33,377 nucleotides of DNA from Cypionkella sp. Lineage in GTDB: Bacteria > Pseudomonadota > Alphaproteobacteria > Rhodobacterales > Rhodobacteraceae. The notes under the pieces are model-generated. The model saw only the letters and a program-made list of their open reading frames with translations, searched no databases and was not told the DNA's origin. The DNA is taken from the NCBI RefSeq assembly GCF_030652235.1, contig NZ_JAUSBA010000065.1, positions 1-33,377 of the forward strand, read 5' to 3'. Shown in pieces: positions 1-33,377 of the stretch. The position numbers and the translations under genes are program-made. Numbering within the stretch: position 1 is the stretch's first letter; every line of letters begins with the position of its first letter.

Positions 1-168
1 TTCCAGATCGACACGATGCTGGAGCGCCTGAAGGCCTTGAGCGACGACCACTTCTAGACACCCCCCGACAAGATCAACTGGGGCGATGTCGGCACTCTGA
101 ACCACTACGCGAGCCTCCTGCGCCATATCACCGACGCCGCGTTCAAGGAGGGCGAACATGCCGCTTGA
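1..168 (+). pseudogene. C-terminal fragment of a small accessory protein, in-frame TAG
   Basis: The window opens inside a reading frame. It runs 18 codons to a TAG at 55-57, then stays open in the same frame for 36 more codons to a TGA at 166-168. The part after the TAG reads like ordinary protein (KINWGDVGTLNHYASLLRHI...) and ends 11 bases inside the next gene, the spacing expected of a translationally coupled operon. I infer that the ancestral gene ended at 168 and that the TAG is a later nonsense mutation. The alternative is that the true gene ends at 57 and the remainder is coincidence. I recall similar tails upstream of DUF3489 genes but cannot name the family with certainty. Confidence 0.45.
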
Positions 169-382
169 TCCGGCCCAGCGCCACCAGATCGAACAGGATG
201 CCCTCACAGCCGCTTGGGAGGCCGACCGCCTCGCCGCCTGCGATGACGCCATCGCCCTGCTGCGCGAAATCGCCGATTTGGAGCCGAACGACGATGGTGA
301 TGTGGTCATCGGCACGGATGCCGACGGTCACAGCGATCTCCTGTCGCGCATCGCCGCCTTCCTTGCAACGAACGACAAATAG
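158..382 (+). CDS. 74-aa conserved hypothetical protein upstream of DUF3489
   Basis: An ATG at 158 is preceded by a strong ribosome binding site (AAGGAGG at 146-152). The product is small, acidic and probably helical, with no signal peptide or membrane segment and no catalytic motif I recognise. It overlaps the end of the upstream frame by 11 bases and lies 12 bases before the DUF3489 start, so the three formed one operon. Such small genes beside DUF3489 are common on plasmids and islands of Rhodobacterales, as far as I recall. Function unknown. The gene looks intact although both neighbours are broken. Confidence 0.7.
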   Translation: MPLDPAQRHQIEQDALTAAWEADRLAACDDAIALLREIADLEPNDDGDVVIGTDADGHSDLLSRIAAFLATNDK

Positions 383-394
383 AGGAATCCCGCC

Positions 395-478
395 ATGACC
401 AAGCTGACAGAAACCCAGACCATCATACTCACCGCCGGAGCCCAGCGCCCCGACAACATTGCCTTGCCGCTGCCTAAG
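395..478 (+). pseudogene. 5' fragment of DUF3489 gene, cut by IS5-family element
   Basis: The first 28 codons (MTKLTETQTIIL..., ending ...LPLPK) match the start of DUF3489 proteins as I know them. The frame stops matching exactly where the left end of the insertion sequence begins, near 479. The rest of the gene resumes at 1412. The start ATG at 395 has AGAGGA at 381-386 as ribosome binding site. DUF3489 proteins are short, winged-helix-like proteins of unknown role on mobile DNA. Confidence 0.75.
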
Positions 479-1413
479 GGACTGATTCGAAACTATCTGT
501 GTGATGTCATGACCTTGCCAGCAGGCGGGTGACGCGGCGGATGTGGGCGATGAGCAGCCATGCTTCGGCGCTAACGATGGTTTTCTCCCAGTCCTTCGCC
601 ATCCGACGGCAGCGTCCGAGCTATGCGAATGTGCGCTCGACCACCCATCTTCGGGGAATGACTTCAAAGCCCCGCACTGCGTCGGAGCGTTTGACGATCT
701 GAATGGTCCAGCGCCCGATCTTCTCCAATGCCCCGCGCAGTTTTGGCCCCGCGTAGCCGCCGTCGGCGAATATATGGTGCCGCAACGGGTATGTCCCGGC
801 GATGGATTTCAGCACGTCCGGGGCACCATCTCGATCCTGAACATCGGCCCCATGAACGGCAACCCCGACCAACAATCCAACCGTGTCGGTGACGATATGG
901 CGCTTGCGGCCCTTGGTCCGTTTCCCCGCGTCATAGCCGCAAACCCCTCCACTTTCAGTGGTTTTCACGCTTTGACTGTCAATCACACCCGCCGTTGGGC
1001 AGGCTGCGCGTTCCACCCCCTGACGCGCCATGGCAACAAGATCGCGGTTGATTTCACGCAAGAGGCCGCTGCTGCGCCAATCATAGAAATAGCGCCGAAC
1101 CGTCGAGACCGGCGGAAAGTCATTGGGCAGCATCCGCCACTGGCAACCCGTCGTCGCGAGGTAGAGAATTGCATCAAAAACGTCACGCAGTTCTGTCGTC
1201 CGGGGTCGGCCGACGCGCTTGGGCGCGGGCAGGAACGGCGCAATCAGCGCCCATTCCTTATGCGTCATGTCACTTGCGTATCTGCCCCCGCTGCGGACAT
1301 AGTGCGGGCGGGTGAGTTCGGTCCAGGCCATCGTGATCTCCGTTCAGTGTCACAACCGAACAGAATCACAAAGGACTGAATTCACTTAACTAGTTTCGGA
1401 TCAGACACTAAGG
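474..1413. mobile_element. IS5-family insertion sequence with target repeats
   Basis: Near-terminal inverted repeats are visible: GGACTGATTCGAAACTA at 479-495 and its imperfect complement at 1391-1407 (14 of 17 bases match). CTAAGG occurs at both borders (474-479 and 1408-1413) and is the likely duplicated target; part of it may belong to the element. Length is about 930 bp, normal for IS5-family elements of the IS427/IS1031 type. One transposase gene lies on the minus strand. The element splits the DUF3489 gene. Confidence 0.8.
507..1331 (-). pseudogene. IS5-family DDE transposase with one amber codon
   Basis: The frame runs from the ATG at 1331 to a TGA at 507-509, 275 codons including the stop, but carries an in-frame TAG at 621-623. 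There the family has tryptophan (RTFAWLGRCRR), so TGG became TAG. The reading on both sides is intact: an N-terminal DUF4096-like part (THKEWALIAPFLP), the first Asp in VIDSQSVKT, the second in FADGGYAG, and the Glu in WVVERTFA just before the stop. The last 37 residues (ending VTRLLARS) follow it. Without readthrough the product is 236 aa, lacks its C-terminal tail and is probably inactive. Confidence 0.85.
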
Positions 1414-1870
1414 CCGGGGCGGGGCGGCGGCGAAGATGGCCGTCACCAAGTTGATCGAACACGGCTGGCTGCAAGAGGTCGACGCCAATCTGCGGCACGG
1501 CGAACCGCTCTGGCGCGAAACGGGCGATGGCCATGGCACCACGCTGGTGGTCACCGACGCCGGGTTGCTTGCCATCGGGATCCAGCCGTTGGTAGTGAAG
1601 ACAAGTGTGGCGAGCCATGGCGGTCCCTGCGCCCAGCCCGAGGTGAAACACCCGACGCTGCGAATCGGCACAAAGCAGGCACTGCTGATCGCTATGCTGC
1701 AGCGGGCTGAGGGTGCGACGTTGCAGGAGATCATTGCCGCGACGGGGTGGCAGTCGCATAACGCTCGTGGTGCAATGTCGGGCACGCTGGGCAAGAAGTT
1801 GGGGTTGGTCGTGGTTTCTGCAAAAGAAGAGGCTCGGAGCAGGGTGTATCACATCGGCCAACCAGCCTAG
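1412..1870 (+). pseudogene. 3' fragment of DUF3489 gene
   Basis: From 1412 the frame reads GRGGAAAKMAVTKLIEHGW and continues to a TAG at 1868-1870. This is the bulk of a DUF3489 protein: a first part with WLQEVD and GEPLWRETGDG, then a second part with GTKQALLIAMLQR, EGATLQEII and ATGWQSHNARGAMSG, typical of DUF3489 winged helices. Joining the fragment to 395-478 through the shared CTAAG leaves the two halves out of frame by one base, so clean loss of the element would not restore the gene unless a further base changed. An internal ATG at 1436 could still give a shortened protein. Confidence 0.75.
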
Positions 1871-2102
1871 CCTAGTGTTTAGCGATCCAGCCTGTGCCGT
1901 GGATAGTTGGTCATGCTTGCAAACACAGCCTGAGAAAGCAGTCTGCATTTCGAAGCGGTCGCATTTCGGTAGGGCGGCAGGAAGAGCCTATCAACACCGA
2001 AAACCAACTCGCGGCTGAAATCTAAGGCTATCGAATCCCGGTGACAAGGTTATCAATGGCTTGGAAGCCTTTGCTGGCCTTTGGAATTCGGATGGCTGAC
2101 GT
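1871..2102. other. Intergenic region, no gene seen
   Basis: About 230 bp between the DUF3489 remnant and the helicase gene. It contains stops in all frames and no convincing promoter. A short ATG frame at 2092 ends after four codons. Confidence 0.5.
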
Positions 2103-5100
2103 TTGACCTTTGACCCTGCCCATCTTCTGACGCACTGCGTCTCGATTGATCTGGAGGTCGATCTGAAATCTGCGCGGCTGTTCGCCTTTGCCGCAGTCCG
2201 GGAAGAGCGGGTATTGGTTCACAAAGGGACTGCACTAGACCCCGCGCTGGATCGGCTGGAGGCGTTCTGCGATGGGGCGGCGCATCTGGTGGGCCACAAC
2301 ATCCTGCGCCATGACCTGCCGCATCTGGTTGCCAACCGGGCGCGGCTGGCGGGGTTGGGGGCGGCCCCGATTGATACGCTCTGGCTGAACCCCTTGGCCT
2401 TTCCGCGCAATCCTTACCACCATTTGGTCAAGCATTATCAGGACGGGCGGCTGCAGGTCGGGCATGTGAATGACCCCGAACAGGATGCGCGGCTGGCGCT
2501 GCAGGTGCTGGCGGATCAGATCGCGGCTTTCACTCGGCTGGCGCAAGAGGCGCCAGATGAGGCGCTTGCCTATCACCACCTGACAGCGCGGGGCGAAGCC
2601 TCGGCGGGGTTCGATGCGCTGTTCCAATGCCTTCGTGGCCCCTCGCCTGATGAGGCAGCAGCCCACGCGGCCATCCGTCGCCTGCTGGATGGCCGCGCCT
2701 GCAACCATCGTCTGGAGCAGACGCTGGGCCGCCTGTCCGATCCGCGCAATGGCTGGCCGATGGCCTATGCGCTGTCGTGGATTTCGGTTGCTGGCGGGGA
2801 TTCAGTCATGCCGCCTTGGGTGCGGCTGCAGTTTCCGCAGGCGGGGCGGATCGTGCGGCATCTGCGCGACACCAATTGCGGCGATCCCGGTTGTGCTTGG
2901 TGCGCAGAGAATAACAACCCGAATGCAGCGCTGGAACGCTGGTTTGGCTTTCCAGCCTTCCGAACGCAACCCGTCGATGAGATGGGCCGCCCCTTGCAGG
3001 AGCGGATCGTGGCGGAGGCGATGGGGGGCAAATCCGTGCTGGGCATTCTGCCGACTGGCACGGGCAAATCGGTCTGCTACCAGATCCCGGCGCTGTCGCG
3101 GTTCGACAAGACGGGGGCGTTGACTGTGGTGATCTCGCCGCTGGTCGCGCTGATGGCCGATCAGGTGCAGGGGCTGGCGCGGGCGGGAATCTCCAGCGCC
3201 GTCACTGTCAACGGCATGATGTCGCTGCCGGAACGACATGACTCGCTGGAAAAGGTGCGGATGGGCGATGCTGCTGGTCTCGCCAGAACAATTGCGCTCG
3301 CCATCGATCCGCACGGTGCTGCAACAGCGTGAGGTCGGGCTCTGGGTACTGGACGAGGCGCATTGCGTCAGCAAATGGGGCCATGATTTCCGGCCCGATT
3401 ACCGCTACGTCAGCCGCTTCATAAAGGAGTTCTCCGGTGACAGCCCAGCGCCTGTCCTGTGCCTGACCGCCACAGCCAAGCCCGAGGTGGTGCGCGACAT
3501 CCGCGACCACTTCCAGACCCGCCTGGGAGTGGACCTCATGCTGCTGGATGGTGGTGCCGTACGCACCAACCTATCTTTCGCCGTGCTGCCCACACAGAAG
3601 GCGACCAAGCTGACCGATATCCTGTCTGCAATCGAAGCGAACCTGCCGCCCGAAGGGGCCTCAGGCGCAGTGGTCTATTGCGCCACACGCAGCACGACGG
3701 AAAAGGTGGCCGAGTTCCTGAAGGGGCAGGGGCTGGCGGCTGATTTCTTCCACGCGGGTCTGCCCCCTGATCGCAAGCGCGATGTGCAAGAGGCGTTTCG
3801 CACCGGTCAGTTGCGGGTGATCGCCGCGACCAATGCCTTTGGCATGGGCATCGACAAGCCCGATATCCGTTTGGTTGTGCATGGCGATATTCCGGGGTCG
3901 TTGGAGAATTACCTGCAAGAGGCAGGCCGTGCCGGGCGCGACCGCGCGCCCGCCAGTTGTGTGCTGCTGTTCAGCCCCGAGGATGTGGAGCGGCAATTCT
4001 CGCTCTCGGCCCGGTCTCGTCTGGCAAAGCATGAGATCGGTGCGATCCTGAAAGCGCTGCGGCGCATGGAAAAGCACAAATCTGGCGAGGTGGTCGCCAC
4101 CCCCGGCGAGATCGTGCGCGAAGAAAAGGATCAGGAGTTCGAGCGCGACAAGACCACCGAAGACACCCGCGTGAAGACCGCCGTCGCCTGGCTGGAGGAG
4201 GCCACGCTTCTCAGTCGCGAGGAAAACCGGGTGCAGGTATTCCCCTCGTCGCTGCGCATCCGTTCGGTTGATGAGGCGGCGGCCATCCTCGAACGGGCAC
4301 AGATCACTGGGGTCAGGCGCACCCAACTGATGGACCTTGTGCACCATGTGATGAACGCGCCTATCGATGCCGGGGTTTCGACGGATGACTTGACCGGCGC
4401 CTGCGGATTGTCTGGGCGCGAGTTGCACCGGGCCTTTGCCGATCTTCAGGTGCTGGGGATCGCCAGCAACGACACGGCCATCATTGTTTATGTTCATCTG
4501 GGGGTCGAGGATGCCTCGGTCCGCCGGCTGGACCATGCGGCAAGGATGGAAGCCGACCTGATCGCAATGATGCAAGAGGCGGTGCCAGACGCCGAAGGCG
4601 CCGAGGCGCACCCCTTGAACTTGACCGAAACCTGTCAGGCGTTGCGCGACAAGGGCCATCCTCAGGTGCGGCCCGATCTGGTGGAAACCATCCTGCGCGG
4701 CATGGCGCAGGACGGGCGCGATCAGGATGGTGGGCGCGGCAACCTGACTCTGCGGAAGATCAGCCGGAACACGATCTTTGTGCGGCTGGAGCGGTCTTGG
4801 CCCGTTGTCGCCCGCACCGCGGAGCTGCGGCGGCAGGGGGCGCAGGCGCTTCTGGCCCATTTGACGGGTAAGGTTGCCAAGGGCACGCGTGGCAAGGACA
4901 TTCAGGTCGAAACCACCCTTGGCGCGATGCTGGATGCGCTGAACGGTGACGCCCTTCTGCGGGCCGAGGTCAAGGATATGACCCGCCTGATGGACCGCGC
5001 GCTTTTGTGGCTGCACGAACAGCAGGTTGCCACTCTGGGCCGGGGCCTGACGGTCTTCCGCCCGGCAATCACGGTGCATCTGAACCCCAAGGGCGGCCCC

Positions 5101-6861
5101 TTTACCGTGCAGCACTTCGCCCCGCTGGAAGAGCACTACGGCGAGACGACGATCCAGACCCATGTGATGGCCGCCTATGCTGAAAAGGGGATGGAGGCGA
5201 TGGATCAGGCCCAGCGCCTGTCTGAAGATTACTTCGTGCTGGACCGCGACGCCTTTCTGCGCCGCTGGCTGCCGGGGCGCGGCACGGAAATCCGGCGGCA
5301 GACCACCGGTACTTCATGGCGCACGATTGTCGATGCGCTGGACAATCCGGTGCAGGCCGAGATTGTCCGCGATGACCGCGAACAGACCAACGTTCTGGTG
5401 CTGGCCGGGCCGGGGTCGGGCAAGACGCGGGTGCTGGTACATCGCATCGCTTACCTAATCCGTGTGAAACGCGAAGACCCGCGCGGCATTCTGGTGCTGA
5501 CCTACAACCGCCACGCCGCCGCCGAGATCCGCGAACGCCTGCGCCGCCTGATCGGGGATGACGCGGCGGGGGTGACGGTCTCCACCTGCCATGCGCTGGC
5601 GATGCGGCTGATGGGGACGAGCTTTGCAGGTGACGCCGACGGGCCGCGCGATTTCGACGGCATCGTGATGCAGGCGGTAGCTCTGTTGCGCGGTGACGGG
5701 TTGTCAAAACCCGAGGCCGAAGCGCTGCGCGAAACGCTGATCCAGGGCTTTCGCTGGCTGTTGGTGGATGAATATCAGGACATCGGCCCGGAGGAATACG
5801 CCCTGATCGGCGCGGTGGCAGGCCGTTCGCTGGAGGATGATCTGCGCATCAGCCTGTTTGCCGTGGGCGATGATGACCAGAACATCTATGCCTTTGCCGG
5901 GGCCAGTATCGACTTCATCCGCCAGTTCGAAGCGGATTATACCGCCAAACCTGTCTGGCTGACGGAAAACTACCGCTCCACCGCCCATATCATCGCGGCG
6001 GCAAACGCCGTGATTGCTCCAGCGGCCCAGCGCATGAAGGCGGGCCACGACATCACGGTGAACCGCGCCCGCGCTAAGGTTGCGCCGGGTGGCGACTGGG
6101 CTGCGCTGGACCCGGTGGCGCAAGGGCGGGTCAGCCTTCTGGATGCGGGGGGCCATGCTGCGCAGGCGGTGGCTGCACTGGACGAATTGGTGCGTTTGTC
6201 TAGGCTAGACCCGGATTGGTCCTTGCGTCGCTGCGCCGTAATCGCCCGCGACTGGCGGCGGCTGGAACCCGTGCGCGCCTATGCCGAAAGCTTGGGTATC
6301 GCTATCGACATGGCGAATGAGAAGCCGCTCAATCTCTGGCGAATGCGCGAGATGCAGGGCTTTGTCCGCGCCCTTCTGGCGGATCGGACCAGACTGTTAA
6401 CCATCCCCGATCTGGTCGCCATCCTGAACGCCCAGCCACAGTCGCGCTGGACCGACCTGATAGGCGAGGGCATTGGCACCTTTGCACGCGAATTGGTCGA
6501 AAAGGCCGCCACGGTCCCCGACATCGTCCAATGGTTCGGCGAATGGGCACGGGATGTGCGGGGCGAACAGCGGGGACTGCTGCTAGTGACCGCCCACCGC
6601 GCCAAGGGGCAGGAGTTCGACCACGTCGCCATCCTGAACGGCGGCTGGGATCGCCCGTCGCGCGGTGAGGATGTCGACGCCCCGCGCCGCCTGTTCTATG
6701 TCGCCATGACACGCGCGCGCTCGACCCTGACCGTCCTGACCGACGGCCCCCATGCCTTTGTCCGCCAAGACGATGCGGTCCTTTCCCGCCGCGTCACCCC
6801 CGACACCGCTTCCCTTCCGCGCGCCCGCCTGCGCTATGTGCCGCTCAGGTCACTTGCATGA
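2103..6861 (+). pseudogene. DnaQ-like exonuclease / RecQ / UvrD helicase fusion, frameshifted
   Basis: Two overlapping frames (2103-3332 and 3238-6861) encode one protein of about 1585 aa. Order: a DnaQ-like 3'-5' exonuclease (SIDLEVD, GHNILRHD, DPEQDARL; 2140-2550); a RecQ-type SF2 helicase (LPTGTGKSVCYQ near 3050, LDEAHCVSKWGHDF near 3350, LTATAK, QEAGRAGRDR near 3920); a middle region probably holding the RecQ winged helix; then a UvrD/PcrA-type SF1 helicase (AGPGSGKTR near 5405, VDEYQDIGPEEY near 5765, GDDDQNIYAFAG, TENYRS, TAHRAKGQEFDH, YVAMTRAR near 6700). The frame change is at 3265-3275, where MGDA runs into MLLVSPEQL; loss of one copy of a GATGC repeat (5 bases) or an equivalent shift explains it. 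The start is probably TTG at 2103, because a TGA lies two codons upstream. Likely a DNA repair or recombination enzyme. A sequencing error could mimic the break. Confidence 0.85.
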
Positions 6862-7537
6862 TCTCGCCGGTATCCAGTTTCTTCACATAATCGACGGCGC
6901 TTCCGTTCCAGTGGTACGTGAAATGCGCCCCTTGGCTCGGGATCGGCACTACATCGGGCCAAAACGCCGCGATGCAATTGCCGCCAGTAAAGCGGACGCT
7001 GGGCCAGAAGATGCCGTTTCCACCAGCTGCGCGCCGTTCGGTGCCAAAGACCTGCGAGGCGGCATAGTCGTCGGGGTGCAGGAGATCATCCCGGCCGGTC
7101 ACGTCATCGAAATCTGCGTCGACCGAGCCGATCAACTCGCGGAACTGCGAGGTCCAGCCCGGCTCTTCTGCGGTGGCCATCATGGTCCTGGTGTGGTGAT
7201 GGATGGTTTCGGCGATCGCCACCTCGGCGCTATCGCCTGCGTAATACAGCCCGAATGTCCCATCGGTAAACCGCCCTGGCCGCAACGGCGAGCAGTGCAC
7301 AAAGGGCGCCATGACCCAACTGGCGCCGTTCCCCGTGACGCGCCGCGCCACCGGCACTTTGGCCAGATCGCCGATGCTGTCGCGCGTGCGCGGATTGAAC
7401 TTGGCCTCGGCCGAGGCCAGCGCCTCCCAATCCGCCGGGTCAGCAATGTCTTCGAAAAGGTCGATTGGTGGATAAATCGAGCGGATGATCCGGACGCTGC
7501 GCGGCCAGATCACCCGGCGCACTGGCACTATTGTCAT
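6845..7537 (-). CDS. RES-domain toxin of an Xre/RES toxin-antitoxin pair
   Basis: 230 aa. RES toxins have an ADP-ribosyltransferase-like fold; characterised members degrade NAD+ (MbcT, Pseudomonas Res) or modify a metabolic enzyme (ParT). Visible RES signatures: Arg19 in RIIRSIYPPIDLFE, Tyr98-Tyr99 and Glu110 in FGLYYAGDSAEVAIAETIHHH, and the Ser in IFWPSVRFTGGN. Start: the ATG at 7535-7537 overlaps the antitoxin stop (ATGA), giving tight coupling with the antitoxin first, the usual order. Its 3' end overlaps the convergent helicase gene by 17 bases. The gene looks intact. Confidence 0.9.
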   Translation of the reverse strand: MTIVPVRRVIWPRSVRIIRSIYPPIDLFEDIADPADWEALASAEAKFNPRTRDSIGDLAKVPVARRVTGNGASWVMAPFVHCSPLRPGRFTDGTFGLYYAGDSAEVAIAETIHHHTRTMMATAEEPGWTSQFRELIGSVDADFDDVTGRDDLLHPDDYAASQVFGTERRAAGGNGIFWPSVRFTGGNCIAAFWPDVVPIPSQGAHFTYHWNGSAVDYVKKLDTGEIMQVT

Positions 7538-7944
7538 GCGCTGCGCTCTGCGTCCAGATAAGAGCGCAGGTCGATCAGATCGGTGATCTCGCCCCGCATC
7601 ATCACGCTGAGCGCGCTTTGATCGGCAAAAGCAGCATTCGGCTTTCTGATCCACGCATAGCCGCGCGCCGGTTCGGTGAAGAGGTAGCGCAAGGCTTTGT
7701 GGATCCCCATGAGAATGGCCATCCGAGCGCGCAGATCACGGTCGATCCGGCCGATCCCGCCTTCTTTCCAGCGCGCCCATGTCCGCTGCGCCATGTCGCC
7801 CAGCAGGCTCCGGGCTTCGATGTCGCTGAGCTGCCAAGAGCGGAATAGGTTGACCGTGGTTCGTGCAAGGGCTGCGGCCTCCTCGTCCGTGATGGCGGGA
7901 AGGTCGGGCCGACAGACGGTGGGCTGGATCGTGGCAAATTGCAT
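7534..7944 (-). CDS. Xre/MbcA/ParS-type antitoxin
   Basis: 136 aa. It has the two-part layout of antitoxins paired with RES toxins: a helix-turn-helix-like part (about residues 35-75, with WARWKEGG) and a C-terminal DUF2384-type part (about 85-136, with TEPARGYAWIRKPN, SALSVMMRGE and DLRSYLDAERSA) that in known complexes blocks the toxin active site. ATG at 7944 has GAGGAAA just upstream (minus strand). It is the first gene of a two-gene operon and probably represses it through the palindromes at 7953-7991. Confidence 0.9.
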   Translation of the reverse strand: MQFATIQPTVCRPDLPAITDEEAAALARTTVNLFRSWQLSDIEARSLLGDMAQRTWARWKEGGIGRIDRDLRARMAILMGIHKALRYLFTEPARGYAWIRKPNAAFADQSALSVMMRGEITDLIDLRSYLDAERSA

Positions 7945-7952
7945 GGCGTTTC

Positions 7953-7992
7953 CTCTATGACATCAATATAGAGATAATATGCCATTTGGCAA
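7953..7992 (-). promoter_or_regulatory. Putative promoter and operators of the Xre/RES pair
   Basis: On the minus strand TTGCCA (7987-7992) and TATATT (7965-7970) are 16 bases apart, a fair sigma70-type promoter. CTCTAT at 7953-7958 and ATAGAG at 7968-7973 form an inverted repeat over the -10 box, and TGCCA-AA-TGGCA (7980-7991) forms a second one over the -35 box. Binding of the antitoxin complex here would give autoregulation. This is inference from position. Confidence 0.55.
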
Positions 7993-8059
7993 GATGTGAC
8001 TTCCGGGGTAGACGCAAAGTCCACTCAGCGCCACGGTCGGACCTTCGGCATCGCCAACT

Positions 8060-8395
8060 TTACGTCAGGTCCATCTCCCCCAGGATTCCGCCCGCGATCA
8101 ACCCATCCCGGACCCAGTCCAGCGCCTGCCACCAATCGTCATAGCCGCGCCGGGCGGATGCGATCTGCTCAGGATGCGGTCGCCAAGTGACCGGGCAGGC
8201 CAGAACCTCGACACTACGCCAGCGCCTGCGGCGCAGCACGCGCTGGATTCCGACCACCACCGTGGTGGATTGCTCGCCATGCTGATTGCGCTTGGTCGTG
8301 AGCAGCACGCAGTGTGGCACGACGTCGGGCATCATGCCGCACCGCTGTTTGAGCGGTGTGGCGACAACTGCATCGAAATCAACGGTTAACGGCAA
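8060..8395 (-). CDS. Hypothetical protein, about 111 aa
   Basis: Open frame downstream of the MazG-like gene, overlapping it by 17 bases if the TTG at 8395 is the start; later starts (ATGs about 20 codons in) are possible. The product is basic, with an Arg-rich stretch (RVLRRRRWRSVE) and a Trp-rich C-terminal part (GYDDWWQALDWVRDGLIAGG). No signal peptide or membrane segment. I do not recognise the family. Overlap with the upstream gene and a coherent, non-repetitive sequence support a real gene. It may belong to a phage-like or plasmid nucleotide-metabolism pair. Confidence 0.5.
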   Translation of the reverse strand: MPLTVDFDAVVATPLKQRCGMMPDVVPHCVLLTTKRNQHGEQSTTVVVGIQRVLRRRRWRSVEVLACPVTWRPHPEQIASARRGYDDWWQALDWVRDGLIAGGILGEMDLT

Positions 8396-8837
8396 GATCC
8401 TGAGTGAATTTTTCAGGATAACGCCTCGTCAACTTGGCAATGTTTTCAGCGAGGATTTCATCGAAGGCGTGACCGATCTCAACACAGTCCTCTCGGATCC
8501 CCCGGGCGATTGCGCTCAGCAGCTCCGCCACCTCCCGCAAGTCTGGGGCTTTGCCGTAGAAGATCTGACGCTTCATAAGGTTGGCCAGCTGGCCGATCAT
8601 GAACAGACCATTGCGGGGATCCTCGGTGGTGGCGTCGATCAGTTCGTGAAGGGTGAACCCCACATAATCCGCGCCGATGGCGACGTACCACATCAGGTCG
8701 CCCAGCTCTTCGCGCTGGCCCGCTTCGGTGGTGGCGTAGTGTACTTCAGCCATCTCACTGGTCAGGCCCAGCACACAGTGCAGGAACTGATCCCCCGGGG
8801 CACAGGTCTGCATAGCTTTTTGAACGTAATCATGCAT
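8379..8837 (-). CDS. MazG-like nucleotide pyrophosphohydrolase
   Basis: 152 aa, all helical in appearance. The pattern EMAEVHYATTEAGQREELGDLMWYVA, with paired acidic residues followed by EELGD, is the Mg2+-binding signature of the all-alpha NTP pyrophosphohydrolase (MazG/dUTPase) superfamily. A later Asp/Glu-rich helix (HAFDEILAENIAKLTRRYPEKF) ends the domain as in MazG-like proteins. Such enzymes hydrolyse (d)NTPs to monophosphates; the exact substrate cannot be read here. Start ATG at 8837; a second ATG lies two codons in and no strong ribosome binding site decides. Small MazG genes are common on phages and plasmids. Confidence 0.75.
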   Translation of the reverse strand: MHDYVQKAMQTCAPGDQFLHCVLGLTSEMAEVHYATTEAGQREELGDLMWYVAIGADYVGFTLHELIDATTEDPRNGLFMIGQLANLMKRQIFYGKAPDLREVAELLSAIARGIREDCVEIGHAFDEILAENIAKLTRRYPEKFTQDLAVNR

Positions 8838-8906
8838 TGAGTGTCTTTCTAAATTGGATCAGCCGCATAGGTTTCTTGCCTTCCGAATGGGGTTCATTTT
8901 TTGAGC

Positions 8907-9530
8907 TCAATCACGTGATCGGTTTCTGGCCTCTTGTGGGTGATAAGGATGATCAACATGATGGATGCCGGAGATAGCGCGAGGAAACTGCCCGACCCCG
9001 ATGCGCGGTCGACAAGAAATGACGATGAGCATCTCTTCGGTCAATGCCTTCTGCGGTTTCAGGCCTATGAGGATACTCTCGGTGCGAAACAGTGCTTTGC
9101 CAAGGCGGTCAATTTCCCACAGTCTATTGTGAATGCGGGCTTCCCAGAGATCCATTACCGATTCCAATCTCTCCCTAAGGTTGCAACAGCTCTCTGGAAG
9201 ATGCAGCGGCGCTAATTCCTCGCGAGACTTGATGCGGATCAGGGTGGTATTGATGATCGCAAAAACCACGAGGGTAAAACGGGCGGTCAGGTCAGCCAGC
9301 CCAGACAATGGTACCGCAAGGGCCAGCACCAGAATGGCGACGATGCCGAGCGCTGTCGCGAGCAGCGGCGTGCCGGTTCTGGTGTTCAGTTGCGCGAGGT
9401 CCTTGGCAAGATTTCCTTGGGCCGCCAGCCCATAGAGAACCCGTGAAATCATGATGACATGGACAATCACGCCGTTCAACCTGGCCATGACGGCGATCAT
9501 GCTCATCGTCTTGAGCGGCATGCCGTTCAC
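8907..9530 (-). pseudogene. Decayed APC-family amino acid permease fragment
   Basis: On the minus strand, about 9530 to 9218 encodes a stretch typical of APC permeases: SMIAVMARLNGVIVHVIMISRV, LYGLAAQGNL, a TGTPLLATAL loop, then two hydrophobic helices ending in LIRIKSRE. The N-terminal half of the transporter is missing. From 9217 to 8907 the same frame stays open but reads like no membrane protein I know. Another frame carries a short hydrophobic run ending IELKK at 8894. The 5' sequence (9531-9716) resembles nothing I recognise. A truncated, frameshifted remnant is the best reading. Confidence 0.55.
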
Positions 9531-9733
9531 TCTTGTCTTCCTGTATAGTTTTGAGTCGAGTTTCGCTCCAAAACGAAGGGCTTGAGTTGATGCAGGTTTC
9601 CGTTCTTCACACGCGGTCTTCGCCCTTAGAACTGGCCCGATCACGGTGGCGAAGTGTAGATGATCCACATCAATACAAATACATCTTGCGAGGTGTAGAT
9701 AATTGATCTTGGACAAAGGCCACGTCGAGTTTC

Positions 9734-10996
9734 ATGGAAAATGCGCTGATCCTGAACCCGTCCATGCTGAATCTCGTCAGCGCAGTCGCCGTTGGCGCAC
9801 TGATCGGCGCGGAGAGGGAGCGGCGCAAGGGCGAAGGCCCGGCGCGGTCTCCTGCAGGCATTCGAACGTTTACGATCACCTCGATTGCGGGTGCCGTTGC
9901 ATTCAGCCTGGGTGGGGTTGTGTTGCTTGCCGTCCTGACTGCGTGCGTTGCTGCGATGGCTGCGGTTGCTTATTGGCGCGCCCAGGATCAGGACCCGGGA
10001 TTGACCACAGAGATCGTTCTCGTCCTGACGGCCCTGCTGGGGGGCCTATGCATGCAAGCGCCACAGACGGCCGCAGCAATTGCAGTAACGGTGACTGTGC
10101 TTTTGTACACGAAGGCCTGGCTGCACAACCTTGTCATCAGCGTAATCTCGAAAGACGAACTGGATGACGCGCTGATCTTTGCCGCAGCGACACTTGTCGT
10201 TTTGCCTTTGGTGCCGAACCGCCAGATGGGTCCTTATCTGGCACTCAATCCACACTCGATCTGGATTGTGATCGTGCTGGTCATGGCCATCAGCGCAGCG
10301 GGCTATGTCGCGGTCCGATTGTTCGGTGCCCGGTTTGGATTGCCGCTCGCAGGGGCCATTTCGGGCTTCATCTCCAGCACAGCTACGATCGGTGCGATGG
10401 GATCGCGGGCCAAGAAATTCAAAGACCTTTTGGCTGCTTGTGTCGCGGGTGCAGTGTTGTCGACCCTCGCCACGATTGTCCAGTTGGCACTGGTCGTTGC
10501 GGCCACCAGCATGCCCACCCTGTTCAGAATGTCGGGGCCCTTGCTTTTGGCGGGGGGCACTGCTGCGGCCTATGGGGCGGCCTTTACGCTTTTGGCCGCG
10601 CGCAATGCGGGAAATGATGCGGCGCAAACCGGCGGCGTCTTTAGCCTGAAGGCGGCGCTTGCCTTCGGTTCGATCCTTGCGCTGATCCTTGTCATCTCGG
10701 CGGGTCTGCAAGAGCGGTTCGGCGGCGCGGGCGTGCTGCTCGCGGCCGTAGTTGCAGGACTGGTCGACACCCACGCGGCGGCTATATCGGTGGCGACGCT
10801 TGTCGCTTCGGGAAAAGTCACGCCACAGGATGCCGTCGTGCCGATACTCGCGGGCCTGACCTCGAACACGCTGACCAAGATCATCATGGCCGCGATCAGT
10901 GGCGGATGGGCATTTGCACTTCGGGTTGTGCCTGGTCTGGTCCTTGTTGCGTTGGCGGCTTGGGTCGGCACGTTTTCAGCACTACTGTGGAACTGA
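9734..10996 (+). CDS. MgtC/SapB and DUF4010 membrane protein
   Basis: 420 aa, about twelve hydrophobic segments. Residues 10-140 form the MgtC/SapB-type domain, with the characteristic cytoplasmic loop GALIGAERERRKGEGPARSPAGIRTF; residues about 180-410 form the DUF4010 domain, with AGAISGFISSTATIGAMGSRA and ILAGLTSNTLTKIIMA. Fused MgtC-DUF4010 proteins are widespread; their transport or signalling role is not settled, though MgtC itself inhibits ATP synthase and helps at low Mg2+. Start ATG at 9734 with weak GTCGAG upstream. It stands alone, convergent with the cytochrome b561 operon; its own role in metal balance is unproven. Confidence 0.85.
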   Translation: MENALILNPSMLNLVSAVAVGALIGAERERRKGEGPARSPAGIRTFTITSIAGAVAFSLGGVVLLAVLTACVAAMAAVAYWRAQDQDPGLTTEIVLVLTALLGGLCMQAPQTAAAIAVTVTVLLYTKAWLHNLVISVISKDELDDALIFAAATLVVLPLVPNRQMGPYLALNPHSIWIVIVLVMAISAAGYVAVRLFGARFGLPLAGAISGFISSTATIGAMGSRAKKFKDLLAACVAGAVLSTLATIVQLALVVAATSMPTLFRMSGPLLLAGGTAAAYGAAFTLLAARNAGNDAAQTGGVFSLKAALAFGSILALILVISAGLQERFGGAGVLLAAVVAGLVDTHAAAISVATLVASGKVTPQDAVVPILAGLTSNTLTKIIMAAISGGWAFALRVVPGLVLVALAAWVGTFSALLWN

Positions 10997-11029
10997 CCGG
11001 AGAGGTCGAACGGCAGACTGCGCAGATAC

Positions 11030-11048
11030 CGACCCTATGTTCGGGTCG
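11030..11048. terminator. Small hairpin between convergent genes
   Basis: CGACCC (11030-11035) pairs with GGGTCG (11043-11048) around a 7-base loop, between two convergent gene ends. No run of T follows on either strand, so intrinsic termination is only possible, not clear. Confidence 0.3.
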
Positions 11049-11050
11049 CC

Positions 11051-11563
11051 TTACTTTGGCTTCAGCATGCGCATCAGCAGGCCGTCTTTGCGCCAGAACT
11101 GGTGATACAGCGAAGCCGCGATATGCAGCGCGATCAGGCCGATGAACACGGGCTTGGCATAGGAGTGCCACTCACCATAGGGATCGCCATAATAGTACCC
11201 GAGCAAACCCGTGACAGGCACCACGACAAGCAATGCGTAAAACAGCCAGTGGGAAACACTGCCTGCCAGTTCGATGGCTCGACTTATTTCTGTCGGGGGT
11301 GGCGGAGCGCCGTTCTTCAGCCGCAGGGCCAGCCGTACCGCGACCAGCGCAAGAATGGCGATGCCGAAGTAGTAATGCATCCCTGCGAGGTTGCCGGTCA
11401 GCGCGGAAACCGGCTTAGCTTCCTCGACGGCGTCGATGGCCTCGGTCATGCTTTCACCGAAAATGAGTTGCATGAAGACAAGCGCCGCGATCAACCAGTG
11501 AAGGCCGATCTGATAGATCGTATAGCCTCGGACGCCATCGATTTGGTCTCTTGTCATGGTCAT
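11051..11563 (-). CDS. Cytochrome b561-type membrane protein
   Basis: 170 aa with four transmembrane helices. Histidines placed like haem ligands are His22 (GLHWLIA), His63 (GMHYYFG), His105 (VSHWLFY) and His147 (ALHIAA), with His154 following. Bacterial b561 proteins pass electrons across or within the inner membrane. Start ATG at 11563 is chosen because AAAGGA lies 7-12 bases upstream; an in-frame ATG 18 codons earlier has no such site and adds a polar, signal-free extension. It is the last gene of the minus-strand cluster, 117 bases after the VIT gene. Its presence fits the redox theme of the cluster. Confidence 0.85.
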   Translation of the reverse strand: MTMTRDQIDGVRGYTIYQIGLHWLIAALVFMQLIFGESMTEAIDAVEEAKPVSALTGNLAGMHYYFGIAILALVAVRLALRLKNGAPPPPTEISRAIELAGSVSHWLFYALLVVVPVTGLLGYYYGDPYGEWHSYAKPVFIGLIALHIAASLYHQFWRKDGLLMRMLKPK

Positions 11564-11680
11564 GTCAGGTTCCTTTGCATCAGGTTGCGGCGTTGCATGA
11601 AGTGGGATGGATCGCATTGATCGACATCAGTCGATGGTGTGTTGGGGCCGGATTTCGCGGGACGAGGGGCTGAGCAGCAT

Positions 11681-12379
11681 TCATGCCGCGACGCCAAAGA
11701 CCATGCCGACCAAGGCTGTCGCGGCCAAGGCAAGCGCGCCCCAGACCGTTACGCGAACGGCACCCTTCACGATGCCCGCCCCTCCGGCCGAGGCCCCGAG
11801 GCCGCCAAGCGCCATCAATCCGACAAGGGTCGTGCCCGCGACAATCACAGATATCTGCGCTGCGGGTGCCACCGACGCCACAATCAGCGGGAGGACGGCA
11901 CCGGCCGCAAAGGTCATCGCCGAGACCACCGCTGCCTGGATCGGTCGGGCGGTGACCGTCTCCGAGATGCCAAGTTCGTCCCGCGCATGTGCCCCGAGCG
12001 CGTCTTTCTGGGTAAGCTGGACTGCGACCTGTCGGGCCAATCCATCATCCAGCCCGCGCCCGACATAGATGCGGGTCAGTTCTTCAAGCTCCGCCGCGGG
12101 GGTGTCTTTCAGTTCCTTGGTCTCGCGCGCAAGATCGGCCTGTTCTGCATCGGTCTGCGAGCTGACCGAGACATACTCACCCGCCGCCATCGACATGGCA
12201 CCCGCCACCAGCCCGGCCAGCCCGGCGATCAGGATTTCGGGCCGCCCGGACCCTGCGGCGGCCACGCCGACAACCAGACTGGCGGTCGAGACAAGACCAT
12301 CATTCGCCCCCAGCACGGCGGCGCGCAGCCAGCCGATGCGATGAACCATGTGAATTTCTGCGTGTGTCAATCTGCTCAT
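11681..12379 (-). CDS. VIT/CCC1-family iron/manganese transporter
   Basis: 232 aa. The first helix GANDGLVSTASLVVGV and the second GLVAGAMSMAAGEYVSVSSQ are signatures of the VIT (CCC1) family, which moves Fe2+ or Mn2+ out of the cytosol using a proton gradient. An acidic cytoplasmic domain (about residues 78-140: DAEQADLARETKELKD..., with many Glu and Asp) matches the metal-collecting region of plant VIT1. Three more helices follow (AVVSAMTFAAGAVLPLIVA, ISVIVAGTTLVGLMALG, WGALALAATALVGMVFG). It begins 17 bases after the P-type ATPase, so the two metal exporters are co-transcribed. Confidence 0.9.
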   Translation of the reverse strand: MSRLTHAEIHMVHRIGWLRAAVLGANDGLVSTASLVVGVAAAGSGRPEILIAGLAGLVAGAMSMAAGEYVSVSSQTDAEQADLARETKELKDTPAAELEELTRIYVGRGLDDGLARQVAVQLTQKDALGAHARDELGISETVTARPIQAAVVSAMTFAAGAVLPLIVASVAPAAQISVIVAGTTLVGLMALGGLGASAGGAGIVKGAVRVTVWGALALAATALVGMVFGVAA

Positions 12380-12396
12380 TTCAGTGTCCTTCGGGA

Positions 12397-14292
12397 TTAT
12401 AGCGCGGCTGTCTGGGCTTCAAGGCCAGTCGCGCGCTGACCAACGTGGTCCGGCACGATCCTGAGCGCCCTGAGCGCGTTCAGGATGACCGCTACATCAA
12501 TTACTTCTTGCACAAGCGCGCCCTGCACGGGGGTCAAATACCCCAAAGCGGCGGCAATCATGCCAAGGATCGACAGGCCGATGCCTGCGGCGACGCTCTG
12601 TAGTGCGATCCGGCGCGACTTTTGGGCCACCTCGATCCCCGGCAACAGCCGGTTTAGGTGATCGACCAGCAAAACAACATCCGCCGCCTCGGCGGACGCC
12701 GCCGCACCCCTCGCGCCCATAGCAACGCCAATGTCAGCGGCGGCAAGGGCGGGGGCATCGTTCACACCGTCGCCGACCATCATCACCGGGCCAGTCTTGC
12801 GCTCGGTCAGAACCAGCTGGACTTTCTGGTCGGGTGTCATCTCAGCGCGAACGTCATCAAGCCCCAGTCCCTCGGTGACCGCATCGGCCACGGCGCGGCG
12901 GTCGCCAGTGGCCAGAATGATGCGGGTTATACCAAGATGCCGCAGACCGGCAAGAAAATCCGCCGTCCCCGACCGCAATGCATCGGCCATGATGATATGG
13001 CCCATCAGCGTACCGTCCACCGCAAGCGACACCACGACCGAACCTGCAGCAACGATGGCTTTGTCAAAGTGCGCGGTTCCAGCCGTTGCTGCGACGAAAG
13101 CTGCACCGCCGACAACAACATGGCGGCCGATGATGATCCCGGCCACGCCCTCGCCCGGTGTTTCGACCACGTTTTCAGGGATCGGCAGAGCCGCACCATC
13201 GGCACGGGCCGCCGCGACGATGGCCTGCGCGATCGGATGTTTCGATGCCTGATCAAGGGCCGCGGCGAAATACAGGATCTCGTCCTTGGAAAGGACGCCA
13301 TGCGTCTCGATGGACACAATCTGTGGCCGCCCGTCGGTCAACGTGCCGGTCTTGTCGAGGATTAGCGTTTTGATCTGCGCCAGCGCCTCAAGCGGTTTCG
13401 ACCCCTTGATCAACACTCCGAAATGCGCGGCCCGCGACAAACCGGCCACCAGTGCGACCGGCACCGCAAGGATAAGCGGGCACGGCGTTGCAACCACCAG
13501 AACAGCCACCGCGCGGATTGGATCGCCGGTGAACCACCATGCAGCCGTCGCAAGCGCGACAGTGACAGCGAGGAATACTAGGGAATAACGGTCTGCCAGC
13601 CGCGCCATCGGCGCCTTGGAGGCTTGCGCCGCCTCGACCAGCCGGACGATGCCAGCATAGGTGCTGTCTGCCGCAGCCCTTGTGACCCGCAGATCGAAAG
13701 CCTCGCCCGCGTTGGTTGACCCGCTCATGACTTCTTGCCCCCGGTCCAGCCGGACTGGCATCGACTCGCCCGTCAGCGCCGACTGGTCCAGCATCGCCCG
13801 ATCGCCTTGAACTGTGCCATCCACGGGTGCGACATCGCCTTGCCGGATCAGCAGAAGGTCGTCTGGATTGATCTCTTGCAGAGGGACCTCTTCAAGCCCG
13901 CCGTCTTGGTGGCGTGTGGCCGTCCGCGGCACGCGCGACAACAGGTCGCTCATTTCGCGTCGGGCGCGGCCCTCGGCAAAGCTTTCAAGGAATGTGCCGC
14001 CCGAATACATCAGCGCGACTACAGCCGCGGCCAGCGTCTCGCCGAACAGCAGCGCCGCCGACATCGACAGCGCGGCCACGATGTCGAGCCCGACTTCGCC
14101 CTTCCAAAGGCTGCGAAGGATCTCGACGACAAGGGCGGCAAGGACTGGAACGACGCCTGCCGCCCAAACGATCATGGCAAGGTCGGCTCGCTCGGTCAGC
14201 GTCAGCGCAAGACCGGCTAGCAGACAAAGCACGGCCACTACCAGCAGGGCCATGTTCAAGCGATCATGCAGCAACGGGTTCAATTCGCGCAC
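12397..14292 (-). CDS. Heavy-metal P1B-type ATPase with TPC motif
   Basis: 631 aa. Actuator TGES (174-177), membrane motif TPCPLI (269-274), phosphorylation DKTGT (313-317), HP dipeptide of P1B pumps (352-353) and GDGVND (507-512) are all present. There is no N-terminal HMA or His-rich metal domain. The metal-site triplet is TPC rather than the CPC of Cu or Zn/Cd pumps; SPC marks the Co/Fe group (P1B-4) and TPC has been described for a Ni/Fe group (P1B-5), so an iron- or nickel-like substrate is plausible but unproven. The start is a GTG at 14292 overlapping the ApbE stop by 13 bases; ATG at 14253 is the alternative. Likely pumps metal to the periplasm. Confidence 0.9.
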   Translation of the reverse strand: MRELNPLLHDRLNMALLVVAVLCLLAGLALTLTERADLAMIVWAAGVVPVLAALVVEILRSLWKGEVGLDIVAALSMSAALLFGETLAAAVVALMYSGGTFLESFAEGRARREMSDLLSRVPRTATRHQDGGLEEVPLQEINPDDLLLIRQGDVAPVDGTVQGDRAMLDQSALTGESMPVRLDRGQEVMSGSTNAGEAFDLRVTRAAADSTYAGIVRLVEAAQASKAPMARLADRYSLVFLAVTVALATAAWWFTGDPIRAVAVLVVATPCPLILAVPVALVAGLSRAAHFGVLIKGSKPLEALAQIKTLILDKTGTLTDGRPQIVSIETHGVLSKDEILYFAAALDQASKHPIAQAIVAAARADGAALPIPENVVETPGEGVAGIIIGRHVVVGGAAFVAATAGTAHFDKAIVAAGSVVVSLAVDGTLMGHIIMADALRSGTADFLAGLRHLGITRIILATGDRRAVADAVTEGLGLDDVRAEMTPDQKVQLVLTERKTGPVMMVGDGVNDAPALAAADIGVAMGARGAAASAEAADVVLLVDHLNRLLPGIEVAQKSRRIALQSVAAGIGLSILGMIAAALGYLTPVQGALVQEVIDVAVILNALRALRIVPDHVGQRATGLEAQTAAL

Positions 14293-15275
14293 CTCTCTGG
14301 CGAAACCAAGCGGCTAGGCTTTGTGCGTGGCTCAAACAGCCGCCCCACCCTTGTTTCGCGAAGGTCATTGCCATCCCGCTCAATGAAAAGGGCATCCAGA
14401 TCGTGTTTCCGCGCCAAATCCGCGCCCTCCACGCTGCCACTCACCATCATCGCCGTGGCCCAAGCATCAGCCATCATGCAACTCGCGGCCACCACCGTGA
14501 CCGAGGCGGGGGAAACGGCCAAAGGCCCGCCCCGCGCCGGGTCCATGGTGTGCGCCAACCGCCGATCGCCGATCGTCACCCAGTGCCGGTAGTCACCGGA
14601 AGTGGCAATTGCCGCGTCGTGTAGTTCCATGATTGCGTGCGGTGCACGTGCCGCATGGTCCGGGCGCTCAACCGCGACGGTCCAAGCCGTGCCGTCCGGT
14701 TGCAGACCGGTTGCGCGCAACTCGCCGTCGATGGCGGTCAGCGCGGACGGGATGCCGAACCCGAGTGCAACCTCTGCCAGCCGATCCACACCGTAGCCTT
14801 TAGCGATGCCGGACAGGTCCAGTTTCAGAGGTGCATGTTTGCGCACGCGTCCCAAGCCCAAGTCAAGCTCCAACACCTGATGTGCCGGGGGTCTCGTGCG
14901 GCTCAGCGCGGCGCGAATGGCAGCTTCATTCGCTGCGGCCGGACCAAAGCCCCAAGCACGGACTGCATCGCCAACCCCGATGTCAAACGCCCCGCCAGAG
15001 GCGCGCCCGACCTTCAGTGCCGCGTCCAGCACCACCAGCAATCGCGCGGGCACATCGACCCAAGCCTCGGTTGCCGCAGCATTCAGGCGCATCAGATCGC
15101 TTTCCGGTTTCCAAGTGGACATCTGCCCATCAACTTCGGCCATCGCCGCTGCCATGGCGGCCGCGACGGGTTTTTCATCAAACTGCGGCGGCATGTGGAA
15201 CAGGGCGGACCAGCGCGTGCCCATGGTCGGACCGTGCAGCGCATGGCGCGCAAGATCAGTAAACGTCTTCGGCAT
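14280..15275 (-). CDS. ApbE-family FAD:protein FMN transferase
   Basis: 331 aa. ApbE moves FMN from FAD onto a Thr or Ser of a target protein. Visible family marks: GPTMGTRW near the N-terminus, LDLSGIAKGYGVDRLAE (152-168), the IDGELRATG loop (182-190), HTMDPARGG (242-250) and the Mg-binding region MADAWATAMM (268-277). ATG at 15275 overlaps the reductase stop by 20 bases. There is no signal peptide or lipobox, so this copy looks cytoplasmic, unlike most ApbE proteins. Target candidates in the operon are the DUF2271 protein and the PepSY reductase. Confidence 0.92.
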   Translation of the reverse strand: MPKTFTDLARHALHGPTMGTRWSALFHMPPQFDEKPVAAAMAAAMAEVDGQMSTWKPESDLMRLNAAATEAWVDVPARLLVVLDAALKVGRASGGAFDIGVGDAVRAWGFGPAAANEAAIRAALSRTRPPAHQVLELDLGLGRVRKHAPLKLDLSGIAKGYGVDRLAEVALGFGIPSALTAIDGELRATGLQPDGTAWTVAVERPDHAARAPHAIMELHDAAIATSGDYRHWVTIGDRRLAHTMDPARGGPLAVSPASVTVVAASCMMADAWATAMMVSGSVEGADLARKHDLDALFIERDGNDLRETRVGRLFEPRTKPSRLVSPERCAN

Positions 15276-17478
15276 AGCGTCCCTCTGCTTTCAGCCGCGC
15301 AGGCGTCAGACCCAGCGGGGCAAGGATATCGGCCAGTGCCTCGGACACACCCGCCGCCATGCCTCGACCGCCGCAGACGAGAATTTGGGCGCCACTGGCG
15401 ACAAGTTGGGCCACGCGCGCACCATCGCGGCGCAGGGCATCCTGCACATGGCAATGTGTGGCGGTGCGCGAGTAGGCAGTCGTTAGTGTTTCCAGACGAC
15501 CATCCGCAGCCCAGGCCGCCAGATCGTCGCCATAAAGCATGTCACTGTCGGGATGCCGCGCGCCGAACCATAGATGCATCGGCCGATGCCTGCGGTTCGC
15601 CCGCAGGAAACCCGCCAGAGGGCCAATGCCGGTTCCGGCCCCGATCAGGATCACCGGAGCCCGACCGCGTGCCGGCCGGAAGCTTGGATTACGACGGACA
15701 AAAGCCCCTATAGTCTCACCGGGCACTAGGGCAAAAAGCTGCCCCGAGGACAATCCATCCGGTTGCTTGCGCACGCAAATCTCGACAAACCCGTCGCCCG
15801 TCGCCGAGGCCAGCGAATAAAAGCGCGGCACCTGTGAACCTTTGGGCACGATCCCCAGCAGATCGCCCGCCGCAAACTGCAGGGCGCCAAGCCCGGTTAC
15901 GCGACGCCAGAGCGGTGCGACTGGCAATGCAAACCGCAGGATCGCTGTCGGGGCCTGTACCTCTACCCCATAGTCACGACGCGAGATCAGCGTCAGCGCC
16001 TCGGTCCGGGGCGTGACAGGCTCGTGGTTCAGTTCCAGCGCAACCGCGATCATCGCGCCAAAGGCCCGGCCCCAGCGCGCAAAATCCTGCGGCGACTGAC
16101 GATCCACGCTGTCGAAGGGCAAAAGGGGAGGCCAGCCGCGCGCCTCGGCAGCCGCAGCGACGTCTTGTGCATAGCCGCAATAGGCAGGAAAGCTGCGGTC
16201 GCCAAAGCCCAGAACAGTGAGCGGGATGGGCAACGCGGGCAGAGTGGCCAGCCGGTCCAGAAAACCTTTGGCCGAGGCCGGGGCGATGCCGTTTCCATAA
16301 GTTGCGGCAAACACCACGATACGGGCAGCGCGATGGTAATGATCGGGAGAGAAGGCCGACATCGGTGCAGTATGCACGCGTCCACCCGCCGCTGTCAGCG
16401 CGGCGTGCAACGTTGCCGCAAAGCCCCAGGTGCTGCCACCCTCACTGCCGACCAGCAGGATCGTATCAGCCTGAGCCGCGCTGGCATTATTTCGCAACCG
16501 TGGCCGTGACCGTGGACCCGCGACCCACATCAGCGTGCCCGTGCCCGCCATGACTGGCACGCCAAGCGCCATCAGCCCAAGGATCAGGCCAAGAACCGCC
16601 GCCCCCCGACCCGTGTGCAGCATGTAGATCGTTTCCGTCATCCGGTCCCATGCCGATAGGTTGCTCCATGCCACAAGCTTACCCGTGCCCTGATCGACAA
16701 AGCCTTGACCTGAATCAGTCTTTAGCGTGAAGGCATCGGTCAGGTCGTTTGGATAGGGGAAAGTCAGGTCGCGCAACGCGGTGACTGGCGTATTCTGAAG
16801 AGCCTGCATCTGTGCCAGATCGAAACCACCCAGCCCACTGACTTCTGGAAGGGGCGGCGGGCCCGCGCCCTCGGGCAGCAAGCCGAAGGTCGAGGCGGTC
16901 ATCCACAACGCCGTGCACGACGACAGGGCAAGCCCCAGCACGGCAAAGCGCGCAATCTCGACATGCACGCGTCCGGCCAGCGGCCCTTTCAGCGGCGACA
17001 GCACATGTCGCCAGCCACCCGTCCGCCGCAAAACCAATGCAGCGCCAGTCAGTGCGAGCAACAGCATGGCCGCCGCCCCGACCGCCGCCACCATCCGCCC
17101 GGTGTCGTCCAGAAACAGCGAGCGGTGCAGGGTTGTCAGCCACCGTTGCAGCGGCGGGACATCTGCACTTCCCACGCCTTTGCCCGTTGTCGGGTCAATC
17201 ACCGCCCCGCCCGGCGTGCCCGCGTCAAACCAGAACGCGGTGATCCGCCCCGAGGGCGCGCGGTGAATTTGTTCGACCCCCGGATAGACCGCCTTAATCC
17301 GCGAGGCGAGGTCTGCCACGCTCAGCGCAGGCTCTGACTGAATCGGCGCGCCAACGGCCTCGATCGCCGGAAAGACCGACAGGGCGGCTCCCGACAGGCC
17401 AAGCAGGACAAGCAACAGAGCGGCAATCAGGCCGGGCCAGCGGTGCAGCGAGCGGATAATCACAGATTGCCCCTTCAC
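15256..17478 (-). CDS. PepSY-TM / flavodoxin / FNR membrane reductase
   Basis: 740 aa. Residues 1-325 are a PepSY-TM module with four hydrophobic helices (about 13-37, 130-150, 177-200, 293-320) and a periplasmic loop; His12, His118, His172 and His288 sit where haem ligands are suspected in such proteins. Residues 340-475 are a flavodoxin-like FMN domain (GSEGGSTWGFA, FAATYGNG). Residues 490-740 are a ferredoxin-reductase FAD/NAD(P) module (RFYSLAS 552-558, GAGTGIGP 613-620, LVCGGRGMAAGV). The layout suits electron flow from NAD(P)H via FAD and FMN across the membrane to a periplasmic acceptor, for instance ferric iron. The ATG overlaps the upstream DUF2271 stop (ATGA). Confidence 0.92.
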   Translation of the reverse strand: MKGQSVIIRSLHRWPGLIAALLLVLLGLSGAALSVFPAIEAVGAPIQSEPALSVADLASRIKAVYPGVEQIHRAPSGRITAFWFDAGTPGGAVIDPTTGKGVGSADVPPLQRWLTTLHRSLFLDDTGRMVAAVGAAAMLLLALTGAALVLRRTGGWRHVLSPLKGPLAGRVHVEIARFAVLGLALSSCTALWMTASTFGLLPEGAGPPPLPEVSGLGGFDLAQMQALQNTPVTALRDLTFPYPNDLTDAFTLKTDSGQGFVDQGTGKLVAWSNLSAWDRMTETIYMLHTGRGAAVLGLILGLMALGVPVMAGTGTLMWVAGPRSRPRLRNNASAAQADTILLVGSEGGSTWGFAATLHAALTAAGGRVHTAPMSAFSPDHYHRAARIVVFAATYGNGIAPASAKGFLDRLATLPALPIPLTVLGFGDRSFPAYCGYAQDVAAAAEARGWPPLLPFDSVDRQSPQDFARWGRAFGAMIAVALELNHEPVTPRTEALTLISRRDYGVEVQAPTAILRFALPVAPLWRRVTGLGALQFAAGDLLGIVPKGSQVPRFYSLASATGDGFVEICVRKQPDGLSSGQLFALVPGETIGAFVRRNPSFRPARGRAPVILIGAGTGIGPLAGFLRANRRHRPMHLWFGARHPDSDMLYGDDLAAWAADGRLETLTTAYSRTATHCHVQDALRRDGARVAQLVASGAQILVCGGRGMAAGVSEALADILAPLGLTPARLKAEGRYAEDVY

Positions 17479-17945
17479 ATATCGTAGGCAAGCGAGGCGA
17501 TGTAGCGTTTGCCCGGATGGGTCTGCCCGGCACCGGCGGTGGTGAGCGGCACGGCAATCTCGGACGGGCTGTTGCGCATGTCCTCGACGGCGGCATCGAC
17601 GTGCAGGACGTAGCCCGCATCAAACAGCGCATCGGCCAGATCCAGCGTGATCGACAACGCGCGCCCCGCGCCAACACTCGCGCCGGTGATGCCGTTGATT
17701 TCGGCGGTATTTCCGCCGGTGGCGCGATACCAGTCGCTGAGATGCTCGTAGTATTTCGACTTGCCGCCCGCCATCCACAGGCTGCCCTTATAGGCACCCT
17801 GCGCGTCGGTCACATAAAACGCGAGATACGCGCCATTGCCGCCATAGGCGTTGAGCGTCGTCGTCACGGTCACGGGGCGTGCCAGCGCCATGCCGGGCGC
17901 AATCAGGGCGGTGGTCAGGGCTAGGGCGGCAAACAGGGTTTTCAT
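17475..17945 (-). CDS. DUF2271 periplasmic protein
   Basis: 156 aa with a Sec signal peptide (cut probably after ALA, residue 22). The body has VTVTTTLNAYGGNGAYLAFYVTD, SLWMAGGKSKYYEHLSDWYR, then NGITGAS (84-90), which lies where DUF2271 proteins usually carry a D-x-x-[ST]-G-A-T motif resembling an ApbE flavinylation site. Here Asp is Asn and Thr is Ser. Start ATG at 17945 is chosen for the GGAG upstream; a longer frame adds 17 residues without a ribosome binding site. DUF2271, PepSY-reductase and ApbE genes recur together in flavin-based electron-transfer clusters. Probably a periplasmic partner of the reductase. Confidence 0.85.
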   Translation of the reverse strand: MKTLFAALALTTALIAPGMALARPVTVTTTLNAYGGNGAYLAFYVTDAQGAYKGSLWMAGGKSKYYEHLSDWYRATGGNTAEINGITGASVGAGRALSITLDLADALFDAGYVLHVDAAVEDMRNSPSEIAVPLTTAGAGQTHPGKRYIASLAYDM

Positions 17946-17992
17946 CTTTGATCTCCAGTTGAGGGTCGGTGCAAGCAGCGGGCTGCAGTGCG

Positions 17993-18328
17993 TCAATTCA
18001 CTTGAACCTGGGGCGCAGCCCCGTTGCCGAACAAGCCATTTGCGGGCGGCGCAACTGTGCCCGCCGGGGCGGGGTTCGACTCTGCGGCGCAGGCGCCTGC
18101 ACTGTCGCCCTCGTCATCATCGCAACCGTCCCCTTCGTCGTCATCCTCGTCATCGCCGCTAGCAAGCAGGACCATTCCATCCTGCATGGTGTCGGCGGAT
18201 GTTAAAAAAGCGCTACGCGGGCTGCCCGATTCACTTGATTCAGCGGTGCGGATCGCAGCGATGGCCGGGATCGCCATGATCGCGCCAAGCGCGGTGGTAG
18301 CGGCCAGTAGGGCAATGGTGGTCTTCAT
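17993..18328 (-). CDS. Small exported acidic protein
   Basis: 111 aa. A signal peptide (MKTTIALLAATTALGAIMA..., cut near AIAA) is followed by a low-complexity body with runs of Asp and Glu (GDDEDDDEGDGCDDDEGD) and a C-terminal part rich in Pro, Ala and Gly. AGGAG lies just upstream of the ATG at 18328. No domain recognised. Acidic runs with two Cys (in GCDDD and GACAA) could bind cations, which would fit a metal operon, but this is a guess. The gene lies between the PepSY and DUF2271 genes with short gaps, so it is probably part of the same transcript. Confidence 0.75.
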   Translation of the reverse strand: MKTTIALLAATTALGAIMAIPAIAAIRTAESSESGSPRSAFLTSADTMQDGMVLLASGDDEDDDEGDGCDDDEGDSAGACAAESNPAPAGTVAPPANGLFGNGAAPQVQVN

Positions 18329-18462
18329 GATGGCTCCTGATGTTGCGTTGATGTCTGGATGTTTCGCACCCTCAACTGATCGCTTTCTGACGGACGGGCG
18401 ATTTTCGCGTCAGGTTGCCGTCAGAAAACGCGGGCTGGACTAGCTGTCCAATTCACTTGGCG

Positions 18463-18735
18463 TCAGTCTTCGAATTCGAGTTCCAAGATCGCCAGCGTGG
18501 AAGGATCGACCTTGACCTCAATCGCGCGGCCTTGCGCGTCGGAAGCCTTGATTTCGTAACAACCATCGTCGATTTTGATGCGCCGGACTGTCCATCCCTG
18601 CGCCTCTGCCATCTGCTGCACCGCCGCGCGTGGCTGCCAGTCCGCCATAGCCACAGTGCAGGCCTCGTCGGCCTGGGCAGCACTGGCGACCCCGAGGGCT
18701 GTCATAACAATCAGAATGGTCAGCGACGTCCGCAT
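18463..18735 (-). CDS. Small periplasmic PepSY-domain protein
   Basis: 90 aa. A signal peptide (LTILIVMTALGVASAAQA) precedes one PepSY-like unit: AVQQMAEAQGWTVRRIKIDDGCYEIKASDAQGRAIEVKVDPSTLAILELEFED, the usual helix-strand pattern ending in an acidic strand. Two Cys residues (in EACTV and DGCYE) could form a disulfide. GGAG is well placed before the ATG at 18735. It is the first gene of the minus-strand cluster, divergent from the response regulator. Small PepSY proteins beside two-component genes are common; the role may be metal or stress sensing, or inhibition of a partner enzyme. Confidence 0.85.
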   Translation of the reverse strand: MRTSLTILIVMTALGVASAAQADEACTVAMADWQPRAAVQQMAEAQGWTVRRIKIDDGCYEIKASDAQGRAIEVKVDPSTLAILELEFED

Positions 18736-18877
18736 TCGTCATACTCCGTGCAGCATCAATCAATGCGACTTGCGCCCCGAAGCTGACGGCGGCCTGAAGC
18801 CTGCGGATGGCATACTTCAGCTTGATGTCAGGTGGCCCGGTCACACAGCATGACCGCAAAAGATCGGACGACACTGA
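18736..18877. promoter_or_regulatory. Shared divergent regulatory region
   Basis: 142 bp between the PepSY gene and the response regulator must hold both promoters. AAGCTGA (18780-18786) and TCAGCTT (18817-18823) are inverted copies 30 bases apart and are candidates for response-regulator half-sites. No convincing -35/-10 pair stands out. Confidence 0.4.
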
Positions 18878-19537
18878 ATGCGCATCCTGCTGATCGAAGA
18901 TGACATGGTCTTGGGGGCCGCCGTGCGCGACCAGATCGCGGCGGATGGCCACTCGGTCGACTGGGTCATGCGGCTGGAAAACGCGCGCGATCACCTTGCC
19001 GTCGCGAGTTATGACCTTGTGCTGCTGGACCTCATGCTGCCAGACGGACGGGGGATTCCCTTCCTGCGAAGTCTGAGGCTGCAGGGCAACGTTACACCGG
19101 TGATCATCCTGACCGCGCTTGATCAGATTTCTGACCGGATCGACGGACTGAATGCCGGGGCGGATGACTATCTGGTGAAGCCGTTCGATCTTGCCGAACT
19201 CTCGGCGCGGATCGGGTCCGTGGCGCGGCGCTATGCCGGAAACCCCAACCCGATTGTCACGCTCGGGACTCTGGAGGTCGATCTTGCCGCACGCAGCGTG
19301 CGCGCCAATGGCCGCGCGGTTCCGCTGACGGCCAAGGAATGGGTATTGTTCGAAGCATTTCTCCAGCGCCCACAGCAGCTTTTGTCCAAGGCGCAACTGG
19401 AGGAGCGGCTATATTCCTTCGACACCGAAATTGACAGCAACACGATCGAGGTGCATGTCAGCCGCTTGCGCAAGAAACTGGGCCATTGGGTGATCGAAAC
19501 CGAACGCGGCCTTGGCTATCGGCTTGGGTCGGCATGA
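18878..19537 (+). CDS. OmpR/PhoB-family response regulator
   Basis: 219 aa. Receiver domain residues 1-115: acidic pair Glu7-Asp8-Asp9, phospho-acceptor Asp51 (LVLLDLMLP), the Thr in VIILTAL and Lys in YLVKPFD. DNA-binding winged helix 125-219 with ELERGLGYRLG-type ending (IETERGLGYRLGSA) and the recognition helix SNTIEVHVSRLRKKL. It is closest to the QseB/PmrA branch. The stop overlaps the kinase start (ATGA). Divergent from the PepSY/ApbE/metal operon, it probably controls that operon and its own. Confidence 0.93.
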   Translation: MRILLIEDDMVLGAAVRDQIAADGHSVDWVMRLENARDHLAVASYDLVLLDLMLPDGRGIPFLRSLRLQGNVTPVIILTALDQISDRIDGLNAGADDYLVKPFDLAELSARIGSVARRYAGNPNPIVTLGTLEVDLAARSVRANGRAVPLTAKEWVLFEAFLQRPQQLLSKAQLEERLYSFDTEIDSNTIEVHVSRLRKKLGHWVIETERGLGYRLGSA

Positions 19538-20889
19538 GGATGCCGAGATCACTTCAGGCCCGTCTCGCACTGGTCATCGGCCTGTGCGTCACCCTGCTAT
19601 GGGCAGGCGCTGCAACCCTCACCGCGACCCTGCTGCGCCACGAAATGGACGAAGTCTTTGATTCCACGTTGCAAGAGACTGCCCAGCGGATCTTGCCACT
19701 GGCTGTCCGCGACATTGTCAACCGGGATGAAGAGGGCGTCGAACAACAGATAGCACCCCTGCGGGACGAAGAGGAGTTCTTCACCTACGTCGTGCGGGAT
19801 TCCATGGGACGGCTTCTGCTGACGTCGCATGCTGCTGACACATCTGTATTTCCGCCCTTCGACGGCCTAGGTTTCCGGCAGACCGCAACGCACAGGCTTT
19901 ACTTCGACGCGGCTTTGCAAGGAACCATCACCATCGCGGTGGCCGAACCGCTGGACCACCGCGCCACGATCGCGCGCGATATGCAGCTTGGCCTTGGCCT
20001 GCCTTTGCTGGTCGTCATTCCGCTCAGCCTTGCAGCGATCCTTGCAGCCGTGCGCCTGAGCTTTGCACCCGTGCGGCGGCTGCGCGATGCTTTGGCGCTT
20101 CGCGGGCCGCGTGATCTTTCCGCGCTGCCCGAGACCAGACTGCCCAGCGAGGTTGCCCCAATAGCCGCGGCCGTAAACCAGCTTCTTGCCCGCCTCAGCG
20201 CCGCCTTTGAGGCGGAACGCAGTTTCGCGGCCAACGCGGCGCATGAATTGCGCACCCCGGTCGCGGGCGCCATCGCGCAGGCACAGCGCCTGCAAACTGA
20301 AACGAAGGATCCCGAGGCCGCCCGGCGCGGGGCCGAGATCGAGACGGCGCTAAAGCGCTTGATCCGGGTGTCGGAAAAGATGATGCAGCTTGCCCGCGCC
20401 GAGGGCGGGCGCCTGCGGGGCTACGAACTCAGGGATCTGCGCCCCGTCCTTGGTCTTGTGGTGGACGAGTTCGCAAGGTCGACGGGGGCAGACCGACTTA
20501 AGCTTGCTCTCCCCGGAACGCCCGTGCTGTCCGATATCGACCCGGACATCTTCGGCATCCTGTGTCGTAACCTGATCGAAAACGCGCTGAAACATGGAGT
20601 GGCAGGCAGTGCCGTTAGGATCGGACTGACGGCGCAAGGTGTTCTGACGGTCGCCAACGAAGCTCCGACGATTGCACCCGAAACACTGGCCAAACTCACC
20701 TCCCGTTTTGAACGGGGGACAGGTGCCGGCGATGGCAGCGGTCTGGGATTGACCATCGTTCGCACCATCGCTGACCGGGCCGACTGCCCCCTTATGCTGA
20801 CCGCGCCAATCGCGGGGCAAGCGTCGTGGTTTGAGGCGACGATCAACCTTTCAGGTGCTGGTGCCCGTCAGTCCCATCAAGTGGACTGA
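19534..20889 (+). CDS. Sensor histidine kinase
   Basis: 451 aa. TM1 about 11-33, a periplasmic sensor part about 35-150, TM2 about 151-177, then a linker, HisKA with phospho-acceptor His237 (NAAHELRTP), and HATPase with N-box RNLIENALKHG and G-box GDGSGLGLTIV. The sensor has an acidic patch (DIVNRDEEGVEQQ, LRDEEEFF) that could bind cations, as in PmrB- or PhoQ-type sensors; this is inference. Start is the ATG at 19534 that overlaps the regulator stop; the frame is open further upstream but that part lies inside the regulator gene. Confidence 0.93.
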   Translation: MRMPRSLQARLALVIGLCVTLLWAGAATLTATLLRHEMDEVFDSTLQETAQRILPLAVRDIVNRDEEGVEQQIAPLRDEEEFFTYVVRDSMGRLLLTSHAADTSVFPPFDGLGFRQTATHRLYFDAALQGTITIAVAEPLDHRATIARDMQLGLGLPLLVVIPLSLAAILAAVRLSFAPVRRLRDALALRGPRDLSALPETRLPSEVAPIAAAVNQLLARLSAAFEAERSFAANAAHELRTPVAGAIAQAQRLQTETKDPEAARRGAEIETALKRLIRVSEKMMQLARAEGGRLRGYELRDLRPVLGLVVDEFARSTGADRLKLALPGTPVLSDIDPDIFGILCRNLIENALKHGVAGSAVRIGLTAQGVLTVANEAPTIAPETLAKLTSRFERGTGAGDGSGLGLTIVRTIADRADCPLMLTAPIAGQASWFEATINLSGAGARQSHQVD

Positions 20890-21263
20890 TCCCAGACCGT
20901 GCAAGGCCGTCATGGTCGCAGACGACGGCAAATTATGGGCAGCGATAATCGTCTCGGCCCCCGGCAATGGGCGTGGCTTTAGATATCTCTGAGAGCCCCG
21001 CAAAGCGCTTACCTGTGTCTAACAGGCTTGGTGGGCGGAGCGCGTATAGATTATCTTCCACGCGATACGCGATACACGGTAGCTCAGGGATCTCCAATCC
21101 TGCTTTTGGCCAGCGCCGCTGGATTGGGCAGTCTAGACACCGAATGTCCGTTTTGGGGAATGCCGATTTACGGCATTCAGACGTGGCGAACGGCAGCAAT
21201 GGGCCGAGGCTGTGTGGAAACTACTTTCTGTGGTTGATTTTGGCAGGCCAGCGGGAGATGGGG
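20890..21263. other. Intergenic, decayed sequence with a hairpin
   Basis: About 370 bp with no convincing gene. It holds a perfect hairpin at 21158-21178 (GAATGCCG, loop ATTTA, CGGCATTC). The last 40 bases or so before 21264 probably belong to the leader of the IS1182 remnant. Confidence 0.45.
21158..21178. repeat. Perfect 8-bp hairpin
   Basis: GAATGCCG (21158-21165) and CGGCATTC (21171-21178) flank the loop ATTTA. It is preceded by GAATGTCCG (21142-21150), a similar word. No T run follows, so it is not a clear terminator. Confidence 0.5.
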
Positions 21264-21483
21264 ATGGCGGGTTTCATCGAGGGTGTGGACCGGGGTCAGA
21301 TGGTGCTTTTCCCGGACCGTCTGGAGGACTGGATCGGCGAGGACAGCCTGGTCCGCTTCGTTTATCTCTTCGTTGGTGAACTCGATCTGCCGGGCCTTGT
21401 GTTCGGGCGCGCAGCCCCGGCGCGGACAGGGTGGCCCGGTTACCATCCGGCGGTTCTGCTCAAGCTGTTCATTTACGGATATC
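21264..21483 (+). pseudogene. N-terminal fragment of IS1182-family transposase
   Basis: The reading [20 protein letters not shown], then the [33 protein letters not shown] block, is the standard N-terminus of IS1182-family transposases. After GYL the sequence switches abruptly to an IS21 istB reading, so only about 73 residues remain and the catalytic domain is gone. The junction is a fusion of two dead elements made by insertion or deletion. Confidence 0.85.
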
Positions 21484-21603
21484 TGCCATTCCCAGCCTCT
21501 GGCGGTGCCCTATTGTTCCACCTCATCAGCCAACTCTACGAAAAAAACATCACTCATCATCACAACCAATAACAGCTTCGCCGAATGGGGCACGGTCTTC
21601 GGC

Positions 21604-21642
21604 CCCTCTCGGCGTTTACAAGCAAACGCCTGCCGGGCAATG
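21604..21642 (+). repeat. Hairpin insertion element, copy A (39 bp)
   Basis: CCCTCTC, stem GGCGTTT, loop ACAAGC, stem AAACGCC, then TGCCGGGCAA-TG. It separates codons that are adjacent in normal istB genes (VFG-DAK). The length, 39 bases, keeps the frame and adds 13 residues. Shares its ends with copies at 32531-32569 and 32609-32645 but has a different stem. Confidence 0.8.
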
Positions 21643-21754
21643 GATGCCAAGATGACCACCGCGCTCCTCGACCGCATCACCCACCACTGCGACATTCTCG
21701 AAACCGAAAATGACTCCTGGCGCTTCAAACAGCGCAAGAAAGTCAGCGCCCAAA

Positions 21755-21798
21755 CTGATCAATATTGAACGCTGTTACCTGTTCAATATTCAACGCTG
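21755..21798. repeat. IS21-type terminal repeats
   Basis: CTGATCAATATTGAACGCTG (21755-21774) and CTGTTCAATATTCAACGCTG (21779-21798) differ at two places and lie 24 bases apart, just before the ending TTGACA (21800-21805). IS21 elements carry such repeated transposase sites at their ends. Confidence 0.65.
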
Positions 21799-21988
21799 AT
21801 TGACAGTCATGGCGAGGCTGCCAGACGCCCGCCTAGCCATTTTAATCACCCCGGGGGCGAAGTTGATGCGATGACCCCACAGCGCGCGCTCTGGCAGCCT
21901 GCCAGGTATGAGCCCGGAGACGCCATTCGGTGGCGTTTTGAGGTGGCGACAACGCCGTGCAGTGCTTTTACATACGGGTTAGCCAATC

Positions 21989-22097
21989 GACACTTACGCC
22001 CCATTGCCGCCGCTCGAGAGGGTGCCGCCGCTGCGGCGCGGCGTTCCCTAAAGCGTTCGCTCATCATGGAACGCCGCATTTTAAGCTGATAAGTGTC
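21989..22097. repeat. Nested inverted repeats, 109 bp
   Basis: Outer pair GACACTTA (21989-21996) and TAAGTGTC (22090-22097); inner pair GCGGCGTTCC (22038-22047) and GGAACGCCGC (22068-22077) with a 20-base spacer. It sits 33 bases beyond the end of rlmF. It could be a non-autonomous mobile element or a structured RNA or terminator; no gene is seen in 21806-22129. Confidence 0.5.
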
Positions 22098-22129
22098 TGC
22101 GCGTTGGCCTGTTGCTGAACCTGATCAGA

Positions 22130-23035
22130 CTAGAGTGATCTCTGCCGTTCTGGATAGTAAGTCCAAGCAATAAACCGACTGGTCTTCTGGCCTTGCGCCA
22201 TTTCGACAACCTTGAATTCGACAACCTTCGCTTCCTTCAGCAATCTGGAGAGTGGCTTGAGGCTGTCTTTCTTGGACACCAAGCAGGTGAACCACAGGCA
22301 CTGTTCGGCAAAATTCATGCTCTGCTCGATCATTCGGGCGATGAAGCCGATTTCACCACCTGGGCACCAGAGCTCGGCATTCTGGCCGCCAAAATTAAGT
22401 TCAGCAGAGTGGCCCTTACCAAGATTTCGCCACTTGCGCAGCGTGCCCTCTTGCGCCTGCGCAAGCGACGCATGAAACGGGGGATTGCAGAGGGTGACAT
22501 GGAAAATATCATCCGGGCCGACAACGCCTTCGAAAATATCCACCGCGTTGTTCTGACGTCTGAGCTCTATATTCAGCCTGTTTCGTTCGCAGATCTGCCG
22601 TGCTGATTTGATCGAGACCGGATCGATATCAACGCCTGTGAAGTCCCAACCATATTCATGCTGACCCGTCAGCGGATACACAAGGCTCGCACCCGTCCCG
22701 ATGTCCAGCGCCTTGATATCGGACCCATGCGGGATCTCTTGGTCATTACTTTCGGCAAGCAGATCCGCCAAGTAGTGAATATAATCAACACGCCCCGGGA
22801 TCGGGGGGCAGAGGTACGTGGCAGGAATATCCCAGAAATCAATCTCATAGTGGGTCATCAAGAGCGCTCGATTGAGCATACGGACCGCGTCCACGTCCTG
22901 AAAATTGATCGTCATCTGACCGCGCGGGTTTCTTGTCATGAATGCCTCCAGTTCGGGAGATTTCACGATTAGGCGTTCAAAGTCATACCCCTCTCGGTGT
23001 TGGTTGCGGGGGTGCAACATGAGTTTGACAGCCAT
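22130..23035 (-). CDS. rlmF: 23S rRNA (adenine-1618 N6)-methyltransferase RlmF
   Basis: 301 aa. RlmF adds a methyl group to N6 of A1618 of 23S rRNA using S-adenosylmethionine. Family marks: N-terminal LHPRNQHREGYDF, the region DFWDIPATYLCPPIPGRVDYIH, SAM-binding LDIGTGASLVYPL and the catalytic NPPF motif in VTLCNPPFHAS, then GGQNAELWCPGGEIGFI. AAGG lies eight bases before the ATG at 23035. Length and motifs are normal, so the gene looks functional, and it is flanked by broken DNA on both sides. It is a chromosomal-type housekeeping gene, which argues that this part is chromosome or chromid rather than a small plasmid. Confidence 0.93.
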   Translation of the reverse strand: MAVKLMLHPRNQHREGYDFERLIVKSPELEAFMTRNPRGQMTINFQDVDAVRMLNRALLMTHYEIDFWDIPATYLCPPIPGRVDYIHYLADLLAESNDQEIPHGSDIKALDIGTGASLVYPLTGQHEYGWDFTGVDIDPVSIKSARQICERNRLNIELRRQNNAVDIFEGVVGPDDIFHVTLCNPPFHASLAQAQEGTLRKWRNLGKGHSAELNFGGQNAELWCPGGEIGFIARMIEQSMNFAEQCLWFTCLVSKKDSLKPLSRLLKEAKVVEFKVVEMAQGQKTSRFIAWTYYPERQRSL

Positions 23036-23524
23036 GGGAAACCTTCTAGCCTATTGGTCTAGGCAACCTGCCCGACAAGGTATCAAGCTTAGAGCTTCCT
23101 AGCTGCCTAAGGAATACATGAACGGCCCAAAGCTGCCGGTTGGCCTCGATAGTGTTGCGAGGCGTTGCCTGCCAAAGCTGCCGCTCGAAAAACGGTGCAG
23201 CATTTCGCGGTCAGGTGGGGATGTGGCGCCTATAGCACGGGAGTGCCTTGCAGCAGAGGCAGCTCTGCGGCGCAGGTTTCCTCGGACGGCTTCGCTTGCC
23301 GTAGCACCAAGCGATGACACGGAACCCGCGACCTCGGGCCTTATCCAATTGACTCGCTTGCCCCGGTGCGTTGAACGGCGCGCAAGGTGCCGGGCACCTG
23401 CCGCATGCGGACGCAAGTCACGGTGGAACCCGGATCGCGACGACATCTTACCCTCGGAGCATTTCTCGTTGTGGTTAATGCAGGCTCCCATCAATATTTA
23501 AAGGCCTCACGAGAGCAGTGAGCA
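23036..23524. other. Intergenic, nothing recognised
   Basis: About 490 bp between two divergent genes. Long open frames exist on both strands only because of high GC; their translations are Arg/Ala/Ser-rich and resemble no protein. The rlmF promoter should lie near 23040-23110. Confidence 0.5.
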
Positions 23525-23920
23525 ATGTCTGTCCGGCAAGCTGTCCCTCAGGGCAATCCGTTTCTGACCGCCCCCATCGGGCGGCTGTTTTTATCGATCG
23601 CCCTTCCCATGGCAGTGGTCATGTCGATGGGTGGCATTCTGAACGTGGTCGATGGCGTCTTCGTCGGACGCTTCATCGGTGCCGAGGCACTGGCGGCAGT
23701 CAGCCTTGCCTTTCCGGCGGTGATGCTGATGTCTGCGCTGGCGATACTTCGGGCGGCGGCATGTCAAGCTCGCTGGCGCGATCTCTGGGCACGGGAGATC
23801 GCATCGCGGCGGCCCGGGTCTTTGCCGGGGCGCATGGTTTGGCGTTGTTGATTGCGGCTCTTGTGGTGTTGCTTTGAGCGGCCTTCGGCCGGGCGCTGCC
23901 TATCGGGTTGGCGGCAAGTC
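23525..23920 (+). pseudogene. N-terminal remnant of a MATE-family efflux gene
   Basis: The first 74 codons read as a MATE transporter N-terminus (NPFLTAPIGRLFLSIALPMAV, NVVDGVFVGRFIGAEALAAVSLAFP). Near 23745 the match jumps to another frame (SGGGMSSSLARSLGTGDRIAAARVF...), reaches a TGA at 23875-23877, and near 23885 jumps again (FGRALPIGLAA). With two frameshifts and the rest absent, the gene is dead. The ATG at 23525 has only a weak ribosome binding site. Confidence 0.8.
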
Positions 23921-23996
23921 GCCGAGACGACGTGGACCTAACCGCAGCGCGCTTGCGCTGTCTGCTGCGCGGACACGTCTGTGTTTCACAGAATCG

Positions 23997-24035
23997 TTGA
24001 AGTTTTGTTTTTCCCTACTTAACATATTTTAAGTA
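23997..24035 (+). promoter_or_regulatory. Promoter and palindromic operator of the puuR-like gene
   Basis: TTGAAG (23997-24002) and TAACAT (24020-24025) are 17 bases apart, a good sigma70-type promoter. TACTTAA (24016-24022) and TTAAGTA (24029-24035) form a perfect 7-bp inverted repeat with a 6-base spacer covering the -10 box, the place for a repressor such as the encoded Xre-cupin protein. Confidence 0.65.
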
Positions 24036-24050
24036 ATCTTGGAGCAGACG

Positions 24051-24695
24051 ATGGCAGCCCAACCAGATCAACCCATGACTCGCACCGATGAAGCGGAAAC
24101 CGTTCGCATCATGGCCGAGCGGCTGCGCCGTTTGCGCAAGGCCAACGGGCTGTCGCTGCGTCAACTGGCGGATGCCACGGGAACTTCGGCCAGCTTTCTC
24201 AGCCAACTGGAACGCGGGCTTAGCGGGGCGAGCACCTCGACCCTGATCCGTATCGCAAACAGTTTCGGAACAAGTATTTCCGAGCTATTTGCGTGTGCAG
24301 AAGGTGGCAAGGATCCTGTGCTGCGACGTCACATGCGGCCCACTTTACCGGTGACAAATGGTCAGCGCAAAATGTTGTTGTCGCGCCGCCCGCTGACCCA
24401 CTTTGAGACATACATCGCGGAATTTGACATGGGCGGCTCGAGTGGGGACGACGCTTACACCCATGGCGATAGCAACGAGATGATTTTGGTCCTACGCGGG
24501 CAGGTCCGGCTGGAGCTTGGCAGCGATAGCCATGATTTGGACGAAGGCGACAGCGTGGAATACGCAACATCGGTGCCGCACCGGGTGGTCAACATCGGCG
24601 ATGGGACGGCCGAAGTGCTGTTCATGATTTCTCCGCCCACATCAACTTCCAAATATGTGGACGAATTTCGAAACAAGGTCGGCGGGGCCGGCTGA
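24051..24695 (+). CDS. Xre-cupin transcriptional regulator (PuuR-like)
   Basis: 214 aa. An N-terminal helix-turn-helix (about residues 20-75: LRRLRKANGLSLRQLADATGTSASFLSQLERG) and a C-terminal cupin sensor (about 125-205: GDSNEMILVLRGQVRLELG, LDEGDSVEYATSVPHRVVN). This is the PuuR/SutR layout; PuuR represses putrescine-use genes and is released by putrescine. ATG at 24051 is preferred over a TTG at 24039 because GGAG lies at 24041-24044. It is first in an operon with polyamine-type transport and oxidation genes, 50 bases before the binding-protein gene. Confidence 0.9.
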   Translation: MAAQPDQPMTRTDEAETVRIMAERLRRLRKANGLSLRQLADATGTSASFLSQLERGLSGASTSTLIRIANSFGTSISELFACAEGGKDPVLRRHMRPTLPVTNGQRKMLLSRRPLTHFETYIAEFDMGGSSGDDAYTHGDSNEMILVLRGQVRLELGSDSHDLDEGDSVEYATSVPHRVVNIGDGTAEVLFMISPPTSTSKYVDEFRNKVGGAG

Positions 24696-24745
24696 TCTTG
24701 TAGCACAATGATGCACAGGCCAAAAACCAACCGGGAGGAAATACG

Positions 24746-25816
24746 ATGAAACACACCAGAACCCTTGGATTTGCTGCAGTGGCAGCAATCGGGATGGCAG
24801 GTGCCGCTTTTGCTGAAGGCGCTGTGGCGGGCGAGACCGCAGAAGGATCTCTTGCGGGCAAGACCCTAACCTTTGTCTCATATGGCGGGATTTTTCAGGA
24901 TGGCCAGCTTAAGGCGCTGCAGGATTTTGTTACAAAATCCGGCGTTACCTTGCTGTCTGACGGACCGACCGAAAATGCCAAGATCCAGGCTCAGGTCGAG
25001 GCCAAGAACGTGATGTGGGATGTCGTTGATACGGGTGACTTTACGCCGTTCGTGCACTGCGGCACGCTGTTCCAGAAACTTGACTTCACCAAGATCGACG
25101 TGTCAAAAATTCCGCTAGGACAGGTGGGCGAGTGCAGCGTTCCGGCGATGAATTACGCTGTTATGTTCCTGTATAACAAGGACAAATACAAGGACAACCC
25201 GCCGCAGAACTGGACTGACTTCTTCGATATCGAGAAATTCCCCGGCACCCGTGGTATTCCCGGTTATGCCGATCCTGAAGGCTATATGGTCGAGTTGGGC
25301 CTGCTGGCCGATGGAGTTCCGAAAGACCAGTTGTTTCCGGCAGACATTGACCGCGGGCTGAACAAATGGCGTTCGATCCGTGAAAATCTGGTGCCGTGGA
25401 CGACAGGAGCCGAAAGCCAGCAGATGCTTGAGTCTGGTGAGGCTGACATGGTTATGGTCTGGTCGGGCCGGGGCAAGGCGGCATTGGCCAATGGGGCAAA
25501 TTACGCGCCTGTCTGGCAAGACTGGATTGTCGTCAAGGACCAGCTTGCCATTCCGATCGGTGTCAAAGATACCGACGCATCTCATGCTCTGATCAATGCT
25601 TATCTGGGCAAACAAGCGCAAGAAGTGATGGCGCAAGAAACCTCATATTCTCCGATTAACGTCGATGCTCAGCCTAAAGTGGATCAGTTGACGGCGGAAT
25701 TCATGACCAATACTCCGGAAAAGCAGGCTATGGCTTACAACCAGAACGTCGAATTCTGGGTCGCTAACTATGAGACGCTCAGTGCCAAATGGGCTGAGTT
25801 CGTCGTGGGCAACTGA
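24746..25816 (+). CDS. Polyamine-type ABC transporter substrate-binding protein
   Basis: 356 aa. A signal peptide (MKHTRTLGFAAVAAIGMAGAAFA, cut after AFA) precedes a PotD/extracellular-solute-binding family 1-type body: LTFVSYGGIFQDGQLKAL, VMWDVVDTGDF, YNKDKYKDNPPQNWTDFFD, FPGTRGIPGYADP, and SGEADMVMVWSGR. Strong ribosome binding site GGAGG before the ATG. In this family aromatic and acidic residues line the pocket for polyamines or related amines; the exact ligand is not readable. It feeds the two permeases and ATPase downstream. Confidence 0.92.
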   Translation: MKHTRTLGFAAVAAIGMAGAAFAEGAVAGETAEGSLAGKTLTFVSYGGIFQDGQLKALQDFVTKSGVTLLSDGPTENAKIQAQVEAKNVMWDVVDTGDFTPFVHCGTLFQKLDFTKIDVSKIPLGQVGECSVPAMNYAVMFLYNKDKYKDNPPQNWTDFFDIEKFPGTRGIPGYADPEGYMVELGLLADGVPKDQLFPADIDRGLNKWRSIRENLVPWTTGAESQQMLESGEADMVMVWSGRGKAALANGANYAPVWQDWIVVKDQLAIPIGVKDTDASHALINAYLGKQAQEVMAQETSYSPINVDAQPKVDQLTAEFMTNTPEKQAMAYNQNVEFWVANYETLSAKWAEFVVGN

Positions 25817-25886
25817 TGCTTGTTGCGCCGGGGCTGCTGGTCCCGGCGTTCTTGTCAACGCTCGCTTGCGTCGCTGAAAGGCCATC

Positions 25887-26735
25887 ATGTCATCTAAACC
25901 TGCACCGCGCGCTTCCCGTGGGCCGCTTTACCTAACCCTGCCGGCACTTGCCGTTCTGGTTCTTGTAATGGCGGTGCCGCTTGGCGTGATTGTCTTACGC
26001 AGTTTCATGGAACCCGAGCCGGGTTTTGCAAACTATGTATGGTTCTTTCAGACCAAAGTGAACATCACGGTATTGCTGCGCACATTTTCCATTGCCTCCT
26101 GGGTGACCGTTTGCTGCGTGCTGGCGGCCTATCCATATGCCTTTGCGATGTCCGTTGCTGGACCGCGCCTTCGGCTGGCGCTTATCATGTGCGTGTTGGT
26201 GCCATTCTGGGTTTCAGGTGTGGTGAGAACGTTGGCGTGGGTGATCTTGTTGCAGGATTCCGGGGTTATCAATCGGGTTCTCTTGTCTATGGGGTTCGAG
26301 AAGGTGCGACTGATCCGAACTCAACTGGGCGTCACCATAGGTATGACACAAGTCCTGCTGCCTTTCATGATCATGCCGCTCTATGCCGTCATGCGCGGCA
26401 TTGACCTGCGGTTGTTGCAGGCGGCCCAGAGCCTTGGGGCGCATCCAATCAAGACCTTTTTCCAGATTTACCTGCCGCTTTCTCTGCCTGGGGTATTTGC
26501 CGGTGCGACAATCGTCTTCATCCTGGCGCTTGGGTTTTACATCACGCCGTTGCTGCTGGGTGGCCCGCAATCAACCATGCTGTCAACGCTGATCCAGCAA
26601 CAGGTCTTGTCCTTGCTGAATTGGGGACGGGGCGGGGCAATGGGTGTGGTGCTGCTGATCGTGACCTTTGGTGTTCTTGGCGCAGCCAGTCCGTTCATGC
26701 GGCGGAAATATCAGTTGAGCGGGGGCAGCCGATGA
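25887..26735 (+). CDS. ABC transporter permease (PotB-like)
   Basis: 282 aa, six hydrophobic helices. The cytoplasmic EAA-like loop is AAQSLGAHPIKTFFQIYLPLSLPGVF, the contact with the ATPase. The N-terminus is short and basic (MSSKPAPRASRGPLYLTLP). It overlaps the next permease by four bases (ATGA). The two permeases form the membrane channel of the type I importer. Confidence 0.92.
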   Translation: MSSKPAPRASRGPLYLTLPALAVLVLVMAVPLGVIVLRSFMEPEPGFANYVWFFQTKVNITVLLRTFSIASWVTVCCVLAAYPYAFAMSVAGPRLRLALIMCVLVPFWVSGVVRTLAWVILLQDSGVINRVLLSMGFEKVRLIRTQLGVTIGMTQVLLPFMIMPLYAVMRGIDLRLLQAAQSLGAHPIKTFFQIYLPLSLPGVFAGATIVFILALGFYITPLLLGGPQSTMLSTLIQQQVLSLLNWGRGGAMGVVLLIVTFGVLGAASPFMRRKYQLSGGSR

Positions 26736-27520
26736 ACTTAAATCTGCCCCGCCTGTTGTTGAGCTTGACCTGTTTGTTGATTGCAATTTGGCTAGTGGCA
26801 CCCACGTTTGTCATCATCCCGATGTCTTTTGCAGGCAAGAAATCGTTGGTCTTCCCGCCGCAAGGGTTTTCGCTGCAGTGGTATGAGAACTTTTTCACCA
26901 ATCCGCAGTGGATCGGCAGCCTGATAGTGTCGGCAAAGTTAGCAGTGATGGTTTCCGTAGTTGCAACCGTGATCGGCACCATGGCAGCCATCGGGATAGA
27001 ACGCATGAAGGGTCGCGGGGCTGGCATTATCCGCGCCGTGCTGATCACGCCGATGATCGTTCCAGGCGTGGTGCTGGCCGTGGGCATTTACGCGGTCTAT
27101 CTGGATACACGGCTTGTCGGCACTTGGACTGGCTATGTGCTGGCGCACACGCTTCTGGCGATCCCGTTTGTGGTGATTGCTGTCGGCGCAAATCTGGCCG
27201 TCTTCGATGAGCGTCTGGAAACGGCGGCAGCTAGCCTTGGGGCCTCGCGGCTAACCACGTTCTTCACCATCACTTTGCCGCTGATCCTGCCGGGGATTCT
27301 GTCGGGCGCGCTTTTTGCGTTCGTCACATCTTTTGATGAGGTGATCGTGTCGCTCTTCATCACCAGCCCGCAGTTGAAAACCCTGCCGGTTCAGATCTTT
27401 TCATCCATGACCCGCGACGCCGATCCGACGGTTGCGGCGGTGGGGTCGCTTATCTTCCTTGCTACGTCACTGATCATCGGGCTGGGACTAATCTTCGGAA
27501 TGCGGGGGCGCAGGGTATGA
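26732..27520 (+). CDS. ABC transporter permease (PotC-like)
   Basis: 262 aa with six helices and the EAA-like loop AAASLGASRLTTFFTITLPLILPGIL. The N-terminal region PMSFAGKKSLVFPPQGFSLQWYENFF is typical of PotC/PotI-type permeases. The start ATG at 26732 overlaps the stop of the preceding gene (ATGA); the frame stays open upstream but inside that gene. It overlaps the ATPase start by four bases. Confidence 0.92.
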   Translation: MNLNLPRLLLSLTCLLIAIWLVAPTFVIIPMSFAGKKSLVFPPQGFSLQWYENFFTNPQWIGSLIVSAKLAVMVSVVATVIGTMAAIGIERMKGRGAGIIRAVLITPMIVPGVVLAVGIYAVYLDTRLVGTWTGYVLAHTLLAIPFVVIAVGANLAVFDERLETAAASLGASRLTTFFTITLPLILPGILSGALFAFVTSFDEVIVSLFITSPQLKTLPVQIFSSMTRDADPTVAAVGSLIFLATSLIIGLGLIFGMRGRRV

Positions 27521-28635
27521 CGCTTAACACAAGCACAAAAGGCGCCGCCGTCGACATTCGCGGGGTCAGCAAATTCTACGGCAGTTTTACTGCTTTGGAT
27601 GATATCAGCCTGCGGGTCGAGCCGGGTGAGTTCATGTCGTTCCTAGGCCCCTCAGGATCGGGCAAGACCACGACGTTGAACCTGATTGCCGGATTCACTG
27701 ACCTCAGCGCCGGTGAAATCCGCTTGGGAGAACAGTCAATTGGCCATGTCCCGGCGCATAAGCGTAACATCGGCGTGGTGTTTCAGCATTATGCGCTGTT
27801 CCCGCACATGAGCGTGGCGCAGAACGTGGCCTATCCGCTGAAGCAACGCGGCATCGCCAAGGCCGACCGCACCAGGGCCGTTGATCAGGCCTTGCAAAAG
27901 GTGCAACTGGATAAATTCGCGCATCGCTACCCCAGCGAGCTTTCGGGCGGCCAGCAGCAGCGTGTGGCCTTAGCACGCGCGATGGTGTTCACCCCGTCGC
28001 TGTTGCTGATGGATGAGCCGCTGGGTGCGCTGGACAAGAAACTGCGCGAGGTGCTGCAACTGGAAATTCGCCGCATCCACCGAGAGCTCGGTTCGACCTT
28101 TGTCTATGTGACCCATGATCAGGAAGAGGCACTGGTGCTGTCGGATCGGATCGCAGTGTTCAACAAGGGCCGTATTGAGCAGGTCGGCAGCGGGCATCAG
28201 CTTTACACCCGACCCGAGACATTGTTCGTGGGCCAGTTCATAGGCGAAAGCTCGGTGCTGCGGGGCGCGCATAGTGCAGGGGGGGCCGAAACCGCACTTA
28301 CGATTGCGGGGGCGACTTTGGTGGCACCCGGACAGGCCAGGGCCGATGCTCCTCATGTCATTCTGCTGCGCCCTGAGAGCGTTATGGTTCAGGCCTCCGG
28401 CACAGGTCCGAAGGACGGAATGACCAACATTCTCGGCGGCACAGTGCGCGAAATGCTCTATCTGGGGGCCGCGATGAAATACGAAGTGACGCTGGCGGAT
28501 GGCAACCACGTCATCGCCCGCACCCCCACCCAAGACGAGCCTTTTGCCATCGGCAGTGCCGTGGAACTGGCCTGGAACCCTAAGGATGGAACGCTTTTGG
28601 CCGATGACGGCTCGACTGCGGGACATGAAGGATAA
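27517..28635 (+). CDS. ABC transporter ATP-binding protein (PotA-like)
   Basis: 372 aa. Walker A GPSGSGKTT, Q-loop VVFQHYALFPHM, signature LSGGQQQRVALARAM, Walker B LLLMDEPLGALDKK and the H-loop in YVTHDQEEAL are complete. The C-terminal part (about 250-372, LRPESVMV, YLGAAMKYEVTLADG) is a TOBE domain. ATG at 27517 overlaps the upstream permease stop (ATGA). Four-base overlaps through three genes give fixed stoichiometry. Confidence 0.93.
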   Translation: MTLNTSTKGAAVDIRGVSKFYGSFTALDDISLRVEPGEFMSFLGPSGSGKTTTLNLIAGFTDLSAGEIRLGEQSIGHVPAHKRNIGVVFQHYALFPHMSVAQNVAYPLKQRGIAKADRTRAVDQALQKVQLDKFAHRYPSELSGGQQQRVALARAMVFTPSLLLMDEPLGALDKKLREVLQLEIRRIHRELGSTFVYVTHDQEEALVLSDRIAVFNKGRIEQVGSGHQLYTRPETLFVGQFIGESSVLRGAHSAGGAETALTIAGATLVAPGQARADAPHVILLRPESVMVQASGTGPKDGMTNILGGTVREMLYLGAAMKYEVTLADGNHVIARTPTQDEPFAIGSAVELAWNPKDGTLLADDGSTAGHEG

Positions 28636-28639
28636 AGTG

Positions 28640-30028
28640 ATGGACGTGAAGAAAAACGGCGATGTATCTTTCTGGTATGCCGATATTGGCGGTCTCCCCG
28701 AGTATAGAGCGGCATTGCCCGGCGATATCGACGTCGATGTTTGCATCATTGGGGCGGGGTTTACCGGGCTGTGGACGGCCTACTATCTGAAAAAATCGAA
28801 CCCCGACCTGTCGATTGCGATCATTGAGAAAGAGTTCGCGGGCTACGGCGCATCCGGCCGCAATGGCGGCTGGTGTTCGGGTGGATTTTCGTGGAGCCGG
28901 TCAAAGTATCTCTCGACCGGAACCCGCGAAGGCGTGATCGACTTTGAGCGCCAGCTGCGCGGCACAGTGGAAGAGATTATCCGCGTCTGCGAAGCCGAAG
29001 GCATCGATGCAAACATTCGGCGCACCGATTGCCTGACCTTTGCCTGCACCCCCGCTCAGATGCAGCGGCTGCGCGTCGATCAGGCAGATGACATGGCATG
29101 GGAAGTGCCAGCCGAGCGCAGCCATCTGATCGGTGCTGCCGAAGCCGCTGAACGCATCCGCATCAAGGATGTGCAGGGCGCTTTGGTGACGGGAGGCGTG
29201 GCACGGGTGCAACCGGCCAAACTGGTGCGTGGTTTGGCCGAAGTGGTAACCCGTAAGGGCGCCACAATCTATGAGCAGACCACCGTCACCGGGATCAGCA
29301 AGGGCCGGGTCGCTACCAACCGCGGAACGGTTACTGCGCACCGCATCGTGCGCGCCACGGAAGGCTTTACCCATGGTATCTCGGGGAACGAGCGTGAGTG
29401 GATACCGCTAAACAGCGCCATCGTGGTGACCGAACCGGTCCCAGATGCGATGTGGGACGAACTGGGCTGGAGTGGCTATGAGGTGTTTGGCGATGCGTCG
29501 CACGCGTATTGCTACGCGCAGCGCACGCAAGATAACCGTATCGCCATGGGTGGGCGCGGGGTGCCGTATCGCTTCGGCTCCAAAACCGATGTGAACGGCG
29601 AGACCCAGGCTGAAACCGTCGAAAAGTTGAAGGGCATTCTGTATCGGATGCTGCCCCAGACTCGCAGTCTAAAGCTGGACCACGCCTGGTGTGGTGTTCT
29701 GGGTGTGCCGCGCGACTGGTGCACGACCGCGGGTCTTGATCCGCAGACTGGCATTGCCTGGGCGGGTGGCTATGTCGGCCTCGGGGTGTCCACGTCGAAC
29801 TTCTCGGGTCAAACTCTAGCGGATCTGGTGCTGCAAAAACAGACCGAGCGGACGACCCTGCCTTGGGTCAACCGCAAGCCGCGCAAATGGGAGGTCGAGC
29901 CGTTTCGCTGGCTGGGCGTTCACGGCATGTATTGGCTGTATAACTTGGCAGACCGGCGCGAAGCGGCAAGTGGCGGGCAGCGCACATCGCGGCTTGCCAC
30001 GCTGGCAAATCGCATAACTGGCCGTTGA
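28640..30028 (+). CDS. FAD-dependent amine oxidoreductase (PuuB/DAO-like)
   Basis: 462 aa. The FAD-binding Rossmann motif is VCIIGAGFTGLWTAYYL, followed by IIEKEFAGYGASGRNGGWCSGGF, typical of the DAO group that includes gamma-glutamylputrescine oxidase PuuB. The C-terminal half has MGGRGVPYRFGS and WAGGYVGLGVSTSNFSGQTLADL, the second FAD contact. Start ATG at 28640 has GAAGGA eight bases upstream; another ATG at 28625 inside the ATPase gene is possible. It likely oxidises the amine brought in by the ABC importer. No glutamate-putrescine ligase (PuuA) gene is present in the window. Confidence 0.9.
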   Translation: MDVKKNGDVSFWYADIGGLPEYRAALPGDIDVDVCIIGAGFTGLWTAYYLKKSNPDLSIAIIEKEFAGYGASGRNGGWCSGGFSWSRSKYLSTGTREGVIDFERQLRGTVEEIIRVCEAEGIDANIRRTDCLTFACTPAQMQRLRVDQADDMAWEVPAERSHLIGAAEAAERIRIKDVQGALVTGGVARVQPAKLVRGLAEVVTRKGATIYEQTTVTGISKGRVATNRGTVTAHRIVRATEGFTHGISGNEREWIPLNSAIVVTEPVPDAMWDELGWSGYEVFGDASHAYCYAQRTQDNRIAMGGRGVPYRFGSKTDVNGETQAETVEKLKGILYRMLPQTRSLKLDHAWCGVLGVPRDWCTTAGLDPQTGIAWAGGYVGLGVSTSNFSGQTLADLVLQKQTERTTLPWVNRKPRKWEVEPFRWLGVHGMYWLYNLADRREAASGGQRTSRLATLANRITGR

Positions 30029-30074
30029 AAGCGGCGCAACAGCCTGAACCGCGTCCGCAAAAATTGGAGAACAC

Positions 30075-30440
30075 ATGATCGACCTATCCGTTTTTACCGG
30101 TCTCGCCGGGATCGACATTGGCACGCTTGCAGACAAGCCCACCGCGCTCACGCCGGGCCAGAAAGAGGCGGCAACTTCGATCTGGCAATCGCCTGATGGC
30201 GCACTGGATATCGGGGTCTGGGAGTGCTCGCCCGGCAGCTTTACCGCAGACCGATCAGCGGCGGCCGAGTTCTGCTACTTCTTGCAAGGCAAGATCGTGA
30301 TGACCCACTTGGACGGCACCCGGCGCGAGTTGGGGCCGGGCGATGCCATCATGTTGCCGCGTGGCTGGAAAGGCACGTGGGAGATTCTCGAGCATACCCG
30401 CAAAATCTACGTGTTCTTGGCAGATCGACTTCATGGATAG
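30075..30440 (+). CDS. Cupin-domain protein (DUF861/Cupin_3 type)
   Basis: 121 aa. A single cupin barrel with SIWQSPDGALDIGVWECSPGSF, then AEFCYFLQGKIVMTHLDG, LGPGDAIMLPRGWKGTWEI, matching the DUF861 (Cupin_3) pattern, which lacks the usual His cluster of metal cupins. GGAGA precedes the ATG at 30075. It is the last gene of the operon, 46 bases after the oxidase. Such small cupins often follow PuuB-like oxidases; the function is unknown. Confidence 0.85.
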   Translation: MIDLSVFTGLAGIDIGTLADKPTALTPGQKEAATSIWQSPDGALDIGVWECSPGSFTADRSAAAEFCYFLQGKIVMTHLDGTRRELGPGDAIMLPRGWKGTWEILEHTRKIYVFLADRLHG

Positions 30441-30606
30441 TTAACTGTTGTTGCCCTGCGAACAAGGCGCCGCTTATCCACGGACTTTTCCGCTACATAC
30501 TATTCGTCGACAGTTGCAGACTTAGGGGAGCTTTGGCACCTAGTCAGCCGCAGCAACGAATACACCCTCTAGGCAGATCGATGATTTTTCAGGACTTCTG
30601 CGGCTT
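30441..30606. other. Intergenic before IS3 element 1
   Basis: Nothing convincing. On the minus strand a short open reading may continue across the IS3 element into 31883 onwards, but no family is recognised. Confidence 0.4.
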
Positions 30607-30648
30607 ACCTGAGCTACTCCCCAACTCTTGGACAGTTTTCGGGCTGAG

Positions 30649-31503
30649 TTAAGCTACTGCCTGCACCTGCTGATCGGTTTGGGTTGCGTTGAAGTAGACC
30701 ACGGCGGGCGGTTGACCGCCATGGGCGGCATGGGGCCGCAGATGGTTGTAGAAAGTGATCCAGCGTCCGACGCCAGCCTTGGCCTGTGATCCGGTTTCCC
30801 AGGCGTGCAGATAGACGCATTCATACTTCAGCGACCGCCAGAGACGTTCAATGAAGATGTTGTCGAGGTAGCGGGCTTTGCCGTCCATGGAGATCTTGGT
30901 CTTTGCACGTTTCAGCCGGTCGGTCCAATCGAAGGACGTGAACTGCGACCCCTGATCGGTATTCATGATTTCGGGCGGGCCGAACTTGTGGATGGCCTCG
31001 TTCAGTGCCTCAACGCAGAACTCGGCCTCCAGCGTGTTCGATATCCGCCAGGCCAGCACCTTGCGGGTTAACCAGTCCATGATGGCCACCAGATAGAGAA
31101 AGCCTTTACGCATGGGCAGGTAAGTGATGTCGGCGCACCAGACTTGGTTCGGCCGATCAATCCGGAGCCCGCCCAGCAGGTAGGGATAGGTCTTGTGGCC
31201 CTTCGCGGGCTTGCTGGTGTTGGGTTTTTGGTAGATCGGCATCAAACGCATAAGTCGCATCAGCCGCCGGATGCGCTTTTCGTTCACGTCATGGCCTTCG
31301 TTCTGCAGGTGCCATGTCATCTGCCGGACACCGTAAAACGGCGTGTCCAGGAACTGCTTGTCGACCAGCAACATGAGGTCAAGGTTCATCGTCGTCTCAC
31401 CCTGCGGCGCGTAATAGAACGACGATCGCGAGATCGAGAGCAACTGGCACTGCGCCCCGACCGACAGCTTGGGATGGGTTCTTTCGATCATGCCCCACCT
31501 CAC
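30649..31503 (-). CDS. IS3-family transposase orfB (DDE integrase)
   Basis: 284 aa. The integrase core carries Asp in VWCADITYLPM, Asp in IMNTDQGSQFTS and Glu in DNIFIERLWRSLKYE, the DDE triad with IS3 spacing. The N-terminal part is HTH_21-like (RTHPKLSVGAQCQLLSISRSSFYY). It starts with GTG at 31503 overlapping the orfA stop (GTGA). Catalysis usually needs an OrfAB fusion by frameshifting; here a four-base overlap may instead give coupling. Confidence 0.92.
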   Translation of the reverse strand: MRWGMIERTHPKLSVGAQCQLLSISRSSFYYAPQGETTMNLDLMLLVDKQFLDTPFYGVRQMTWHLQNEGHDVNEKRIRRLMRLMRLMPIYQKPNTSKPAKGHKTYPYLLGGLRIDRPNQVWCADITYLPMRKGFLYLVAIMDWLTRKVLAWRISNTLEAEFCVEALNEAIHKFGPPEIMNTDQGSQFTSFDWTDRLKRAKTKISMDGKARYLDNIFIERLWRSLKYECVYLHAWETGSQAKAGVGRWITFYNHLRPHAAHGGQPPAVVYFNATQTDQQVQAVA

Positions 31504-31799
31504 TTCCCGATCCAGGGCTTGAGCTTTCGTGACAAAAAATCGTTGGCGACGGCCAGTTCTCCGATCTTTGCATGCAGATCACGGACCGTATCCTCGGCAA
31601 TCTCGGCTGTGGCCGCAGCCTGACCGCCACGCTCGAAAATGCCCGCAGCACCTTCCAGCAGTGCCTTCTTCCACTGATGGATCATCGTTGGATGGACCTC
31701 ATAAGCGGTCGCCAATTCCGACACGGTGCGCTCGCCCTTCAGCGCCTCCAACGCAACACGCGCCTTGAACGCCGCGTCATGGTTCCTGCGTTTCGACAT
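31500..31799 (-). CDS. IS3-family transposase orfA
   Basis: 99 aa. The HTH_Tnp_1-type domain KARVALEALKGERTVSELATAYEVHPTMIHQWKKALLEG is followed by a leucine-zipper-like helix (EDTVRDLHAKIGELAVANDFLSRKL). Starts with ATG at 31799. It binds the IS ends and precedes orfB. Confidence 0.92.
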   Translation of the reverse strand: MSKRRNHDAAFKARVALEALKGERTVSELATAYEVHPTMIHQWKKALLEGAAGIFERGGQAAATAEIAEDTVRDLHAKIGELAVANDFLSRKLKPWIGK

Positions 31800-31882
31800 G
31801 CTCTGATCTCCTCGTCTTGGGGATCAGCAGACCTCAGATCGTAGCTTCCGTCACTGTCCGATTTTCGGGGGGTAGCTCAACC

Positions 31883-32165
31883 AGACGCATGATCAGTAGG
31901 TGACGCAGCAGTCGTAAACATCGTAACTCCCGCACCGCAGGGATGCACCGGCGCGGTGCATGTGCAGCCATTCCTAGGGGCATTGGGATCGGGAGAGTGG
32001 CTTTGAAATTTCTGAAATGGTTGCGGGCAATGAGCTCGTTGTCTAGGCCTTAGGCTACTCTAACTAGTTCGCCTTGAACAATGCATTCAGGCTAATGTGA
32101 TGGCCTGATACTGGCGATCCGGGTGGTAAACTGCGTTCAAAATGGCGACGACAATGCAGATAAGC
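31883..32165. other. Intergenic between IS3 elements
   Basis: About 280 bp with a 7-bp hairpin (ATGCACC at 31943-31949, GGTGCAT at 31955-31961). On the minus strand a reading containing AVRELRCLRLLRHLLIMRLV is open up to the IS3 element 1 border and may be the remnant of a small gene that the element interrupted; no family is recognised. Confidence 0.4.
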
Positions 32166-32188
32166 TGAACCGCCCCGGGTTTACCGGA

Positions 32189-32213
32189 GGGCAAAACTCT
32201 CGGAGAATTGCCC
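32189..32213 (+). promoter_or_regulatory. Hairpin in the leader of IS3 element 2
   Basis: GGGCAA (32189-32194) and TTGCCC (32208-32213), with CTC/GAG pairing inside, form a symmetric 25-base hairpin directly before the orfA ATG at 32217. It would hide a GGAG at 32202-32205. It may limit translation, or may be another insertion. Confidence 0.4.
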
Positions 32214-32216
32214 GTT

Positions 32217-32597
32217 ATGGAACAGACATCAAAGCAGAAGACCTCGAAGCCGTATTCACCTGAGTTCCGCGAACATGCGGTGCGGTTGGCGATGGAACAC
32301 CGCGATGATTATCAAAGCGAAGCTGCGGCGCTGACAGCGATCGCGGGTAAATTGGGCTGTTCGCCGGACAGCCTTCGCGTTTGGATGCGACAGGTCCAGC
32401 GTGACGGCGGCGAACGGCCGGGACCTACCGGCGCTGAGATCGCGCGGATCAAAGAGCTGGAACGCGAGAACCGGGAACTGCGGCAGGCCAATGAGATCCT
32501 GCGCAAAGCTTCAGCGTATTTTGCCCAGGCCCCTCTCGCGGTTTAAAGACAAACCGCTGCCGGGCAGCGGGAGCTCGACCGCCCATTTCGCAAATGA
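32217..32597 (+). pseudogene. IS3 element 2 orfA, interrupted by hairpin copy B
   Basis: Reads MEQTSKQKTSKPYSPEFREH, a helix-turn-helix (IAGKLGCSPDSLRVWMRQVQ) and a coiled coil ending NEILRKASAYFAQA. The family continues ELDRPFRK-stop; here that tail lies at 32571-32597 after a 39-bp insertion. The insertion brings an in-frame TAA at 32544-32546, so the product ends early as AQAPLAV. The start is ATG 32217; an upstream TTG at 32208 is unlikely. Confidence 0.85.
32531..32569 (+). repeat. Hairpin insertion element, copy B (39 bp)
   Basis: CCCTCTC, stem GCGGTTT, loop AAAGAC, stem AAACCGC, then TGCCGGGCAG-CG. It separates AYFAQA from ELDRPFRK of orfA. It has the same length and ends as copy A, with compensating changes on both sides of the stem. 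Confidence 0.8.
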
Positions 32598-32608
32598 TGG
32601 ATTTCATT

Positions 32609-32645
32609 CGTTGCCCGGCAGCGCATTTTTACATGCGTGAGAGGG
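32609..32645 (-). repeat. Hairpin insertion element, copy C (37 bp, inverted)
   Basis: Read on the minus strand: CCCTCTC, stem ACGCAT, loop GTAAAA, stem ATGCGC, then TGCCGGGCAA-CG. The ends match copies A and B; the stem is one pair shorter with an A-C mismatch at its base. It lies between ATGGATTTCATT and GAGGAAAGC of orfB and shifts the frame. Confidence 0.78.
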
Positions 32646-33117
32646 GAGGAAAGCCGAGAGGCGCACGGGGTCGAGCCGATCTGCAGGGCGCTGCAGTTTG
32701 CCCCTTCCACCTTTTATGACCGGCGGGCGATCATGCGTGATCCTGACCGGGCCTCGGCTCGGGCGAAGTCGGATGCAGCCCTGAGCGTCCAGATCGACGC
32801 GGGCTGGGATGCCAACCGCAAACTCTATGGCGCGCGGAAGATCTGGCATGTTTTGCGACGGCAGGGCGAAGACGCAGCCCGCTGCACAGTGGAACGTTTG
32901 ATGCGCCGTCTGGGCATCAGGGGCGTGGTCCGTGGCAAGAAGGTCATTACGACCAATCCTGACACATCGCTGCCATGCCCGGACGACAAGGTGAACCGCC
33001 TGTTCAAGGCTGATCGACCGAACAAGCTGTTGGTTTCAGATTTTACCTACGTGCCCACATGGTCGGGAACAGTCTATGTGGCGTTCGTGATCGATGTGTT
33101 TGCACGACGGATCGTGG

Positions 33118-33155
33118 CCCTGCGTGATTTGCACGCAAATCCCTTCCGGGTAACA
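33118..33155 (+). repeat. Diverged hairpin insertion, copy D (38 bp)
   Basis: CCCTGCGT, stem GATTTGC, loop AC, stem GCAAATC, then CCTTCCGGGTAACA. It splits RRIV from GWRAS of orfB. CCCT at the start and CCGGG-Y-AA at the end resemble copies A to C, but the rest differs, so it may be a related subfamily. Confidence 0.6.
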
Positions 33156-33237
33156 GCTGGCGCGCCTCGACATCGATGAAGACCCAGTTCGTGCTTGATG
33201 CGCTGGATCAGGCGATCTGGCAAAGAAAGACACCGGA

Positions 33238-33377
33238 TGGTAATCCCCCCATTTTTGACGGGGTGCATTTGTAGAACTTAGGCGGCCGTTTTCAGTTTCT
33301 GGGCGGGTGTGATGCCGCCTATGCCCATGTTCGGGCGGTCGTTGTTGTAAGTCCATAGCCATTGTGTGGCGAAGTCC
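33238..33377 (-). mobile_element. IS3-family element 3, end only
   Basis: The terminus TGGTAATCCCCCC at 33238 abuts the truncated orfB of element 2. The element continues past the window end. Confidence 0.7.
33278..33377 (-). CDS. IS3-family orfB, C-terminal end (partial)
   Basis: The last 32 residues of an IS3-group integrase read DFATQWLWTYNNDRPNMGIG, then GITPAQKLKTAA and a TAA at 33278-33280. The WxWxYNxxRPNMGxGGxTP pattern is the usual C-terminus. The 5' part is outside the window. Confidence 0.88.
   Translation of the reverse strand, partial: DFATQWLWTYNNDRPNMGIGGITPAQKLKTAA

Follow-up and report, generated by a model that had tools for sequence, protein, structure and literature searches.

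Short hairpin elements of 34–45 nt are a real mobile family in Rhodobacterales, many of them marine. They have fixed ends, a variable self-complementary centre, one strand that folds better than the other and a bounded length, and they have inserted repeatedly into transposase genes. We propose, with a probability of roughly 0.55, that these are non-coding mobile elements that move as a folded single DNA strand with the help of an HUH-like enzyme acting in trans.

The family, its fold and the folded strand

The window, by which we mean the whole stretch of 33,377 nucleotides of Cypionkella sp. that was analysed, carries three short segments whose sequences, stems and ends are as an earlier note described them (Table 1). 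The pattern CCCTCTC-N-TGCCGGGCA has exactly three matches there, at 21604, at 32531 and on the minus strand at 32612-32645, against a chance expectation of 0.00 (100 shuffles). This expectation, together with covariation scores above the shuffled ones (see below), rules out chance palindromes.

Table 1. Hairpin elements and their host genes in the window. Element borders are counted with the trailing RYG included.
Feature	Position	Strand	Context
Hairpin element, 39 bp	21604..21642	-	Inside istB (IS21) remnant; gapless homologue alignment without the segment
Hairpin element, 39 bp	32531..32569	-	Near 3' end of orfA of an IS3-family IS; empty site in G000:C34
Hairpin element, 37 bp	32609..32645	+	Opposite orientation, near orfB start of the same IS3; empty site in G000:C34
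Decayed hairpin element, 38 nt	33118..33155	-	In orfB of the same IS3; missing from the element-free copy
Host IS3-family orfA/orfB	32217..33233	+	Homology to the other copy stops at ~33233
Host C-terminal istB (IS21) remnant	21501..21768	+	Adjacent to an IS1182-like fragment and separately frameshifted; remnant and IS1182 label assigned by eye

The folded strand of the element at 21604 reads CATTGCCCGGCA-GGCGTTTGCTTGTAAACGCC-GAGAGGG and, judged by eye, this element looks to sit in a truncated and frameshifted IS remnant. The element at 32531 recurs at the same site and with the same stem arms in another genome of the genus (G247, locus L030). In the third stem, an A-C mismatch becomes a G.T pair on the other strand. 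The decayed element has mutated ends and has lost one base, and the orfB frame is kept when it is left out. With the three elements left out, orfB of the window IS3 has no further interruption over the length that is present.

The Cypionkella genome holds 11 copies. Far from lacking further copies, other Rhodobacterales genomes contain many: the pattern matches 102 of the 295 genomes of the host's taxonomic family, a count that includes some chance matches with no stem, and a stricter pattern matches one of 237 genomes outside that family, within the same class. The scan of genome contigs for further copies gives a lower bound, among the matches listed. Plasmids of Dinoroseobacter shibae and Ruegeria pomeroyi also match the element. 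Larger, cargo-bearing versions, sought as a centre of 35–65 nt, were found in none of 80 carrier genomes. For detailed analysis, 197 pattern matches in 186 loci were reduced to 161 elements by dropping 36 whose stem was not strong under the criterion applied; four loci (L141, L164, L165, L175) were left out as coding coincidences. Some of the 36 are degenerate true copies and others are chance matches in unrelated taxa. No Rfam family reaches its gathering score in the window, and a search of four loci at E<=10 gave a single match over an element, to ALIL, the IS3 frameshift signal; a known Rfam family is thereby rejected. Our search of open-licence papers found no description of these hairpins. 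Genome matches, junctions and covariation support the earlier note's central claim that these are short hairpin insertion elements forming one family, with stems that covary.

Fixed ends with compensating changes in the centre, first remarked on in the window, are borne out in two length classes. In the 37-nt class (35 of 35 sequences), 98.9% of cells are paired and covariation is 0.557 (0.174 shuffled, 0/500); in the 41-nt class (43 of 68 sequences), the values are 97.5% and 0.472 (0.110 shuffled, 0/500). The accompanying claim that structure is needed also gains support, and is narrowed to one strand by wobble pairs, energies and GNA triloops. These point to 5'-CRYTGCCCGGCA-hairpin-GAGAGGG-3', opposite to the CCCTCTC strand, as the strand that folds. 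Across the 161 elements, the CCCTCTC strand has 57 A.C/C.A against 13 G.T/T.G, and the wobble pairs therefore lie on the other strand; GNA triloops occur in 83 of 132 on the folded strand and in none on the other. It is because of this asymmetry and these triloops that we assign a single folded strand. RNA-model energy is lower on the chosen strand in 118 of 138 cases; DNA-model energies favour it in only 150 of 230, with 77 opposite.

On the folded strand, RYTG stands before the hairpin foot and GGCA before the stem (invariant in the 35 sequences, nearly so in the 43), the first stem pair is G-C or G.T (33/35 and 41/43), a T is bulged in at least 90% of the 43 sequences of the 41-nt class, and the 3' end is GAGAGGG. 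The two ends of the element do not form inverted repeats. Local GC skew gave no replication-strand bias (61:52, n=113), with weak power at loci of 4-14 kb.

Insertion sites and host genes

An element-free copy of the window IS3 in the same genome (G000:C34:3495-4193) joins exactly at the element borders. It is an empty site for three elements, with no target duplication and no base lost. For the IS3 gene, this copy demonstrates what the earlier note had claimed, namely that the segments part codons that are normally adjacent; for 21604, the IstB frame aligns to a homologue (71% identity) with no gap once the segment is left out. The comparison of occupied and empty sites that it had called for thus gives exact insertion without duplication. 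Its alternative, that relatives carry the segments as native sequence, is not what we found: relatives without them exist. The IS3 of Leisingera thetidis is an empty site for one element common to three relatives and, with G000:C34, rules out the element as a native part of the IS. More broadly, homologous proteins align gaplessly (within five residues) with the element left out at 209 of 219 junctions, a set to which some genomes contribute the same IS more than once, and in a first, smaller set at 95 of 113. Relative to empty relatives, a Pseudosulfitobacter site has one extra base and one of three Phaeobacter inhibens sites is one base short; we retain the conclusion of clean insertion because of the 209 junctions and G000:C34.

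The insertion point is YCATC|G; no target bases are duplicated there and usually none are lost. The target is one-sided (n=180), its flank at the 5' end is degenerate, and there is also a preference for G 3' of the insertion. Element base 2 and target base -2 covary (88 T-A and 26 C-G against 26 T-G and 14 C-A, p=3.7e-6), with p=1.5e-4 in elements without the bulge and p=0.21 in those with it (n=91).

Most copies lie inside transposase genes of many IS families, with up to four in one IS. By homology to frames spanning other elements, rather than by annotation, 155 of 226 elements are in IS-like DNA, a count that probably includes a few phage methylase genes. Repeat insertions on the same IS copy are common: of 59 further elements, 56 are <=1.5 kb from the first.

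Proposed mechanism and alternatives

We suggest that the trans-acting enzyme would be of HUH type (IS200/IS605 or TnpA-REP) or one that acts similarly. Its substrate would be the hairpin 5'-CRYTG-CCC-GGCA-(stem)-GAGA-GGG-3', in which the 3' arm of the stem often has a bulged T; the enzyme would bind this hairpin and cut at both of its ends. Target choice would depend on RYTG, immediately 5' of the hairpin foot, pairing with the bases immediately 5' of the cut in the target, after which the strand would be pasted in. IS genes may be favoured because they tolerate such insertions and because a moving IS takes the hairpin along to other replicons and hosts; the enzyme might conceivably also prefer them mechanistically. 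Counting against this model are that no enzyme was found, the absence of strand bias by local GC skew, the degenerate target, the p value of the bulged class, the DNA energies and the sites that are not clean. A bolder version, which we regard as unlikely, has a bare hairpin that lives mostly in the genes of other mobile elements and reads its target with the bases beside it. The enzyme moving it would belong to no family yet described, and the hairpin would be tolerated because it leaves or is skipped often enough for the host IS to jump with up to four of them.

We infer that the elements need a helper in trans, and the search for it bears on two rival readings. They could be GTAG-type REPs moved by host RAYT (Y1) transposases, as their size, irregular hairpin and strand asymmetry suggest. 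Y1-positive genomes are more often carriers (17/30 against 85/265, p=0.014; a Y1_Tnp match occurs in 17 of 102 carriers and 13 of 193 non-carriers), and one of 16 Y1 loci examined (L301) is flanked by an element and, on the opposite side, by a degenerate copy. However, there is no Y1_Tnp match in the Cypionkella genome or in 85 of the 102 carriers, 14 of the 16 Y1 loci have no element in the stretch covered and another (L310) has a weak match, no GTAG precedes the stem, and the elements are mainly intragenic; we therefore consider this origin quite unlikely. Very unlikely, in our judgement, is insertion by way of RNA, with a structured RNA of 34-45 nt being reverse-spliced, or copied by reverse transcriptase, into DNA as group II introns are. 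It would explain the lack of target duplication and a strand-asymmetric structure with wobble pairs, but RVT_1 is missing from the Cypionkella genome and from 10 of 16 carriers tested, orientation to the host gene shows no significant preference in the curated set (42:32, p=0.30; 132:87 in the set with repeated copies), the elements fall far below the length of known self-splicing introns, and the window gave no Rfam match at gathering score. Y2_Tnp is missing from 9 of 16 carriers tested. Y1, Y2 and reverse transcriptase are thus ruled out as obligate helpers by missing matches in most carriers tested. Of 57 protein clusters common to at least three loci, 18 lie at a median distance of zero from an element; because these clusters are unannotated, a linked helper is still compatible with these data.

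The fate of the host genes raises two further readings. Skipping at the RNA level, or precise DNA excision, might keep the transposase working, as with introns or eliminated sequences. One genome (G013) has six full copies, 98.5-99.9% alike, of an IS3 with four elements in both orientations; both of its reading frames are open once the four are left out, and no full-length element-free copy was found there, only one 318-bp end fragment without an element. IS with three elements and no stop occur at L157, L210 and L134. In the window IS3, despite three elements (one decayed), 12 of 38 unique changes alter the protein, where ~70% is expected without selection (as calculated for the G013 IS3). 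Moreover, genes with decayed elements have no excess of stops (23 in 6916 codons where an end is mutated, 76 in 18963 where all ends are intact), a test weakened by the element-free control: element-bearing IS genes have 3.78 stops per 1000 codons against 0.77 in element-free genes of the same loci (123 and 22 genes), which itself argues against working transposases. The 12/38 share may also predate the insertions; it is lower in the element-free copy (4/22), and is 9/31 at L030, which has one element. The six G013 copies differ by 12 amino-acid and 3 silent changes, as without selection. In another genome (G055), multiplication is also seen for an IS that has two elements and stops in frame, so that trans mobilization of a dead IS is possible. 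The presence of both orientations within one gene argues against RNA splicing. The length of open frame over joined flanks does not discriminate in GC-rich DNA: a frame of 120 codons is attained in 123 of 141 cases whether or not the element is included. On balance we find working transposases of this kind unlikely. That the elements are host tools, selected for knocking out transposases, would agree with their concentration in transposase genes and with the excess of stops there; repeat insertions close together on the same IS copy would, however, give no added benefit, and we hold this to be highly improbable.

How REP-like hairpins spread without RAYT is a question that PMC3733652 leaves open. 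Here many insertions can be seen directly: element borders and empty sites are defined, as are the target motif, the folded strand and a candidate for the guide base. This makes the mechanism testable and supplies markers with which to look for the enzyme. Parasites layered inside IS would affect the annotation of transposase pseudogenes and judgements of IS activity in Rhodobacterales.

Comparison with known systems

The terminal inverted repeats and target duplication of a MITE are not seen in the hairpin elements, and the reverse transcriptase of a group II or other retroelement is present in 6 of the 16 carriers and absent from the element's own genome. The earlier note likened the layout to the palindromic elements of Rickettsia, and this part stands: both are short palindromes inside protein genes of an alphaproteobacterium. 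The Rickettsia elements, as PMC3733652 describes them, are often in frame in proteins that are likely functional. The likeness does not extend to this: only 34 of 219 elements here have a length that is a multiple of three, and the hosts are mostly transposases.

The CGTC REPs of alphaproteobacteria resemble our elements as small hairpins with no dedicated transposase. As described by Di Nocera et al. (2013, PMC3733652), they have stems of 8-9 bp that start with AT pairs, mostly a CCA tail, and an unpaired CGTC (also TGTC, CCTC) at one end. Here, by contrast, the ends are a fixed CRYTGCCCGGCA and GAGAGGG, the stem starts with G-C or G.T, and the similar YC(A/G)TC that precedes the element is target DNA; the two families are set apart by description rather than by alignment. 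With GTAG REPs and REPINs and their RAYT (TnpA-REP), in which the bases 5' of the hairpin can act as a guide according to PMC8266576, the likeness is to a folded single strand, strand-specific and with an irregular stem, of which our data cover the fold asymmetry. The differences are the absence of GTAG, the mostly absent Y1 match and a location inside IS genes instead of between genes.

IS200/IS605 elements such as IS608 share the lack of target duplication, a one-sided target at the 5' end and, over all our elements though not in the bulged class alone, guide-like covariation, and the IS608 hairpin has a bulged T on its 3' side, as ours do. IS608-type elements favour the lagging strand, and IS200/IS605 targets are strict tetranucleotides, whereas here the target is degenerate, a single hairpin replaces two ends around a gene, and Y1 is mostly missing. 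Finally, although the elements have neither the GTT/AAC core nor the cassette of the integron attC site, they resemble it in having a selected strand (the bottom strand in attC), unpaired bases and a variable palindromic centre between fixed boxes.

Anatomy and spread of the hairpin

The three short hairpins placed in the window by the earlier note are present, and a decayed fourth had gone unnoticed there.

Hairpin elements of the window
Feature	Position	Orientation	Remark
Hairpin element	21604-21642		fixed ends
Hairpin element	32531-32569		fixed ends
Hairpin element	32609-32645	inverted relative to the other two	fixed ends
Decayed fourth element	33118-33155		within IS3 gene

The folded strand reads 5'-C R Y T G C C C G G C A - stem, loop, stem - G A G A G G G-3'. 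At its foot CCC pairs with GGG, GGCA faces GAGA in an internal loop, and the variable stem stands above. There are two main classes: one, mainly 37-39 nt, lacks a bulge; the other, mainly 41-43 nt, has a single T left unpaired on the 3' side, three pairs up from the base of the stem. The bulge was scored in 83 of 161 strong-stem elements. No centres of 35-65 nt were found in the 80 carrier genomes searched.

The covarying stems claimed in the earlier note hold in both the 37-nt and the 41-nt class, judged by compensating changes against shuffles. Among all 35 distinct 37-nt sequences 98.9% of cells pair, and 68 cells have changed on both sides with pairing kept; for the 43 of 68 distinct 41-nt sequences given, the values are 97.5% and 78. 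None of 500 shuffles reached the paired-cell values or the covariation score in either class; counts of pairs and pair types in the 37-nt class were reached by 3 and 4 of 500. Sliding the partner column by one to three abolished the pairing signal.

Counted on the CCCTCTC strand, 57 mismatches are A.C or C.A and 13 are G.T or T.G; the wobble pairs thus lie on the opposite strand. On that folded strand 83 of 132 triloops are GNA, on the other none; C-GNA-G loops form very stable DNA hairpins. The energy of the folded strand is lower in 118 of 138 with RNA models; with DNA models it is favoured in 150 of 230, the opposite strand in 77.

A pattern search of the window's own genome gave 11 copies that have these ends. 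The Rhodobacterales search proposed earlier does turn up further copies: the pattern matches 102 of 295 genomes of the family, part of the matches being by chance (the reversed pattern matches 11 genomes, once each). A stricter pattern matches three of 240 genomes drawn from the class, namely the window's own, one other of the family and one outside it; this last, with three copies, is the only one among the 237 genomes from outside the family. The commonest form of the element matches 97 of 72,556 plasmids, whose genera, among the 60 matches listed, we take to be Rhodobacterales as far as we recognise them. In viral contigs 27 stretches match, some by chance.

Insertion sites and host genes

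Comparing occupied with empty sites, as the earlier note suggested, gave exact borders. An element-free copy of the window's IS3 in the same genome (G000:C34:3495-4193) joins exactly at both ends of the two perfect elements, and lacks the decayed one too. Among named plasmids, the same element is seen at one IS3 site in Leisingera sp. NJS201, Phaeobacter inhibens S4Sm and P. gallaeciensis P11; the IS3 of Leisingera thetidis pBMJM1_5 is empty there, with no base gained or lost. Compared with Paracoccus marcusii pCP157_01, whose IS3 is empty, Pseudosulfitobacter pseudonitzschiae shows one base in addition to the element; one further P. inhibens site is one base short of its empty relative. In a set of 290 elements from 202 loci, which takes in degenerate elements and several copies of some IS, leaving the element out yields 219 junctions spanned by a homologous protein, 209 of them gap-free within five residues. 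From these empty sites and junctions, insertion as a rule neither duplicates nor removes bases and involves no shared core. The element's length is not a multiple of three in 185 of the 219.

Loci L290, L296 and L298 share an element at one IS3 site (L290 differing by one base), and it is absent from L297, which is closely related to one of the three. Either loss or recombination could give this pattern, and so could repeated insertion.

The host genes are mainly transposases. For 155 of 226 non-redundant elements, the surrounding DNA shows homology to proteins that extend across other elements. NCBIfam models, whose matches overlap, were scanned with one flanking frame from each of 148 elements and gave IS3 (45), IS481 (28), IS5 models (up to 21 each), IS1182 (10), IS21 (7) and others. 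Three frames match DNA methylase, probably those of viral contigs L163, L174 and L178, whose elements lie in a putative cytosine DNA methylase gene, two of them at the same place and the third close by. For part of the 71 unclassified elements, the 107 of 190 candidate frames given add more transposases, two matches to RelE, and one each to ornithine cyclodeaminase and TraG. Orientation relative to the host gene is 42 to 32 in the curated set and 132 to 87 in the redundant set.

Elements also cluster: over about 0.97 Mb of sequence, 56 of 59 further elements sit no more than 1.5 kb from the first in their locus. Homologous sites are occupied in more than one locus 18 times, and at least five of these hold unrelated stems, which speaks for repeated insertion.

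Three further features were seen. An Rfam match to the ALIL pseudoknot, the IS3 frameshift signal, spans an inserted element at L030:1483-1638. About 400 bp from the window's element-bearing IS3, an apparently open, IS3-family-like orfA/orfB pair lies element-free on the minus strand (30649-31799, by eye). An operon resembling a polyamine-type ABC transporter with oxidoreductase and cupin occupies 24746-30440, again by eye.

What becomes of the host gene? The evidence conflicts, and we lean towards inactivation, with the gene mobilised in trans. That the element is excised or skipped and the gene survives seems unlikely, even though a 1385-bp IS3 of survey genome G013 (L221:9006-10390), with four elements, two per orientation, has six full copies, no full-length element-free copy was found there, and its reading frame is uninterrupted once the elements are left out. 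Also for survival, three more IS with three elements each show no stop. In the window's IS3, despite three elements, only 12 of 38 unique changes affect the protein, where some 70% would do so in the absence of selection, but these may predate the insertions, and the element-free copy has a lower altering share (4 of 22). Host-gene stops do not rise with element decay; however, they number 3.78 per 1000 codons in element-bearing IS genes against 0.77 in element-free ones (123 versus 22 genes), and among the six G013 copies the changes stand at 12 to 3, as without selection. Moreover, an IS that holds two elements and has in-frame stops occurs four times in genome G055, with no full-length version free of elements. 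Transposition in trans therefore suffices to explain multiplied element-bearing IS.

Target, candidate guide and possible helper

Across 180 sites the target consensus on the folded strand is Y C A T C | G: C at -1 in 77%, T at -2 in 63%, A at -3 in 55%, C at -4 in 58%, a pyrimidine at -5 in 81% and G at +1 in 77%, with little signal further out. Element base 2 and target position -2 covary: A goes with T in 88 cases and G with C in 26, compared with 26 and 14 for the other two combinations (p=3.7e-6, Fisher test); by class, p=1.5e-4 without the bulge and 0.21 with it. According to PMC8266576, pairing with bases just 5' of the hairpin sets the cut site for IS200/IS605 enzymes and for at least one TnpA-REP. 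Because the covariation resembles this guide pairing, we favour an HUH-like mechanism by which the element would be moved.

An HUH-like enzyme for the element was not found in the genomes searched with our models. Y1_Tnp matches 17 of 102 carriers, as against 13 of 193 non-carriers. The association (p=0.014) is weak, and a common load of mobile DNA could explain it. Y2_Tnp matches 7 of 16 carriers and 2 of 14 non-carriers, and RVT_1 matches 6 of 16 and 5 of 14. None of the three matches every carrier tested, and the two-contig carrier G013 has no Y1 or Y2 match. The helper may belong to a family outside these models, visit on plasmids or phages, or have been lost. At one locus of genome G089 (L301), a Y1 transposase gene (1501-1860) lies between elements at 902-942 and 2013-2049, one of them degenerate and inverted; this layout is unique among 16 Y1 loci.

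Comparison with known repeats

Our literature search, covering open-licence papers, found no description of this hairpin family. By analogy, its way of working would resemble that of a REP or of a one-ended relic of an IS200/IS605 element. GTAG REPs have their tag and Y1, whereas here there is no GTAG tag and most carriers lack Y1. Rickettsia palindromic elements are often in frame, and these mostly are not; MITEs have inverted ends and a duplication, and here there is neither. The nearest described group is the CGTC-tagged REPs of alphaproteobacteria, whose missing transposase PMC3733652 names as an open problem. In our family YC(A/G)TC, which resembles their tag, is target DNA; a lead worth noting is that the CGTC tag of those REPs may likewise be target-derived.
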